From the NCBI RefSeq assembly GCF_019635155.1, contig NZ_JAHBZY010000020.1, positions 1-63,927 on the forward strand: 63,927 bases of DNA, read 5' to 3'. The translations under genes were made by a program, and so were the position numbers. This document shows positions 1 to 63,927 of the stretch, one piece after another; the stretch's first letter is position 1, and every line of letters begins with the position of its first letter. The notes beneath the pieces are model-generated. The model was not told where the DNA came from. It worked only from the letters and a program-made list of their open reading frames with translations, and did not search any database. The stretch is from Nitrosomonas sp. (GTDB lineage: Bacteria > Pseudomonadota > Gammaproteobacteria > Burkholderiales > Nitrosomonadaceae).

Positions 1-120
1 GCGCTATCAGTCGAGAAACGGCGCGTTAATTCGTATGCAAAGTATTTTGCTTGGAAAGCTGTAATCATTAGCCGAAATCCATCACCAAGTATTCCAATTC
101 ATATCGACCAGAACGATTAA
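1..120 (+). CDS. C-terminal fragment of an unrecognised protein (runs off left edge)
   Basis: Frame 1 is open from the first base to a TAA at 118-120, giving the last 39 residues of a possible protein with a basic, aromatic stretch and ending IDQND. I do not recognise the family. It could also be a chance open frame, since 39 codons is short. The following 121-338 is AT-rich and shows no gene. Confidence 0.3.
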   Translation, partial: ALSVEKRRVNSYAKYFAWKAVIISRNPSPSIPIHIDQND

Positions 121-338
121 ATAGAAGATTTAGTACAATTTAAAATAGGCAGTAATGTACTGTACATATTCAGAATAATCCAATTAATTCATGGAATTTC
201 TATAGGTATATAGCATTGATTATATATTTTATAAAATCAGCTTTAGAATCATTGATTTTAAATCCGTAAGTGGTTGCTATTCATCGTCAATTACTTACAA
301 TCCAACAGGGTTTCACTGATTTCTAAAATGACTCTCCC

Positions 339-770
339 ATGTGTGGCGGCATTCAATATCAAAATCATAAAATCTACTGTCCCCAGCCCGATGGGAGATT
401 GCCAGTAAAGCTGAGACATGGCGGTGTAGCATGGGTCATCTGGGGCAGACGGAAGGAAGAAGCGACTGGTAAATTTCCCAATGGCGGATGGGCACGACTT
501 GATTCCATCAAAGCAGGTAAATGGAAACCTTGGCATCCCAGACCGGTATTAATTCCTGCCGAAAGCTTCATGGAAAAAGACCACGATAAACAATCCCATT
601 GGATATCCCTGGCACACGGCATGGCTATACAGGCGTTACTTGCTGAGCGTGATGGTGAACAAAGGGTCTATGTGGTTACTGAAGAAACACCACATGAATA
701 CCACTGGATTCATGATCGTTGGCCAAGATTGCGGAGATTGTCGGATAACCAAATTATAAAAGATCGTTAA
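339..770 (+). CDS. Short SRAP-family protein (SOS response-associated peptidase, YedK/HMCES type)
   Basis: SRAP proteins crosslink covalently to abasic sites in single-stranded DNA through the N-terminal cysteine left after Met1 removal. This 143-residue protein starts MCGG, so Cys2 is in place. It has the VLIPAESFME block that matches the family's LIPADGFYEW, the VVTEE glutamate segment and the IHDRWP block that carries the active-site histidine (family HDRMP). It is much shorter than the usual 220 residues, and the asparagine-bearing NAR segment before the LIPA block is not recognisable. The start is fixed by the required Cys2. It stands alone between gene-poor stretches, which suggests an accessory or transferred gene. 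Family assignment is fairly sure, activity is not. Confidence 0.75.
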   Translation: MCGGIQYQNHKIYCPQPDGRLPVKLRHGGVAWVIWGRRKEEATGKFPNGGWARLDSIKAGKWKPWHPRPVLIPAESFMEKDHDKQSHWISLAHGMAIQALLAERDGEQRVYVVTEETPHEYHWIHDRWPRLRRLSDNQIIKDR

Positions 771-1319
771 AACATGGCCTTGAGAAACAAGCTTGCAAGT
801 TAGACTGACAGTGATTTATAAGCTGAGGTATAAGAAACTTATTCACATTTTCTGTGAGTAAGTTCGGGTATGAATAAGTAAAATTCTAAATAATCCAGCC
901 TTTATACATTTGAACAAAAGGTAGACAGTCCGGCTTAATATTAACAGCACCAATAGCGGAATCGTTTATGTCCACTAAATCGCATGCCCCTCGAATGATC
1001 GCAATTAGTCGCAAAAGAAATTTAGTGTAGTAAAAAGTCTAGTAATTTTTATAACTGCAACAAATATTGTTATTAATCAATCAACATACACTGATGCATC
1101 ATCGGCGTGTGCTTTGTTTCTTTATCCATTTATGATTCCGGTAAATCTCAATATAAATTGTTTTAAATATAGCTAATTGATAAATTTTATGTATCCCATG
1201 ATTGTAACGCCAGATCCCATACTCGAGTGAGGCCGCGCACAGGTCTCTACAAATATGTAGAGAATAAATTGACTACTCGCTGAGATTACTTGCCAAACAT
1301 AGAAATAAGAAATGCCTTC
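771..1319. other. Gene-poor intergenic region with one small hairpin
   Basis: No convincing gene lies in these 549 bases, which are AT-rich. The only clear structure is a perfect 7-bp inverted repeat with a 4-base loop at 1245-1262 (CTCTACA/TGTAGAG). It lies just beyond the 3' end of the glycosyltransferase at 1320-2384 and could mark transcript end or RNA processing. No T-tract follows it on the minus strand, so it is not a canonical terminator. Confidence 0.5.
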
Positions 1320-2384
1320 TTATCTTACGCTATGTTTAGTAACAGATTTTTTTGTGATGCTTTCTTCAAATACCAGAAGCTTAAGGCCTTGCCAGTGAGC
1401 CCAGACAGTCAGCAACATGCGCATAAGAAAGGAAGCTTCCGGCATAATCCATATTTCTGTCACTCGCCTATCCGCGCGCTTCCAACCGCGCAACAGGATG
1501 TGAATAACTGAACGCAGCCTTTGCGGATGATTGTACATCTGCAGGCAGATCAATTGATTAGAAGGCAACGGTGTAAGCCAATAAACGGAACTACCCGCGT
1601 GAAATCTTTGCTCAATCGCTTCAAGAAAATCTTCACTGAAATCCGTCAGCACACAATTGTCCGAGAGTAATAGAATATTTTGCTGTGCTTGTGGATAGCG
1701 CGACAAGTAAACGGCACGATTGCGCCGCGCCAGTTGGATACGATCCCCGCCGAACGATCCTGCTCCTTTATGATAAATATGGACATTCGGGTGAACGCCT
1801 AAACGCCAGCCGCTTAAATCAAGGCGGCGGCCAAGGTCGATATCTTCGTAGTATCCGCGGCCAAATGCGGCGTCAAAACCACCCATCGCTTGGAAAATGT
1901 CACGGCGGATCAGGATCGCATGCCCGCGGAGATAATGGGTCTGAATATAATTTTCCCCACGCAGCACGTAGCGGCTGAAGTCGAAATTGTCATAGCTATT
2001 GCCTGCCGGAATAATCGCCGCCAGTTTGGCGTCGGCATCAAACGCCGCACATAGCTGCGGCAGGATATTCCGGTTGACTTCGGTATCGGAGTTCAGAATC
2101 AGCACATAATAAGCACTCGAACGACTGACAGCCGCGTTGACTGTCAAACCGAAACCCTGATTCTTTTCCGAGTGACAAACCGCTACGCACGCATACGATA
2201 GATGATCCAGCATCTCGCGCGTTTCACGGCCGGATGCATCATCCTGAACGAGCACGCGCTGTATGGATTCCCCCAGGTAAGTAACGACCGAATCGATGCA
2301 GCGCTTCGTCAGCTCCGGTGCGTTATAGACCGGAATTACGACGTCAATCGTCTTCGCGGCAAATTGCATTATCGGATTTTCCAT
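1320..2384 (-). CDS. Glycosyltransferase family 2, surface polysaccharide
   Basis: A 354-residue GT-A fold glycosyltransferase resembling rhamnosyltransferase-type GT2 proteins. It transfers a sugar from a nucleotide donor to a growing surface glycan at the cytoplasmic face. The N-terminal DVVIPVYN nucleotide-binding strand, an LILNSDTEV segment with the metal-binding acidic motif near residue 97, and GRGYYEDIDLGRRL (acceptor/catalytic region, typical ED motif) are visible. The C-terminal ~120 residues are less conserved. It is the last gene of the minus-strand glycan cluster, 4 bases after the preceding gene, so it is very probably co-transcribed. Donor and acceptor cannot be read from sequence. 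Confidence 0.85.
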   Translation of the reverse strand: MENPIMQFAAKTIDVVIPVYNAPELTKRCIDSVVTYLGESIQRVLVQDDASGRETREMLDHLSYACVAVCHSEKNQGFGLTVNAAVSRSSAYYVLILNSDTEVNRNILPQLCAAFDADAKLAAIIPAGNSYDNFDFSRYVLRGENYIQTHYLRGHAILIRRDIFQAMGGFDAAFGRGYYEDIDLGRRLDLSGWRLGVHPNVHIYHKGAGSFGGDRIQLARRNRAVYLSRYPQAQQNILLLSDNCVLTDFSEDFLEAIEQRFHAGSSVYWLTPLPSNQLICLQMYNHPQRLRSVIHILLRGWKRADRRVTEIWIMPEASFLMRMLLTVWAHWQGLKLLVFEESITKKSVTKHSVR

Positions 2385-2388
2385 ACAT

Positions 2389-3672
2389 TCATTGCCGAAC
2401 TTCGTGGGGCTGGCAACTTGCTTCCAATAACGCTACATAGCGAAGCAAAACATCCTCATCTCCGCCGCCATGGATAATTTCCTTGAGGAAACGCTGCCGG
2501 TGCCTTTCATCATAAAATGAACCGCAACCCGTTGTTATCAACTCGTCGATTCTTTTGTACACATCGTCGCGGCATCGTAATTCGGTTTCTGGCATATATT
2601 CGGCCACAACGGAACGGCCCGCGTGCAGGTAATCCGCTGCGAGCACGGGTTTTCCAGCCGTTACCGCTTCAAAAACAACCGAAGTCGCGAGATCCATAAC
2701 GACATCCGCCCAGTTCATTAATTGCGCGGAGTGTATGTCATCCGCTACGATGCTGACATTCGGCAAACGCAAAATTGCCGCATTTCGCGTCAGAGGCTGC
2801 CGCCAGCCGCCACGGGTGTGAGGTTTGATAATGATCTCAACGCTTGGAAAAGCCGCAATCATCTGCACCACCTCGCCGACTTCTTCCCAGAACGTGGTGA
2901 AGTCGCTTTTGCGCAAGAAGATAACCAATTTGAGCCGGCTTGGGGATCGCACGAGCGGCGAAGGCGGTTGCAACTTCACCAATTTATCCAGCCATTCGGT
3001 GCAGAAACGCGGCGATCCCAGCACCGCGATCGACTTCTCATGCATGAAAGGACGGAAGCGCACGGCGCACAATTCATTCGGCACCACCACTTTATCGAAT
3101 AGACAACCGGCGGAATACATGGAATCCGGCTGCAATTTCCACTCGCCACGCCGGATGAGATGATTGGCATGCGGACTATCGCCATGTGGTAACGAAACGA
3201 CGTTAAGACCCATCCCGTGCGCCATGACAACAACCGTTTCGACCCACTCGAAGCATACCGGAGAATTCCTGGTTACCCAATCGAATGCGACCACACCTTT
3301 GTCACTCGCAGCAAAACTTCTCTCCAGTAATTTTCCGGTTGTGTTCCGCCAAACCCGCTGCCGGTTTTCGGTGCCGTAAATTTCAATAACTTTCCGCACC
3401 ATCGATTTTAGAAAAGAGCGCTTCATACCCGGTGACAGTAACAACGTTTGCAGCCGCCACAGTAGAAACCCTGGTGGCGTCAACACATCCCGGATATGCG
3501 CTAGCCGAACGCCCGTCAGCTTGCGCAGGAACTCAATACGATAATCGTTACGGATATTGCGATGACCGATCAGTACTACATCGCAAACATGGCCGGTTTC
3601 GATCCATTTGAAGATAATCGGAGTGATATGATCAATATCGTTGTAATGACGAAGAAAGAAAAGTGCTTTCAT
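2389..3672 (-). CDS. Putative GT-B-fold surface carbohydrate biosynthesis protein
   Basis: 427 residues, soluble. It resembles the capsule or CDP-glycerol-transferase-like GT-B proteins. Features consistent with this are LPHGDSPH near residue 168, an IIIKPHTRGG segment in the C-terminal half (family pattern KPHP/KPHT), and ADVVMDLATSVVFEAVTAGKPVL, the usual donor-site region with a conserved Ser and Glu. It lies between the CMP-sugar synthetase gene and the terminal GT2 gene in one minus-strand run. A role in transferring a nonulosonate or another sugar is possible but unproven. A 2-epimerase-like fold is the main alternative, since both share the GT-B architecture. Confidence 0.6.
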   Translation of the reverse strand: MKALFFLRHYNDIDHITPIIFKWIETGHVCDVVLIGHRNIRNDYRIEFLRKLTGVRLAHIRDVLTPPGFLLWRLQTLLLSPGMKRSFLKSMVRKVIEIYGTENRQRVWRNTTGKLLERSFAASDKGVVAFDWVTRNSPVCFEWVETVVVMAHGMGLNVVSLPHGDSPHANHLIRRGEWKLQPDSMYSAGCLFDKVVVPNELCAVRFRPFMHEKSIAVLGSPRFCTEWLDKLVKLQPPSPLVRSPSRLKLVIFLRKSDFTTFWEEVGEVVQMIAAFPSVEIIIKPHTRGGWRQPLTRNAAILRLPNVSIVADDIHSAQLMNWADVVMDLATSVVFEAVTAGKPVLAADYLHAGRSVVAEYMPETELRCRDDVYKRIDELITTGCGSFYDERHRQRFLKEIIHGGGDEDVLLRYVALLEASCQPHEVRQ

Positions 3673-3735
3673 GTCATTCTTTATAAGAAACCCGCACGGC
3701 CATTATTCATTTAATATCCGATTGATATCGAATAC

Positions 3736-4902
3736 TTACCTAGTAATCTGATCGGAATTTTTCATTTTTAAAATAAGATCGCAAACTTCGCGTACGGCGC
3801 CGTGACCGCCGGAATGACTGCACACATAACGGGCTTTTTGCAAAACTTCCGGCACCGCATCAGCCGGGCAACATGCAAAACCGGCATTTTCGAGACACCC
3901 CAAATCGCTGAGATCGTCACCGATATAGGCAATGTCTTGCAGCGCAATTCCCTTGCACCTTGCCAGTTCTTTCAGCTGCGGAAGCTTGTCGTTTATTCCT
4001 GGATAATATTCATCAATACCGAGTTTTTTCATTCTCGCTGCAACAGCGAGGCTTTTCTCGCTGCTCATGACGCAAACACCGATGCCGTTCTCGCGCAGCA
4101 GTTGCAGACCATGGGCATCGCGCGTGTTAAATTTCTTCAATGCCTCACCCTCCGGCCCATAGTACATACCACCATCGGTAAAAGTGCCGTCGACATCCAG
4201 AACCAGCATTTTCACTTGCCTGGCGCATACACCAAACTTCATCAGCTTTTGCCGCAACAACAGCTGTTCAACGATGATCCAATCAGTTTCATCGTCGATC
4301 TCGATCGTTGTCTCCGGCGCCATCTCATGAATACCGATACGTCCGCCAAGCCGATTGCCGAAATCCTCCAGTATTTTCAGCCGGGTGAAATAAAAAGCGC
4401 CATTTTCCATCAGACACCCTGCAAAATCCTGACGCCGAGGACGCTTTAGCGGATCGTAGTTGATCGGCGTGCCGTCGCCAGTCCAATAAAACCGCTTGGA
4501 TTGCACCGCCGTTAACAAGGAATCAAGATTTTCATTTAGAAACTTATGTTTAGCCGCAACAAAGTCTTCCGCGCGTGTGAGTGGCGAGGTTGCCTGAATT
4601 AAACACAAAACATCAAAAGCAACTTGTTGTTTAAACTCGAGCATAGCGCTTTCCGTACTCGCCGTATCAGTGCAAGTTCCGGCTGAACGATCCAGAACCG
4701 TTACACCTGCCGGAAATTCATTCAGCACTTTCTCACGGATTCTTTCGGAATCAGTCGCCACGTAAATTTCGTGAAAACATTGCGAAGCAATCGCCTGTTC
4801 CAGGCTCCATGCAAATAATGGCCGCCCTGCAATGGCACGCACATTTTTATCGATAATGGATTTTGAATTAGCGCGCAGCGGCATAAAAGCAACCCAGCGC
4901 AT
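3736..4902 (-). CDS. CMP-nonulosonate (sialic acid type) synthetase fused to HAD phosphatase
   Basis: A 388-residue two-domain enzyme. Residues 1-225 form an acylneuraminate cytidylyltransferase: the MPLRANSKSIIDKN nucleotide loop at 7-20, LIQATSPLTRAEDF at 101-114 and ENGAFYFTR near 166-174. Residues 230-388 form a HAD phosphatase of the KdsC type, with the DVDGTFTDGG nucleophile motif (Asp236, Asp238), a VMSSEKS second motif, the NDK lysine and YIGDDLSDL. All catalytic motifs are intact, so a combined dephosphorylation and CMP activation of a 9-phosphorylated nonulosonate is plausible. Its start overlaps the neuB-like stop by one base (TGATG), showing translational coupling. The order matches vertebrate CMAS, which also carries a C-terminal HAD domain. 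Confidence 0.88.
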   Translation of the reverse strand: MRWVAFMPLRANSKSIIDKNVRAIAGRPLFAWSLEQAIASQCFHEIYVATDSERIREKVLNEFPAGVTVLDRSAGTCTDTASTESAMLEFKQQVAFDVLCLIQATSPLTRAEDFVAAKHKFLNENLDSLLTAVQSKRFYWTGDGTPINYDPLKRPRRQDFAGCLMENGAFYFTRLKILEDFGNRLGGRIGIHEMAPETTIEIDDETDWIIVEQLLLRQKLMKFGVCARQVKMLVLDVDGTFTDGGMYYGPEGEALKKFNTRDAHGLQLLRENGIGVCVMSSEKSLAVAARMKKLGIDEYYPGINDKLPQLKELARCKGIALQDIAYIGDDLSDLGCLENAGFACCPADAVPEVLQKARYVCSHSGGHGAVREVCDLILKMKNSDQITR

Positions 4903-5780
4903 CAGTTAAAGTGTATTCCCTGCAACCGTTTCAGCTTGGCCCGCTGCGGTGCTTCGATTGCCAGTATTGGCGCATCTTTGAATGTCAGCGCCTGAGAAAC
5001 CGCACGCACATCCCGCACCACGCGGCGTAAGCCATCCGGTTCCAGAGACGCCGCATGATCGGTCCCTTTCCAAGTGCGATCCAGGGTGAAATGACGCTCA
5101 ATCCAGGATGCGCCCAACGTAATCGCCGCAATATCAACCGCAATTCCTAAGTGGTGCCCCGAAAATCCAATTTCCTTGATGCGCGAACCAAACTGGTTTT
5201 TCAGCGTTTGCAACTCAAGTAAGCATACCTGTTCGAATGGAACGGGATAGCCGGAGGTACAGGCATACAAAACAACACGCTCAGCCGCATGGCATCTTTC
5301 CATTAACTGCACGATTTGTTCTTGCTCCTCGTATGTGGTCATACCGACGGAAATATGAATGTCGCCGCGATAATCCCTGGCGAGAAATTCGAGCATCGGA
5401 AAATTGAGATTACATGCCGAGGGTACCTTGATGAACACAGGGTCGAGGCCGGCAATTTGCTTTGCTGAAGTCAAATCCCACACGGAAGTTGAGTAGCCGA
5501 TGCCAAACTCCTTGCAGTATTGCTGCAACTGGCGATGCTGATCGACATCAAACTCAAGAAACTCTCGGTGCGCGCCATAAGTATCACCATAGCTGTTCTG
5601 CACATTGGGATGCGGCGCATTATATTCTTCCGGGGTCAGCAGCTCCTTATTGGAGCGCTTCTGGAATTTCACAAAATCGCATTTTGCAAATGTGGCTGCA
5701 ATTCCGATCATTTCCCTGGCGATTTCCATGTCACCTTTATGATTACAACCGATTTCGGCAACTACCTTAGGCATTTTCAT
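4902..5780 (-). CDS. NeuB-family nonulosonate synthase lacking the SAF domain
   Basis: Condenses phosphoenolpyruvate with a mannose-type sugar (ManNAc, its 6-phosphate, or mannose-6-phosphate) to make a nine-carbon nonulosonate. About 292 residues from the chosen start. The TIM-barrel core is recognisable: VVAEIGCNHKGD, DFVKFQKRS, IKVPSACNLN, HISVGMTT and GFSGHHLG. It ends shortly after the barrel (ASLEPDG...LQGIHFN), whereas typical NeuB proteins of ~350 residues have a C-terminal SAF (antifreeze-like) domain that closes the partner's active site. ATG at 5780 follows a GGAA; an in-frame ATG at 5810 would add ten unconserved residues. Coupled to the CMP-synthetase fusion downstream. Confidence 0.85.
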   Translation of the reverse strand: MKMPKVVAEIGCNHKGDMEIAREMIGIAATFAKCDFVKFQKRSNKELLTPEEYNAPHPNVQNSYGDTYGAHREFLEFDVDQHRQLQQYCKEFGIGYSTSVWDLTSAKQIAGLDPVFIKVPSACNLNFPMLEFLARDYRGDIHISVGMTTYEEQEQIVQLMERCHAAERVVLYACTSGYPVPFEQVCLLELQTLKNQFGSRIKEIGFSGHHLGIAVDIAAITLGASWIERHFTLDRTWKGTDHAASLEPDGLRRVVRDVRAVSQALTFKDAPILAIEAPQRAKLKRLQGIHFN

Positions 5781-5838
5781 AAAATTTCCGGTTATTCCAT
5801 TATTAATCAATTGATAAAATAAATATCAGTAAAAACCT

Positions 5839-6624
5839 CTAATTGGTGATCCAGGTCGATGATTTATTGCCTTTCAAGTAGGCCAAACGGTGCTGCGGCG
5901 ACAGCAGATCCAAATCAGGAAACCACGGCATGTGCAACGCGGAAAAATTTCCGGCAACCCTGACGGCATCGAAAAAATCCCCGTTATAGTATTTTTTGTG
6001 ATAGATCGCAAAAGTTGTATCGATTGGCGCTGCATACACCTCTAACCGGTCGTGTCTAAGCAGTTTATTCCAGAACCGTGATTCCCATTGCGGTACCGTC
6101 ACGAATCTTTCGCATGGAACAATATTTCCCAAATTTGATCTCATACGACGATCGGTCAAGCCATACTCGACCTGGTAGGGCAGAGCGAAACCCGCTTTAA
6201 AGCACTTGAAGTAACCGCAAACATCAACCAGCTGTTGAATGAAATCCACCGGCAAGTGCTCGTTGAACAGCAAATCCGGGTCGGTATAACCGAACGTCTC
6301 CGGCAAAACATCGTAAATCAACCCTTGAAACCCGGTGCGCGCACCCATATTGACCGCTGACCGCACGACGAAAGCTTTTTTTGCTGCGGCAATCCCCTCA
6401 AGAATAGTGCGTGTCTCAACATCCCTTGAGGCATTGTCGATGACGATCGGCTTAACAGACCGCGCATTGAATTGGTGCACGCAATGATCAACATAAACAC
6501 CATTGTTGTAAGACACAATCAAAATCGGCACTGCATCGTCCAGAGAAGCAACCGCTAATTTGATCTGCGCTGCAAGATTCCGGATATGCCTTTTATAGAT
6601 GTATTGATGAAGAATTTTTTTCAT
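5839..6624 (-). CDS. GT2-like glycosyltransferase
   Basis: 261 residues. It shows the start of a GT-A fold: PILIVSYNN at 33-41, then VIDNASRD (donor-binding aspartate region) and FGYTDPDLLFN, which takes the place of the DxD metal site. A GT2-type fold is likely, but it is short and diverged, and no membrane segment is seen. It starts 3 bases after the stop of the gene at 6628-8139 and is followed by the NeuB-like gene, so it belongs to the same transcription unit. Its substrate is unknown. Confidence 0.65.
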   Translation of the reverse strand: MKKILHQYIYKRHIRNLAAQIKLAVASLDDAVPILIVSYNNGVYVDHCVHQFNARSVKPIVIDNASRDVETRTILEGIAAAKKAFVVRSAVNMGARTGFQGLIYDVLPETFGYTDPDLLFNEHLPVDFIQQLVDVCGYFKCFKAGFALPYQVEYGLTDRRMRSNLGNIVPCERFVTVPQWESRFWNKLLRHDRLEVYAAPIDTTFAIYHKKYYNGDFFDAVRVAGNFSALHMPWFPDLDLLSPQHRLAYLKGNKSSTWITN

Positions 6625-6627
6625 GAT

Positions 6628-8139
6628 TCAATCCGGCAGCAATGTATTGCGTTCACTCTTCACAACACGATCATGCTCGCATGAGTTTACTTCCGGTGCG
6701 GCCTGTAAAATTTTTCTTTTACTCCGGGAGCTCACCATAAAAAGATGTTTCGAGTGTTGCTCGATTTTGATCGTGTCAAAACGCTGCAGAAGCTGACCGA
6801 AGCGGGCGATTTTCTGTTCCATTTCAGTCACGGAAATTTCCGGGAAGCGATGATCGTGATACGCCAGCCGGTTGGGTCCCGGGCGGCGCATATGAAGATT
6901 GGTTAATGCCGCTTTTATTTTGATGAATAGCCATCCTTGTACAAAAGTGCTCAATGGCGTAGACAGCGGCCGGTTCTTAGAATAACCGCCGGATTCCAAC
7001 ACGTCGACAATACGCTCGCACGCCAAGGATCCTTTCTGCGCCGCCAGATAATAGTCGATCAGAGCCGCACGCTCCTCGCCACCGGCGCTTCCAAGCTCTC
7101 CTGCCAGAATCCGCCTTAATGTCGTCCGCAGTTCTTCAAAATTGAAGCACTGATAACTGAGTTTTGTCGGCAATCCCTGAAAATCATAGTCATACAACTT
7201 ATTCAATGTCGCCAGATAAGAAATTGCCGGAACACCGAGCACATAAGCTTCCAAACCGGTCGTGCAGCCATTGTGCACCAGCGCCTTCGCTGCCAGCAAC
7301 CAGGGGATAACGTTACCCTCTTTGTTGATTACGATCCGCTCGCTACGTGCGGCAAGATCCTGATAAATTTGATTGCTCTCACTGGGATGCGGGCGGACAA
7401 TGATGGTCATATCGGGAAATGCCCGTTCGAGCGCCGGAATCAATTGTTTGAAATCTTCCAGTATCGCTTGTTTGTGATCCCACAAACCCTCGGCAAACCC
7501 GGTGCTCATGCCTATCCCCGCTTGACCGCGGCGTTTCGTCTTATCAGAGCTTTTCGCAGGCTGAAATAAGCCGATGCTGGGAATAAACGGATTCACATCG
7601 CTGAAATTCGTGTTGATCAGGATGAAATCTCCATAGCGATCGCGCAGCTTTTTAACTTCCGGGTCAAAAAACGGCCGTACTTCCGGTCTCAGCATATCGC
7701 CGCGCGGATTACCCGTAATGTGAATCGGCAGATTCTTCGGCAAATCGGGATACTGCCGCATTAAATCGGCATTCTCTTGCCCCCAGGCGAAAACATGCGA
7801 TACTTTATCAATCGTTTGCGGGGAAAGCCGGAGTGTGAAATAAGTATCGGCGGGTGGATGCACCAGCGCTTCTTCTTCCCAGGCAACAATTTCATGCCCA
7901 AGCTGACGCAGTGCCTTGAACATTGAGCTGCTAAGGCTGCGCATGCTTTTAGCAAGATAAACTCCGCGCGGAATGGAGGCTGCTTGAAAATGCGTGAAAG
8001 CCCGTGAACCGATCAGTACGGGAAAACCGCGCTCCGCCGCAAAACACGCTAACAGAATTTTAGCGTCCAGTTCGCGAACCTGGCTTTCCACTGGGATAAT
8101 AAGCATCGAGGGCAAATCTGTCATGCTGGTGTTTGCCAT
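6628..8139 (-). CDS. Surface carbohydrate biosynthesis protein (GT-B like)
   Basis: About 503 residues from the ATG at 8139. It resembles the 'surface carbohydrate biosynthesis' family found in capsule and LPS loci: an N-terminal SMLIIPVESQVRELDAK segment, HITGNPRGDMLRPE in the middle, TIIVRPHPSES, then HNGCTTGLEAYVLGVPAISY, which resembles the donor site of GT-B enzymes such as KpsC/S relatives. The C-terminal 100 residues are basic and unconserved. The longer frame from 8208 would overlap the preceding gene by 64 bases; the start at 8139 lies 5 bases after that gene's stop and fits operon packing. Donor sugar unknown. Confidence 0.75.
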   Translation of the reverse strand: MANTSMTDLPSMLIIPVESQVRELDAKILLACFAAERGFPVLIGSRAFTHFQAASIPRGVYLAKSMRSLSSSMFKALRQLGHEIVAWEEEALVHPPADTYFTLRLSPQTIDKVSHVFAWGQENADLMRQYPDLPKNLPIHITGNPRGDMLRPEVRPFFDPEVKKLRDRYGDFILINTNFSDVNPFIPSIGLFQPAKSSDKTKRRGQAGIGMSTGFAEGLWDHKQAILEDFKQLIPALERAFPDMTIIVRPHPSESNQIYQDLAARSERIVINKEGNVIPWLLAAKALVHNGCTTGLEAYVLGVPAISYLATLNKLYDYDFQGLPTKLSYQCFNFEELRTTLRRILAGELGSAGGEERAALIDYYLAAQKGSLACERIVDVLESGGYSKNRPLSTPLSTFVQGWLFIKIKAALTNLHMRRPGPNRLAYHDHRFPEISVTEMEQKIARFGQLLQRFDTIKIEQHSKHLFMVSSRSKRKILQAAPEVNSCEHDRVVKSERNTLLPD

Positions 8140-8144
8140 TTCTA

Positions 8145-9218
8145 TCAAGCAGTTACCAAACCTATTTGCACCGGCATCGTGAAATCTCTTTTCTCTATCC
8201 AATCGCAACGTTCCGAAAACACCTGATATAGTGCCGGATCATTTGAGACAGCAGCGATCTCATGGTTCAACCAGAGAGATGGATTGGTCCAATTAAAACT
8301 GCCAAAAATAGACCATACTTGACCACAGTCCTTCACCAGCACCAATTTGAGATGCATCGGCAATTCTTCCGCGTTCCTGCTGCGTTTGAATTGAATTCCT
8401 GCGGCTAGCAAACGCTGCTCCATCTTTGCGGTAACGCGCCGGTATGTCGCTTCCGCGAATATCTCCAGCTTCACACCGCGATTTGCCAGCCTGATCATGA
8501 AATTAACTGCAGCCTCACTTCTGATATGTGAGGCAAAAATACGTACATGCGCATTATTACTTATTTTGCTTAAAAACAGCATGACCGGATGAGAACGTAT
8601 ACGCGGTAAGAAATGAATAGTGGTATCAGCACTTTGAATCGCTTCATTGGCATCGCCGGAAAAGCGATAAAGCAATCCGGGTGGTTTTTTGTGCAGATTG
8701 CGCACGTGTTTTATCAATTGCGTGACTAAAACCGGATCGACAAGTCCTATCAGCGTATTGTAACCCTTGTCCTGATCGCCGATCTCCTGAATGACATCGC
8801 ACTGTTCTTCCATACGATTTCCTGAAGGATTAAACGAACCGATAAATGCAATCGGTTCCGGATGTGAAAAACAATAAATTTTTTCATGCAACTGCGGTGC
8901 CCATGCCCTGCCTGGCGGAGCAGGCAATCCTGGAAACGAGATGATGCGCAAACCATCACCCAAACCTTCCGGCCCGGATAACATCGCAATCACTGCATCG
9001 TTGGCATAGGCGGTTCGCGGTTTTCCGGCCAGGCTAACGGTAACCATCACACCTCGTTTCCGTGCTTGGATAAGCGCTTCCGCCAACTTCAGATCACGAA
9101 AATAATAAGTAGCCCAATCAATAGATCCGCCTGCTGGAACAGCAGCAATATGCGCTTCAAGCACATTGCGCAAATAACCTGTTGGCTGATCCGGGCCGCC
9201 AAAATACACTTCTGTCAT
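8145..9218 (-). CDS. Phospholipase D-like domain protein with degenerate HKD motifs
   Basis: 357 residues, two PLD half-repeats. The first has LHEKIYCF...IGSFNPSGN, the second MHLKLVLVKD...FGSFNWTNPS. Each keeps the catalytic His and Lys and the GSFN block, but the aspartate of HxKxxxxD is Ser in the first and shifted by one in the second, and the spacing to GSFN is two to three residues longer than normal. Both histidines needed for a phosphohistidine mechanism are present, so activity is possible. No signal peptide is seen, so it is probably cytoplasmic. It sits inside the glycan cluster; a role in phosphodiester-linked glycan or lipid metabolism is inference, and a PLD-type nuclease is the alternative. 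Confidence 0.75.
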   Translation of the reverse strand: MTEVYFGGPDQPTGYLRNVLEAHIAAVPAGGSIDWATYYFRDLKLAEALIQARKRGVMVTVSLAGKPRTAYANDAVIAMLSGPEGLGDGLRIISFPGLPAPPGRAWAPQLHEKIYCFSHPEPIAFIGSFNPSGNRMEEQCDVIQEIGDQDKGYNTLIGLVDPVLVTQLIKHVRNLHKKPPGLLYRFSGDANEAIQSADTTIHFLPRIRSHPVMLFLSKISNNAHVRIFASHIRSEAAVNFMIRLANRGVKLEIFAEATYRRVTAKMEQRLLAAGIQFKRSRNAEELPMHLKLVLVKDCGQVWSIFGSFNWTNPSLWLNHEIAAVSNDPALYQVFSERCDWIEKRDFTMPVQIGLVTA

Positions 9219-9283
9219 AAATAACGCCTCCGTAACAATTGATTACGAAATTTGTGTTCCAGCAAGCTTTTTTCTCTTTGTAC

Positions 9284-10237
9284 TTATGTCAATGTCTCGC
9301 CGGTTAATCTCTCCAAGATGCGCAATGGTGAACGCGATGAATCGTTCATGGCTTCTACTGGTAAATAAAATGTTTGATCCAAGCTGTGTTGTCCCGATAT
9401 CGCTCCATGCAGCACCAAGTCGGTAATTGCGATCCAGCTTGATCCGGCGGGAAATTCCATGCGTTTGCGCGGAGCTGTCGCTTGGTATTCCTTATCGCGC
9501 ATACCGAGTGCGCGCAGCGCCGCAATATATTGGTCATACTTAGTCTTAACACCATCGACGATACCCAACCGGGCCAGCAGAGATGAAAACCAAGAAGGCC
9601 CGCTGACATGTACGTCGCGCAGAAAACGTTGTACAAAAGGTTCAAAAGGTTCGCCGAGCTGCCAGATGCGCAATCGATCCGCCGGATTGATGTTAGTGAA
9701 AACACGCAGCATGCTGCGCCCTTGCGTGGGGTAACCGTAGCTTGAGTCGATATGGAGAGCCTGCGTGCTGTTGCGTGCAAAAGGCCGGTAAGTAACCCGC
9801 TTGCGATCTAACGCCTGGCGGTAACTGGGAAACAATTGAGTGATGACACTTTCGGTCCATTGTCCATAGCGCGCCATGATGGCTTCAAGATCGGAGCGTG
9901 CGGCATCCTTGATTTGGGCGCGCACCATTTTGCCGTGTATTTGTGCATAGTGATATTTCTTGATATGCCCGTTCTTCGGATCGAAAATAATCGTAGGCTT
10001 GCCATTTTCAACATCAGGCACGTGCGTCAGAATATTAGCCGTATTGGATATCAATTTCCGTTCCCGCTCGGAAAGCTCGAACCCTCCTTTGGGAAGATAG
10101 ATCAGCCCCCCGCCTTCCAACGTTTGAATAGCAGCACGCTGTATTTCGGGCGATGACATGTCCGTACCCGGTTCAATAGTGAGCATTTTCAGGATTTCAG
10201 CTTCATCACTTTTGGAAGCATGCTGCTCATTTATCAT
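9284..10237 (-). CDS. kdoO: Kdo hydroxylase (Fe(II)/2-oxoglutarate dioxygenase)
   Basis: 317 residues, matching the Kdo hydroxylase family that hydroxylates C-3 of the Kdo residue in lipopolysaccharide, converting it to Ko, using Fe2+, O2 and 2-oxoglutarate (known from Burkholderia and Yersinia). The iron-binding HxD is ALHIDSSYGYP in mid-protein, and the distal histidine is in DLVLHGAISGQHSLDQTFYLP near the C-terminus. ATG 10237 is preceded by GAGGATATCGC, a good ribosome binding site. It would modify the inner core and give acid-stable linkage. Its place among surface-glycan genes fits. Confidence 0.85.
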   Translation of the reverse strand: MINEQHASKSDEAEILKMLTIEPGTDMSSPEIQRAAIQTLEGGGLIYLPKGGFELSERERKLISNTANILTHVPDVENGKPTIIFDPKNGHIKKYHYAQIHGKMVRAQIKDAARSDLEAIMARYGQWTESVITQLFPSYRQALDRKRVTYRPFARNSTQALHIDSSYGYPTQGRSMLRVFTNINPADRLRIWQLGEPFEPFVQRFLRDVHVSGPSWFSSLLARLGIVDGVKTKYDQYIAALRALGMRDKEYQATAPRKRMEFPAGSSWIAITDLVLHGAISGQHSLDQTFYLPVEAMNDSSRSPLRILERLTGETLT

Positions 10238-10359
10238 GCGATATCCTCGAATTATTCAGAAACGAAAATATTCCAACAACGAATAGGGTTATTCTATTGA
10301 AAAATGTCGCGAAGCGATAACATATTATTAAAATTGATCCTATAAATCGCATCTCTCGA

Positions 10360-11667
10360 TCAATGCTCATACTTGGCTTCGACTGTTCGTTTCAGATTGA
10401 ACGCCAGGAGTTCCCCGAGCCGTTCGTTACCCAGCGGCCCCTTCTGGGCGCGTTGAATGATATCCAAATCCGGTGCTTTGTTAGCTTCGATCAAGCACGG
10501 ACCATTTTCGAGTATGGCGACATCCCAACCGATGACCACTTGATCCGGAAAAAGACGATTGTGTGCATCCTGCACAAAATCGATCATCATTTCCCAGCAA
10601 GGGAGCTTGCGCTGTGATATCGCAGTATGGGATAGAGGATGTTGTTCATACCAGCCATCGGTCACCACTCCCCAGCCACCGCGCGTACCTTCTCCCAGCA
10701 CACCGGTATTGATATCGACGTTGGCTGCAATACCGCCCGCATGATAGTTATCGACAATCACATCGGCGTATCGCTTCATGCGGAAGACTGCATTGGTGAC
10801 TTCATAACCACCCGTTTCATTGCGGCAGCTCATAACACGTACGGTCGCCAGCGCGCCGCAGGCCAAGTCGACAATTTCAGGGTGATTGATCAACCGCGGC
10901 TGCACGATATAAGCCGTTCGTTCCGAATTTTGCCGCAGAATTTCAAGCACCTGATTTCCATTGGCGCGACTTCCGTCGTTGCAGAAAAATTGTCCGGAAC
11001 CCAGATAATCCCAGCGGATCGTGCCCCTGCCACCCTGCCCGTTCAACGGTTTGACAAAAAGATCGAACTCCGGAAAACCAGACTGTTTCCAATCCATTGT
11101 TATAATCTTTCCTTCCTTGATGATCCAAAGGATGGGGGCTGCGGCAACGCCATTTTTCCGGCAATGCGCCATAAAGAGGGTCTTATCCCGGATACATTGC
11201 GTACTGCGTTCGGCAGGAACCGGAAGACCGCCGTTATTATCCCGCATGAAGCGGTAGATCGTCGCTTTGGTTTCAAAGCGATTGAGATATTCATTGGCAC
11301 GCTGTCTTTTATCGTCATCGTGCAACTCAAAGATATAGTACCAAGGCGGTAAAATTGCATAACGGCATGCAACACCGATTTGTTCGCCAACCTGCCTGAA
11401 AATACCCTTACCCGTCCGCTTTTTTATAGCGTATCCATTGAGTGCCGTGAAAACCACGGCAAGTATAATGATTAAGAAAGGCAGAAAAGGCAATGCTGCT
11501 AGCATGAGACACCGGTCCATTCGACTAGCTTCACGCCAAACGATGAACCGGAAATAGAGATGAATCGACGTTGCCGCAGTATCATCTTCCGATAATCGGA
11601 AAAAAGTCCACCGCGCACCACTTAGATCCCGGACGATCCTATCAAAACCTAAATCAATAGCCACCAT
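10360..11667 (-). CDS. Membrane-anchored sugar-transfer-associated ATP-grasp protein
   Basis: 435 residues. A hydrophobic segment at about residues 54-72 is followed by an ATP-grasp domain of the sugar-transfer-associated type, found in capsule and polysaccharide loci. Visible are FDLFVKPLNGQGGRGT (ATP-binding lysine and glycine loop), a mid-domain IVQPRLINHPE segment, and GWDVAILENGPCLIEANKAPDLD, where the Glu and Asn ligate magnesium. It probably ligates a carboxylate to an amine on a glycan or lipid carrier; the substrates are unknown. A strong AAGGAG stands just before ATG 11667. It is the first gene of the minus-strand glycan run, 120 bases from kdoO. Confidence 0.8.
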   Translation of the reverse strand: MVAIDLGFDRIVRDLSGARWTFFRLSEDDTAATSIHLYFRFIVWREASRMDRCLMLAALPFLPFLIIILAVVFTALNGYAIKKRTGKGIFRQVGEQIGVACRYAILPPWYYIFELHDDDKRQRANEYLNRFETKATIYRFMRDNNGGLPVPAERSTQCIRDKTLFMAHCRKNGVAAAPILWIIKEGKIITMDWKQSGFPEFDLFVKPLNGQGGRGTIRWDYLGSGQFFCNDGSRANGNQVLEILRQNSERTAYIVQPRLINHPEIVDLACGALATVRVMSCRNETGGYEVTNAVFRMKRYADVIVDNYHAGGIAANVDINTGVLGEGTRGGWGVVTDGWYEQHPLSHTAISQRKLPCWEMMIDFVQDAHNRLFPDQVVIGWDVAILENGPCLIEANKAPDLDIIQRAQKGPLGNERLGELLAFNLKRTVEAKYEH

Positions 11668-11970
11668 GCTCTCCTTTTAATGATGGCATTTCCCTAAAGA
11701 ATCAACATCAAATCATGTGCTTTAGTTTTAATGCGATTTGATTATTCTAAGCAACGATCGTTATATCGCTATTTTATTGAGCATCTTATACTATAAACAT
11801 CGTTACTTTTTTGTGAATAAGAAAAGACCCTGAAGTGCAAGAAATTAACAAATAGGAAGATGCGGCTGATACCTAGAGCAAAGATTCATGGCTGCGAAAG
11901 AATCGATGCATATCATTGAATCCCAAAATTGGGAATGTTGAAAGCCTAAAAGATTCTGGCAAAATTTTAT
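11668..11970. other. Divergent intergenic region, no gene seen
   Basis: AT-rich spacer between the ATP-grasp gene (leftward) and tetR (rightward). No gene is supported. It must hold the leftward glycan-cluster promoter, but I could not single out one convincing pair of hexamers. Confidence 0.4.
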
Positions 11971-11999
11971 TTGACGATTAAGACAACCGGTCGTATTAT
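11971..11999 (+). promoter_or_regulatory. Sigma-70 promoter of tetR with operator in the spacer
   Basis: TTGACG at 11971-11976, a 17-base spacer, and TATTAT at 11994-11999 give a near-ideal sigma-70 promoter. The spacer holds ACCGGTCGT (11986-11994), whose core ACCGGT is a perfect palindrome and which resembles the site at 12628-12635. The predicted first transcribed base falls on or next to the A of the tetR ATG at 12006, so the message would be leaderless. Repressor binding in the spacer would block RNA polymerase. Confidence 0.65.
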
Positions 12000-12005
12000 A
12001 CGCAC

Positions 12006-12602
12006 ATGACAAAATCAACCCAAAAAGAACTCAATAAAGAAAATCTGCTGAACCAGGGAGTTGCACTATTTATGGAGCAAGGTTATCACGGTACCGGGTT
12101 GCAGGAAATTCTCAATGCAGTGAACGTTCCGAAAGGCTCTTTTTATAATTATTTCGATAGCAAAGAAAATTTCGGCGCCGAGGTCATTCAGCACTATATT
12201 GATCCTTTCATTACGAGGCTATCTGTACATTTGAGCAAATCCGACGTGGATGCGCTCAGCGCAATCACGCGATATTTTGACGAGCTTATCGTGGAACTTG
12301 AAAAAAACCAATTTAAGGGCGGTTGTCTGCTGGGTAATTTAATGGGAGAAATCGGCAGTTCTAACGATGTTTGTCAGCAATCCTTACAATCGGCAATCAG
12401 ACGTTATCGAGATTTATTGCAATCCGGATTGGCCAAAGCGCAACAACAAGGAACGATAAGATCGGACAAATCATCCGAAACAATGGCTGATTTGCTGATC
12501 AATGCTTGGCAAGGCGCTTTATTGCGAATGCAAATAGAGAAATCATCCGCACCGGTTAAACAATGTTGTCAGGATTTACTGGGGGATTATTTTAAAGCCT
12601 GA
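12006..12602 (+). CDS. TetR-family transcriptional regulator
   Basis: 198 residues. The N-terminal helix-turn-helix is clear: ALFMEQGYHGTGLQEILNA then VPKGSFYNYFDSKENF, ending near residue 60. The C-terminal ligand and dimer domain (GGCLLGNLMGEIG) resembles the NemR/YxaF-like group. No ribosome binding site is possible if transcription starts at the predicted site, yet a later start would cut into the DNA-binding domain, so ATG 12006 stands. Operator-like sites lie in its own promoter and in front of the next gene, so it probably represses both itself and the DUF4242-TPR genes. Ligand unknown; electrophiles or redox signals are typical of NemR relatives. Confidence 0.9.
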   Translation: MTKSTQKELNKENLLNQGVALFMEQGYHGTGLQEILNAVNVPKGSFYNYFDSKENFGAEVIQHYIDPFITRLSVHLSKSDVDALSAITRYFDELIVELEKNQFKGGCLLGNLMGEIGSSNDVCQQSLQSAIRRYRDLLQSGLAKAQQQGTIRSDKSSETMADLLINAWQGALLRMQIEKSSAPVKQCCQDLLGDYFKA

Positions 12603-12627
12603 TTATTTTTTTATCTAAAAATTATAC

Positions 12628-12635
12628 GACTGGTC
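12628..12635 (+). promoter_or_regulatory. Second TetR operator-like site
   Basis: GACTGGTC within ATACGACTGGTCATATT. The reverse complement of the site in the tetR promoter gives ATACGACCGGT, so the two share ATACGAC-Y-GGT in inverted orientation. It stands 34 bases before the DUF4242 start, next to CATATT/TATTAT -10-like hexamers, a natural place for a repressor of the downstream pair. Confidence 0.5.
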
Positions 12636-12668
12636 ATATTATTAATTCAATTGTGGAGAAATAAAAGA

Positions 12669-12941
12669 ATGCCAAAATATATTATTGAACGCGAAATTCC
12701 TGGGGCGGGCTCACTGACGCAACAAGATTTAAAAACCATTTCGCAAAGCTCATGCAGCATCTTAAGCAGTATGGGACCACGAATCCAATGGCTGGAAAGC
12801 TATGTGACTGACGATAAAATTTATTGCGTCTATATCGCTCCCGATGCAGCCTCCATTAGAGCGCATGCCGAGCAAGGCGGACTCCCCGCCAACCGCATCT
12901 CTCAAGTCAGATCGGTAATCGATCCAACCACGGCTGAATAG
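12669..12941 (+). CDS. DUF4242-family small protein
   Basis: 90 residues, starting MPKYIIEREIPGAGSL, the typical opening of the DUF4242 family (ferredoxin-like fold, includes a nickel-binding Streptomyces protein). The blocks IQWLESYVTDDKIYCVYIAP and RAHAEQGGLPANRI are the conserved ones. ATG 12669 is preceded by GGAG at 12655-12658, which supports it over the in-frame TTG at 12651. It probably forms a unit with the TPR gene that follows, under the TetR protein. Function is not established; metal binding is only a possibility from the family. Confidence 0.75.
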   Translation: MPKYIIEREIPGAGSLTQQDLKTISQSSCSILSSMGPRIQWLESYVTDDKIYCVYIAPDAASIRAHAEQGGLPANRISQVRSVIDPTTAE

Positions 12942-12996
12942 TATGCAAAAATTTCTGCCGCTCATGAACATGATTTTTGCCAAGGGAGTAACGTTG

Positions 12997-14664
12997 ATGC
13001 AACCCCGTACTTTTCACTTTGTAATACTCACGCTGATTTTGACCGTCGCGACGACTTTTGAATCATTTGCAACCACTGAAACAGACAGTCGGCTTACACC
13101 CAGATTGCATAATTTGGGTACACACACATTTCCAGTCAGCACACACAATCCATTGGCGCAGCAATATATCAACCAGGGCCTCAATCTTGCATATGCATTC
13201 AACCATGCCGAGGCGCGCCGTGCATTCCGGGAAGCGGCAAGACTTGATCCCGGGCTTGCGATGGCTTACTGGGGGCAGGCACTCGTGCTCGGTCCTAATA
13301 TCAACGCCATGATGGAACCAAACGAAGAACCGCAAGCTTTGGAAATTGTGCAGCAAGCCAAGTCACTGATGGCGAATGCCTCGCCAAGAGAACAAGCACT
13401 GATTAACGCGCTGGAAAAACGCTATTCAGGAAAAACCGAACACAGAACAACGAATGATAAAGCTTACGTGGAGGCAATGCGGGAAGCGCATCAGCGTTTT
13501 CCGGATGATGTTGATATCGCGATGCTGTATGTCGAGTCCATGATGGATTTACGGCCTTGGGGCTATTGGATGCTCGACGGTACTCCGTATGAAGGCACCG
13601 CTGAAATCGTTGCGTTGACTGAAGATGTGTTACGCCGCAATCCACAACATCCTGGCGCGCTGCATATGTACATTCACCTGATTGAACCGACCAGCACACC
13701 TGAGCGGGCAGAGAAGGCAGCCGATACCCTGCTGAATTTAATGCCGGCGGCAGGGCACATGACACACATGGCATCGCATATTTATCAACGAGTTGGCCGC
13801 TACGCCGATTCCATGAAAAGCAATCAATTGGCAATCGCGGCAGACGAAAATTACATCACGCAATGTCATGCGCACGGGTTATACCCGATGATTTATTATC
13901 CGCACAACATTCACTTCCTCTGGTTCGCGGCTACACTGGATGGTCAAAGCAAGATTGCGATCGAATCCGCCAAACAAGCTGCTGGTAAGATTGACGATGA
14001 AGTACTAAAAGCGCTCCCATTGACGGCAATTTTTCGCGTGACACCCTATTGGGCATTAGCCAGGTTTGGGCATTGGCAAGAAATTCTTGAACAACCCGCG
14101 CCACCGTCGACCAACCCATTTTTGACCGGAAGCTGGCATTATGTGCGCGGCCTGGCATTTGTCGCGACAAAGCAGCCGCAACAAGCTGAACAGGAGTTAA
14201 TAGCACTCCGCAAAATCATGGAAAACCCGTCACTGGACAATCCGCTGCTATCTAAAAATACCACCCTCACAGTACTCAGTATCGCACCTGAAGTGCTAGC
14301 TGGTGAAATTGCCGCAGCATACGGTCAATTCGATCAAGCCATCGCATACCTTGAAAAAGCGGTTCGCTTGGAAGATGCGCTGATATACACGGAGCCATCG
14401 GAATTTCATCTTCCGCCACGCTTGGCGCTGGGCGCTATCCTACTGGAATCAGGCCAGCCCACTGAAGCGGAAACAGTGTACTGGGAAGACTTGCGGCGAA
14501 ATCGCAATAATGGCTGGGCGCTTTACGGACTGATACAGGCACTGCGAGCACAAAAGAAGGACGATCAGGCGACGCTCATCGAAACGCGTTTCAAGGAAGC
14601 TTGGGCGCGCGCTGATGTCACCTTGCAGGCATCCCGCTTCGGACGTCCGTTACCGTTACACTGA
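12997..14664 (+). CDS. Exported TPR-repeat protein
   Basis: About 555 residues. The start MQPRTFHF at 12997 is chosen because AAGGGAG lies 8 bases upstream and a signal peptide follows (hydrophobic VILTLILTVATTF, cleavage likely after SFA). TPR-like helices are clear: QQYINQGLNLAYAFNHAEARRAFREAARLDPGLAMAYWGQAL at the N-terminus, and more near AIAYLEKAVRLEDALIY and GWALYGLIQALRAQ. A histidine-containing HMTHMASHIYQRVGRY block in the middle is characteristic of this family of periplasmic TPR proteins. No enzymatic motif was identified. Likely co-regulated with the DUF4242 gene by the TetR protein. Confidence 0.8.
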   Translation: MQPRTFHFVILTLILTVATTFESFATTETDSRLTPRLHNLGTHTFPVSTHNPLAQQYINQGLNLAYAFNHAEARRAFREAARLDPGLAMAYWGQALVLGPNINAMMEPNEEPQALEIVQQAKSLMANASPREQALINALEKRYSGKTEHRTTNDKAYVEAMREAHQRFPDDVDIAMLYVESMMDLRPWGYWMLDGTPYEGTAEIVALTEDVLRRNPQHPGALHMYIHLIEPTSTPERAEKAADTLLNLMPAAGHMTHMASHIYQRVGRYADSMKSNQLAIAADENYITQCHAHGLYPMIYYPHNIHFLWFAATLDGQSKIAIESAKQAAGKIDDEVLKALPLTAIFRVTPYWALARFGHWQEILEQPAPPSTNPFLTGSWHYVRGLAFVATKQPQQAEQELIALRKIMENPSLDNPLLSKNTTLTVLSIAPEVLAGEIAAAYGQFDQAIAYLEKAVRLEDALIYTEPSEFHLPPRLALGAILLESGQPTEAETVYWEDLRRNRNNGWALYGLIQALRAQKKDDQATLIETRFKEAWARADVTLQASRFGRPLPLH

Positions 14665-14688
14665 ACCAGCACATGGTCAATGTCCCGG

Positions 14689-15507
14689 CTAAAGACCGCG
14701 AAGCGACTTTACCAGCAAGGATACACCGAACAATAATGCACTGAATAACACGATGGTCGCACCGGATGCGACATTGAAAATGTAGCTTAAATACAAGCCG
14801 GCCACCCCTGTTATGGCACCGATGAGTGTTGAATAAATCACCATTCTACTAAAAACATCCGTCAGCATCCGGGCTGTCATCGCGGGCGCGATCAGAGTCG
14901 CAGCGACCATGGTGACACCCGTCACATTCAGGGAAGCGATAATGACCAGCGTGAGCAATAGCGAAAACAGTAACTGCGCCAGTCCGGTATTAATTCCAAA
15001 GATGCGGGCGGTTTCCTGGTCAAAGGTGGAAAAAAGCAATGCCCGGTAGGTAAAAAACATCATGACCATCGTGATGCACGTGACAAGTCCGATGATCACT
15101 AAATCCTGCTCGGTAATACCAAGGATATTGCCGAATAAGGCGGCCTCGAAATTTTGCTTAAAATTACGCAACTTGCTGATAATCGCCACGCCTAATGCAA
15201 AAATGGCGGTTGTCACGATGCCGATAGCGGCGTCCGATTTGATTTTTCTGTTTTGGGTGATTTTATTGATGATGAGCGCGGCGAGTACGCCCAATACGCA
15301 AGCGCCGACATAAAAATTCAGATTCAATGCAATTCCTATAACCGCGCCGCCGATCGCTGCATGGGACAATCCATGACCGATATAACTCATACCGCGCAGC
15401 ACCACATAAACACCGATCAAGCCACCCGATGCGCCGATCATGAGCGCGGCCAGTAAACCATGGCGAAAAAAAGCATAGTCGAACGGCTCAAGAATATACT
15501 CTATCAT
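14689..15507 (-). CDS. Metal ABC transporter permease (ZnuB/MntB type)
   Basis: 272 residues with about eight hydrophobic helices, the membrane subunit of a cluster A-I metal importer. The GLSHAAIGGAVIGIALN segment is the conserved cytoplasmic coupling region, and GVTMVAATLIAPAMTARMLT is the other family block. Its ATG overlaps the end of the ATPase gene by four bases (ATGA). The metal cannot be told from the permease; zinc, manganese or iron are usual, and nickel is suggested by the NikR context. Confidence 0.88.
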   Translation of the reverse strand: MIEYILEPFDYAFFRHGLLAALMIGASGGLIGVYVVLRGMSYIGHGLSHAAIGGAVIGIALNLNFYVGACVLGVLAALIINKITQNRKIKSDAAIGIVTTAIFALGVAIISKLRNFKQNFEAALFGNILGITEQDLVIIGLVTCITMVMMFFTYRALLFSTFDQETARIFGINTGLAQLLFSLLLTLVIIASLNVTGVTMVAATLIAPAMTARMLTDVFSRMVIYSTLIGAITGVAGLYLSYIFNVASGATIVLFSALLFGVSLLVKSLRGL

Positions 15508-16298
15508 TTGCCGTCATCCGCGAAGCTGAGCGGTGTACTGTTAGCGATCAAGAGATGCCCTTGGTGTCTAATGATGACAATATCGCCGCCGTAAGTCCGC
15601 GTCAAAATTTCATTGGTGAAAATCTCATGGGGGCGTCCTTGCGCAACCACGCCGCGATTAAAACAAATGACCCACGGCAGATGTGACGCTACCGCATTCA
15701 GATCGTGTGTCGTCAATACAATGGCAATGCCTTCTCCATTGATGTCGTTCAGCAAATGCAATATTTCATGCTGCGTTTTGATGTCGACGCCTGCAGTGGG
15801 TTCGTCGAGTATCAGAAGCTTAGGATTGTTAATCAATGCGCGTGCCAAAAATACGCGTTGCCGCTGACCGCCGGACAGATTGCCGATCGGTTGCTGCAAG
15901 CAATCCAGAATGCCTAATCGATCCGCAATCGCTTGAATTTTGCCGCGTTCTTTCCTACTCAGCCAGGGCCAGATACGTCCGTTGGTATAAAGTCCCATCG
16001 TGATAACTTCTTCGACGGTTACCGGAAAATGCCAGTCACTATTGTCGAGTTGCGGTACATAACCAATCGTGTTCGGTTTTATCCGGCTTACCGGCACGTC
16101 GTGCAACTGGATACTGCCCGCAATCACTGGGTGCACGCCCAGAATAACTCTAAGCAACGTAGTTTTACCGCACGCCGTCGGTCCTACAATACCGGCAAAC
16201 CGGCCACCGCTGATTTCCAGTGAGAGACCGGTAAACAATATATTTCGCCCATAACCGGCGGTAACATCGCTGAGTCTGATAGCAGGATTGGATGTCAT
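15504..16298 (-). CDS. Metal ABC transporter ATP-binding protein (ZnuC/MntA type)
   Basis: About 264 residues from ATG 16298. Walker A GPTACGKTT, Q-loop GYVPQLDN, signature LSGGQRQRVFLARAL, Walker B LLILDEPTAGVD and the switch histidine in LTTHDLN are all intact. The family is the ATPase of ZnuABC/MntABC-type importers. ATG 16298 lies directly at the end of the substrate-binding protein gene, with its first base two short of that stop codon; the longer reading from 16325 would overlap it by 26 bases. Middle gene of a three-gene minus-strand operon. Confidence 0.9.
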   Translation of the reverse strand: MTSNPAIRLSDVTAGYGRNILFTGLSLEISGGRFAGIVGPTACGKTTLLRVILGVHPVIAGSIQLHDVPVSRIKPNTIGYVPQLDNSDWHFPVTVEEVITMGLYTNGRIWPWLSRKERGKIQAIADRLGILDCLQQPIGNLSGGQRQRVFLARALINNPKLLILDEPTAGVDIKTQHEILHLLNDINGEGIAIVLTTHDLNAVASHLPWVICFNRGVVAQGRPHEIFTNEILTRTYGGDIVIIRHQGHLLIANSTPLSFADDGK

Positions 16299-16299
16299 G

Positions 16300-17268
16300 C
16301 TAGAAATGAATATTGCCGGTATCAACCTTCGCCATGCAATTCGGAGTGCCTCCCAGCGCTTCCGTCATGATTGCCACATTTTTCGCCATCATGCCGATGA
16401 AAGAATGATGAGGCGGTGCAGGCAATTCATCGTCGGAAAGCTGATCGACGAATTTGACGTTCGCTTCGCGCGCGATTTGTTCCATCACCTTACTGGGAAA
16501 AACTTCCGAACCGAAAATCGCGGGCACACCGGTTCTTCTGATTTGTTTAATGATATTCATCACTTCCTGCGGTCCCGGTTCGGAGAAATCGGAAGGTTGC
16601 ACAGCCGCAATTACGGTCATGCCATAACGCGGTGCAAAATACGCAAAAGAATCATGATAAGTGACCAGCTTGCGATTTTTTTCGGGAATCGTCTCAACAC
16701 ATACAAAAATCGCTTGATCCAATTTTTTCAGTTTACCGAGATAAGTTGCCGCATTGGCTTGATAAGCCGCTTTATTGGCCGGATCCAAAGCAATAAGCTC
16801 CTCCCGAATAATTTCCGCATACCGCATCGACAATTCAATATTAAGCCACACATGCGGATTGGGGTGACCGTGTTCGCGTGGAAAACTGAAATCATACTGC
16901 CAATCTTCTTCTTTGAGCGCGCGGTTCCCCAATTGCAGGATTAATGCCGTTTTCTTTTTGACCTTTTCCGCAAGTTTTAATGTGGGCAGCTCCAAATCGA
17001 GACCATTCATGATGATCAAATCCGCCGCTCGCAACGTTTTTATGTCGGAAGGAATGGGCTCAAAGGTATGTGAGTCGACTCCATCGGGAACGATTCCGGT
17101 CGCTCTGATATGCACTCCGCCGATGTTTTGCACCATATTGGTGATCGGGGAAACCGATGTCATAACATTCGGTTTTTCGCGGCTATCTGCAGCAAGCAGC
17201 TGATATTGAAAAAAAAATGTCAGTGCACATAAAAAAAACATTGCCGCACTATTTATGAGTATTTTCAT
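16300..17268 (-). CDS. Periplasmic metal-binding protein of ABC transporter (ZnuA/TroA family)
   Basis: 322 residues: signal peptide (MKILINSAAMFFLCALTFFF...LLAAD), then the cluster A-I fold. Metal ligands are visible: His in DGVDSHTFEP, His in HPNPHVWLN, His in TYHDSFAYF, and Asp/His in the region DQLSDDELPAPPHHSF. The short acidic/His loop of true ZnuA zinc proteins is small here (FPREHGHPNPH). Start ATG 17268 follows AAGGATTAATT. Divergent from a TonB receptor-nikR pair, with a NikR-like palindrome at 17300-17328 in between, so this importer may carry nickel rather than zinc or manganese; that is inference. Confidence 0.85.
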   Translation of the reverse strand: MKILINSAAMFFLCALTFFFQYQLLAADSREKPNVMTSVSPITNMVQNIGGVHIRATGIVPDGVDSHTFEPIPSDIKTLRAADLIIMNGLDLELPTLKLAEKVKKKTALILQLGNRALKEEDWQYDFSFPREHGHPNPHVWLNIELSMRYAEIIREELIALDPANKAAYQANAATYLGKLKKLDQAIFVCVETIPEKNRKLVTYHDSFAYFAPRYGMTVIAAVQPSDFSEPGPQEVMNIIKQIRRTGVPAIFGSEVFPSKVMEQIAREANVKFVDQLSDDELPAPPHHSFIGMMAKNVAIMTEALGGTPNCMAKVDTGNIHF

Positions 17269-17299
17269 AATTAATCCTTCTTCACGTTAATTCTCATAG

Positions 17300-17328
17300 T
17301 GTATGAAAAGAAAATAATTTATCATACA
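17300..17328. promoter_or_regulatory. NikR-like operator between divergent metal-uptake genes
   Basis: TGTATGA (17300-17306) and TCATACA (17322-17328) form a perfect 7-bp inverted repeat with a 15-base AT-rich spacer. The E. coli NikR operator is GTATGA-N16-TCATAC, so both half-sites match exactly and the spacing differs by one. It lies 32 bases before the leftward ABC operon start and 110 before the rightward TonB receptor start, and nikR follows the receptor. A leftward TATGAT -10-like hexamer is buried in the right half-site. Confidence 0.7.
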
Positions 17329-17438
17329 TGGTAAGGTTATTCTTACTTTTGATGTCGTGCAATACAACTTTTTTATTAAATAAGAATAGCAAAAGTAGAA
17401 CTACTACATTGAAATTAAAGTAGAAAGAAGAGGTATCG

Positions 17439-19520
17439 ATGCGTCAAAAATTTGTAAAACGCATTGCATCACTTTGGCAGATCATTGTGGACAGCATGCT
17501 GTTTTCTTTGATTTGGCCTCAGGGACCGGTTAACGCAGCTGGCGTACCGACACTGAAGGAAATGACGGTGCGCGCCAATTCGCGGGAATTGATCGGCACT
17601 GCCGATTCCGCCAATGAAGGCACAGTGCTCAAACAGCAGCTCGACCTACGCACCGTTTACCGCCCCGGCGAGTTACTGGAAACTGTGCCAGGTTTGGTTG
17701 TAACGCAACATAGCGGCGAAGGTAAAGCCAACCAGTATTTTTTGCGCGGCTTCAATCTCGATCACGGCACGGATTTGCGGATTACCGTCGACGGTATGCT
17801 GGTCAACCAGCGCTCGCATGGACATGGCCAAGGTTGGGCGGATACCAATTTCATTATCCCCGAATTAATCAGCAGCATTCAGTACCTGAAAGGACCCTAT
17901 TACGCGGAACAAGGCGATTTCTCCTCGGCGGGCGCCGCCAGTCTGGGCTACGTCAACACACTGCCGAAAGGCATTGCCAGCTATGGCCTGGGGGAACAGG
18001 GTTTTATGCGTGGATTAGTGGCGAAATCGCATCCAATGGGGGGGGGCAATGTTTTGTACGCGCTGGAATTGCTCACTAAAGATGGTCCATGGATCAAGCA
18101 CGAAGATTTTAAGAAATTCAACGCGGTGCTGCGCTATAGTCAGGATGACGGCCCGACTAAATTTAATGTGACAGCGATGGGTTATGGTGGAAAATGGAAT
18201 TCCACCGATCAAATTCCGCAGCGAGCGGTTGCCAGCGGTTTAATTCCCCGGCTCGGCGCCATCGATCCGAGTGACGGCGGTGAATCACACCGTTTTAGTT
18301 TATCCAGCGCATTGCAACATGCGAGTCGTTTTGGTATTACGCAATTAAATCTGTATACCTTGCACAGCAATCTGGCGCTATTTTCAAACTTCACCTACTT
18401 TCTCGACGACCCGATCAACGGCGATCAATTCTCGCAAATCGACAAGCGCTTTCAGTCGGCAATGAATCTGAATCACGCCTGGGTCAACAAAATCGGCGGT
18501 TTCGAGGTTGAAAATAGCGTAGGTGTTCAATTCCAGAACGATATCATCGACAATGGATTATTGAGCACCAAGCAGCGCCAAACATTGTCGACCACCCGCA
18601 AAGACCATATCAATCAAAACAGCATCGGTATCTACTATCAGAACAGCATCCAATGGCTGGAAAAATTTCGCAGCGTAGCGGGTATGCGCTCGGATTTCTA
18701 TTGGTTTGATGTCAACAGCAATCTCAGCGCGAATTCTGGCAACCGTTACGATAGCATCACCAATCCCAAGCTGAGTTTGATTTTCGGACCCTGGCTGCAA
18801 ACCGAATTCTATTTCAACTATGGCGGCGGCTTTCATAGTAACGATGCGCGCGGCACTACGTCCACCGTCGATCCAAAGTCCGGCGATCCGATTCAGCCTG
18901 TCAATCCGCTGGTGCGCTCAACCGGTTACGAAGTTGGCGTGAGAACAGGCATTCTTCCAGGTTTACAGGCATCATTTGCATTATTCCGTCTGGATATGGC
19001 TTCGGAACTCCTGTTTGTCGGTGACGCCGGTACGACGGAAGCCAGCCGCCCGAGTAAACGGGAGGGATTCGAGGCTTCATTGTTCTATAAGCCTAACGAC
19101 TGGATAATGATCGATGTCGATTATGCGCTCGCGCGGGCGCGTTTCAGCGATTTCGACCCGGCAGGCGATCATATACCCGGTGCAGTTCAGGGAGTAGGCA
19201 AGCTGGCGGTTACCATGGACAATGTGGGTCCACTCTTTGGCAGTCTGCAAATGCGTTATTTCGGTAAACGCTCGCTAATCGAAGACAACAGCGTACAATC
19301 CAACCACACCGTGACACTGAATGGCCAGATCGGTTATAAAATCGGTAAAAATGTGCGGATGACATTGCAAGGCTTCAACCTATTGAACACGCACGCGCAC
19401 GCGATCGATTACTATTACACATCCCGATTACCCGGCGAACCGGCTGCCGGCGTAAGCGATGTGCATTTTCATCCGATCGAGAGCCGTTCGCTGCGCGTCA
19501 ATTGGATAGCGAATTTTTAA
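17439..19520 (+). CDS. TonB-dependent outer-membrane receptor, probably for nickel
   Basis: 693 residues. The N-terminus is hydrophobic and probably a signal sequence. The plug domain is clear (YRPGELLETVPGLVVTQHSGEGKANQYFLRGFNLDHGTDLRI, then GPYYAEQGDFSSAGAASLGYVN). The rest alternates as a beta-barrel and closes with the aromatic terminus VNWIANF. An AGAAGAGG precedes ATG 17439. Many histidines lie in extracellular-like segments (RSHGHGQGW, THAHAIDY, DVHFHP). nikR starts 85 bases downstream and a NikR-like operator lies upstream, so nickel complexes are the best guess; cobalt or a siderophore are alternatives. Confidence 0.88.
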   Translation: MRQKFVKRIASLWQIIVDSMLFSLIWPQGPVNAAGVPTLKEMTVRANSRELIGTADSANEGTVLKQQLDLRTVYRPGELLETVPGLVVTQHSGEGKANQYFLRGFNLDHGTDLRITVDGMLVNQRSHGHGQGWADTNFIIPELISSIQYLKGPYYAEQGDFSSAGAASLGYVNTLPKGIASYGLGEQGFMRGLVAKSHPMGGGNVLYALELLTKDGPWIKHEDFKKFNAVLRYSQDDGPTKFNVTAMGYGGKWNSTDQIPQRAVASGLIPRLGAIDPSDGGESHRFSLSSALQHASRFGITQLNLYTLHSNLALFSNFTYFLDDPINGDQFSQIDKRFQSAMNLNHAWVNKIGGFEVENSVGVQFQNDIIDNGLLSTKQRQTLSTTRKDHINQNSIGIYYQNSIQWLEKFRSVAGMRSDFYWFDVNSNLSANSGNRYDSITNPKLSLIFGPWLQTEFYFNYGGGFHSNDARGTTSTVDPKSGDPIQPVNPLVRSTGYEVGVRTGILPGLQASFALFRLDMASELLFVGDAGTTEASRPSKREGFEASLFYKPNDWIMIDVDYALARARFSDFDPAGDHIPGAVQGVGKLAVTMDNVGPLFGSLQMRYFGKRSLIEDNSVQSNHTVTLNGQIGYKIGKNVRMTLQGFNLLNTHAHAIDYYYTSRLPGEPAAGVSDVHFHPIESRSLRVNWIANF

Positions 19521-19605
19521 CCGGCACAACCGCGCGAGTTTGCCGCTGCGGCAAGAAAGAGATGTTTATTTTCAGCAATTATTATCGATGGCAACCGGAG
19601 GATAT

Positions 19606-20067
19606 ATGGAACGATTTACTATTTCAATGGACGATCAGCTGTTCAAGCAATTCGATGAAGTTGCACAGTCACGCGGTTACTATAATCGCTCCGAAGCGAT
19701 CCGCGATCTTATCCGGGAGTACCTGGAAGCTTCCCGCTTGCAGAAGGACAACAAAGGTTATTGTATGGCAACGTTGAGCTATATCTATAATCACCATGAA
19801 AGGGATTTGGCCAGCCAAGTGACCTCGGCGCATCACCAGCATCACGATCTGACCTTATCGAGCATGCATGTTCATTTGGATCACAACAATTGCCTCGAAG
19901 TTACTATCCTTCGCGGCACCGTTCAGGATGTCAAACGCTTCGCCAATCAAATCATCGCCACCAATGGTGTGCGGCACGGCAAGCTGCATATCGTGCCCAT
20001 TGAGCTTTCACAGGAAACACATGCGCATTCTGCTGTTCCTCATATACATAGCAGTCCGCTAACTTGA
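19606..20067 (+). CDS. nikR: Nickel-responsive regulator NikR
   Basis: 153 residues. Ribbon-helix-helix at the N-terminus (MERFTISMDDQLFKQFDEV...NRSEAIRDLIREYL), then the ACT-like metal domain with the NikR nickel site: His in the SAHHQHHD segment, the HVHLDHNNC stretch giving two His and the Cys. The C-terminal tail is extended and His-bearing (THAHSAVPHIHSS), about 20 residues longer than E. coli NikR. ATG 19606 is supported by GGAGG upstream and by the family N-terminus; longer readings are unconserved. Follows the TonB receptor gene. It should repress nickel uptake when nickel is plentiful. Confidence 0.95.
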   Translation: MERFTISMDDQLFKQFDEVAQSRGYYNRSEAIRDLIREYLEASRLQKDNKGYCMATLSYIYNHHERDLASQVTSAHHQHHDLTLSSMHVHLDHNNCLEVTILRGTVQDVKRFANQIIATNGVRHGKLHIVPIELSQETHAHSAVPHIHSSPLT

Positions 20068-20080
20068 TCAGCTCAATAAT

Positions 20081-20107
20081 AAAAAGCCCTGCTCAGCAGG
20101 GCTTTTT
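20081..20107. terminator. Bidirectional intrinsic terminator between nikR and the urea transporter gene
   Basis: AAAAAGCCCTGC, a short TCA loop region and GCAGGGCTTTTT form a perfect stem flanked by A and T runs on both strands. It sits between the stops of two convergent genes and can terminate both. Confidence 0.93.
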
Positions 20108-20134
20108 ATGTCAGGAAAAGCAATCCCGATTTTG

Positions 20135-21118
20135 TTAATGTGCATTTCCCCAATACCGGGATTTACTGGCTGCAAACAAAAACATCCACATGACCAGCAC
20201 GAAAGGAAAAGTCAGCGTCGGTAAGCCGATCGGCGCCAGAAAATTCGCCAAGCCCGCTTGACAAATAATGGTCAAAATTCCCGCGAGCAAGGCCAGCAAT
20301 GCGCTACCCGTGGTTGGTTTGAGAAAAACCCAACCGACCGCCATCATCGTTAAAACCGGATTGAATGCATATAGCCCCATTTCAATAAGCGTTTTATCCG
20401 CACCGAGAAATATCGGTACGACAACGCCTACGATAGCGCCTGAGAGTGCCATAAAAGCGCCGCGTAATGATGTGATCGCAATGCCGATCAGAAACAGGAT
20501 ACCCACAATAATGCTATCGGCAAACATGACTTCGCCAACACCTTTGGTAATTGCCGTATACCAAATGACCGCTGTTTCTTGAGTCAGGGCGGCAAATTCT
20601 GCAGTAACTACCGCAGCTGCGGCGATGTCGGCGGGAATTCCAGGTGCAGGCAATACCGGGCCACGTGAGAATATATCAAAAGAATACACCGCCACCATAA
20701 ACATCCAGCATGTCAGGACAAAGGGCGATGTGGAAGCTGGAATATTGTAAGGCTGCAGAATTCTCATTAAAGCAGCGAGCACGATTGTCGATAGAATTGA
20801 GGCAAGCACTACAAACAACCACAACTGCGGCGTATTTTCCAGGAATAGAAACAAGCAGGGACCGACCAAAGTACCATTGAAGCCATATAGTCCGGCATCG
20901 ATATCATCTTCCGAGAATCCCAGTAAATAAGCCGCAACAGTACTGCTTATAACGCCCACGGTCGCAGCAAGTCCGGCGGTAATTCCGCCAACGTACAATG
21001 CGATTAAAAAAATAAGACCGGTGACCGCGTTGCAACAGAAAAATACTTGACCGACGCCCCTGAAAATAACACGCAAGGGTCTAGGCATCGCCTTGTCGAT
21101 TGATAATGACCAGTCCAT
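20135..21118 (-). CDS. Urea transporter (UT family)
   Basis: 327 residues, about ten membrane segments in two homologous halves, the fold of the UT family of urea channels. The hallmark phrases are GFNGTLVGPCLFLF in the first half and LYAFNPVLTMMAVGWVFL in the second (family GxNGxLvG and yxfNpvL). It provides urea entry across the inner membrane for the urease encoded directly upstream. ATG 21118 follows AGGAGATCATC. It is the last gene of the porin-ureDABCEFG run, 76 bases after ureG. Confidence 0.9.
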   Translation of the reverse strand: MDWSLSIDKAMPRPLRVIFRGVGQVFFCCNAVTGLIFLIALYVGGITAGLAATVGVISSTVAAYLLGFSEDDIDAGLYGFNGTLVGPCLFLFLENTPQLWLFVVLASILSTIVLAALMRILQPYNIPASTSPFVLTCWMFMVAVYSFDIFSRGPVLPAPGIPADIAAAAVVTAEFAALTQETAVIWYTAITKGVGEVMFADSIIVGILFLIGIAITSLRGAFMALSGAIVGVVVPIFLGADKTLIEMGLYAFNPVLTMMAVGWVFLKPTTGSALLALLAGILTIICQAGLANFLAPIGLPTLTFPFVLVMWMFLFAASKSRYWGNAH

Positions 21119-21194
21119 GATGATCTCCTAAGTTTTATGGAAAGTAACCTCAGCAACCAGAGCAGCACGCTGCCCGTTCATATCTCAGTAAAAT

Positions 21195-21833
21195 TCATCG
21201 GCTTGCTTGTTGTCTCACTTCTTCCAGCAATCCTTGTTTTACGATGAAATCGACAATCTGGTCCACGCCTTCGCCCGTATGCAGATTGGTAAAAACAAAC
21301 GGACGGTCTCCGCGCATTTTTTTAGCGTCACGTGCCATAACCTCCAAATTTGCCCCAACGTATGGCGCCAGATCTGTTTTATTAATCACGAGGAGAGCTG
21401 AACGCGTAATGCCGGGACCTCCTTTGCGAGGTATTTTTTCGCCGGCCGCAACATCAATCACGTAAATCGTCAAATCGGAAAGCTCGGGACTGAAGGTCGA
21501 GGCGAGATTGTCGCCGCCGGATTCAACAAGAATCAGATCGAGATCGGGAAAATCCGCAGTCATGCGTGCAATAGCTTCAAGGTTGATCGAAGCATCTTCG
21601 CGGATTGCCGTATGCGGACATCCGCCTGTTTCCACACCCATCAAGCGTTCCGGAGGCAACGCGTTGGCGCGTAATAAAATCTCCATATCCTCTTTGGTGT
21701 AGATATCATTCGTGATGACCGCCATTTCATAGCGATCACGCATTTTTTTGCTCAAAGCCTCACATAAAGCCGTTTTTCCGGATCCAACCGGCCCACCGAT
21801 ACCTACTCGCAGGGGATTTGATGGTTTATTCAT
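21195..21833 (-). CDS. ureG: Urease accessory GTPase UreG
   Basis: 212 residues. Hydrolyses GTP to drive nickel delivery to apo-urease together with UreD and UreF. The P-loop GGPVGSGKT, the nickel-binding Cys-Pro-His motif ([11 protein letters not shown]), [11 protein letters not shown] and the guanine-specificity NKTD are intact. Placed 17 bases after ureF. Confidence 0.97.
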
Positions 21834-21850
21834 GTTGTTATATCCAAAAA

Positions 21851-22528
21851 TTATGATCGATAAATTCTGCTATATTGCGTTTCATGCTGTATGGACAACA
21901 GCGACAGCCCTGGCGCCCAATTGGATAACTCTTCATCGTTGAGTTGCTGTGCTCGCAGCGCTGCCTTTTCAATCACAGGGTGCAAGGAAAGCAGTAAACT
22001 TTGTCCCGAAACCTGACCGAGTGGAACCGATTTAACGCAAACCAATACTTGATTTTCAACCATCGAAAACAACATGCCGGACAGCGCCGCCTCATGGGGT
22101 ACCGCCAGCGCTTCCGCCGCACCCGCAAACGCTGTGGGAAATGGAATTTCGGATTGGCCTGCCAGGATCGCCCGCAGCGAATCATCTGCAATGCTGAGAT
22201 CCATAACGAGTTTTGCCAGCGAATAACCCATCTGAATCGTTTCCGCGCGGAACTCGGCAGTGTCGCGTGCTGCAATAAAGCATTCGGTCCAATAAGTAAC
22301 TGTTGCCGCATCACGCTGGGAAAAAGCTTTAAGCAGACGCCATACGATCGGTACTTCGAAGTCTGCCGCGATATCTAAATATTCCTTGATCCATATTCGT
22401 GCTGAGTTCTCGTTATGGACGCTACCATTCTCGATCGCCGATTCCAAACCCTGTGAATAGGTATAAGCGCCCACCGGCAGCGATGGGCTGGCCAACTGTA
22501 ATAAACGAAGCAATGCGGCAGTTTGCAA
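21851..22528 (-). CDS. ureF: Urease accessory protein UreF
   Basis: 225 residues, all-helical scaffold that binds UreD and UreG in the urease activation complex. The family start [24 protein letters not shown] is clear, as is SLHPVIEKA near the end. The best start is a TTG at 22528 with AGGAA about six bases upstream; no ATG lies close enough to give the family N-terminus. Eight bases separate it from ureE. Confidence 0.95.
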
Positions 22529-22536
22529 GGCTATTC

Positions 22537-23064
22537 CTAAGATTGTGAGTCGGAAGGACGATGAATCTTTTGACGTAACGGTATTGGCGCCAAAGGCCCA
22601 TGCGCATGATAATGACCATCGCCATGATGGTGATGCCCACCGCTGCTGCCATAGGCGCCTGATTCCGGTTCAAATTGAGCATTTTCCTCAATCACCGTAG
22701 CACCCAAGCCTTCCAGCATTTGCTTCAATACGTTATCGATATGAATACGCAAAAATCCTTCACCTACCTGTGTTTGCGTATGGCGATTACCTAAATGGAA
22801 AGCACAGCGCAGTAAATCATGCGGTGTCCGGCAGGTGATCCGGTAAGTCGGCTCATCGGCTGCAATGATTTGCACCACCCGCCCATCAGCGCTTTTGAGT
22901 AAGTCATTATTGCGTAAAACTGTGCCCCGCTCGGTAAAAATAGCGACTTCCTCGCCACATGCGAGCGCTGTTCTTAGTCGGCTGTTTTCGCGCATTTCAT
23001 AAGGTAAAACCAATTGCGCGAAAACCGATTCGGCGTGATCTATTTTAGTATTCAGCGTAATCAT
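22537..23064 (-). CDS. ureE: Urease nickel metallochaperone UreE
   Basis: 175 residues. N-terminal UreE domain (LVLPYEMRENSRLRTALACGEEVAIF...RGTVLRNND), a C-terminal nickel-binding domain (HLGNRHTQTQV), and a His-rich tail (GGHHHHGDGHYHAHG) that stores extra nickel. ATG 23064 has no recognisable ribosome binding site and lies just downstream of a hairpin (23091-23149), so its expression may depend on RNA structure or coupling. Gene order is standard otherwise. Confidence 0.96.
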   Translation of the reverse strand: MITLNTKIDHAESVFAQLVLPYEMRENSRLRTALACGEEVAIFTERGTVLRNNDLLKSADGRVVQIIAADEPTYRITCRTPHDLLRCAFHLGNRHTQTQVGEGFLRIHIDNVLKQMLEGLGATVIEENAQFEPESGAYGSSGGHHHHGDGHYHAHGPLAPIPLRQKIHRPSDSQS

Positions 23065-23090
23065 CTGTTGTTATTATGAGCAATGAAAGA

Positions 23091-23149
23091 CTGTAGATGA
23101 CCGCTACCACTGTAACCGGCGTGGCCGGGACTGTGGTAGCACTCTACAG
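23091..23149 (-). ncRNA. Intercistronic hairpin between ureC and ureE
   Basis: CTGTAGA (23091-23097) pairs with TCTACAG (23143-23149), GCTACCAC (23103-23110) with GTGGTAGC (23133-23140), and CCGGC with GCCGG at the tip (23116-23128, GTG loop). The helix is long and interrupted by small internal loops. On the minus strand no T-run follows, so it is not a classical terminator. It could act in RNA processing, stability, or attenuation between the structural and accessory urease genes. Confidence 0.65.
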
Positions 23150-23210
23150 CGGAGAGACTTCCGGGTTTAGGAGAATGCTGCACAAGAATCCTAACGTAGT
23201 TTACTCCGCT
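23148..23210 (-). ncRNA. Second nested inverted repeat in the ureC-ureE spacer
   Basis: AGCGGAG (23148-23154) and CTCCGCT (23204-23210) enclose a shorter pair, TTAGGA (23167-23172) and TCCTAA (23189-23194). With the neighbouring hairpin, nearly all of the 156-base gap can fold. No gene in this gap is credible. Confidence 0.5.
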
Positions 23211-23220
23211 GCCGGTATTC

Positions 23221-24927
23221 CTAGAAGAGAAAATATCGTTGCGCCATCGGCAACACATCTTCCGCGCCGCATGTCAGCAGTTGACCATCCGCGCGTACTT
23301 CATAGGTTTCCGGATCGACTTCCATTTTAGGCGTCGCGCTATTGTGGATCATATCTTTCTTGCGTAGATTCCGGGTATTTTTAACCGGGATAATATCTTT
23401 ATCCAGTTTTAGCTGATCCACCAAACCCGCGCCAAGTGCTGCTTGTGAAGCGAAAGTAAAACATGATGTTTTGATGCCTCCGCCATATCCACCAAACATA
23501 TAGCGATAATGAACGGGTTGCGGGGTTGGAATGGATGCATTGGGATCCCCCATCAGTGATGCGGCAATCATTCCGCCTTTCAGAATCATCGACGGCTTGA
23601 CACCGAAGAAAGCCGGTCTCCATAGCACCAGATCGGCATATTTACCGACCTCTATGGAGCCGATCGCATGTGAAATGCCATGTGTAATTGCCGGATTGAT
23701 CGTGTATTTGGCGACGTAGCGCTTAACCCGGAAATTGTCGTTTCTCGAGTTATCTTCCTGTAACGTGCCACGTTGTATTTTCATTTTATGAGCGGTCTGC
23801 CAAGTGCGCAGCACAACCTCACCGATCCGGCCCATTGCCTGAGAATCCGAAGACATCATTGAAATGGCGCCCATATCATGCAGAATATCTTCGGCTGCGA
23901 TCGTTTCCTTACGAATGCGCGACTCCGCAAAAGCAAGATCTTCAGCAATATTAGCGTGCAAATGATGGCACACCATCAGCATATCCAAATGCTCATCGAG
24001 AGTGTTGACGGTATAAGGACGAGTTGGATTGGTCGATGATGGTAATACATTGTCAAGACCCACGACAGCGATGATATCGGGTGCATGACCACCACCAGCA
24101 CCTTCGGTATGAAAGGTGTGTATCGTGCGGTCTTTCATCGCCGCAATGGTATTTTCCAGGTAACCGCCCTCATTAATGGTATCGGTATGAATCGCAACCT
24201 GCACATCGTATTTGTCCGCAACTGCCAGACAATTATCGATTGCGGCGTAAGTCGTTCCCCAATCCTCATGAAGTTTCAACCCGCACGCTCCGGCCAGCAC
24301 TTGCTCGTCAAGCGGCGTCGGCAAACTGGTATTGCCCTTACCGAAGAACCCTGTATTCATGACCAATCCATCGGAGGCTCTGAGCATCGAATGGATATGC
24401 CAAGGACCAGGCGTACAGGTGGTAGCGGCCGTTCCAACCGCGGGACCGGTACCACCGCCCAGCATGGTCGTAATACCGTTCATCATGGCATCTTCGGCTT
24501 GTTGTGGCGAAATAAAGTGGATATGCGTATCAACACCTCCCGCGGTGATAATCAGATTCTCACCGGCAATAATCTCAGTGGCTGAACCAATAGCCATTGT
24601 GACATTCGGTTGAATATCCGGATTTCCGGCTTTGCCGATACCCGCAATTTTGCCGTTCTTGATGCCGATATCGGCTTTAACGATTCCCCAATGATCGATG
24701 ATAATCGCATTGGTAATTACGGTATCCATGACATCCGCGTGATTACGCTGGGATTGCCCCATACCGTCACGTATCACTTTGCCACCACCGAACTTTACTT
24801 CTTCGCCGTAAGTAGTGAAGTCTTTTTCAATTTCTATAAATAGTTCTGTATCAGCCAAGCGAACACGGTCTCTAGTCGTTGGCCCCACCATTTCGGCATA
24901 GGATTGACGGGAAATTTTTACGCTCAT
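23221..24927 (-). CDS. ureC: Urease alpha subunit UreC
   Basis: 568 residues, the catalytic subunit hydrolysing urea to ammonia and carbamate at a dinuclear nickel site. All site residues are present: His135 and His137 (GVDTHIHFI), the carbamylated Lys218 ([12 protein letters not shown]), His247 (VAIHTDT), His273 ([14 protein letters not shown]), the flap Cys320-His321 (MVCHHLH) and Asp361 (SSDSQAMGR). Length is normal. ATG 24927 follows GGAG. Lies 32 bases after ureB. Confidence 0.98.
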
Positions 24928-24959
24928 TTTTTACTCCTGCAAAATTGTTGCGATACAAA

Positions 24960-25280
24960 CTATTTCAGTTTGCCCATTACTTTTTGATTAAATCCATACA
25001 CGACCCGGTCACCCGAAAGCTCGACGAGCTCCACGGTCCTCTCTTGTCCGGGTTCGAAGCGAATGGCGGTGCCTGCCATAATGTTCAAACGCATGCCATA
25101 CGCCGCATCACGATCAAATTTCATGCCGGAATTGACTTCATAAAAATGAAAATGGGAACCAATCTGAATCGGACGATCCCCGCCATTGGAAACTGTCAGA
25201 GTTTTGGTTTTCCGACCAGCATTCAATTCGATTTCACCCGGCTCAATAAACACTTCGCCTGGAATCATGGGTATTCTCAT
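24960..25280 (-). CDS. ureB: Urease beta subunit UreB
   Basis: 106 residues, structural beta subunit of the (UreABC)3 enzyme. Family signatures: [21 protein letters not shown], then [13 protein letters not shown] and [20 protein letters not shown] 25280 follows AGGAGAATGTC. Separate from UreA, as usual in proteobacteria. Confidence 0.97.
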
Positions 25281-25303
25281 GACATTCTCCTATTGCTTAT
25301 TCG

Positions 25304-25606
25304 TTAAATAATCGGATTATGAACGGTGACCAATTTGGTTCCGTCGGGAAATGTCGCTTCCACTTGAATATCCGGAATCATCTCGGGAACGCCTTCCATA
25401 ACATCTCTGCGCGTCAACACCTCTCGACCGGATGCCATCAGCTCCGCTACCGAATGGCCATCCCGAGCACCTTCCAATACGGCGCAGGTAATCAGCGCAA
25501 CCGCTTCGGGATAATTGAGCTTCAAGCCACGGGCTTTGCGCCGTTCAGCCAGCAATCCGGCGGTAAAAATTTGCAGTTTATCTTTCTCTCTAGGTGTTAA
25601 ATCCAT
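25304..25606 (-). CDS. ureA: Urease gamma subunit UreA
   Basis: 100 residues, starting [27 protein letters not shown], and ending with [17 protein letters not shown], both hallmarks of UreA. AGGAGAAAAGCG precedes ATG 25606. First structural urease gene in the run, 91 bases after ureD. Confidence 0.97.
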
Positions 25607-25697
25607 CGCTTTTCTCCTGGGTAAAGTTACATTTACAACTAAGCCGCGGTCCTATCCGAAGATAAATAAAAATCCTGACCAGCAGCACTAGCGCCAT

Positions 25698-26642
25698 TCA
25701 TGTGCTCCACATCCTGGGTACAATTGCGGGGCGGCCGAGAATTTCCGGACGGAGCACCCCCCAAGTCCGCAGCATGATACGCCGCGCCGCTTCGCTCGAA
25801 TTGCCCAAATAACGGACCACGGTAATCGACTTAAGCTGCGAAACGCCGGCCTGACCGGAATCACCAGCGATTTTCGCGGATTCTTCGCGCGCCAAATCGA
25901 TCAATGCCTGCGGTACCGTTTTTCCAGTCAATAGAAGTGTAGCGCATACCGGTCTGCCAGATAAAGCAAGCCGGCCATGCATGGCGGAGCTTTCACCTTG
26001 CAACCGTATCTGTTCCAACCAAATCATCTTGCCATTGCGCTTGATACTCGTACGCTGCTTGATTTGACCATTATTAAATGTTTCACCCGATGCCGTACGT
26101 CCAAAACATAATATTTCACAACCCACATAGAGAGCATTATCTTCAAGGGTCACTTGATGATCGATGTCGACATTGGCATGGTTATAAAAGATGGTTTCTT
26201 GCGGCACCCATTCCAGCGCGGCACCTTTACCGGCATGGAGTGTGATTTTCTGATGCGAAGTATGACCATTGGCTTTGTACCATTTCGCGGCACCGGGTGT
26301 CGTAATCTGCGCGCTTGCAGACGTTCCGATATCAGCGGAAATCTCCAACTGATCGCCTCCGACAATGCCTCCCGGGGGATGGATAATGACAGTATGACAA
26401 ACTTCCCTTCCTTCCGGATACAATGGCTTCTGTACCAGCAGCGGACCAAAATGATCTCTCGCCACTAAACGGGTAGTACCGTCAATTTCAGCAAACTGAA
26501 GCGCTAATCTTGCTTGCAATGGCTTATGAGTGGAACCGATCGCCGGTTCCGGCGAAATCTCGAGTGATGATTTATGACCATTCAGAATAGCCGGACTCCG
26601 TTGTTTAATGACTGATTCTTCTGGATATGGAGATAGAAGCAT
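25698..26642 (-). CDS. ureD: Urease accessory protein UreD (UreH)
   Basis: 314 residues. UreD binds apo-urease and channels nickel from UreG/UreF. Family blocks: VCHTVIIHPPGGIVGGDQLEI, QITTPGAAKWYKANG and LEWVPQETIFYNHANVDI. The N-terminal ~40 residues before LQARLALQFAEIDG are not conserved, and no strong ribosome binding site marks the ATG at 26642, so a later start is possible. Sits directly after the porin gene (35 bases). Confidence 0.94.
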   Translation of the reverse strand: MLLSPYPEESVIKQRSPAILNGHKSSLEISPEPAIGSTHKPLQARLALQFAEIDGTTRLVARDHFGPLLVQKPLYPEGREVCHTVIIHPPGGIVGGDQLEISADIGTSASAQITTPGAAKWYKANGHTSHQKITLHAGKGAALEWVPQETIFYNHANVDIDHQVTLEDNALYVGCEILCFGRTASGETFNNGQIKQRTSIKRNGKMIWLEQIRLQGESSAMHGRLALSGRPVCATLLLTGKTVPQALIDLAREESAKIAGDSGQAGVSQLKSITVVRYLGNSSEAARRIMLRTWGVLRPEILGRPAIVPRMWST

Positions 26643-26677
26643 AAGTGTCAGTAAAATTAATGAAAGATCCCACAGAA

Positions 26678-27964
26678 CTAGATCTGTAGTTGGAAAGAAA
26701 TTTTAAATACATCAAGTGCCTGACCAGCCACACCCGGCGCATAATTCAGACCCTTCATGAGCAGATCGCCATGCTGATAATAAGCTGAAATACGCGCATT
26801 AAAGCCATCGATAATATAATTTAAACCGGCTTCGATTTCTTCCCGGTTACTGCTGCGATTCGGTTGAATACTAGTAAACCGGCCATAGGGTTGAAAATGC
26901 CCGATGCCGACTTTTGTTGGAAACATATAAAGGCCGGTGACAGTCCACGATTTACCGTCAAACATGCAGAAACAATCTTTATCGCCAAACGCGGCGGTCG
27001 AATAATTGGCATAAAACTGCTTGTATTCAGCATTGGTGGTAAAAACGCCTCGATTGCCGGGAAGCACTTTTTCAAATAGCAGATCTCCTGTAAAACCGAG
27101 AAAATCGCTGCGGTGTGCGAACGATCCAGCGCCATTTTTTTGATAGGACATACCGAACGCCAGCGCCAAAATATCCCCCGCTTTACCATAATACGTGCTG
27201 GAAGTGTAATAACCCGGATTCTTCTCCGGATTCAGGAAATTGTAAGTAATACGCGCAGCTGTCAACACTGAGCCGCCTGAATTGGGGCCCGTCGTATGCG
27301 TTGATTCCAGCCCGCGATAAATCCCCATCGCGTAACCCAATGTTCCCGGTACAATCTTCGGTTCCGCACTGCCCCAGAAAGTCGCACCATCGTCACGGCC
27401 ATAACGTCCGGCGCCGCCATCACCGAATTTTATGCTGAAATCCTGCGAAAAAAACGGTGTTTTGAAAGCATCATGGGTTGCCTGAAAAAAGGGACCGCTC
27501 AATTCTCCCCGTTCAGTCGGCACCAGCATACGGCCGCCCCAGAAATTGAAATAACGATTGAACTCGAACTTTGCGATGGCATCGAGAATGTTGTAGGACA
27601 TTCTGGGATTATCCCCAGCGCTGGTATTGTTACAAAAGAAACAATCGGTATTGACTTCGAACTTGAAATGCTCGTTAAACTGACCGTTCAAATAAATACG
27701 CGCATTATCATTACTGTATCGACCACCATTCAAATTGCCATTAAGATTTTCTGTCCATATCCCGGAACCACGATAGCCAGCTCCCAGTTTAATCCATCGC
27801 GTTTCGCTGGATTCCACCTTGAGCTTGTCGGAGATGGGTTTCATCGATACATCCACAGCGTGGGCCTGAAATGCTGTCAGAAGAAAAATGCCAGGTAGAG
27901 CAGTAACCAGAAAAAGAATCGTATTCTTAATTTTTATTTGCAAACTATTATTGCCTGTCTTCAT
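26678..27964 (-). CDS. Outer-membrane porin at the head of the urease operon
   Basis: 428 residues. Signal peptide with cleavage likely after HAVDV/QAHA; then alternating beta strands typical of the phosphate-selective porin O/P-like superfamily (ARIYLNGQFNEHFKFEVNTD, FNFWGGRMLVPTERGELSGPF, terminal FKISFQLQI with aromatic end). A Cys-x2-Cys pair (DCFFCNN) and a second Cys pair (DCFCMFD) are unusual for porins and may form disulfides. Position in front of ureD suggests that it lets urea across the outer membrane; the substrate is inference. AT-rich DNA upstream probably holds the operon promoter. Confidence 0.8.
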   Translation of the reverse strand: MKTGNNSLQIKIKNTILFLVTALPGIFLLTAFQAHAVDVSMKPISDKLKVESSETRWIKLGAGYRGSGIWTENLNGNLNGGRYSNDNARIYLNGQFNEHFKFEVNTDCFFCNNTSAGDNPRMSYNILDAIAKFEFNRYFNFWGGRMLVPTERGELSGPFFQATHDAFKTPFFSQDFSIKFGDGGAGRYGRDDGATFWGSAEPKIVPGTLGYAMGIYRGLESTHTTGPNSGGSVLTAARITYNFLNPEKNPGYYTSSTYYGKAGDILALAFGMSYQKNGAGSFAHRSDFLGFTGDLLFEKVLPGNRGVFTTNAEYKQFYANYSTAAFGDKDCFCMFDGKSWTVTGLYMFPTKVGIGHFQPYGRFTSIQPNRSSNREEIEAGLNYIIDGFNARISAYYQHGDLLMKGLNYAPGVAGQALDVFKISFQLQI

Positions 27965-28328
27965 ACAGTTACTTACCTATAATGAGTTATCAAATGGACG
28001 ATCGGTAATAATCATGATATATAAAGTATATATAAACTAACGTGTTACATTTTAGATTAGTTTTCCCAACCAGATAGATTTGTAATATTTTCTTTTGTTT
28101 CGTATGAATCCCAGGAAATTAAGGCGGGGTAAAACCTAATAATTTTGGAAATAACGAAGATAGTTTTGTCATTCAAACTCCAGCTAATGTGCTTTCAGCT
28201 TTGGAATGTATGCGCTATAGTGATACATGCGACAAAATGTCGGCGGCCCTGACAAAAATCTCTGGTTCAAATTTATTTACGGTAGCGTTAACGAACGATA
28301 CGCACAGCATCAATAAAAAGGAAAATTC
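27965..28328. other. Divergent intergenic region between porin-ure operon and cysK
   Basis: 364 bases, AT-rich near the porin (stretches of alternating TA at about 28015-28035), with a GTATGA half-site at about 28102 that has no partner. No gene is supported; an open frame from 28189 overlapping cysK has no conserved features. Must hold promoters in both directions. Confidence 0.45.
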
Positions 28329-29309
28329 ATGGCAAATTGGTTTGGCAATAATTCATTATCGATTGGACACACACCGTTGGTGCGTCTCAATCGGGTGATT
28401 GATGATGCGCCGGCATTGGTGCTTGGGAAAATTGAAGGACGCAACCCGGCCTATTCCGTAAAATGCCGTATCGGTGCAGCAATGATTGATGATGCGCAAC
28501 AAAAAGGATTGCTTGGTCCGGGCAAAGAAATTGTTGAACCCACCAGCGGTAACACCGGAATTGCATTAGCTTTTGTGGCAGCAGCTCGAGGAATTCCATT
28601 GACTTTAACCATGCCTGAGACCATGAGTTTAGAGCGCCGGAAATTATTGATTGCACTCGGAGCTAAGCTGCAATTGACCGAAGGTGCACGTGGAATGAAT
28701 GGCGCCATCGCAAAAGCGGAAGAAATTGTCGCTTCCAATCCTGGGCGCTATGTGTTGTTACAGCAGTTTAGAAACCCCGCCAATCCGGCGATTCATGAGA
28801 AAACTACCGGCCCGGAAATATGGAGCGACACCGATGGCGCTGTCGATATTTTTGTAGCAGGCGTGGGAACAGGCGGCACGATTACCGGTGTTTCCCGTTA
28901 TATCAAGCGAACCAAAGGCAAAGCGATTGTCTCGGTCGCCGTTGAACCCACTGCGAGCCCGGTCTTATCGCAAACACGGGCCGGTGTTTCATTAACCCCC
29001 GGTCCACACAAAATCCAGGGAATTGGCGCAGGTTTTGTGCCGGACAATCTGGATTTGTCGCTGGTTGATGAAATCGAACAAGTCAATAATGAAGAAGCTA
29101 TACAATATGCTCGCCGCCTTGCGCGGGAAGAAGGCATTCTTGCAGGTATTTCCTGCGGCGCGGCGGTAGCTGCTGCAGTACGCTATGCGAAGCGACCTGA
29201 GAACGCCGGTAAAACCATCGTCGTGATTTTACCGGATTCCGCTGAACGCTATCTGAGCAGCATCCTTTTTGAAGGCATGTTTGATGAACAAGGTTTGACA
29301 ACATTGTGA
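28329..29309 (+). CDS. cysK: Cysteine synthase A (O-acetylserine sulfhydrylase)
   Basis: 326 residues, pyridoxal phosphate enzyme converting O-acetylserine and sulfide to cysteine. The PLP lysine is in the [11 protein letters not shown] segment (family NPxxSVKxR), the substrate loop is [19 protein letters not shown], the phosphate loop is [22 protein letters not shown] precedes ATG 28329. Its stop overlaps the cysE start (GTGA), so the two act as one cysteine-making unit. Confidence 0.95.
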
Positions 29310-30256
29310 ACAGCAGTAAAAGAACGCGGGATCTCCTGCTGCGCAGCACATACCTGGATGTTGACAGCATTGTCGCCGAGCTTCGGTCTCTCCGTTTGGC
29401 TTCCCTGGAAAGCCGTAATCGGCACGATCGCCCTCCTCGTTTGCCATCGCGTAAAATTCTGGCAAGTGTCGCAGAAGGCCTCAGTGCGGCGATGTTCCCA
29501 AACCGATTAGGCTCAGCGGAGCTGGCCGACGAAGGTATCGATCATTATGTCGGACATATTTTGAACATGACACTGCGCGAGTTGATGGTACAAATTCAGC
29601 ATGAATTACACTACAACTCCGGCTTGGAAATTCTGAGTGATGAAGACCGCGCGCAATCGGTGGCAATTACTCAGGCATTTGCTAAAAGCCTACCGGAGAT
29701 TCGCCGCCTTCTGGAAAGCGATATCAAAGCCGCATATGAAGGCGACCCTGCGGCGCGCAATGTCGATGAAGTACTGGTTTGTTATCCCGGAATCATGGCA
29801 ATCACCCATTACCGGCTAGCACATGTTTTACACGGACTAGGTGTACCACTCATTGCACGCATGATCTCGGAAATCGCGCACTCTGCGACGGGTATTGAAA
29901 TTCATCCGGGTGCGCAGATCAGCGGTAGCTTTTTCATTGATCATGGTACCGGGGTCGTGATCGGTGAAACCGCGATCATCGGTCAGAATGTTCGTCTTTA
30001 TCAGGCGGTCACTTTAGGAGCTAAGCGTTTCCCGGTTGACGAGAACGGCGCTTTGGTGAAAGGCAACTTGCGTCACCCCATCGTCGAAGATGATGTCGTC
30101 ATTTATGCGGGTGCAACCATATTAGGGCGAATTACCATAGGACGAGGATCGACCATTGGTGGCAATGTATGGCTGACACGCAGTGTCCCGCCGGGCAGCA
30201 ACATTTCACAGGCGCAGATGCGTCAGGAAATCTTTGAAAATGGTGCCGGCATCTGA
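29306..30256 (+). CDS. cysE: Serine O-acetyltransferase
   Basis: 316 residues, long EpsC/CysE type. Acetylates serine with acetyl-CoA to feed the CysK encoded just upstream. The C-terminal left-handed hexapeptide helix is evident: [31 protein letters not shown], then VTLGAKRFP and the catalytic His pair region. GTG start at 29306 overlapping the cysK stop by four bases. Confidence 0.93.
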
Positions 30257-30300
30257 TTCTTCTGTACAAGTAGAAACATTTAAGATCTTCCATATATCTC

Positions 30301-30723
30301 ATGACGACCACAAAAATAATACTCACTCTGGATGATGCCAGACTAATCGCCGCAGCCGCAGAAACGGAAGCACTGCAGAATGAGTGGCCGGTAGTAATTG
30401 CCATCGTCGATGACGGCGGTCATTTGCTGTACTTGCAGCGACTCGATAATACTCAATTTGGCAGTACCAATGTTGCTATCGAAAAAGCCCGCGCTGCGAT
30501 CGCTTTCCGGCGTCCGACGAAAATCTTAGAAGAAAATATCACTGAAGGGCGACTGCATTACCTAAAATTACCTGGTGCATTACCCGTGGAAGGCGGTTTA
30601 CCTATTATTATCGATAATCAGTATGTAGGTGCTATCGGCGTCAGCGGAGTGCGGTCTTTCCAAGATGCACAGATTGCTCAGGCTGGAATTGCTGCACTGT
30701 TATCCCATTTGAGGTCCCACTGA
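30301..30723 (+). CDS. GlcG/HbpS-family heme-binding-like protein
   Basis: 140 residues, no signal peptide. Family blocks: VVIAIVDDGGHLLYLQRLDNT, KARAAIAFRRPT and GGLPIIIDNQYVGAIGVSG. Members bind heme or act as small accessory proteins next to redox enzymes; the function here is unknown. Begins 44 bases after cysE and may be co-transcribed. Confidence 0.8.
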   Translation: MTTTKIILTLDDARLIAAAAETEALQNEWPVVIAIVDDGGHLLYLQRLDNTQFGSTNVAIEKARAAIAFRRPTKILEENITEGRLHYLKLPGALPVEGGLPIIIDNQYVGAIGVSGVRSFQDAQIAQAGIAALLSHLRSH

Positions 30724-30762
30724 AACAGACAAGAAGATAAGAGCTTAACAAGCTTTGTATCT

Positions 30763-31257
30763 CTAGGCATGCCGTTCATCATCGATCTGGACCAGATAAA
30801 TGAGCGTCACAACGATGACCATCACGAACCGGAATGCGGCTTGCTGTCCATTGGCAACCTCCGATTGCCACATCAAAAACCATTCTCCGCCGATCGTCAT
30901 AAAACCCGTAAACCACAACAAGAAACCAACAGTTAATCCCAGAATTGCAGTACCTTTTGCTTGATTAAAGGATACGGGATCTTCAATATTCCGATACAAA
31001 TGCCAGCCACCGAGCCAACAAAGTCCTGCAATCAAAATTTCTACCGCAATAATAAAGATATACGCGACGTGATGAATAAGCTGCGAGTCAATGGCGCGCC
31101 ACAGCCCTTTATTGCCGGGGAAAGTGGTATCCATCGTCAATACATGACTGACAAAGAAAAAATTCGAATCGTAATCAGTGACATTGTTGAATGCCACCAA
31201 TGCTGCAAAAAATGAAATCGACCAGATCAGTATAACTTTCGATAATCGCGTATACAT
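30763..31257 (-). CDS. DUF2165 small membrane protein
   Basis: 164 residues with four hydrophobic helices. Blocks such as FNNVTDYDSNFFFVSHVLTMDTTFPGN and WFLMWQSEVANGQQAAFR are typical of DUF2165, an uncharacterised inner-membrane family in proteobacteria. Convergent with the HbpS-like gene; its promoter should lie at 31258-31563, where I see no gene. Confidence 0.85.
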   Translation of the reverse strand: MYTRLSKVILIWSISFFAALVAFNNVTDYDSNFFFVSHVLTMDTTFPGNKGLWRAIDSQLIHHVAYIFIIAVEILIAGLCWLGGWHLYRNIEDPVSFNQAKGTAILGLTVGFLLWFTGFMTIGGEWFLMWQSEVANGQQAAFRFVMVIVVTLIYLVQIDDERHA

Positions 31258-31563
31258 GAGAAAAGCGCTCTCTCAATTCATTCAATGAAAGTTAAGGATT
31301 CCATTGAATCACCAACATACAGCGACCGAAGACTGAGAAGTCCGGTCCGACATTGCATTCCTAAGTAGCAATACTTTGCCGGCCAGATTTGAATAGAATA
31401 ATGCTCACGAATAATATTTGGGGAATGCTGATTAATTCGGCAAACGAGATGAAGCGATAAGCGCACGGAACTCAGCAACCAGGACATATCAACCAGATAG
31501 ACGAGGGAGTGAGTACCGCGCAACGAATCAATTCGCTCGTACAGTCAATTAATCAGCGTTTCC
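31258..31563. other. Intergenic, nothing recognised
   Basis: 306 bases between two minus-strand genes. Short frames on both strands have no conserved features, and no RNA gene or repeat was seen. Confidence 0.4.
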
Positions 31564-32430
31564 TTAGGAAACTTGCTGAATACCTGCCAATAACCAAGTG
31601 GCTTCCGGATCTTTTAGATCTTTTTGTACGTGCCAGATTTCATCGAATGCCTCCGGCTCGCCATCCGGTAAATCGCGCAATTGTCCGGTAAAGCGAACAC
31701 TGGCAATCGCCATATCGCCGGTTGTCTCGACTTCTAACAAATTGGCATCAATAAACATGACTTCGGTTTGTTGCTGTTCATCACCACGTTCTTTAATTTG
31801 TGCGCTAATTTCAGCCAGCATTTCCGGGGTGGCATAGTCACGGATCTCGTTAATATCGCCGCGATCATGCGCAGCTTGTAAGCGAATAAAAGACATTTTT
31901 GCATTGCGTAGAAACGGCTCCACTTGGAAGTCAGCCGGAATATTGGGTTGCGCCTGCGATGTATTACCGGCTGATGATGAAGCCGTAGCCCCTGCATATG
32001 CGGCAGAAGGCGGAGTATTAAAACGATCCTGTGTAGCTGTACTCATTCCGGAATATTGCATCGAACCCGAGTGAGCTTCGGTTTTTGGTTTGCGCAACAT
32101 GCGAATAATAAAAAATACAGCGCCTATCAATAACGCTAAAACAACAAAATCCATCATGTTAATATTTTCAAAAGCACCGCCCATAAAGAGCGCTGCCAAT
32201 AAACCACCCGCAGCCAAACCAGCCAATGCTCCGCCCCATTTGCTGCCGCTCGATGCCGCTGGTGCTGCAGCGGGTGCTTGTTGCGGAGTCGGTGTTGCTT
32301 GCTGTTTGTTAACCGCTTGACGTTGTGTACCGATATTTTTACCACCACCCATACGCTTAGCTTCAGCATCAAAGGCAAGTAATCCAAAACTGAGAAAAGC
32401 CAGAGTCAGAAAGGTGAGTGTTTTTTTCAT
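31564..32430 (-). CDS. Tim44-like domain protein, exported or membrane-anchored
   Basis: 288 residues. Signal peptide (MKKTLTFLTLAFLSFGLLAFDAEA), a Gln/Pro/Ala-rich linker, two hydrophobic segments (GALAGLAAGGLLAALFMGGAF and DFVVLALLIGAVFFIIRML), then a Tim44-type C-terminal domain (FLRNAKMSFIRLQAAHDRGDINEIRDYATPEM...DEIWHVQKD). This arrangement is common in betaproteobacteria; a role in membrane or protein translocation is assumed, not shown. Confidence 0.88.
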   Translation of the reverse strand: MKKTLTFLTLAFLSFGLLAFDAEAKRMGGGKNIGTQRQAVNKQQATPTPQQAPAAAPAASSGSKWGGALAGLAAGGLLAALFMGGAFENINMMDFVVLALLIGAVFFIIRMLRKPKTEAHSGSMQYSGMSTATQDRFNTPPSAAYAGATASSSAGNTSQAQPNIPADFQVEPFLRNAKMSFIRLQAAHDRGDINEIRDYATPEMLAEISAQIKERGDEQQQTEVMFIDANLLEVETTGDMAIASVRFTGQLRDLPDGEPEAFDEIWHVQKDLKDPEATWLLAGIQQVS

Positions 32431-32555
32431 CGTTGTCTCCCAAACTGTTGTTAAAAGAATAAGTATAACACCCGGTTTACGTTACCAACCAAACCGAGCT
32501 GTTTTGATAGTAAATTTCAAAGAAAATTGCAGCAAACTCGCAGCACGCTGCACAG

Positions 32556-33020
32556 CTAGCGAAGAAGCACTAAATAAGGCACAGCATTCCCATCGATCCA
32601 TACAATGGCATTCTGACAATATTGATACCCGATAAATTTAGCAGTCTCGAGATCCACTCCCATAACCAAGAAACTCTTTTCGACAGGCCAACACTCTAAA
32701 GGATCGATATTAACGCTCCCAACAATAGGGTAAGACCGATGGCTTAATAATTCACGCAATGAATGATGCGCTGCTTCATTCTCGTCATTACTCAGTTGCT
32801 GACTGTAAGGATTATAAGCACTAATAATGGCAGCGCAGGAATGTTTGCGTTCGCTCAGAAAGTTCGATAGTAATCGTGAAAATTGATCGATTCGTAGAGC
32901 GATAGGTTCTGAACCAATATCAACCCGATAAATTGTATTGCAATAGCTATCAATAAGATCGCGAGCAATTGCGGATGAAACCGCATTGATCTCATCGGGC
33001 GTATTACAAGGATTATTCAT
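32556..33020 (-). CDS. DUF3293 domain protein
   Basis: About 154 residues from ATG 33020. The ISAYNPYSQQLSNDENEAAHHSLRELL block is the DUF3293 signature, and EKSFLVMGVDLETAKFIGYQYCQNAIVW is the conserved C-terminal part. No function is known. It overlaps the cytochrome c stop by eight bases, so the two are probably one transcript. ATGs at 33032 and 33041 are in frame but less likely. Confidence 0.75.
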   Translation of the reverse strand: MNNPCNTPDEINAVSSAIARDLIDSYCNTIYRVDIGSEPIALRIDQFSRLLSNFLSERKHSCAAIISAYNPYSQQLSNDENEAAHHSLRELLSHRSYPIVGSVNIDPLECWPVEKSFLVMGVDLETAKFIGYQYCQNAIVWIDGNAVPYLVLLR

Positions 33021-33579
33021 GCGAATGATCATGGTGATCATGACCCGAGACGGAGCCCTGAGTTGAATGTGTCAGCTCCTGATATTGTTCGTGAGTCATG
33101 CCACTCATTCTGCTAATAAACGCCACCATTGCCCAAATAGTAGCATCATCGTGACTAAGCCCCCACGCCGGCATAGCTGTCATTTTTATGCCATTTTTTA
33201 TAACCCAAAAGTACGCCCTCATTTGTTCTAACGCTTTAGCTGGGTCAATTGTTGCTTCACGTTGATAAAAAACAGGTGCTTGCGGATATAACCCGATCGA
33301 GAGTTCTGTTGGCTTCATACCCGGAGCTAAATGACAGCCTGTACACATTGCATGATAGTGCGTGGCGCCAGTCACAATCATATCCATATCAGTACTATCC
33401 AGCGACGGGACTTCCATACTTTTCACATGTGCGTTGACAGAACTGATACGCATCCATTCGATCAACTTTTCTGTAACAGGCCAATGCTTTTCTGTCGCTG
33501 CGATGTTATACACGCCGGAACCGATAATAACCGCAGCTAATATTAGCGATATCAACAGTAAACTAAAGATCTTTTTCAT
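33013..33579 (-). CDS. Membrane-anchored or periplasmic c-type cytochrome
   Basis: 188 residues. N-terminal hydrophobic segment (IFSLLLISLILAAVIIG), one heme-binding CTGCH in HYHAMCTGCHLAPGM, a possible axial Met in TAMPAWG, and a His-rich C-terminus (HDHHDHSHE). GGGGTGA just before ATG 33579 supports this start over the upstream frame. Mono-heme class I type; electron partner unknown. The His-rich tail is unusual and may bind metal. Confidence 0.88.
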   Translation of the reverse strand: MKKIFSLLLISLILAAVIIGSGVYNIAATEKHWPVTEKLIEWMRISSVNAHVKSMEVPSLDSTDMDMIVTGATHYHAMCTGCHLAPGMKPTELSIGLYPQAPVFYQREATIDPAKALEQMRAYFWVIKNGIKMTAMPAWGLSHDDATIWAMVAFISRMSGMTHEQYQELTHSTQGSVSGHDHHDHSHE

Positions 33580-33900
33580 TCTGTCACCCCATTTAGTGAT
33601 TTTTATGTTTGGAATAATGGTCAGATTCCCATGATTAAGATAGGGAAGTACTGAGAATTCGTCGAGTAGAGCAAAATGCAAGGTCAATTGAGCGCCGCAA
33701 ATCAGGCACATCTGATGACAAGTAGTTTCGAACGTTAATTAACACAGCAGATCACTCGCACAGACAATTATTCAGCATTTCCATAGTACTTTTATCCTGA
33801 GTTGTAATCAAACGGCATCCTCGATATCAACCATCAGAAGCATTGTTTAATTCAGCGGATAACGCTATGCTGATAGCCTAAATTATTTTTTTGAATAAGT

Positions 33901-34569
33901 ATGGCCATAATGACACAAGATGAACAAAAAAGAGCAGTTGCTGCAGCTGCAATTCAGCATATTCCGGTTGGTTGTATCGTAGGAGTAGGAACAGGTTCAA
34001 CAGCAAATTATTTTATTGATGAATTAGCAAAAATTAAACATAAAATTGAGGGAGCAGTCGCCAGTTCAGATGCGACTGCGTTACGCCTCAAAAACCATGG
34101 CATTGAAGTGCTTGATCTGAATAATGTTGCTGATTTGCCAGTATATGTTGATGGAGCCGACGAAATTACCGAACATCTGCATATGATTAAGGGCGGCGGC
34201 GGTGCTTTGACACGGGAAAAAATTGTTGCAGCTGTTGCACGTAAATTTGTGTGCATTACCGATCAAACAAAGCTTGTCAACATTCTTGGAGAATTCCCAT
34301 TGCCCATCGAAGTCATTCCGATGGCCCGTAGTTATGTTGCACGCGAGATTGTTCACCTAGGCGGTCATCCGGCATTACGTCAAGGTTTTGTTACTGATAA
34401 CGGCAATATCATTCTAGATGTTCATGGCTTGCAAATTATGAACCCAATTGAGCTTGAAACAGCCCTTAATCAGATTACAGGTATCGTAACCAATGGGCTT
34501 TTTGCGCGACGTCCAGCCGATACTTTATTGCTGGGGACAGATAACGGCGTACGTACTATTACTGTTTAA
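33901..34569 (+). CDS. rpiA: Ribose-5-phosphate isomerase A
   Basis: 222 residues, interconverts ribose-5-phosphate and ribulose-5-phosphate in the pentose phosphate and Calvin cycles. Motifs: [35 protein letters not shown] and [13 protein letters not shown] (catalytic Asp, Glu and Lys). No clear ribosome binding site; MTQDEQKR at 33910 is an alternative start. Confidence 0.96.
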
Positions 34570-34627
34570 TCAGTAAGCTGCTCTAACGAGCATATTTCAT
34601 CATTGAAATGACAAAGGCTACATTTTT

Positions 34628-35335
34628 ATGGCAAACAAAGAGCATATCTCTAAGCAATTCGACGCAGACCTCGAAGAAGTACGTACACGTGTTCTACAAA
34701 TGGGCGGATTTGTCGAAGAGCAGATCGAATATGCCATTGAGGCACTGACCAGCGGAAATGAGGAGTTAATCGATCAAGTTATCACTCGAGATCATCGAGT
34801 CAATGCCATGGAAGTCTCAATTGATGAAATTTGCAATCAAATTATTGCACGTCGCCAACCTACTGCAAGTGACTTGCGCTTGATTATGATGGTCATAAAA
34901 ACCATTACTGACCTGGAACGTATCGGTGATGAAGCAGCGAAAATCGCACGCATGGCTAAATTAATCTATTCTTCGGACCGGATGCATATTCCACGTTTTA
35001 ATGAAATTAAGCATGTCGCAAGTATCGCTATGGATATGTTACATAAAGCACTTGACTCATTTGCACGGCTGGATTTAAACGCAGCCGCACAAATTGTCAG
35101 ACAGGATGAATTTGTCGATGAAGAGTTTCGCTCTATTTTGCGGCAACTAATAACATTTATGATGGAAGATCCAAGAAAAATCTCCACGTGCTTGGAAATT
35201 GTGTTTATCGCCAAAGCAATTGAGCGAATCGGTGACCATGCCAAAAATATGTCGGAGTATGTCGTTTACATGGTAAAGGGCAAAGATGTACGTCATGTAA
35301 CAGCTGATCAAATCGAACAAGAAATTAGAGAATAA
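34628..35335 (+). CDS. phoU: Phosphate signalling protein PhoU
   Basis: 235 residues, two three-helix bundles with the PhoU metal-binding blocks: ITDLERIGDEAAKIARMAK in the first and KAIERIGDHAKNMSEYVVYMVKG in the second. Represses phosphate-starvation signalling by PhoR/PstB. No pst genes are adjacent. 58 bases after rpiA. Confidence 0.96.
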   Translation: MANKEHISKQFDADLEEVRTRVLQMGGFVEEQIEYAIEALTSGNEELIDQVITRDHRVNAMEVSIDEICNQIIARRQPTASDLRLIMMVIKTITDLERIGDEAAKIARMAKLIYSSDRMHIPRFNEIKHVASIAMDMLHKALDSFARLDLNAAAQIVRQDEFVDEEFRSILRQLITFMMEDPRKISTCLEIVFIAKAIERIGDHAKNMSEYVVYMVKGKDVRHVTADQIEQEIRE

Positions 35336-35399
35336 CAGAAATAGCGCTAAGCAATATACTTCCTTCCGGCAATTCTTTTCCTAAAGCTATTTGTATTTA

Positions 35400-35861
35400 T
35401 TAGCGATTCCAACAATCAGCGACATTACCATCAGCACCTTGTATGCCTGTATGAGTCAATGTGAGAGTTCCGCAAATATCCCCCGCCATCGTTCCAGTCG
35501 GAATTGCTTGAAGGATGTATGTATTATCTGTGACAGCCTGTAATGAAATATTATATTGAGCTGCTCCATTTCTAGGTGATTGGACAACAGGCAAAGTTAC
35601 ACCGACATCATCTCCGCCTCTATTTGCTACACCATCGGCTCCTACAGTTGCATCATATTGATTATTTTGCGTATAAAACCGCTCCATGAATTGTGCATTC
35701 TCATAGAGTACAGATTTTGCAACTGCCCGGTTGGATTGCCTCACGTAATTTTGATATGAGGGTAAAGCAACCGATGCGAGAATACCTAGAATGGCAACGG
35801 CAATCATTAACTCAATTAATGTAAATCCTGTTGCTTTGATAAAAGAAAAGTTTAATTTCAT
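35400..35861 (-). CDS. pilE: Type IV pilin PilE-like minor pilin
   Basis: About 153 residues from ATG 35861. Prepilin cleavage site GFTLIELMIAVAILGILASVALPSYQ with the invariant Glu5, followed by FMERFYTQNNQYDA, typical of PilE-type minor pilins encoded after pilY1. Two cysteines near the C-terminus (ICGTL, DCWNR) should form the D-region disulfide. The upstream in-frame extension lies inside the pilY1 tail and is not conserved. Last gene of the pilin operon. Confidence 0.92.
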   Translation of the reverse strand: MKLNFSFIKATGFTLIELMIAVAILGILASVALPSYQNYVRQSNRAVAKSVLYENAQFMERFYTQNNQYDATVGADGVANRGGDDVGVTLPVVQSPRNGAAQYNISLQAVTDNTYILQAIPTGTMAGDICGTLTLTHTGIQGADGNVADCWNR

Positions 35862-35907
35862 AGCTCTAAAAATATTAAGAATTAAAGAAAATTTTTTGAT
35901 TAAACCG

Positions 35908-38900
35908 TTAGTGAATAAGCTCTCGCCAAGTAATTCTACCTCTGAGCCCTGCCGCACCTTTTGCGGTAGTGGTCTGATTTAATGAGCCATTTGCTTCTGA
36001 ATATACGAAAATGTCATTTGACTCACTCGATTGTCCTCTAATACGCGTAACACCGCCCACAGAGAAACCAATTTCTATCCCGGCGGATAAGCCATCGTCA
36101 AGTGAAAGAACCCGATTTCTATTGGTATCAAACGCTGGAAATGGCAACATTCCACCTGTCAGATAGTTAACTGCATTTACAAATCCCCTACCTCCAAAAT
36201 CACAGGGCGATGCAGACGGCACGATCGTGGTAAAAACCAGTATTCCATCCTCCAAACTTGGAGCACCTGTGAGCCTCTCACCACTTACCGGCAAATTAAT
36301 ATACCAACCTTTAACCGTCGTCGAGTATAAAACAGCATTCTGCGTCAACGTTCGTACGGACGCATCTGTCATTACTTGTTGCACAAGTGAGCTCACGGCT
36401 ACGGTTGCAGTCGTATTATTATCCCATACACCGTAAACGGATTGAGTATTGGTAGTTGTAGTATCTGCTGTTTCCAAATATTTGCCTGTTCCGAAGAGAA
36501 CAAGTTGGCCCCCTTTTGGATGAAAGCTTACCGAAGGCGGAGAAATAATTGGTTTGGATGTACCTGATGAAAATAAAGGTGTTCCTCCAATTGCTACATT
36601 CCAGCTAGCCGGAGAAGAAGAGCTAACATCGAATTTCCATAAATTCCCTTTGATATCACCCGCATAAATTACATCAACCTTACCATTCCCATTCGAATCA
36701 AATGGAGTTGGCGTGGAAAGACCATTTCCTGTGCCAGTATCGGCAATCAGCTTTATATAATCCGTACCTATTGTCCATGAGCCATCTTCTCCACCAGAAA
36801 TAAATAAAATATAGAGCACTGCTTTTCCGCCAGCACTGTTATAACCATTACCGACAATCACAGCCCATTGATTATTTTCCATTTTAACGATTTGCATAGC
36901 TTGACTGGTAAATGGATTGATTTGTGGGAGGTTATGGCTATAACCCATATCCGCATCATCATTACTCGTAAATTCCCATAATAATAAATTGGCTGCATTC
37001 GCCGCAGTAAAAGTTGGAGCTGATTTAGTAGCATCCGCTGGATTCGTTATATCCAATGCATAATATCCCTGTCCACCGCCATTTAAACTACCGACTAACA
37101 CAGTTCTCCATGTTGAAGTTACGTTAGAATAAACCTCTCCCATCATTGGAGAACCATCAACAAAATAGCGATGGTTTGCTGTGTAATCTCTATCAGTTAA
37201 TCTACTCAGATTTACATAAGTTGTACTGGGCACATAGACAAATAGCTCTTTGCCAGCATCCGCACTGGTACATCCAGAAGTTACGCCGGGTATACAAGCA
37301 TTAAACCCATGCAACATTCCATCGTTTGCTCCCACATATATCATGGGTACACGATCTTTATAATTATTCTTAAACGCTGTGTACCCAGGATGATCCACAT
37401 TGGAATAGCCTGCACTCGGCTTTCCTACATAGAGTGGGCCAGAGTTAATAATATCGCCCAGTTTAGTGGTCGGACGAACACGAAAATTATTAATTGCAGT
37501 TGCGCTAGCACAATTAAATGTTCCACTGGCATTTTCACGTGCTGCATCACCTCTCAAAAATGCCACTCTCTCGGGTCCACAGTTATCGATAACTCCCGAT
37601 GCATTCTTGTTAAGAAGATCTTTTTGTGCGGTAGTTAGATTTCCGTATTCGAATGAAACTCCGTCGCTACTACCTTTTGTTATGATCACACGTGAAGAAG
37701 GATTAATCGATCCCGAAGCGAGAGATATTTCACCGGCATTCCATTCGGTTGCACCCATTACACCCGTGGAACTGATCGGAATTGAGAGCAGCTGACCACT
37801 CCAATCACCACTATTAAACTTTGCTTGATACACACGGCCATTCGTCATTAATGAATTTGAGTTGGCCGCTACTGCGGAAGCAGATCCTGTTCTGGCAACA
37901 ATAGTTCTAAGCGCATTCGTTAACGCATTAGTAAATGCTGCTGGGTCAGCGGCGCTAAAAAACTCTCCTCGACTATTCACTGCTGCATGCCACAAATCAT
38001 CAATTTTATTTGTATCATTTAAAGTGGGATCTGGCCAGGTTTCTGTTCCAGTTGGCAATGAAGAAAGACTGCCATTAACGCCAAGCCCGACAGTAAAATT
38101 CACCAAATGCTGCCAAAAAGCGGGGTCTTGCGAATTAGTTGGAACTTTATTAGATAAATCTGAGCGCAAATCATTCTTCCAATAACGCATTGCCACATCG
38201 GCTAATGTGTTGCTATATGCATCCGAATAGGGAAGTGCCGGAGTATAACTATATGTTGCAGGAACAGCCGGGGACGAGTTGTTAGCAATCGAAGAACCAG
38301 ACTCATTGTCGGAGTTACCCACGCTCGTAAAGGAAGTTTCTGACCAATAACCATCCGTCATTAAAATATTATAATTCTGCCGGCATTCGTGCTGCGTACC
38401 ACCGGTCGATCCCGGCGTTAGCCCCCAAGGTCCTTTGTCATCTGTTCGCTTAAAATATTCGCCAACTGCTAACAATGCTTCCCGAAGTGGCGTGCCTTCT
38501 GCAGGAATATCATGATCATAAAGATTGTTAAAAAAATTTGTCCGGTCAGTTCCTGTGAATTGTCGAACACCCGTTTTTACAACTGTCGTTGCTACCCCAT
38601 CGATCGTCGTAGATGCTTTATTGAGTGCAGCGAAACCAACCCGCATGGTATTCCCCTGTGCGGCAAAAGCGCGCCCGATCCCTGCGCGCGCCAATAATAT
38701 GCGAGACCGATAATAGGTGTACCAATTGGCAAAATTTTGAATCTCTTCCGCATAAGTACAGGTAGGAGCTGCAGCACAATCAGTACGATTGGGTCCACCG
38801 GTGTAGGTTGAAGTTGTAGATATAATCTGAACTTGCGTATAACTACTTGCAGCATTAATGCTGCCGGAGTCGTATTTGAAGTAGACTGCGGGATAAAAAG

Positions 38901-39432
38901 TTTTAGAGGTACTGGAAGATCGTGTTCCGTCATCTTTCAACCAACGCACCGTCTGCGTGTTATTGATTGTAAGATTACGACAACCTGCGCCAGTATTGAA
39001 TGGATTATGGTAAGCACACGTGGGACTGGCATTGCTCATCAATGATCCATCTGCGTTACTCCAAGGTAGATATCTTACGGTTGGGTTGTAATAAATTTTG
39101 TTAACATAACTGGAACGTAATTTTGCGGTATATCTGTTTGTAGGATCAAAATCCACTACATAGCTGTTGTAATCATCAGCTCCGTATACACCGGATGCAC
39201 GTGGAAACATGTATCGTACATCCTGGATAATCAACTCTTCCGGCATGATTTCAAAATGCATGGATCCTGAATCGTCTAGTGTAAACATTACATTCGGAGA
39301 GATATTTCCTCCCAGAAAAAGCGGACCATTTGATAATGGTGAAAGCGCGTGAGATAAATTAGTAACGATCAGAAAAACTGCGCCAATTACATTACTCACT
39401 AACAAAGAATTGCAAAAAAATACTCTCTTCAT
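35908..39432 (-). CDS. pilY1: Type IV pilus tip adhesin/assembly protein PilY1
   Basis: 1174 residues. Signal sequence, an N-terminal half with a VWA-like start (MFTLDDSGSMHFE, a DxSxS MIDAS-type motif), and a C-terminal beta-propeller (PF05567 type) with FVDGSPMMGEVYSN, LVGSLNGGGQGYYALDITNP and a calcium loop DSNGNGKVDVIYAGD. A second acidic loop, DTNRNRVLSLDDG, lies near the end. PilY1 sits at the pilus tip, controls retraction and binds surfaces. Standard position after pilX. Confidence 0.95.
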   Translation of the reverse strand: MKRVFFCNSLLVSNVIGAVFLIVTNLSHALSPLSNGPLFLGGNISPNVMFTLDDSGSMHFEIMPEELIIQDVRYMFPRASGVYGADDYNSYVVDFDPTNRYTAKLRSSYVNKIYYNPTVRYLPWSNADGSLMSNASPTCAYHNPFNTGAGCRNLTINNTQTVRWLKDDGTRSSSTSKTFYPAVYFKYDSGSINAASSYTQVQIISTTSTYTGGPNRTDCAAAPTCTYAEEIQNFANWYTYYRSRILLARAGIGRAFAAQGNTMRVGFAALNKASTTIDGVATTVVKTGVRQFTGTDRTNFFNNLYDHDIPAEGTPLREALLAVGEYFKRTDDKGPWGLTPGSTGGTQHECRQNYNILMTDGYWSETSFTSVGNSDNESGSSIANNSSPAVPATYSYTPALPYSDAYSNTLADVAMRYWKNDLRSDLSNKVPTNSQDPAFWQHLVNFTVGLGVNGSLSSLPTGTETWPDPTLNDTNKIDDLWHAAVNSRGEFFSAADPAAFTNALTNALRTIVARTGSASAVAANSNSLMTNGRVYQAKFNSGDWSGQLLSIPISSTGVMGATEWNAGEISLASGSINPSSRVIITKGSSDGVSFEYGNLTTAQKDLLNKNASGVIDNCGPERVAFLRGDAARENASGTFNCASATAINNFRVRPTTKLGDIINSGPLYVGKPSAGYSNVDHPGYTAFKNNYKDRVPMIYVGANDGMLHGFNACIPGVTSGCTSADAGKELFVYVPSTTYVNLSRLTDRDYTANHRYFVDGSPMMGEVYSNVTSTWRTVLVGSLNGGGQGYYALDITNPADATKSAPTFTAANAANLLLWEFTSNDDADMGYSHNLPQINPFTSQAMQIVKMENNQWAVIVGNGYNSAGGKAVLYILFISGGEDGSWTIGTDYIKLIADTGTGNGLSTPTPFDSNGNGKVDVIYAGDIKGNLWKFDVSSSSPASWNVAIGGTPLFSSGTSKPIISPPSVSFHPKGGQLVLFGTGKYLETADTTTTNTQSVYGVWDNNTTATVAVSSLVQQVMTDASVRTLTQNAVLYSTTVKGWYINLPVSGERLTGAPSLEDGILVFTTIVPSASPCDFGGRGFVNAVNYLTGGMLPFPAFDTNRNRVLSLDDGLSAGIEIGFSVGGVTRIRGQSSESNDIFVYSEANGSLNQTTTAKGAAGLRGRITWRELIH

Positions 39433-39465
39433 TGATATTAAGCCCCTTTCTTTTATCTCGAAGAA

Positions 39466-40053
39466 CTATGGTCTGAATACTTCTTGTAACCACACAACCG
39501 TGCCTTGTTTTGCGCCTTGAGCTCGAATCGTGATTCGATAGTAGTACCGCAACACACCGCCGGGCGGTGTTTTCCTTATCCCCTCAATAAGATAGGTCGG
39601 CGCAGGCACCCCGACAGGCAACAAAGGTGCCGTATATGTCACACCATCAACCCTGAAGACAGTTCCTTCGACATAGGAAATCGGGCATGTCGGCGTACAA
39701 TAGCTAGTCCATGACGACACAGTATCGACCACCACACCAGGGGCTTCCACACCTGAACCGTAATAACAGAATCCATCGGTACATCCAGTATCAAATTCGG
39801 ATAACCCTTCGATTGGTTTCGGTGAAGTCGTTGTAGGGTCGTTGTCGCGGACATGCTGTTCAGCATAACGCAGCCCCATTTCAGCTGCTTGCATTGCAAG
39901 CAGTCGGTCCCGCATATTTCCAGACATTCGTTCTTCCACTGTTGCCATCCTTGTAGCAGTGATACCCAATAGAGTGAGTACCAGAAGAAAGATCAAACCT
40001 GTCACAAATACTGCACCACCTTGCTTATATTGAGAACTAAGATTCTTTTTCAT
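39466..40053 (-). CDS. pilX: Minor pilin PilX
   Basis: 195 residues. N-terminal membrane helix GGAVFVTGLIFLLVLTLLGITATRMATVEERMSGNMRDR, with the EERMSGN motif typical of PilX. Part of the minor-pilin priming complex. Its ATG overlaps the pilW stop by four bases. Confidence 0.93.
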   Translation of the reverse strand: MKKNLSSQYKQGGAVFVTGLIFLLVLTLLGITATRMATVEERMSGNMRDRLLAMQAAEMGLRYAEQHVRDNDPTTTSPKPIEGLSEFDTGCTDGFCYYGSGVEAPGVVVDTVSSWTSYCTPTCPISYVEGTVFRVDGVTYTAPLLPVGVPAPTYLIEGIRKTPPGGVLRYYYRITIRAQGAKQGTVVWLQEVFRP

Positions 40054-40814
40054 GGCATGGAATTTATACGGTTTCGTAAATTGATAGTCGCCGTAAATGC
40101 TCGTCGCAATCGCCTATCTGAGGGAATAGCTACAGAAGCGCCATTGCAATCAAGGTAATTTCCTGCGGATACCACATTTAGTTTTTCAGAACGAATTAGT
40201 ACACAAATCCGCGTGGTCACAACTTGATTCCAATCTACCGGCGACTCTGTATATTGATCGACGGATTGATCACCATTTGTGTCTATTCCATAGAACACTT
40301 GTAAATCTTCAACATTTTCCAGCAGTACCGATCCTACTGGTGCTGCTGCTGGTACAGGAGGTATATCCGCGATATCACCCTTACACTGTAACTCAGCATT
40401 CAATGTATCAAGATTAAAATGATTCTGAATTATTCTTCCGGCAACAGTTACTCCAGCACCCTCGCAATCTCTATCGCCGACAGCGCCCTCGTATTGCACA
40501 GTTAAGGTATCGGCTACGCCTCCGGTACCATTGGTACCACTGATCGCGGTTCCTTCAAAAGCAACCTTAAAACCTGTAAAAGGAATTTCTACGTGCCCTG
40601 CTTGCTTGATACTTCGTCCAATAATTTCGAGTGCATATCGGCCACTTTCTTGAAGCCGAGCATTATCTTCTTGTTCGCGAAAAATCTGACGACTGCTAAC
40701 AAAAACCGTCCCGATGACTAATAGTAAAATCAACCCCAATGTCATAGCTATCATTAGCTCAACCAAACTAAAACCTTGTTGTTTTATATGCTTAGAATTT
40801 TTGGTAGACATCAT
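40050..40814 (-). CDS. pilW: Minor pilin PilW
   Basis: About 254 residues. Prepilin leader then GFSLVELMIAMTLGLILLLVIGTVFVSSRQ, with Glu5; LQESGRYALEIIGRSIKQAGH is the PilW block. ATG 40814 overlaps the pilV stop by one base (TAATG), which I prefer to the in-frame ATG at 40841. Confidence 0.92.
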   Translation of the reverse strand: MMSTKNSKHIKQQGFSLVELMIAMTLGLILLLVIGTVFVSSRQIFREQEDNARLQESGRYALEIIGRSIKQAGHVEIPFTGFKVAFEGTAISGTNGTGGVADTLTVQYEGAVGDRDCEGAGVTVAGRIIQNHFNLDTLNAELQCKGDIADIPPVPAAAPVGSVLLENVEDLQVFYGIDTNGDQSVDQYTESPVDWNQVVTTRICVLIRSEKLNVVSAGNYLDCNGASVAIPSDRRLRRAFTATINLRNRINSMP

Positions 40815-41320
40815 TACGGAGAAAATCTTGTTAAGAAACAACGAGTATTAACTGGAGCCCCGCCTGGACAAGCAGGGTCTGATTGACCATTCATTTCTTT
40901 TTCAATCCACATAAGCGTGATCACATAACCGGTTGCCACGTCTCCATTAACCGTTCCTGCGCCACTTGGAAGTAATCTGGAATTAGCCGTATTCCATTGT
41001 GCATGATCATAGACCGCCACTTGTGTAGCATTGCAAGTATTTGTCACACAATCGTCACTTGATGGAATATTTGCGGCAAGTGCATTGTAAGCTCCAGTTG
41101 AAACCCCAACCAAATTCGCACGCATGCGATCAGCTATGTCTTCAGTTTGCTTACTAGCAATTGAACGATAATGTGCGATATTGTTACTGCGTGCACCTGA
41201 CACTATCAACGCTGCCATACCAAGCAAACCAAAAGATACAATCAAAATTGTGATAAGTACTTCAATCAGACTAAACCCGCTATCTTTAAGCGGTTTTCTC
41301 TCCGAGTAAATGCGACTCAT
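40814..41320 (-). CDS. pilV: Minor pilin PilV
   Basis: About 168 residues. GFSLIEVLITILIVSFGLLGMAAL is the prepilin helix, with DIADRMRANL after it, characteristic of PilV. ATG 41320 makes an ATGA overlap with fimT and stands eight bases after AGGA; ATG 41326 is the alternative. Confidence 0.92.
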   Translation of the reverse strand: MSRIYSERKPLKDSGFSLIEVLITILIVSFGLLGMAALIVSGARSNNIAHYRSIASKQTEDIADRMRANLVGVSTGAYNALAANIPSSDDCVTNTCNATQVAVYDHAQWNTANSRLLPSGAGTVNGDVATGYVITLMWIEKEMNGQSDPACPGGAPVNTRCFLTRFSP

Positions 41321-41856
41321 CCACATGTTCCTGTGCCCGTTTCAGTACGTAAACGACCTTGGTTATTCAATATCAATCCTTTTGAATATGTAGCTCCTCG
41401 AGCATCACATAACAAAAATGTGTCATTAAATCCTGAAGAAAAACCATTTGCTGCGAATGTAACTCTGGTTCGCGCAGATCTTAATGTATTGCCTCCAGAT
41501 AGAGCGGCGTTGACATACAAGACTAGATCCCCAACATCGACAACACCATTACCATTAGCATCCGCAAATACTAACCAGCCATTCGACCATACGGTTCCTC
41601 CTGTACAACTGGTACCATTCGTGCTCGGGCACATAGTTGTTTGACTACTACGCTTGATTGCTTCGCTCTTTGCTAGGGCAATTGAAGATGCGAAATTATT
41701 GCTTTGAACAACCAATAAATTGTCTTGGGTAAACGTGCGGTAATTAGGTACTGCGACGGTAAGCAAAATACTTGCCAGACTTAATGTGACAAGCAGCTCA
41801 ATCATGGTAAAACCACATTGATACTGCAACTGATTAAAAATATGATCTTTATTCAT
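41317..41856 (-). CDS. fimT: Minor pilin FimT/FimU (GspH family)
   Basis: 179 residues. CGFTMIELLVTLSLASILLTVAVPNYR is the prepilin segment; the GspH domain follows (NNFASSIALAKSEAIKRSSQTTMCP). First gene of fimT-pilV-pilW-pilX-pilY1-pilE, all overlapping or closely spaced. The promoter should lie between 41857 and 42074. Confidence 0.93.
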   Translation of the reverse strand: MNKDHIFNQLQYQCGFTMIELLVTLSLASILLTVAVPNYRTFTQDNLLVVQSNNFASSIALAKSEAIKRSSQTTMCPSTNGTSCTGGTVWSNGWLVFADANGNGVVDVGDLVLYVNAALSGGNTLRSARTRVTFAANGFSSGFNDTFLLCDARGATYSKGLILNNQGRLRTETGTGTCG

Positions 41857-42074
41857 CCTCGATATTCCGATTACTATCTTATTTCTTGCTTCTAAATTAA
41901 GCCGGATTATTTTTGTCTTTTTCTAGCGGTTGTAATTGCAAAAAACTTTAGCGAAGTAACAATGAACCACTTATTTGGCCGCATGAGCAATCGATATGAC
42001 TGCCTAAGATCGATATAAGATAAAATTAGATTGACCTGAGCTTTTCATTCTTGATAAATAGATAATCAATCTTT

Positions 42075-43181
42075 ATGAGACAGGACATAATAATCATCGG
42101 CGCTGGGATCATTGGTCTTGCTTCAGCTGAACGTCTTCTGACACAAGGTGCCAGTGTCACAATTCTGGAACGAAACAAAGTTGGACAAGAATCCTCCTGG
42201 GCTGGGGGTGGTATCTTGTCACCACTTTTACCTTGGAGCTATCCTAATGCGGTAACCCAGCTTACCGGTTATAGTAATAAACTATTTCCAACCTGGACGT
42301 CCGGCTTGATGAAAAATACCGGAATAGATCCTGAATACGACAAGTCCGGCATGCTGATATTACCGCCTTTTCAGATAAACATAGCGAACGATTGGTGCGC
42401 AGCTCACGGAATGAAAATAGAACACACTATTGTTCCCATTACTCGAATCAACGAAGAGAATGCTGAACTTGCCGGTAAAAAGATTGACGATCATGCATTA
42501 TATCTGCCGGATATTGCTCAAGTACGCAACCCAAGGTTATTACGCGCGCTATATAGCCGAATTACACAATTAGGCGGGAAAATTATTGAGAACTGCAATG
42601 TTTATCCATTAAATACAAAATCTCAACAAGTTACGTCTATCAAGACATCCTGTGGGGAATTTAAAGCTGATCATTTTATCGTCAGCACCGGTGCCTGGAG
42701 TAAAGAAACATTGGGGACACATGCTCTCAAACTGGATATCAAGCCGATAAGAGGTCAAATGCTGTTATATAAATTTGACACTCCACCTATAAACCACATC
42801 GTCGCAAGGGAAGATTTCTACATTATCCCGCGCAAGGATGGTCATATCCTGATCGGCAGTACTTTGGAAGATGTGGGATTTAACAAACACACGACCTCAG
42901 CCGCGTTCGAATATCTAATTGGAAATGCAAGAGAAATCCTGCCAATACTGCATCAAATGCCTGTCAAACAACATTGGTCGGGGCTGAGGCCCGCTTCGCC
43001 TCAGAATATCCCAACTATTGGACGGCATCCAAGAATTCGTAATTTATTAGTCAGTTGCGGGCATTTTCGTTATGGAGTAACAATGGCTCCCGGCAGCGCC
43101 GAAATACTGGTTAATGAATTGACGGGAACAGCGCAACCATTTGATACCGCCTTTTATCAAGCCGGTTGGAATGATCCTTGA
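42075..43181 (+). CDS. thiO: Glycine oxidase ThiO
   Basis: 368 residues, FAD enzyme that oxidises glycine to the imine used in thiazole synthesis for thiamin. FAD-binding IIIGAGIIGLASAERLL at the N-terminus, ESSWAGGGILSPLLPW, and GLRPASPQNIPTIGRHP near the C-terminus (family GLRPxxxDxxPxIG). No other thi genes are near. Convergent with ispH, five bases apart. Confidence 0.92.
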   Translation: MRQDIIIIGAGIIGLASAERLLTQGASVTILERNKVGQESSWAGGGILSPLLPWSYPNAVTQLTGYSNKLFPTWTSGLMKNTGIDPEYDKSGMLILPPFQINIANDWCAAHGMKIEHTIVPITRINEENAELAGKKIDDHALYLPDIAQVRNPRLLRALYSRITQLGGKIIENCNVYPLNTKSQQVTSIKTSCGEFKADHFIVSTGAWSKETLGTHALKLDIKPIRGQMLLYKFDTPPINHIVAREDFYIIPRKDGHILIGSTLEDVGFNKHTTSAAFEYLIGNAREILPILHQMPVKQHWSGLRPASPQNIPTIGRHPRIRNLLVSCGHFRYGVTMAPGSAEILVNELTGTAQPFDTAFYQAGWNDP

Positions 43182-43186
43182 CAAAT

Positions 43187-44131
43187 TCAAGCTTTGGGAA
43201 GAGGAAACACCACTGACTCCACCACGCCACTTAATTCTTCGATTGTTACATCTTCGCCGATTTGCTCAGCGCCGATCTGCTTAAGGCGGGATATCACTTG
43301 CTGCACCAAAATTTCCGGAGCAGAAGCTCCCGCTGTAATACCAATATTTTTCTTCCCGGCAAACCACCCCTCCTGCAACTGCTCGGCGCGATCCACCATA
43401 TAAGCCTCAACATCCGCATTTCTAGCCACTTCGCATAGCCGATTAGAATTAGAACTATTTGGAGAACCGACCACGATAACCAAATCACATTGATTGACCA
43501 TTTTTTTCACGGCATCCTGCCGATTCTGAGTAGCGTAACAAATATCATCTTTCTTAGGACCGGTTATCATCGGAAACCGTTTTTTTAACGCATCAACAAT
43601 CCGTGCCGCATCATCAACAGATAAGGTGGTCTGCGTGACATAAGCCAAGTTAGCTTCATCTTTGACATTCAGGGTTTCGACATCCATTTCTGTTTCCACC
43701 AGATACATACCCTTGTCATCCCCCTCAATCTGACCCATTGTGCCTTCAACTTCGGGATGTCCTTGGTGGCCAATCATAATGATTTCTTTCCCTTCCTTGC
43801 GCATTTTTGCAACTTCAACGTGAACCTTAGTCACCAGCGGACAAGTTGCGTCAAAAACTTTTAACTTGCGCTCCGCAGCTTCACGACGTACTGCGTGTGA
43901 CACACCATGTGCGCTAAATATAAGAATACTATCTTGCGGCACCTCATCCAAGTTCTCCACAAATACAGCACCTTTTTTCTCCAGATTTTCAACCACAAAG
44001 CGATTATGCACTACTTCATGGCGAACATAGATCGGTGCTCCATGCATCGTTAGTGCACGCTCAACAATTTCTATTGCACGATCCACACCGGCACAAAATC
44101 CGCGCGGATTTGAAAGTAGTACTTTGATCAT
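43187..44131 (-). CDS. ispH: 4-hydroxy-3-methylbut-2-enyl diphosphate reductase
   Basis: 314 residues. Last step of the MEP isoprenoid pathway, an iron-sulfur enzyme. The three cluster cysteines are in [22 protein letters not shown] and [10 protein letters not shown]; substrate-binding His residues are in [11 protein letters not shown] and [12 protein letters not shown]. Full length. Confidence 0.97.
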
Positions 44132-44559
44132 CTAATTATTCCTCCAACATTGGATATTTGCTCTTTTATCGAGTGCATTCGCTTGAATACACGTATGTAA
44201 TAACAGAAAAATTAAAAACTTGTTGACCGCCTGATAGCGCGATATTTTCCAGCACATTAAAAGTTAATCTAAGTATTTGAAAAAAATAGATGATTCATTA
44301 ACTTCATATATATCTTCCACAGCAAAACTCATTGTCTTCTAATTAAAATCAGGTCTATAACTAAAAAAATTATTCACAATTGTCATTCGCATTCTGCCTC
44401 ATAAGAATGTAACGGGCTGCAAATTTTAAACGAAGAAACTATCTGTTGCCATAATTCAGAAAACACACACCACGAGAAACAATTACCCATTATTTCCATT
44501 GACTTCTTTTTTGAGAAGAAAGAAGCACACTATCCATCAGAGCCGCCAACCAAATTCAT
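44132..44559. other. Gene-free stretch upstream of ispH
   Basis: 428 bases between ispH and the tRNA. AT-rich, no supported open frame, repeat or terminator. It should contain the ispH promoter. Confidence 0.4.
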
Positions 44560-44635
44560 TGGCACCCTGAACACGAATCGAACGTGCGACCTACCCCTTA
44601 GGAGGGGGTTGCTCTATCCACTGAGCTACCAGGGC
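44560..44635 (-). tRNA. tRNA-Arg (anticodon CCT)
   Basis: Folds into a full cloverleaf on the minus strand: acceptor GCCCTGG pairing with TCAGGGT (G-U at both ends), D arm GCTCAGTGGATAGAGC, anticodon stem ACCCC/GGGGT with loop CTCCTAA (anticodon CCT), five-base variable loop, T arm GCACG-TTCGATT-CGTGT, discriminator G and encoded CCA. Decodes the rare AGG codon. Such tRNA genes are frequent integration sites, but no integrase is seen beside it. Confidence 0.96.
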
Positions 44636-45167
44636 CAATTTAGCATTCTACGCTAATCTCACACTACGAATAAACCAGATACATGGAAATTCTTTTAAGC
44701 ATCTAAGCCAAATGTTATCAATACATGCATTGCGGATAACACCGAAGTAGTTATCAGCGCATTGGCATCAATCAGTATTCCGGTAAAAATGAATTTATAG
44801 GAAATGACAATGATCTACAAAAGCACCGGGAGTTATCTATTCACAACGTTTCTCAAACCCAGTAATACTACTTACGCATACCTGAAACTTTTATATTGGT
44901 ATGTGGTTCTCATTAAGAAATCGATAGCTTTGAGCTGCTACTGTTATAAAGAACACGTGCACTGCGCATCCATCAATACATGAGTACTAGTACTGTCTTC
45001 GACTGGTATTATTTGTACAACAAATGGTTGCTATCCCCATCCAATTGCTACCGGAACAATAGGATAAGAATACAATACAAAACAAGCGTTACATTTGCGT
45101 TCGTTAAGGTTATACGGCTCTAAACAAAGTGATGTGACGTCGTTAAAAACAAAAAGGACTTAATATC
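44636..45167. other. Gene-free stretch between tRNA-Arg and the peroxiredoxin gene
   Basis: 532 bases with no open frame, repeat or RNA gene that I can support. It should hold the promoters of the tRNA (leftward) and the peroxiredoxin gene (rightward). Confidence 0.4.
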
Positions 45168-45716
45168 ATGGAATGGTTAGCGATTATCTTGTCAACGATG
45201 GCATTGGGATTTATGTTTTGGTTCTTTTCCACGAACAAAGCACTTCAATTAGGGCAACTTGCTCCAGATTTCAGCTTGCCTGATCAACATGGAAAAATCC
45301 ACACTCTCTCGGATTTCCGTGGAAAATGGTTAGCCTTATATTTTTACCCCAAAGACGATACCCCGGGTTGCACCAAACAAGCCTGCTCTTTTCGAGACGA
45401 CTTGCAAGAGTTGGCGCGCTTAGAGGCTGCAGTCGTCGGAGTAAGTGTAGACGATACCAGCAGCCATGCCGATTTTGCACAGAAATATCAACTGCAATTT
45501 CCACTGCTGGCGGATACCAATACCCAAACTGCCACACAGTATCATTCCCTCATTAATCTGGGAATTGTCAAATTCGCAAAACGTAACACTTTTTTGATCG
45601 ACCCGAATGGGAAAATTGCTCGCATGTATTTATCTGCAAGTGCATCACGAAATTCATCCGAGATAATCTCAGACTTAAAAGGATTGCAAACAACCGAACC
45701 AGGGGCAAATTCGTAA
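45168..45716 (+). CDS. Membrane-anchored peroxiredoxin (BCP/PrxQ type)
   Basis: 182 residues. N-terminal hydrophobic segment (LAIILSTMALGFMFWFF) then a thioredoxin-fold peroxiredoxin: LGQLAPDFSLPDQHGKIHTLSDFRGKWL, and the active site YPKDDTPGCTKQACSFRDD with the peroxidatic Cys and resolving Cys five residues on, as in PrxQ. Reduces hydroperoxides, here probably on the periplasmic side of the inner membrane. trxB lies 1 kb away. Confidence 0.9.
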   Translation: MEWLAIILSTMALGFMFWFFSTNKALQLGQLAPDFSLPDQHGKIHTLSDFRGKWLALYFYPKDDTPGCTKQACSFRDDLQELARLEAAVVGVSVDDTSSHADFAQKYQLQFPLLADTNTQTATQYHSLINLGIVKFAKRNTFLIDPNGKIARMYLSASASRNSSEIISDLKGLQTTEPGANS

Positions 45717-45797
45717 ATTCCCGCTTCCTGCATTGGTAGCGATCGAAAATAGCGATTCTGACAATATTATTAGAAATACCTTAGGGAAGGAGTAAAA

Positions 45798-46169
45798 ATG
45801 GCTAATTTTACCGAAACACAATTAACTCAATTGAAAGCCGCACTTCACAAGCGTTATCTGGATTTACAACTGGAAGTCCGCAATGAACTGGCGCACACCC
45901 AGAATATTAGCGACTCGCAGCTGGCGGAGTATCTAAACCATATTCCGGATGATATTGACACGGCATTGGTTGATCGACAAATTAATGAAATGCGCGAGCT
46001 CGAAATCTCTATGAAATACCTTAGCGAGTTGGAATTCGGCGATTGCATTGACTGTGGTAATGAAATCGGGTTTGAACGTCTGCTTGTACAACCATCCGCA
46101 CAGCGCTGCATTCAATGTCAGAGCAAGTATGAGAAAGATTTTCCGAAAGAATCGACGCCTTCTCTATAG
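45798..46169 (+). CDS. DksA/TraR-family zinc-finger protein
   Basis: 123 residues. Coiled-coil N-terminus and a C4 zinc finger CIDCGNEIGFERL...RCIQC. This size matches the TraR/DksA-like group that binds the RNA polymerase secondary channel; the acidic coil tip (DDIDTALVD) resembles the DxxDxA motif of DksA. GGAAGGAGTAAAA precedes ATG 45798. Probably modulates stress or rRNA transcription; not the full-length housekeeping DksA (~150 residues). Confidence 0.85.
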   Translation: MANFTETQLTQLKAALHKRYLDLQLEVRNELAHTQNISDSQLAEYLNHIPDDIDTALVDRQINEMRELEISMKYLSELEFGDCIDCGNEIGFERLLVQPSAQRCIQCQSKYEKDFPKESTPSL

Positions 46170-46187
46170 AAGGGCTATTCGCAGAAA

Positions 46188-46736
46188 TTAAGTTCTATTT
46201 TTAAGCAAAATCAACATAGCACCTCCCCCTCCGTCAATCGATCTTGCTTGACAAAATGCCAATACATCGGTGCATTGAATCAACCAATTACCGATTCTCG
46301 TTTTTAAGACAGGCTCGCGATCTTTTGAACCAAGCCCTTTACCGTGGACAACACGAATGCAACGGTATTTATTTTGTACGCAACTTTCCAGAAAGAAACT
46401 TAATTCTTGCCGTGCCTCATCGCGTGTGAATCCATGCAAATCCAATGTTTCTTCGATTCTCCAATACCCTCGCCGTAATCGCTTCAGTGTTTGAACAGAT
46501 ATGCCTGGCCGCATAAAAGACCACGCATCGCCTGCTTCCATCTCGATTTCGATATGATCGGAGAGATTGTCCGCTAACGCCGTTTTATCGGTATATCTTT
46601 GTTTCTGTGGAACCGGTGAAACCTTCGCACTGCTTTGCGGCAGCTTATCCGAAGCGGGTAAGGGCGCTACATCGCGCATGGCAATGTGAAATAGCGCTTT
46701 TTCATCTTCATCATTGGCAGAGTCACTACACGTCAT
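46188..46736 (-). CDS. Smr-domain protein
   Basis: 182 residues. N-terminal DEKALFHIAMRDVAPLP is the usual opening of this proteobacterial Smr family, and the Smr nuclease domain follows: LDLHGFTRDEARQEL, RCIRVVHGKGLGS and CQARSIDGGGGAMLILLK. Related to the MutS2 C-terminal domain; possible RNA/DNA endonuclease. Downstream of trxB by 37 bases. Confidence 0.92.
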   Translation of the reverse strand: MTCSDSANDEDEKALFHIAMRDVAPLPASDKLPQSSAKVSPVPQKQRYTDKTALADNLSDHIEIEMEAGDAWSFMRPGISVQTLKRLRRGYWRIEETLDLHGFTRDEARQELSFFLESCVQNKYRCIRVVHGKGLGSKDREPVLKTRIGNWLIQCTDVLAFCQARSIDGGGGAMLILLKNRT

Positions 46737-46773
46737 TGTCGTACTACAAATTCACTTCGAAATGAATCCGGAT

Positions 46774-47733
<960 letters not shown>

Positions 47734-48396
47734 TTAGTTACGAAGTAGATCAAGAACAATATTGTACTCGTAAAAAATTAAATTGCCTTCCCGGGCTTTT
47801 TCCGTGGCTATCATCGCGGATTGCTCTGCAGCCGATTTTTGATTCAACAATAAATCGCTCTTGTTCAATTCCTGATCGGGGAAATACATCTGAGTTGTTA
47901 ATGCCATATAGCCAGGTTTAAATATCTTCAAGTGAATATGCGGTGGCCTCGTCCAAGTATTACTGGCCGGATAAGCACCGGGCATCACTGTCTTAAAACG
48001 ATATAAACCATTATCATCTGTCCGGATCACCGCCCAGCCTTGAAAATTATGATCGAGCTTGGACTTATTGGGATCGCGGGGATGTCGATATCTCCCATTG
48101 GCATCCGCTTGCCAAATATCAAGCATTGCTTTCCCAACCGGTCTACCGGAAACATCGATCACTCGACCACTGATCACAATATATTGACCATCTGCATGAG
48201 CAATATACCCCTCGATTTGTGTCAAATCAGCATCTTTATCTTTCTGATTTGTGACCGGATAAAATGGTCCCTCCGTTTCGCTGGGCGTAGGTATCAACGC
48301 TAGAGCCTTAGCGATACCGACCCTCATTCCCAGAATGCTAGCCACACTGCTAATCAGACTTAACTGCAGCAATTTTCTACGAGTATATTTTTTCAT
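47734..48396 (-). CDS. Exported intradiol ring-cleavage dioxygenase-like protein
   Basis: 220 residues. A Tat-like N-terminus (KYTRRKLLQLSLISSVASILG) precedes a protocatechuate 3,4-dioxygenase beta-type domain: EGPFYP, GRVIDVSGRPVGKAMLDIWQADANGRYRHP, and PPHIHLKIFKPGY. The nonheme iron ligands Tyr (RYRHP), Tyr (GAYPA) and two His (HIH) can be assigned. A periplasmic location makes a catabolic role uncertain; no aromatic pathway genes are near. Confidence 0.85.
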   Translation of the reverse strand: MKKYTRRKLLQLSLISSVASILGMRVGIAKALALIPTPSETEGPFYPVTNQKDKDADLTQIEGYIAHADGQYIVISGRVIDVSGRPVGKAMLDIWQADANGRYRHPRDPNKSKLDHNFQGWAVIRTDDNGLYRFKTVMPGAYPASNTWTRPPHIHLKIFKPGYMALTTQMYFPDQELNKSDLLLNQKSAAEQSAMIATEKAREGNLIFYEYNIVLDLLRN

Positions 48397-48816
48397 CGAA
48401 CTTCAACCACCATTCCGTGAGCACTTTACTCATTAAATTGAAAAGAAATAATCAAAATCCTAGGTTGAAACGATTACTGCGCCAATCGTTTAATTAATTT
48501 TGATGATACTTGTCACGGTTTGTTCAAAAAACGATCTTTGACATTCATGAATTTCTGCGATGCATCAAACACTTTTTCATTCGAAACACCGGAAGATTTC
48601 CTAGAATCGTAACTGAATTACAGACTCAGAAAAAATGATAATTCGGAAGAACCGGGGTCTGCGCTAATAAACTACAACCGCTCCTTTTAACCTTCAGTTC
48701 TTCGCTTAATTTGAAAAACAATCTATGGCGAAATTACTCGGGATGACAGTACTTGAGTAGTTTTAAGTCAAGATAATGAGACCATAAAGAAATAATAACT
48801 TATGACCGGCAATAGC
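48397..48816. other. Intergenic, nothing recognised
   Basis: 420 bases between two minus-strand genes. No open frame, repeat or RNA gene is supported. Should contain the promoter of the dioxygenase-trxB-smr unit. Confidence 0.4.
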
Positions 48817-49056
48817 TTACCGCAATTTTCCACGAACAACCCGGACAGATTCCGGATTTCTCACAACAAGCTTCCCATCACTCCCCACAAGATTCCCACA
48901 GTTACAAGCAGATTTGATGAATGGCAAGGAGTTAACTATTTCCGTGCAATCCAAACATTCATAATATAAATCGCCACTGGTTGGAAGTGCCGCCGGATCT
49001 GGAACAGGCTCTACGGGATAGAAGTTATAAATCTTACGCATATCGATTTTCAGCAT
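48817..49056 (-). CDS. Small CxxC/CxC zinc-ribbon-like protein, unrecognised
   Basis: 79 residues. Contains YYECLDC and ACNCG, giving four cysteines that could bind zinc or iron, and a basic C-terminus (RNPESVRVVRGKLR). The AAGGAGAGAAA immediately before ATG 49056 is a strong ribosome binding site and makes it a real gene. I do not recognise the family. A perfect FNR box lies 134 bases upstream, which may link it to oxygen limitation. Confidence 0.7.
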   Translation of the reverse strand: MLKIDMRKIYNFYPVEPVPDPAALPTSGDLYYECLDCTEIVNSLPFIKSACNCGNLVGSDGKLVVRNPESVRVVRGKLR

Positions 49057-49189
49057 TTTCTCTCCTTAGATGAAGGTTATTTGTTTCGCTAGGTTAACGG
49101 CAATCATCCATAGAATTGTAGGGGCATGCATCTACATGGAGGTAAGAATTTACTGATAATGACAGCTTACAGTATAAGAACAACGAAAT

Positions 49190-49203
49190 TTGATCCACAT
49201 CAA
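49190..49203. promoter_or_regulatory. FNR/ANR-type box
   Basis: TTGAT-CCAC-ATCAA matches the FNR consensus (TTGAT-N4-ATCAA) at all ten positions. It lies between divergent genes, 134 bases before the start of the Cys-rich protein and 141 before the lipoprotein, so it could activate either under low oxygen. Confidence 0.65.
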
Positions 49204-49343
49204 ACGACATCATAAACAGAATCCAAAAACACTGAGATTAAGGTAAAATGATTTGGTTAGGTTCGTGTGGCTGGGCCAACATCAAGTGACTGAAGAATCA
49301 ATAGATACATAAATCAGAAATTTTTAATAGAGGAAAATCTTAA

Positions 49344-49544
49344 ATGAAGGTTAATAAAGGAGTTATTGGCGTTATTGTTCTTGGTGCCGCTTTAGTTGGA
49401 TGCGGTAGTGGTGGTCTTCCTGAAGCGGACTCAGTCAATTGTGCGGGAAGAGGCATGGAAAAAGCGTTGGTTGAGTTCAAAAACAATGAACCCGCACGGC
49501 AAGCATTCTTAGATAAATGTAATGAAATAAACCAAGGAAAGTAA
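49344..49544 (+). CDS. Small lipoprotein
   Basis: 66 residues. Signal peptide ending in the lipobox ALVGC, so a lipid-anchored mature protein of 47 residues is expected, with two further cysteines (VNCAGRG, DKCNEI) that may form a disulfide. No recognised function. GAGGAAAATCTTAA precedes ATG 49344. Divergent from the Cys-rich small protein across an FNR box. Confidence 0.7.
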   Translation: MKVNKGVIGVIVLGAALVGCGSGGLPEADSVNCAGRGMEKALVEFKNNEPARQAFLDKCNEINQGK

Positions 49545-49743
49545 CTTTTGGAAAGTTTTAAATTAAAATCACTTTCTCAGTAATATCAGTTTCTAAGATC
49601 AGTCAACGTAGGGTGATTGAGCCAGATTGCATTAAATCGAGATGATGTCTTAAATCTTAAGTAATTCGGATTACTCATCCTACATTCCGTTTTTCTTCGT
49701 AATGAGCCAGTAAACAAAGATTTTAATCCTGTTGATCTGATAT

Positions 49744-50763
49744 TCACCGATTAGACACTACACGTGAAGGCAGTAACACCCGGATTGGGCGGGAACCGAT
49801 GGTGAATTCGATCGTGCTCTCGCCCTCGATATCCCGGTTGCGGAAATAATCACCATCCACTTGTAATGGATAGGATTGTTCATGCAAAGTGCAGGCAATA
49901 TGTTTCCCCGAATAATATTGCATCGGCAGATTGGCGGGTTTGTGTTGCAAGATTTTCAGTGCCTTGATCAATTCATGTTGGTGCCGCGCGCCGGGTAAGA
50001 AGCCGATCACAAGTTCATTTTTTGATGGATTTGCACTCGGCACCAGTTGCAAATTTCTGGCGTATGCAGAACTATTCGCTACAATGAGATAACCGGATTG
50101 ATGATCGATAACGATTTGTTCATCCACTTGCACTGAAATCTTCGGATGGTGCAGCGAACACAGAGCCTTCAAGCCATGCCAAAGATAAATCGAATCATTC
50201 AGCGGGCCTTTACGCTTGCCGATGTTTTTGACGGTTAACGAATCCAACCCCATCGAAGCCATATGAAAGAAAGGTTTGCTGCCTTTAATCCCTCGACCGC
50301 TGATCAAACCATAATATTGCTGTATACAAAAACCGGCTGCAATCGCCTGCAAAAGGTCATTCGCGCTGGCACTCATTTCATATGAACGGGCAAACAATGA
50401 CTCATTCCCCCCGGGGACGGCATAAATCGGCATATCGGTTTTATCGATCAGATTCAGTAGTTTTCTGACCGTACCGTCGCCGCCAACCACCACAACAAGA
50501 TCATTCTCTTCGATCTTGTCAGCAATGCGCGAATATCCCTTGGCTTTTTTCTCGGATGGCAGTACCTCCACAACTTTACCCTGGCGCATCAGCTCTTTTG
50601 CCAATTCAACCGCCGTTACTTCAGTGTTTCCGGCACTGGAAATCGGATTGAAAATAATCAGGATTTTTTGCGGCGCTGGAATCTTGATGATCAACGGACT
50701 GGATTGAAATAATAAATTTTCATTTCTCAAAGAAAGCGACATATCAAAAATATATTTAGGCAA
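49744..50763 (-). CDS. Diacylglycerol/lipid kinase family protein
   Basis: 339 residues, DAGK-catalytic fold of the LCB5/YegS type. IIFNPISSAGN at the N-terminus, the nucleotide motif VVVVGGDGTVRKLLN, and PGGNESLFAR. The C-terminal beta-sandwich is complete (LQVDGDYF). Phosphorylates a lipid such as diacylglycerol or a sphingoid-type base. It overlaps the glycosyltransferase gene by eight bases; MSLSLRN at 50742 is an alternative start. Confidence 0.85.
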   Translation of the reverse strand: MPKYIFDMSLSLRNENLLFQSSPLIIKIPAPQKILIIFNPISSAGNTEVTAVELAKELMRQGKVVEVLPSEKKAKGYSRIADKIEENDLVVVVGGDGTVRKLLNLIDKTDMPIYAVPGGNESLFARSYEMSASANDLLQAIAAGFCIQQYYGLISGRGIKGSKPFFHMASMGLDSLTVKNIGKRKGPLNDSIYLWHGLKALCSLHHPKISVQVDEQIVIDHQSGYLIVANSSAYARNLQLVPSANPSKNELVIGFLPGARHQHELIKALKILQHKPANLPMQYYSGKHIACTLHEQSYPLQVDGDYFRNRDIEGESTIEFTIGSRPIRVLLPSRVVSNR

Positions 50764-51799
50764 GATCCACGGGGATTATTTTGACTTCCGACCAAATCTG
50801 ATGACACCAGGATTGATCGATCGGCGGCATCCCGGCTTTAATCCACTCCACCAAATGCTTGGCCGTATTGGGAAATGTCACGCGTAGCGCCTTCGTGATA
50901 TACAGCCATTCCTCAATGATCGCTGCATCGACTGTCTGCATCGTATGCCCATAACCCAAAGCTCTTAAAGCAGCGGCATTGGATGCTTGTTCCAATTGAG
51001 CGTGCACGGGTTTCACCAGAATTTTCTTGCCTAACTGCAGCGATTCACTGGCCAGCTCAAACCCGGCATTACAAATAATACCGGCGCAATCCGCCAGGTC
51101 TTTTTGGAATCCAGCGAGCGATAAGGGCTTGCAAAAAATATGTGCAAAAGGCGATGGAATCACTTCCGGTGAATAAATATGAAACTCAAAATCTTTAAAA
51201 CGTGAGAAAAGCTTGATGATATGCTGCTGGTTTTCGAATGGCAAATAAACGACTATTTTATTTTTCTGCAATTGCTCCGCATTAAAAGGCGTTTCTATGA
51301 CCGGCGGCAACAATGGTTGATCGAAATGATGCCAGTGCAAGCCGATACCTAAATCGACCGGCGCAAATTTTTTTAACACCAGTTCAGACATCGGATCGCT
51401 ACCGGCGCGCGGTATGTCGTATTGAAACGCGTATTGATGGCTGAAGCCAACGGTTTTTTTACCCTGCCGTCTTGCAGCCCAGGAGGTAACCGGCTCGAAG
51501 TCGCAAATCACCAGATCATAGTTACTCAAATCCAGCGCGCGAATATCCTTCAAAAAACGCAGCGGCTTTGATTGAAGCACTGTCCGCAGATGATTGATCT
51601 TACCGTTATTGGTATTGAAAGTCAGTCCTTCACGCCACTGATGACCGTTAAAAACCTCCATGTCGAAGAACTTGTCTTGCGGCCTGCCGGTAAATTGATA
51701 CGTCACTTCCAGATCAGCCGCCCGGAATTCCCTCGCCATGATACGACCACGCGTAATATGGCCATTGCCTGTTCCTTGAATACCGTAAAAAATTTTCAT
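50756..51799 (-). CDS. GT-B glycosyltransferase (MJ1255/VC2487 type)
   Basis: 347 residues, starting MKIFYGIQGTGNGHITRGRIMARE, the typical opening of the MJ1255/VC2487 family, related to MurG and diacylglycerol glucosyltransferases. IICNAGFELASESLQLGKKILVKP is the donor-site region. The lipid kinase downstream and the patatin and LpxH-like genes upstream suggest a glycolipid product, which is inference. Confidence 0.85.
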   Translation of the reverse strand: MKIFYGIQGTGNGHITRGRIMAREFRAADLEVTYQFTGRPQDKFFDMEVFNGHQWREGLTFNTNNGKINHLRTVLQSKPLRFLKDIRALDLSNYDLVICDFEPVTSWAARRQGKKTVGFSHQYAFQYDIPRAGSDPMSELVLKKFAPVDLGIGLHWHHFDQPLLPPVIETPFNAEQLQKNKIVVYLPFENQQHIIKLFSRFKDFEFHIYSPEVIPSPFAHIFCKPLSLAGFQKDLADCAGIICNAGFELASESLQLGKKILVKPVHAQLEQASNAAALRALGYGHTMQTVDAAIIEEWLYITKALRVTFPNTAKHLVEWIKAGMPPIDQSWCHQIWSEVKIIPVDLA

Positions 51800-51934
51800 T
51801 TTATAATTTCAGATCAGAGTCAATGATTTTACAAATCATGAAGATGTAAAATTCTAGAGACTCTGTGTGACAGTGGCATGACCGATTCTTGGCACCGGAA
51901 TGACAATTCGGTTACGGGTGCACAAAACTGTCAT

Positions 51935-52864
51935 TCAACCGGGATTGTTCAACCATTGTTTGATTTGCGCCTGGTTCCGGCGATACCACACCCCGCCGAT
52001 GGCCAGCGCTTTCTGCTGAATTGCCGGATCCTTGGCGGAATCCATGTAATCCGGCATGTTGTAGTCTTGCAAGTAGTCGTTGATATAGAGCATCTGATCG
52101 CCAAGCACCAGCTCCGTATTATTGGCATTGGAAATCATCTTTTCCCTAAGAATCAACGAAGCGATACCGGATGCGGACCATTGCAACCCGCCATAGCGGC
52201 AGGCCTTCAAACCATCCATCGTAAATCTACGCCAACCGGATCCGATTGAAAGCATCCGGATGCCAGTATTCGGCCAGTATCTCTGCGCATACAAATAAGC
52301 GCTCAATCCGGGATTATTCATCCCGACCCCGCCGTCGATGCGCCAGTCGCCGTCCTGCAACCGTACCGGCGCATAAAATGAAGGCGCTGCGGTACACGCA
52401 TCCGCGATTTCATGCAACCAAAAATCCGTCCGGGCGGAATTGGTAAAAACCTCCAGGAAATCACGGCTCAGATTGAAGCAAGGAATAAAAAGCGGTTTCT
52501 CTAACGAGGAAAGCTTGCAATCTTGCAGCGCCGCTTGCAGCACCTTTCTTTTCGATTCGCTTTGAAACTTCGGACGTAGCTGAAGTTTGCTGAGAAAACG
52601 GCTCATGCCATGTTCAATCATCATTGCCTGCAGCAACCGCTCTTTGACAATTTTGTGCACGAGTGCTTCAGCGCTGGTTTTCTGACCTAAAATCAAACAG
52701 GCGATCAAACCGCCGGAGGAAGAACCGGCGATCATATCGAATCGTTCGTAAGTGGATATGCCGGTGTCTTGTTCCAGACAGGCCAGCACGCTCAGTTGTA
52801 TGAGCAGATGACTGCCGCCGCCGTCCAGGCTCAGCAAAAATCTAAGCGGCTTCTCTGCTGGCAA
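51935..52864 (-). CDS. Patatin-like phospholipase
   Basis: 309 residues. Ser-Asp dyad: oxyanion loop LSLDGGGSHLL, nucleophile elbow AGSSSGG, and DGGVGMNNP carrying the aspartate. Acyl hydrolase acting on phospholipids or glycolipids. It overlaps the LpxH-like gene by 23 bases (translational coupling). No signal peptide, so cytoplasmic or membrane-associated. Confidence 0.92.
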   Translation of the reverse strand: MPAEKPLRFLLSLDGGGSHLLIQLSVLACLEQDTGISTYERFDMIAGSSSGGLIACLILGQKTSAEALVHKIVKERLLQAMMIEHGMSRFLSKLQLRPKFQSESKRKVLQAALQDCKLSSLEKPLFIPCFNLSRDFLEVFTNSARTDFWLHEIADACTAAPSFYAPVRLQDGDWRIDGGVGMNNPGLSAYLYAQRYWPNTGIRMLSIGSGWRRFTMDGLKACRYGGLQWSASGIASLILREKMISNANNTELVLGDQMLYINDYLQDYNMPDYMDSAKDPAIQQKALAIGGVWYRRNQAQIKQWLNNPG

Positions 52865-53651
52865 GTAATTGTTCCTGAACTAGATTTTGGTACTGTTCAA
52901 AGCGTTCGTTCCAGAATACAAGCTCCAGTGAACCGTCCGGATGTTCCAGCAGCGTCGAGCAGCTTTCCACCCAATCGCCATCGTTACAGTAAAGCACCGA
53001 ATTGATTTCCCGTAACTCGGCATGATGAATGTGGCCGCACACCACGCCATCGACACCTCGCTCCCTGGCAAGATGCGCCAGCGCGTCTTCAAAACTGCTG
53101 ATGTAGCTGACCGCATTCTTTACTTTCAACTTCAGGTAAGCGGAGAGCGACCAATACGAATAGCCGAAGAATTTGCGCAAGCCGTTTAAATAATGACTCA
53201 GATCCAGCAACGTGTCATACGCGACATTGCCGAGCTTCGCCAGCCAGCGGCTGTGTTTGACGATCATGTCGAATTCGTCGCCGTGCATCACCAACAACTT
53301 TTTGCCGTCCATGGTGGTATGCACGTAATCCTGATGAATCTCGACATTCCCGAATACATGACCGGCGCAATCGCGTAACGCTTCATCATGATTGCCCGGC
53401 ACATAAATCACTTTGGTGCCGTGTTTGGCTTTCCCCAGAATGGAGCGGATTACATTGGTATGCTGTTGCGGCCAATAGGGTGTTTTTTTGATGCTCCAAA
53501 AATCGACAATATCGCCAACCAGAAACAGATAATCGGTTTCGACCGAATGCAAGAAATGCAACAATGCCTCCGCCTGGCAACCGCGGAAACCGAGGTGCAC
53601 ATCGGAGATCCACACACTTCTAACTTTGATTGGCGCTTTATCTGTCATCAT
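52842..53651 (-). CDS. LpxH-like metallophosphoesterase
   Basis: 269 residues. Di-metal phosphoesterase motifs: SDVHLGFRG, LVGDIVDFW, VPGNHDEAL, MHGDEFD and CGHIHHAELRE, all intact. Belongs to the UDP-2,3-diacylglucosamine diphosphatase-like family (COG2908) often found beside MJ1255-type glycosyltransferases, and is longer than housekeeping LpxH (~240). First gene of the four-gene minus-strand lipid unit. Confidence 0.88.
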   Translation of the reverse strand: MMTDKAPIKVRSVWISDVHLGFRGCQAEALLHFLHSVETDYLFLVGDIVDFWSIKKTPYWPQQHTNVIRSILGKAKHGTKVIYVPGNHDEALRDCAGHVFGNVEIHQDYVHTTMDGKKLLVMHGDEFDMIVKHSRWLAKLGNVAYDTLLDLSHYLNGLRKFFGYSYWSLSAYLKLKVKNAVSYISSFEDALAHLARERGVDGVVCGHIHHAELREINSVLYCNDGDWVESCSTLLEHPDGSLELVFWNERFEQYQNLVQEQLLASREAA

Positions 53652-53751
53652 GAATGCCCTTATAGGATATTGATGACACGGAAGTTTAGAGCGGTATTGT
53701 TAAGCGCATTTGAACAGTTGATGAAATATTTATGAACTTTTGATGAAGCGA

Positions 53752-54474
53752 TCAGACCCTGAAGCAGCAAGCGGAGAACGATCTCACGCCGTTGACCGGA
53801 TAGGCCTCACCCGCAACGATTTGAAAAGACGATGAATCCAATCGAGCATCCTGAACCAGCAACGTATCGACTGCCAGTAATTCGCTCGCGATATCCGCAG
53901 GTTTCAAATCGCAGCGGACGCCACGAATCAATCCAATCAGTTTCAACGAATCCAAGCCAAATGAGTCATCCAAGCTCAGCGATTCAAAATAGACCTTCTT
54001 GCCGGAGGAATCGATTTGGCAAAAGTGATCGTGCAAGCGGCACATCATTCGAATCTCTTTTTCATATTGCCAGCTCGCAAATTTTGCCGCGATGAATGCT
54101 TTCAAATCGGGCTCGGAAAATCCACCACGCTGCATTGCGGCATCAACATCTGAGCGAAAGCGCTCGGGCTGATAATGAACAGGAATCATCAGGTCATCGG
54201 GAATTTCAAACACCAACGCCACACCACGTTGATGATCGGCATAATGACTCCACAGCACGGGATCGTGATAGTTTTCGCAAAAACAGATGGCACCGTATCG
54301 ATCATTCGCTTGGTTCTTGAAAGCTTCCAGCTTGATCCGGGCATCCGCATCGGAAAAATCCGTAGCACACAATTGAAATGGATCGTTCAGTTCATTGATG
54401 CGCGCAATTTTCAAGCGGCGGTCACGCATGGCTCGCAGCGTGAATTCGGAAGACGTGAAGTGGTAAACGATCAT
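53752..54474 (-). CDS. DUF2971 domain protein
   Basis: 240 residues. YHFTSSEFTLRAMRDRRLKIARINELNDPFQLC, AICFCENYHDPVLWSHYADHQRGVALVFEI and YEKEIRMMCRL are the DUF2971 landmarks. Function unknown; members are common near phage, defence and mobile elements, in keeping with the IS5 remnant that begins 106 bases away. Confidence 0.88.
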   Translation of the reverse strand: MIVYHFTSSEFTLRAMRDRRLKIARINELNDPFQLCATDFSDADARIKLEAFKNQANDRYGAICFCENYHDPVLWSHYADHQRGVALVFEIPDDLMIPVHYQPERFRSDVDAAMQRGGFSEPDLKAFIAAKFASWQYEKEIRMMCRLHDHFCQIDSSGKKVYFESLSLDDSFGLDSLKLIGLIRGVRCDLKPADIASELLAVDTLLVQDARLDSSSFQIVAGEAYPVNGVRSFSACCFRV

Positions 54475-54550
54475 GGGTAAATTGCTCGAAGTAGTATTTT
54501 CATAACATCATTCCTATTATGCCCGGCTTGGCGGCCAGCATTCTTATCCT

Positions 54551-54612
54551 TTAGAGAAGCTCTGAAATAGTATGATTTCTTAGGGAAACTCTGAAAAAGT
54601 GTGATATTTTTT
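54551..54612. repeat. Two tandem IS5-type terminal repeats (period 29)
   Basis: TTAG-AGAAGCTCTGAA (from 54551) and TTAG-GGAAACTCTGAA (from 54580) are near copies spaced 29 bases apart, both resembling the inverted repeat at the other end of the IS5 copy (GGAAGCTCTGAAGAAGT, reverse strand, about 55468-55484). Two ends at one side suggest tandem or nested insertions and later deletion. Confidence 0.55.
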
Positions 54613-55484
54613 AAATTTCTCAGAATCCTCATTATAAAAAAGACCGAGATGCGCAGAGGACAATCAAACTCGCCGTAAATCTCATGTTTTTTGTGACAGC
54701 AGAGTTTTTTCTGCAATCATTTTGTATGTTAGGGGCGCAGCTCTCCTGTATAGCCCGCATCAGCACTGACGGTGCTTTCCTCGCCGTGCAGTAGTTTGTC
54801 GACCTGGGTAACGTCAGCTACATTGGCGGGCGTACCCACGACACTGTGCACCAAGCCCGGTCTCTCATCGACACCAATGTGAGCCTTCATCCCAAAGTAG
54901 TACTGATTGCCTTTTCTGGTCTGGTGCATTGCCGGATCACGCTTGCCATCTTTATTCTTGGTTGAACTGGGTGCATGGATCAGGGTGGCATCAACAATAG
55001 TACCCTGACGCAGCGACAGACCGCGATCTCCCAGATAACCGTTGATGACAACAAGAATCTCTGCTGCCAGATTGTGTTGCTCCAGCAACCGGCGAAAGTT
55101 AAGAATGGTGGTTTCATCCGGAATCCGATTCAGGTCAAGATCAGCAAACTGGCGCAAGATCATAGTCTCATACAGCGCTTCTTCCATGGCCGGATCACTG
55201 TAACCAAACCAGTTCTGCAACAAATGCACTCGCTGCATTGCCATCAGGGGATAGCTGGGGCGGCCGCCTTCTCCACGCGGATAATACGGTTCAATCAACC
55301 CGGTCAATCCCTTCCATGGCACTACCTGTTCCATCTCCTTCAGGAATAATTCCTTGCGGGTCTGCTTGCGTTTGTTCGAGTACTCAGCGTCTGCAAAGGT
55401 TATCTGTTTCATTGGTTGGCTTTGAAGGGGGAAATACCTGTATTTTGTCAGATCAATCACCGTTCGGTACTTCTTCAGAGCTTC
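54584..55484 (-). mobile_element. Truncated IS5-family insertion sequence
   Basis: About 0.9 kb bounded by imperfect inverted repeats: GGAAACTCTGAAAAAGT at the left and the complement of GGAAGCTCTGAAGAAGT at the right. IS5 elements duplicate YTAR; the flanks are TTAG on the left and CTAG on the right, both YTAR but not identical, so the ends may not come from one insertion event. Its transposase gene lacks the C-terminal third. It marks the left edge of the mobile region. Confidence 0.75.
54729..55412 (-). pseudogene. IS5 transposase, internally or 3'-deleted
   Basis: Starts MKQITFADAEYSNKRKQTRKELF at 55412, the usual IS5 start. DDE features up to GTIVDATLIHAPSS and VSADAGYTG are visible. 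The protein ends at residue 227 (GYTGELRP), whereas IS5 transposases run to about 320 and contain the Glu of the DDE triad after this point. The missing segment and abrupt ending show it cannot be active. The short tail may be the natural C-terminus joined by an internal deletion. Confidence 0.85.
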
Positions 55485-55783
55485 CCTAGGAAGGCGGTGT
55501 CAAGTGCTGCAGTAGTCCCTACTCATTTATCAGGTGCAATTATTGATCATGTGTGTCAAAAAACTCTAGTAGGTGTCAGCGCTTACAGATAATTAAACCG
55601 ATAGATGGAATAATGGAATCTCATGATTCTTACTTTTCATGAAAAACCGCACCAGTCAGTGCAATGGCATACGGATGGCTGGAAAATTTTAGAACCCGGT
55701 GAGACCTACTCCTTCAGTGAGGTATGTTGATTTTCATGGAGTCTGAAGTCTCACAAAATGAAGACATGAAATGGAGGAAGAAG

Positions 55784-56215
55784 ATGGGATTACCGTGCAC
55801 ACAATATAGTCAGGAATTTGGAAAGGAATCAATTAAATTTTTCAAAGAAAGTGAATTGACGCTGGTTGAAGCGGCAAAGCGACTGTCATTACCGAAAGGG
55901 ACGCTAAAGAACTGGGTTTATGCTGACAAACGGGGAAAACTCGCTGTAATAGGCAAGCGTCAGAAGGCGCTGACTGTGTTCATGTGTCAACGACTCGATG
56001 TATCCGAGAGTGGTTTTCATGCACGAAGCTCTCGCCCGCTTTGTAAACGTAAGCAGGAAAATGCAAGACTGGAAATAGAAATACTGGGCGCACACCACCG
56101 TACACGGGAGACCTACAGTGCGAAGCGCTTGTATCATGACTTTTGGCGGATCACGGGATACAAACCACGTCATACCGCGTTCGAACATTGCGCAAGACTA
56201 TGGACTCCATTTTGA
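55784..56215 (+). pseudogene. IS3-family transposase remnant (OrfA/OrfB fusion)
   Basis: 144 residues. The N-terminal 45 residues (YSQEFGKESIKFFKESELTLVEAAKRL, GTLKNWV) are an OrfA helix-turn-helix; from about residue 67 (MCQRLDVSESGFHAR) the sequence is OrfB, through THRTRETYS-type residues to YHDFWRITGYK, and then loses similarity. The middle and the DDE core are missing. An internal deletion has joined the two frames. Confidence 0.75.
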
Positions 56216-56458
56216 CAGTGCACCTCACCAATAGGAATACCTAACACAACCTGCGGACGGGAGGGAAAGGCTTGACCAGATCAAATAGTATCGTTATGCG
56301 AAAGTTCTGTCCTATCTATGCGTTTGTTAGGAAAGATATATCTGCACCGTTAAGCTGCACCATGCAGACTTTTTGGTTCTCATTAAAATAGAAAATAGAC
56401 TTGGTCTTGCTTCCCCTAACAAAATACTTTGCCCCCTGACAACCTAAATGATAGAAAA
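56216..56458. other. Spacer before efflux operon
   Basis: 243 bases with no gene. Should contain the promoter of the RND operon. An in-frame TTG at 56429 precedes the chosen start of the next gene and is not conserved. Confidence 0.4.
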
Positions 56459-57547
56459 ATGATTACTAAATTATCCGTAGTTCTAAGCTTAATCGCCGCT
56501 CTGTTTTTGAATGGGTGTAATCATGCAGAACATGAAACGCATCATGAGTCGCCAAAACTTGAGGCAACGACACCGTTCCGTAAAGACGTTTCTTTACCTA
56601 GTCAATATGTCGGTCTGATTAAAGCTATTATGCATATTGAAATCCGCGCTTTGGAAAAGGGCTACTTAGAGAGTATTTTTGTGGATGAAGGGCAGTGGGT
56701 AAAAGAAGGACAGCCCATGTTTCAACTTATGGCCAAAGTTTATCAGGCAGAATACCAAAAAGCGAAAGCCGAAGCGCAATTTGCAAAGGTCGAATACCTT
56801 AATACCAAAGGTTTGGCTGATGAGAATATCGTATCGCCCAATGAGCTTGCTTTGGCAAAAGCAAAACTGGACAAGGCTAATGCAAGGGTGATGTTAGCGC
56901 AAACCCGCTTGGGTTTTACCGATATCAGAGCACCTTTTGACGGAATTATGGGTCATTATCATGCCAGGATCGGCAGTCTTCTCGATGAAGGCGAGTTGCT
57001 GACGGAACTATCTGATATCAGACAATTGTGGGTCTATTTCAACGTTCCAGAAGCAGACTATCTGCATTTTAAAATGGAAGAAGGCGACAAACAGGGTGAA
57101 GCCGTACAACTAAAATTGGCAAACGGCAACATTTATGATCACACGGGTGTCATTGAGACGATTGTAGGTGATTTTGATAGCAATTTCGGCACTATTCAAT
57201 TTCGTGCCTTATTTCCTAACCCTGACAAAATTGTCAGACATGGTGAGACAGGAACCATCCTTTTGACCAAGCATTACCCAAATGCCATGATTATTCCGCA
57301 AAAAGCGGTGTTCGAAATCATGGATAAAAACTACGTCTACGTCATCAATGAAGAAGAAAAGCTGGAGCAAAGGCTTATCCATATAGAAGCCGAGATGACA
57401 AAACTGTTTCTTATTAAAGAAGGCCTTAATGAAAGCGACAGAGTGTTGCTTGAAGGTATACGAAGAGTTAGTCCTGGAGACAAGGTGAGTATCAATTTAA
57501 GACCGCCCGAGGAGATTGTCCCGGAGTTAGAGTTGTATACCGAATAA
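56459..57547 (+). CDS. RND efflux periplasmic adaptor lipoprotein
   Basis: About 362 residues from ATG 56459. Lipoprotein signal with lipobox LFLNGC. MFP domains in order: barrel-sandwich (ALEKGYLESIFVDEGQWVKEGQPMFQL), a helical hairpin (QKAKAEAQFAKVEYLNTKGLADENIVS), second lipoyl half (DIRAPFDGIMGHY), beta-barrel and membrane-proximal parts. Bridges the pump and the outer-membrane channel. His-rich start of the mature chain (HAEHETHHES) is a little unusual. First gene of a three-gene operon, AT-richer than the chromosome to its left. Confidence 0.92.
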   Translation: MITKLSVVLSLIAALFLNGCNHAEHETHHESPKLEATTPFRKDVSLPSQYVGLIKAIMHIEIRALEKGYLESIFVDEGQWVKEGQPMFQLMAKVYQAEYQKAKAEAQFAKVEYLNTKGLADENIVSPNELALAKAKLDKANARVMLAQTRLGFTDIRAPFDGIMGHYHARIGSLLDEGELLTELSDIRQLWVYFNVPEADYLHFKMEEGDKQGEAVQLKLANGNIYDHTGVIETIVGDFDSNFGTIQFRALFPNPDKIVRHGETGTILLTKHYPNAMIIPQKAVFEIMDKNYVYVINEEEKLEQRLIHIEAEMTKLFLIKEGLNESDRVLLEGIRRVSPGDKVSINLRPPEEIVPELELYTE

Positions 57548-57570
57548 CTGTTTAGTTTAAGGATTAAACC

Positions 57571-60500
57571 ATGTTTAGTATCTTTCTTAAACGCCCTGTG
57601 ATGGCGATTGTGATATCACTGATGTTCTTGTTTATGGGTTTATTGGCGATGAAATCATTGCCAGTCGCCCAGTTTCCAGATATTGCACCGCCTCGGGTCA
57701 CGGTTTCGCTATCATTTCCCGGTTCCAGTGCCGAAGTATTGGTCAAATCGTCTTTGATCATCCTGGAGCGTGCTATCAATGGCGTGCCCGGCATGAGGTA
57801 CATCACTTCGGATGCAACCAGCGCCGGCGAAGCGACCATTCAAGTGTATTTCGATCAAGGCGTTGATCCCAATATTGCGATGGTCAACGTGAAGACGCGT
57901 GTGGATCGGATGACGAGCAGGCTGCCAGCACTGATGAACTTGGAAGGCGTGTTCGTGAACTTCGTCCAGCCCAGCATGCTTATGTATGTCAATCTCTTCA
58001 GCACGGACAAAAACGCTGATCAGAAACTTTTATATAATTACGCCTGGGTCAACGTCATTCCAGAGATTCAGCGCATTAGTGGAATCGCCCAAGCGAACAT
58101 ACTGGGTGCTCGCCAATATGCGATGCGCATTTGGCTGAACCCGGAGCGGATGCGAGTCTATCATGTCTCGGCAGAGGATGTGATGAATGCCATAGGAGAA
58201 CAAAGCGTTATCGGACGTCCCGGTCGTCTCGGGCAAAGCACAGGCAAAGCCGCCGAGTCCAAGGAGTATGTGCTGGTCTATAAAGGGCGTTTCAATAAGC
58301 CGGAAGAATACGAAAACATTGTTATCCGGGCTTCTCCGGAAGGTGAGATTTTGCGCCTAAAAGATATAGCTGAGGTCGAACTGGGTGTTTCGTCTTTCAA
58401 TATTTACTCTGATAAAGACGGATACCCTTCGGCGTCTATCGTGCTTAAGCAAAATTACAACACTAACGCGCAAGAAGTTATAGCGGAAACGAAGGCAAAA
58501 CTGGAAGAATTGAAAAAATCCTTCCCGGAGGGTATGGACTACGCAATCAACTATGATGTGTCGCGTTTCGTCGAAGCGTCCATCGAACAAGTGTTACACA
58601 CCTTGGTAGAAGCCTTCATACTGGTTTCCCTGGTAGTTTTTATTTTTCTTGGCGACTGGCGTTCTACTTTGATCCCCATCCTCGCGGTACCGGTTTCGCT
58701 GGTTGGAGCATTCGCCGTTATGTCCGCGTTCGGTCTTTCTATCAACCTTATCACCTTGTTTGCTTTAGTGCTGGCTATTGGTATTGTGGTCGATGATGCC
58801 ATTGTGGTAGTGGAAGCTGTGCATGCAAAAATGGCCGATTTGCATTGCGGCGCTTATGAAGCTTCTCGAAAAGTATTGGGAGAAATCGGCGGCGCCATTG
58901 TAGCGATTACGCTGGTCATGGTATCGGTATTCATTCCTATTGCATTTATGCCAGGACCGGTTGGGGTGTTTTATCGAGAATTCTCTATCACTATGGCATC
59001 GTCGATCATTATTTCAGCAATTGTGGCGCTATCGCTTGCTCCGGTATTGTGTGCCATGATTCTTAAAAATACTCATGGTCAGCCGAAACGAAAAGATCCC
59101 ATCAGCCTTTTCATCAATGGTTTTAATTTTGTTTTTGAAAAAGTCACCGCGCGTTACACCCGATTGATGAACGTCATGGTCACCCGGCGCATTGTCACGC
59201 TTTTGATATTGGCCGTGTTTTCCTTCGGTATTTTCGTGGTCAGTAGAATCTTGCCTTCCGGCTTTATTCCCGGCGAAGACCAAGGCATGATTTATGCGAT
59301 TATCCAAACGCCGCCCGGCTCAACCATCGAAGTAACCAACAAAGTGGCACGAGAACTGGAAATGCTAGCTGAAAAAATCGACGGTGTTCAATCAATTTCT
59401 TCTCTGGCTGGGTATGAAGTACTCACTGAAGGTCGCGGGTCAAATGCAGGGACCGTTATTATCAATTTGAAAGATTGGTCAGAGCGTAAACATTCTGTAA
59501 CGGAGATTATCGAAGAGTTGGAAGAAAAAAGTCATGACATGGGTGCGGTCATCGAGTATTTTCAACCTCCGGCTGTGCCGGGGTACGGCGCGGCATCGGG
59601 TTTGTCATTTCGCTTGGTAGATAAGACACTAGATACAGACTACTATGAATTCGATGAGCTTACCAAAAAGTACATGAAAGCATTGCGTGAACGTAAAGAG
59701 CTGACCGGTTTGTTTACTTTTTATGCGGCCAATTATCCACAATACGAACTGGTCATCGACAATGTGCTTGCCATGCAAAAAGGGGTTACAGTCAAAGATG
59801 TGATGGATCAGCTGAGCATCATGATCGCCAGTACCTATGAATACGGCTTTATCCGTTTCAATAACTTTTTTAAAGTATATCTTCAAACCTTGCCGGAATT
59901 TCGGCGTAGCCCCGAGGAAGTGCTGAAATTATTTGTGAAAAATGATAAAGGTGAAATGGTACCGTTATCCGCCTTCACGACCATGGTGAAAAAGCAGGGA
60001 CCCAACGAGCTCATGCGTTTTAACCTCTATAACTCGGCAGCAATTCGCGCTGAACCCGCAAAAGGTTACACCACCGGCGACGCCATCAATACAGTCCTGG
60101 AAGTCGCAGAAGAGATCCTGCCAAAAGGTTTTGACATTGCCTGGGAGGGCTTATCATATGACGAAGCCCGCCGGGGCAACGAAGCAGTGGCGATTTTCTT
60201 TGTCGTTATCTTGTTTGTCTACTTGGTGCTGGCCGCGCAATACGAAAGTTTTCTTTTACCCTTGGTCGTAATACTTTCTCTGCCTCCCGGTATTTTTGGT
60301 GCTTTCCTTTTATTAAATGAATTAGGGCTCGCCAATGATGTGTATTCACAACTGGGAATGGTGATGTTAGTTGGTTTACTCGGGAAAAATGCAGTATTGA
60401 TTGTCGAATTTGCATCCCAGAAGCAAGCCCAAGGCATGACGGTTATGCAAGCAGCGATTGCGGGTGCACAAACTCGTTTCCGACCGATTTTGATGACGTC

Positions 60501-60813
60501 ATTTGCTTTCATAGCTGGGTTGGTACCCTTGGCGATGGCCACGGGAGCGGGGGCAATCGGCAACAGGACAATTGGTACCTCAGCGCTGGGTGGGATGATT
60601 TTCGGTACCGTGTTTGGTGTCATCATTATTCCAGGGCTTTATTATATATTTGCCAAAATAGCCGAAGGTAGAAAATTAATTAAAGATGAAGACCTTGACC
60701 CCTTAACCGAGACTTATAAATATGGCCCTCCAGATGAGATTAAAGATGAAGACATTGGCCCCTTAACCGAGACTTATGACTATGTTCCTCCAAAAAATGA
60801 GATCAAAGACTAA
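57571..60813 (+). CDS. RND multidrug efflux pump (HAE1/AcrB type) with repeated C-terminal tail
   Basis: 1080 residues. Twelve membrane segments, N-terminal MFSIFLKRPVMAIVISLMF, proton-relay GIVVDDAIVVVEAVHAKM in helix 4 and the second-half block LVGLLGKNAVLIVEFA. Family HAE1 exports amphiphilic or hydrophobic compounds using the proton gradient. The last 45 residues are two near-identical 20-21 residue repeats (IKDEDLDPLTETY/IKDEDIGPLTETY) plus a third partial IKD, which make it longer than AcrB. Its end overlaps the channel gene by 17 bases. Confidence 0.93.
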   Translation: MFSIFLKRPVMAIVISLMFLFMGLLAMKSLPVAQFPDIAPPRVTVSLSFPGSSAEVLVKSSLIILERAINGVPGMRYITSDATSAGEATIQVYFDQGVDPNIAMVNVKTRVDRMTSRLPALMNLEGVFVNFVQPSMLMYVNLFSTDKNADQKLLYNYAWVNVIPEIQRISGIAQANILGARQYAMRIWLNPERMRVYHVSAEDVMNAIGEQSVIGRPGRLGQSTGKAAESKEYVLVYKGRFNKPEEYENIVIRASPEGEILRLKDIAEVELGVSSFNIYSDKDGYPSASIVLKQNYNTNAQEVIAETKAKLEELKKSFPEGMDYAINYDVSRFVEASIEQVLHTLVEAFILVSLVVFIFLGDWRSTLIPILAVPVSLVGAFAVMSAFGLSINLITLFALVLAIGIVVDDAIVVVEAVHAKMADLHCGAYEASRKVLGEIGGAIVAITLVMVSVFIPIAFMPGPVGVFYREFSITMASSIIISAIVALSLAPVLCAMILKNTHGQPKRKDPISLFINGFNFVFEKVTARYTRLMNVMVTRRIVTLLILAVFSFGIFVVSRILPSGFIPGEDQGMIYAIIQTPPGSTIEVTNKVARELEMLAEKIDGVQSISSLAGYEVLTEGRGSNAGTVIINLKDWSERKHSVTEIIEELEEKSHDMGAVIEYFQPPAVPGYGAASGLSFRLVDKTLDTDYYEFDELTKKYMKALRERKELTGLFTFYAANYPQYELVIDNVLAMQKGVTVKDVMDQLSIMIASTYEYGFIRFNNFFKVYLQTLPEFRRSPEEVLKLFVKNDKGEMVPLSAFTTMVKKQGPNELMRFNLYNSAAIRAEPAKGYTTGDAINTVLEVAEEILPKGFDIAWEGLSYDEARRGNEAVAIFFVVILFVYLVLAAQYESFLLPLVVILSLPPGIFGAFLLLNELGLANDVYSQLGMVMLVGLLGKNAVLIVEFASQKQAQGMTVMQAAIAGAQTRFRPILMTSFAFIAGLVPLAMATGAGAIGNRTIGTSALGGMIFGTVFGVIIIPGLYYIFAKIAEGRKLIKDEDLDPLTETYKYGPPDEIKDEDIGPLTETYDYVPPKNEIKD
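60679..60801 (+). repeat. Tandem 60/63-base repeat at the end of the RND pump gene
   Basis: Copy 1 at 60679-60738 and copy 2 at 60739-60801, with a partial third start at 60802. The copies share blocks such as CCCCTTAACCGAGACTTAT at matching positions. The start codon of the downstream outer-membrane gene (ATG 60797) falls in the copy 2 end, and copy 1 carries the equivalent ATGAGATTAAAG at 60734. Confidence 0.8.
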
Positions 60814-62233
60814 AATATTTCAGATTATTGCTTCAAGCGCGTTGGTACTTACGCTGCAAGCCTGCATACCTGATTCGTTCATCAAAAAAGAAGACACACA
60901 TCTTCCCACTGTTTTTAAAGAAGGTGTTTCGGATGAGGACAATGCGGCAAATATTAAATGGGAAGATTTTTTTAGTGACCCTAATTTAGTAAGCTTGCTG
61001 GATATAGCTGTTGAAAATAATAAAGAAATTAATATCATGATGCAGCGTATCAATATTGCACGGAATGAAATTCAAGCACGCCGAGGCGCATACTTGCCAT
61101 TTGTAAATATTGGTGGTGGTGCAGGTAAGGAAAGAGTCGGCGAGTTTACACGCTTTGGCGCTGTTGAAGAAAATCTGCCAGTAAGGGAAGGCCGGCATTT
61201 TCCTAGGTACGTGGGGGATTATCACTTTGGGCTGTTTTCAACCTGGGAGATAGATATATGGAAAAAGTTGAGGAATGCGAAGAAAGTCGCTGTTTTCGAG
61301 TATATGGCGTCAGAAGAAGGTAAAAATTTTTTAGTGACTAACCTGGTCGCTGAAATTGCCCATTCGTATTATGAACTACTTTCCTTGGACAACCAGCTTA
61401 ACAATTTAGAGTCAAATATTAGTATCCAGAAAAATGCTCTGAAGTTGGTCAGGCGCCTGCAAGAGTACGCAAGAGCAAGTACACTTGCCATCAAACGCTA
61501 TGAAGCAGAAGTGGCAAAAAACAAAAGCAAACTATACCAAATTAATCAGAGCATTACTGTTGTTGAAAATCGGATAAATTTTTTGCTAGGGAGGACGCCG
61601 CAACCTATCCAGCGTACTTCTGGTAGTTTTATGGAGTTCAAACCCTTCATGCTTAAGACAGGCATTCCGTCACAATTGCTGCAAAATAGGCCTGATATTA
61701 GGCAAGCAGAGCTTGAGCTATCGGCGGCGGCATTAAATATAGAGGTGGCCAGAGCTGAATTCTATCCCTCCTTTGGCATAAGGGCTGGAATAGGATTTGA
61801 AGCTTTTGCAGTTAAGTATCTGATCAATACTCCAGAGTCATTGGCGGCCATGATCGCGGGAGATTTAGTGGCTCCATTGGTCAATAGGAATGCCATTGAG
61901 GCGGAATATAAAAATGCCAATTCCAGGCAGATTCAGGCAGCTTATGAGTATGAGCAAAGAATTATCAGAGCTTATACTGAAGTAGCGAATCAAGTTTCAA
62001 ATATCAATAACCTCGACAAAAGCTATCAGCTTAAGTCAGAGCAAGTTGAAGCGCTCAGCAAATCAATTGATATCGCTAACAATCTATTCAAATCTGCTCG
62101 TACGGACTACCTGGATGTGCTGTTGGCACAAAGGGAGACCTTGGATGCCAAAGCGGATCTAATTGAAATGAAACAAAAGCAAATTGACGCAATGGTGGAT
62201 CTTTATAGATCACTTGGTGGAGGGTGGCAGTGA
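60797..62233 (+). CDS. RND outer-membrane efflux lipoprotein (NodT/OprM family)
   Basis: About 478 residues from ATG 60797. Lipobox LTLQAC at the end of the signal, then the TolC-like repeats: LVSLLDIAVENNKEINIMMQRINIARNEI in the first half and LLQNRPDIRQAELELSAAALNIEVARAEFYPSF in the second. Completes the adaptor-pump-channel trio. No independent ribosome binding site; translation probably relies on coupling with the pump gene. Confidence 0.9.
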   Translation: MRSKTKIFQIIASSALVLTLQACIPDSFIKKEDTHLPTVFKEGVSDEDNAANIKWEDFFSDPNLVSLLDIAVENNKEINIMMQRINIARNEIQARRGAYLPFVNIGGGAGKERVGEFTRFGAVEENLPVREGRHFPRYVGDYHFGLFSTWEIDIWKKLRNAKKVAVFEYMASEEGKNFLVTNLVAEIAHSYYELLSLDNQLNNLESNISIQKNALKLVRRLQEYARASTLAIKRYEAEVAKNKSKLYQINQSITVVENRINFLLGRTPQPIQRTSGSFMEFKPFMLKTGIPSQLLQNRPDIRQAELELSAAALNIEVARAEFYPSFGIRAGIGFEAFAVKYLINTPESLAAMIAGDLVAPLVNRNAIEAEYKNANSRQIQAAYEYEQRIIRAYTEVANQVSNINNLDKSYQLKSEQVEALSKSIDIANNLFKSARTDYLDVLLAQRETLDAKADLIEMKQKQIDAMVDLYRSLGGGWQ

Positions 62234-62376
62234 GCCTCAGGTATCTCGATTTCATCCATCCATGGCTGGGTAGGGTTTAGTTTCGGCGGCAACTACCTTG
62301 ACATCTATCGGGATTGAGGTCTATATGGGTCTGTCGCGTAATTGGCGAATTAGTGTTTTTATGCAAAAAAGCTTGC

Positions 62377-62546
62377 TGAATCGCCCCGGGTTTGCAGGAG
62401 ACTCTATTTCTTGAGAGGATAGGGTCATGAAAAAACAAGTAAGATATTCGCCGGAGGTTCGAGAACGGGCAGTCCGGCTGTTGCATGAATACCAGGGGGA
62501 GCATGCGTCGCAGTGGACTGCGTTGGAATTGCCCTATGAAAGTTAA
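62377..62546 (+). mobile_element. IS3-family left end with OrfA fragment
   Basis: TGAATCGCCCCGGGTTTGCAGG at 62377 is typical of IS3-group inverted repeats. ATG 62427 opens a 39-residue OrfA N-terminus (MKKQVRYSPEVRERAVRLLHEYQGEHASQW), which is then cut at 62546 by unrelated sequence. Remnant only. Confidence 0.75.
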
Positions 62547-62624
62547 CTTGGCAATACCCGACAAGCCCCCCTAAGATCGCTTAGCCAAAATCAGTTTTAG
62601 TAAGGTTAATCCCAAAGAATAAGT

Positions 62625-62680
62625 TTTACTAATGGCGATAAGTAAAGTAGAATGCATCTTTACAATGTATTATTAGTAAA
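62625..62680. promoter_or_regulatory. Nested palindromes in the antitoxin promoter
   Basis: TTTACTAAT (62625-62633) pairs with ATTAGTAAA (62672-62680), a perfect 9-bp inverted repeat; inside it, GTAAAG (62642-62647) pairs with CTTTAC (62658-62663). AbrB-VapC complexes autoregulate by binding such repeats. Stands 18 bases before the antitoxin start, with AT-rich -10-like sequence in the middle. Confidence 0.55.
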
Positions 62681-62697
62681 GACTGCGGAGGTTAGCG

Positions 62698-62913
62698 ATG
62701 CCAAGAGTAAGTGCAAAAAGACAAATTACATTACCTGTTGCCGATTGTGAAGAACTGGGCATCCAGCCAGGTGATGAAGTGGAAATTTTCCGTCATGGAA
62801 ATCAATTCAATATCATTAAAAAAGAAGTTGGTGTGGCAGCGGGTCTATTAAAGGGAACCAAAGTAAACCATGCTGTCAACGATGGTCAGTCAAGACAGAA
62901 CCATTTTGAATGA
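62698..62913 (+). CDS. AbrB/MazE-type antitoxin
   Basis: 71 residues. SpoVT/AbrB swapped-hairpin DNA-binding fold: PRVSAKRQITLPVADCEELGIQPGDEVEIF. GGAGG precedes ATG 62698. The C-terminal part should neutralise the PIN toxin encoded next, whose start overlaps this stop (ATGA). Confidence 0.85.
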   Translation: MPRVSAKRQITLPVADCEELGIQPGDEVEIFRHGNQFNIIKKEVGVAAGLLKGTKVNHAVNDGQSRQNHFE

Positions 62914-63332
62914 TTTCAATAGATACCAATGTGTTACTTCGGTATCTATTGGCGGACGATGCAGTTCAACATGCAAAGGCAAAAAGCCTAATTAAAAATA
63001 AATGCCCTGTATTGATTACAGATGTTGTTTTAGCTGAGACAGTGTGGACACTAACTGGCAAACGATACAACCTAGACAAAGCCGCTGTATGTGTTGTTGT
63101 GCGCGGCTTGATAAGTGATGGCGCTTTTATCTTTGAGAACTCCCAGGTGATTTGGTCTGCACTGTGCGATTATGAAGAAGCCAAGGCAATAAGTGGCAAA
63201 GAACTCGATTTTGCCGATTCACTCATTGCCAATAAATCGCACTTTGTCGCAGAGGATATCGGCTTTTCATTGTCAGCTTTTTACAGTTTTGATAAAGCGG
63301 TAACACAATTAAAAAATGCCAAAAATATTTAA
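62910..63332 (+). CDS. vapC: VapC-type PIN-domain toxin
   Basis: 140 residues. PIN ribonuclease acidic residues: Asp in MISIDTNVLLRYLL, Glu in DVVLAETVWTL, Asp in LDFADSLIAN. Likely cleaves RNA (often initiator tRNA) when the antitoxin is lost. Translationally coupled to the AbrB-type antitoxin. Lies in the degraded mobile region. Confidence 0.88.
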   Translation: MISIDTNVLLRYLLADDAVQHAKAKSLIKNKCPVLITDVVLAETVWTLTGKRYNLDKAAVCVVVRGLISDGAFIFENSQVIWSALCDYEEAKAISGKELDFADSLIANKSHFVAEDIGFSLSAFYSFDKAVTQLKNAKNI

Positions 63333-63692
63333 ACCAGACTGTTTAGGCATTATAAATCAGTCTGTTAATGGTATACTTCCAATTGCTAATAAATAGCGCA
63401 CTGCAAGGACGAAGCTGACAATGTGACCAAGGTTGAATACACTGCAGACGAGTTGGCGCTCTTTGCGGCTGACACATTTTCCTATAGTATCGCAGAAGAC
63501 ACTCTCAGCATCAGTGATAGCGATCCTACAACCACGGATCGGACTCATACACGCCTTCGTTAATAGAGGCAGGCAAACCACAAACAGTTGTCACAATGAT
63601 TAGGGGTTGGGGGTTGGCCTTGACTAAACACAACCAACTTTATTTTCGTCATAAAATCACCGTGCGTAGTCTAGGGAATATGATAGAAGTAA
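63333..63692. other. Degraded intergenic sequence
   Basis: 360 bases between vapC and the broken Tn3 transposase. A minus-strand frame at 63357-63581 reads 74 residues with a hydrophobic middle, possibly transposon debris, but I cannot name a family. Nothing else is supported. Confidence 0.35.
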
Positions 63693-63927
63693 TTACTCCA
63701 GCTGGAGTGATTCTTTGAATAGAAAATCGTCAATTTCAGTTAAGGCCGTATTAAAATGACGGAAATTCAGATATGTTCGGATACGTTCCTGATGTTGGAA
63801 AACGGTTTTCTGCCATTCTGCATACAAGCCGATATTCTGGCTTGGGATGTCTAGCTGTGTACTGACATAAACCAGTATATCGTCAATCACCTCAAGAGGA
63901 TGTCCGGTTGGAAATCGGTGAGAGCAT
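63693..63927 (-). pseudogene. Tn3-family transposase fragment (runs off right edge)
   Basis: The minus-strand frame is open to the edge and reads an N-terminal-domain (DUF4158) segment: HRFPTGHPLEVIDDILVYV then LDIPSQNIGLYAEWQKTVF and RTYLNFRHF, the usual pattern of Tn3 TnpA residues ~50-120. It stops after about 76 residues at 63693 with an unrelated ending (FLFKESLQLE), so the gene is truncated on its 3' side. Confidence 0.7.

Follow-up and report, generated by a model that had tools for sequence, protein, structure and literature searches.

The locus described here raises the question of whether an ABC importer of the Znu type can supply nickel to urease. The nickel transporters generally recognised in bacteria are NikABCDE, NikMNQO, NiCoT, HupE/UreJ and UreH-type systems. 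The comparative nickel surveys consulted list the same systems (PMC2667541). Our literature search found no description of a Znu-type nickel importer, and an earlier prediction in subscription papers is possible. A preliminary description of this stretch of Nitrosomonas DNA (63.9 kb in length, referred to here as the window) had claimed a NikR-linked nickel uptake locus, built from a TonB receptor and a Znu-type ABC importer and feeding urease. We found that comparison with relatives supports this claim along four partly independent lines: co-loss of the transporter with urease, a conserved shared operator, a tandem of ureE with the transporter genes, and the neighbours of receptor homologues.

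Gene content of the locus

All of the genes named in the preliminary description, nikR 3' of the TonB receptor gene, a divergent cluster A-I ABC transporter and a nearby urease cluster (ureG, F, E, C, B, A and D), were found where it had placed them and were identified by Pfam (Table 1). The genes for the binding protein, ATPase and permease overlap or touch at their ends (permease and ATPase genes by 4 bp) and form a tight three-gene operon on the minus strand (14689-17268). For the ATPase, an ATG start at 16298 is likelier than the TTG at 16325 chosen in the open reading frame list. This operon and the receptor-nikR unit (17439-20067, plus strand) diverge from a single 170-bp gap, and the urea transporter gene and ureDABCEFG lie downstream of the receptor-nikR side. 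Urease is the presumed nickel customer of the locus. A hairpin between the convergent nikR and urea transporter genes looks like a two-way terminator, and was absent from the output of a terminator scan. A promoter scan returned 6 sites where 4.4 were expected and we claim no promoter.

Table 1. Features of the locus, with their positions in the window and the basis of each assignment
Feature	Position	Strand	Basis
Permease of Znu-type ABC importer, ABC-3 family	14689..15507	-	Pfam PF00950, E 1.3e-67
Importer ATPase	15504..16298	-	Pfam PF00005, E 6.9e-29
Periplasmic metal-binding protein, ZnuA family	16300..17268	-	Pfam PF01297, E 3.8e-72
Predicted NikR-type operator GTATGA-N15-TCATAC	17301..17327	.	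Pattern scan and position conservation
TonB-dependent outer-membrane receptor	17439..19520	+	Pfam plug E 7.7e-14, barrel E 4.2e-27
nikR, nickel-responsive regulator	19606..20067	+	Pfam NikR_C E 4.7e-30, RHH_1 E 2.3e-9; NCBIfam
Hairpin between convergent nikR and urea transporter genes, A and T runs at flanks	20081..20107	.	Read from sequence
Urea transporter, UT family	20135..21118	-	Pfam PF03253, E 1.8e-89; TIGR03441 above cut-off
Urease genes ureD-ureA-ureB-ureC-ureE-ureF-ureG	21195..26642	-	Pfam, all seven proteins

The regulator has both the RHH domain and NikR_C together with three histidines and one cysteine (H77, H88, H90 and C96) that are invariant in 13 aligned NikRs and that we take, from the assignment in E. 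coli NikR, to be the nickel ligands. The protein passes NCBIfam NF002815 (201.8 bits, cut-off 83) and falls narrowly under the cut-off of TIGR02793 (164.8 against 175.45). Its start is most likely the ATG at 19606 and not the TTG at 19540, since GGAGG lies upstream and 12 aligned relatives begin there. The receptor has both the plug and the barrel domain of the TonB-dependent family.

Two further matches were recorded in the window. An SCO4226-like "nickel responsive" protein (PF14026) is encoded at 12651-12941 (plus strand), between a TetR gene and a TPR gene; we rejected it as part of the locus, as it and these two neighbours had zero matches in the loci of 40 relatives. On the plus strand at 24489-24771, antisense to ureC, there is a match to Rfam 5_ureB_sRNA (97.1 bits), which may reflect coding conservation or a real antisense RNA.

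The importer combines a ZnuA-family protein, an ABC-3 permease and an ABC ATPase, and its three genes match the ABC-3, ABC_tran and ZnuA families and not the NikABCDE, NikMNQO or NiCoT families. Its binding protein is the sole ZnuA-family protein in the window's genome. The ABC subunits score below the cut-off of every named Zn/Mn equivalog shown by NCBIfam; for the binding protein the bit scores and cut-offs were 187.3/350 for AztC, 95.3/268 for ZnuA PRK09545 and 172.6/400 for MntC. In a tree of 103 binding proteins, one group of 74 (support 83, not starred) contains every one of the 64 that have nikR or urease genes nearby. This group adjoins a Chloroflexi group without nikR and lies far from the E. 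coli-type ZnuA. The importer shares its three-subunit plan, Pfam families and three pocket histidines with ZnuABC, AztABC and MntABC, but its binding protein belongs to a deep clade of its own, and the locus is linked to nikR and urease and not to zur.

We compared the metal pocket by alignment only. The histidines H67, H139 and H205 are present in 125 of 125 clade members and in all nine ZnuA-type rows, so nickel and zinc cannot be told apart from the pocket. However, the spacing from H67 to H139 is an invariant 72 residues in the clade against 75-89 in the ZnuA-type rows, and positions 254-255 read SE in the clade and EP in the ZnuA type. Among candidates for a fourth ligand, D279 and D280 are invariant across the clade and D275 is not. 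The closest solved relatives in the PDB are Mn, Zn and Fe binders (MntC, AztC-like and others).

The predicted shared operator in two gene arrangements

The preliminary description had suggested a search for the same neighbourhood in other genomes and had placed a NikR-like palindrome in the shared intergenic region. We read 40 loci and found two layouts. In layout 1 (20 loci) the ABC operon diverges from receptor and nikR as in the window. In layout 2 (14 loci) the nickel-chaperone gene ureE is followed by sbpA, atpC and permB in tandem, and the receptor-nikR pair is elsewhere in the cluster or absent. The layout-2 cluster also contains a beta-carbonic anhydrase, a member of a zinc enzyme family, and between its ABC genes and ureD there is a gene for a protein of about 490 aa (L063:6638-8125 and equivalents), one copy of which was searched and gave no Pfam match.

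The palindrome is present as GTATGA-N15-TCATAC and, as would be required of a predicted NikR site, precedes its putative targets, with 33 bp between it and the binding-protein gene and about 110 bp between it and the receptor gene. It is the only match in the window with spacers of 14-17, where shuffled sequences gave an expectation of 0.01. One detail differs from what its likeness to the E. coli site had implied: a GTATGA/TCATAC palindrome precedes an ABC nickel importer in both, but the spacing is N15 here and is reported as N16 in E. coli (PMC7055735), and the transporter family differs from NikABCDE.

Genome-wide, the pattern with spacers N14-17 matched in 58 of 120 relatives. We dropped these counts as evidence because a backwards control also matched in many genomes and some matches lay in the ureC region, where from their positions they appear to be ureC coding sequence. 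Since both pattern and control are common genome-wide, only the position of the site counts. At that position, 40 of 49 distinct divergent intergenic regions (a set that includes near-copies) hold an N15 site matching 11 or more of the 12 letters, against 0-1 for other spacings and 0.02 for shuffles. Across the non-coding parts of the 40 loci there were 48 sites at N15 against 14-18 at N12, N13, N14 and N16. The site also follows NikR: the best N15 score was at least 11/12 in 22 of 31 NikR-positive loci but in only one of nine NikR-negative loci, and that one comes from a 51%-complete genome (G033). Three NikR-positive layout-2 loci (L070, L077 and L081) are without the operator, and in two other layout-2 loci (L075 and L076) its place may be in front of ureD. 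Most divergent regions have the site closer to the binding-protein gene, many at 25-40 bp, and several Nitrosospira-like regions hold two sites.

Co-occurrence with urease and wider distribution

We then compared 120 members of the family, drawn from a larger group, of which 61 have NikR_C, 70 have ZnuA and 73 have the urease gamma subunit. Among the 103 Nitrosomonas- and Nitrosospira-like genomes, ZnuA was present in 65 of 65 that are urease-positive and absent from 35 of 38 that are urease-negative. Of the three exceptions, G079 retains ureE and nikR, G105 is 91%-complete, and G090 has a ZnuA of only 27% identity; both G079 and G105 have the transporter and NikR but no ureA. To allow for the non-independence of relatives, we built an rpoB tree of 88 of the 120 genomes, excluding those less than 90% complete or with no rpoB match (only four are from genera g2 and g4), and scored ZnuA as absent in G090 and in G008, where it is below the cut-off and contains stops. 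Fifteen independent pairs differ in urease. The transporter changed the same way in 13, did not differ in two and changed the opposite way in none (sign p 0.00024), as expected of a nickel importer that is lost with nickel enzymes. For nikR, 10-12 pairs changed the same way and 0-1 the opposite way. Transporter and urease genes are usually neighbours, and single deletions may therefore account for part of the co-loss; a comparison of 16 genomes found three that retain both at distances of 81 kb to 1.8 Mb. ZIP, a transporter that probably supplies zinc, is found in 117 of 120 genomes whether or not they have urease, so this likely zinc route does not follow urease.

Other genomes mark the edges of this pattern. 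Seven urease-positive Nitrosomonas-like genomes keep the ABC transporter and have no NikR, and seven urease-positive genomes of genus g4 have neither ZnuA nor NikR and carry a divergent urease in the order ureBCA (L295-L301). Both G071 and G072 are without NikR and ZnuA. Urease-negative N. communis Nm2 uses urea carboxylase genes (PMC4714114), as does urease-negative Nitrosomonas Is79 (PMC3764937). HupE/UreJ, the one other nickel transporter family covered by our search of the relatives, occurs in 45 of 120 genomes; the window's genome has it solely as a receptor fusion protein.

Named genomes held 184 relatives, of which we examined the best 80. Of these, 63 loci are from Pseudomonadota, with nikR in 43, urease genes in 41 and either in 55, and nikR accompanies three of the 17 others. 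In one of these three, from Candidatus Manganitrophus (L168), nikR lies inside the operon, between the binding-protein and ATPase genes. Seven nikR-linked loci come from genomes not named as Nitrosomonadaceae (L134, L139, L143 and L165-L168), and six of these genomes have a urease or NiFe-hydrogenase match, some of the hydrogenase matches being partial. At L167 a NicO-family gene (PF03824; L167:3633-5348) stands directly before nikR and the binding protein. Many Chloroflexi homologues are without NikR, and six of those genomes have neither urease nor NiFe-hydrogenase matches. One Chloroflexi homologue (L178) adjoins a Fur-family gene, so the wider binding-protein family may not be all nickel. 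A class-wide sample had NikR in 42 of 369 genomes. Some ZnuA was present in 31 of the 40 NikR genomes outside the window's family, but within 5 kb of nikR in only three and about 19 kb away in a fourth, which indicates that the pairing is not common. All four of these ZnuAs are of the same subfamily, while the E. coli type was found in three other genomes that we checked.

Receptor homologues and the predicted nickel route

Receptor homologues were found in 48 plasmid records. Of 16 regions that we viewed, 10 have nikR, HoxN or hydrogenase genes beside the receptor. In seven nikR is near: Afipia (with hyp genes), Paraburkholderia (with HoxN), Methylomagnum, Polymorphobacter, Novosphingobium, Methylocystis and a Comamonadaceae. 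HoxN and hydrogenase genes without nikR are found in Cupriavidus pHG1 and two near-identical Bradyrhizobium regions. None of the three occurs in Methylorubrum CM4, where cobalamin synthesis genes are near, or in Variovorax, M. aquaticum, Indioceanicola, Sphingobium and Methylobacterium XJLW. The operator spacing is N16 on some alphaproteobacterial plasmids and N15 in Methylomagnum and the Comamonadaceae. At L134 exbD, exbB and tonB come after receptor and nikR in the same cluster. A "zinc ABC" binding protein beside nikR and receptor in Methylomagnum was considered as a relative and set aside, as it had no match to the window's protein.

We also observed a HupE/UreJ domain and a complete TonB receptor in one open frame of 902-931 aa (L312:3317-6031, L313:3770-6478, L319:4115-6910 and, in the window's own genome, L311:2145-4916 on G000:C7). 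The receptor portion shares 45% identity with that of the window, and at the junction a hydrophobic helix and an A-x-A-like site resemble a retained signal peptide. In four genomes without NikR (G043, G067, G073 and G088) a copy ends a cluster of urease, urea transporter and carbonic anhydrase genes. Other copies adjoin thioredoxin-like and CopC genes, so copper is also a possible substrate.

Related systems are known. In Helicobacter, a TonB receptor and an ABC importer also bring nickel for urease under NikR (FrpB4, FecA3 and NiuBDE); NiuBDE is not of the Znu kind, a distinction made by description and not by sequence. Neisseria likewise pairs a TonB receptor with a Znu importer, but ZnuD and ZnuABC form a zinc system (PMC2895646), whereas we predict a nickel system. 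NikR, TonB nickel receptors and Znu-type importers are thus each known, and their combination as a nickel route would be a new variant.

From these comparisons we consider it very probable that the locus is dedicated to acquiring nickel for urease. One rival is that the ABC importer carries zinc (or manganese) in the ordinary way and simply happens to have a nickel receptor and urease as neighbours. In its favour are the ZnuA fold, the three common histidines, the nearest PDB sequences, namely MntC, AztC-like and other Mn/Zn/Fe proteins, and the presence of a beta-carbonic anhydrase in the layout-2 cluster. However, this rival is hard to reconcile with the loss of the genome's only ZnuA, which 35 of the 38 urease-negative relatives lack and which has disappeared together with urease 13 times while ZIP is near-universal, with a predicted NikR operator in the promoter region of the importer, or with subunits below every Zn/Mn cut-off shown, and we regard it as very unlikely. 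It is also unlikely that NikR controls only the receptor and itself, with the ABC operon regulated otherwise and perhaps still carrying nickel. One palindrome does serve two divergent units, and some layout-2 transporters occur in genomes without NikR, but among divergent regions the site is mostly closer to the binding-protein gene (33 bp in the window) and several Nitrosospira-like regions have two.

TonB receptors usually take chelates, and the receptor could import a chelate of nickel (or cobalt) while the ABC importer takes both nickel and cobalt. The cobalamin synthesis genes near the Methylorubrum CM4 homologue are in keeping with this, but the open reading frames read next to the locus include no metallophore biosynthesis genes and the transporter strictly tracks urease; we hold this to be possible, though doubtful.

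For nickel acquisition, we infer a route whose metal, direction of regulation, hand-over from receptor to ABC importer and chemical form of nickel are all predicted. When cellular nickel is low, apo-NikR would leave the shared operator and both divergent units would be made. Nickel, either free or as a chelate, would cross the outer membrane through the TonB receptor and be bound in the periplasm by the ZnuA-family protein; the ABC-3 permease and ATPase would then move it into the cytoplasm, where UreE and UreG would load urease. With enough nickel, Ni-NikR would bind GTATGA-N15-TCATAC and shut both units. A wider proposal, which we put a little short of an even chance, is that a dedicated nickel-import branch of cluster A-I extends from Proteobacteria to Nitrospirota and works with a NikR-linked TonB receptor family whose inner-membrane partners are exchangeable: a Znu-type ABC system in the ammonia oxidisers, HoxN on plasmids of Bradyrhizobium and Paraburkholderia, and HupE/UreJ fused to the receptor in one polypeptide, with a possible signal peptidase cut at the junction.

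By default, cluster A-I importers receive zinc or manganese annotations, and the clade of this locus would be nickel importers hidden under those names. The locus offers a test system for metal choice in a common three-histidine pocket, and the repeated co-loss with urease makes the nickel prediction directly testable in harmless strains in culture. Nickel supply to urease decides whether ammonia oxidisers can live on urea, and the locus would be a marker for that supply.
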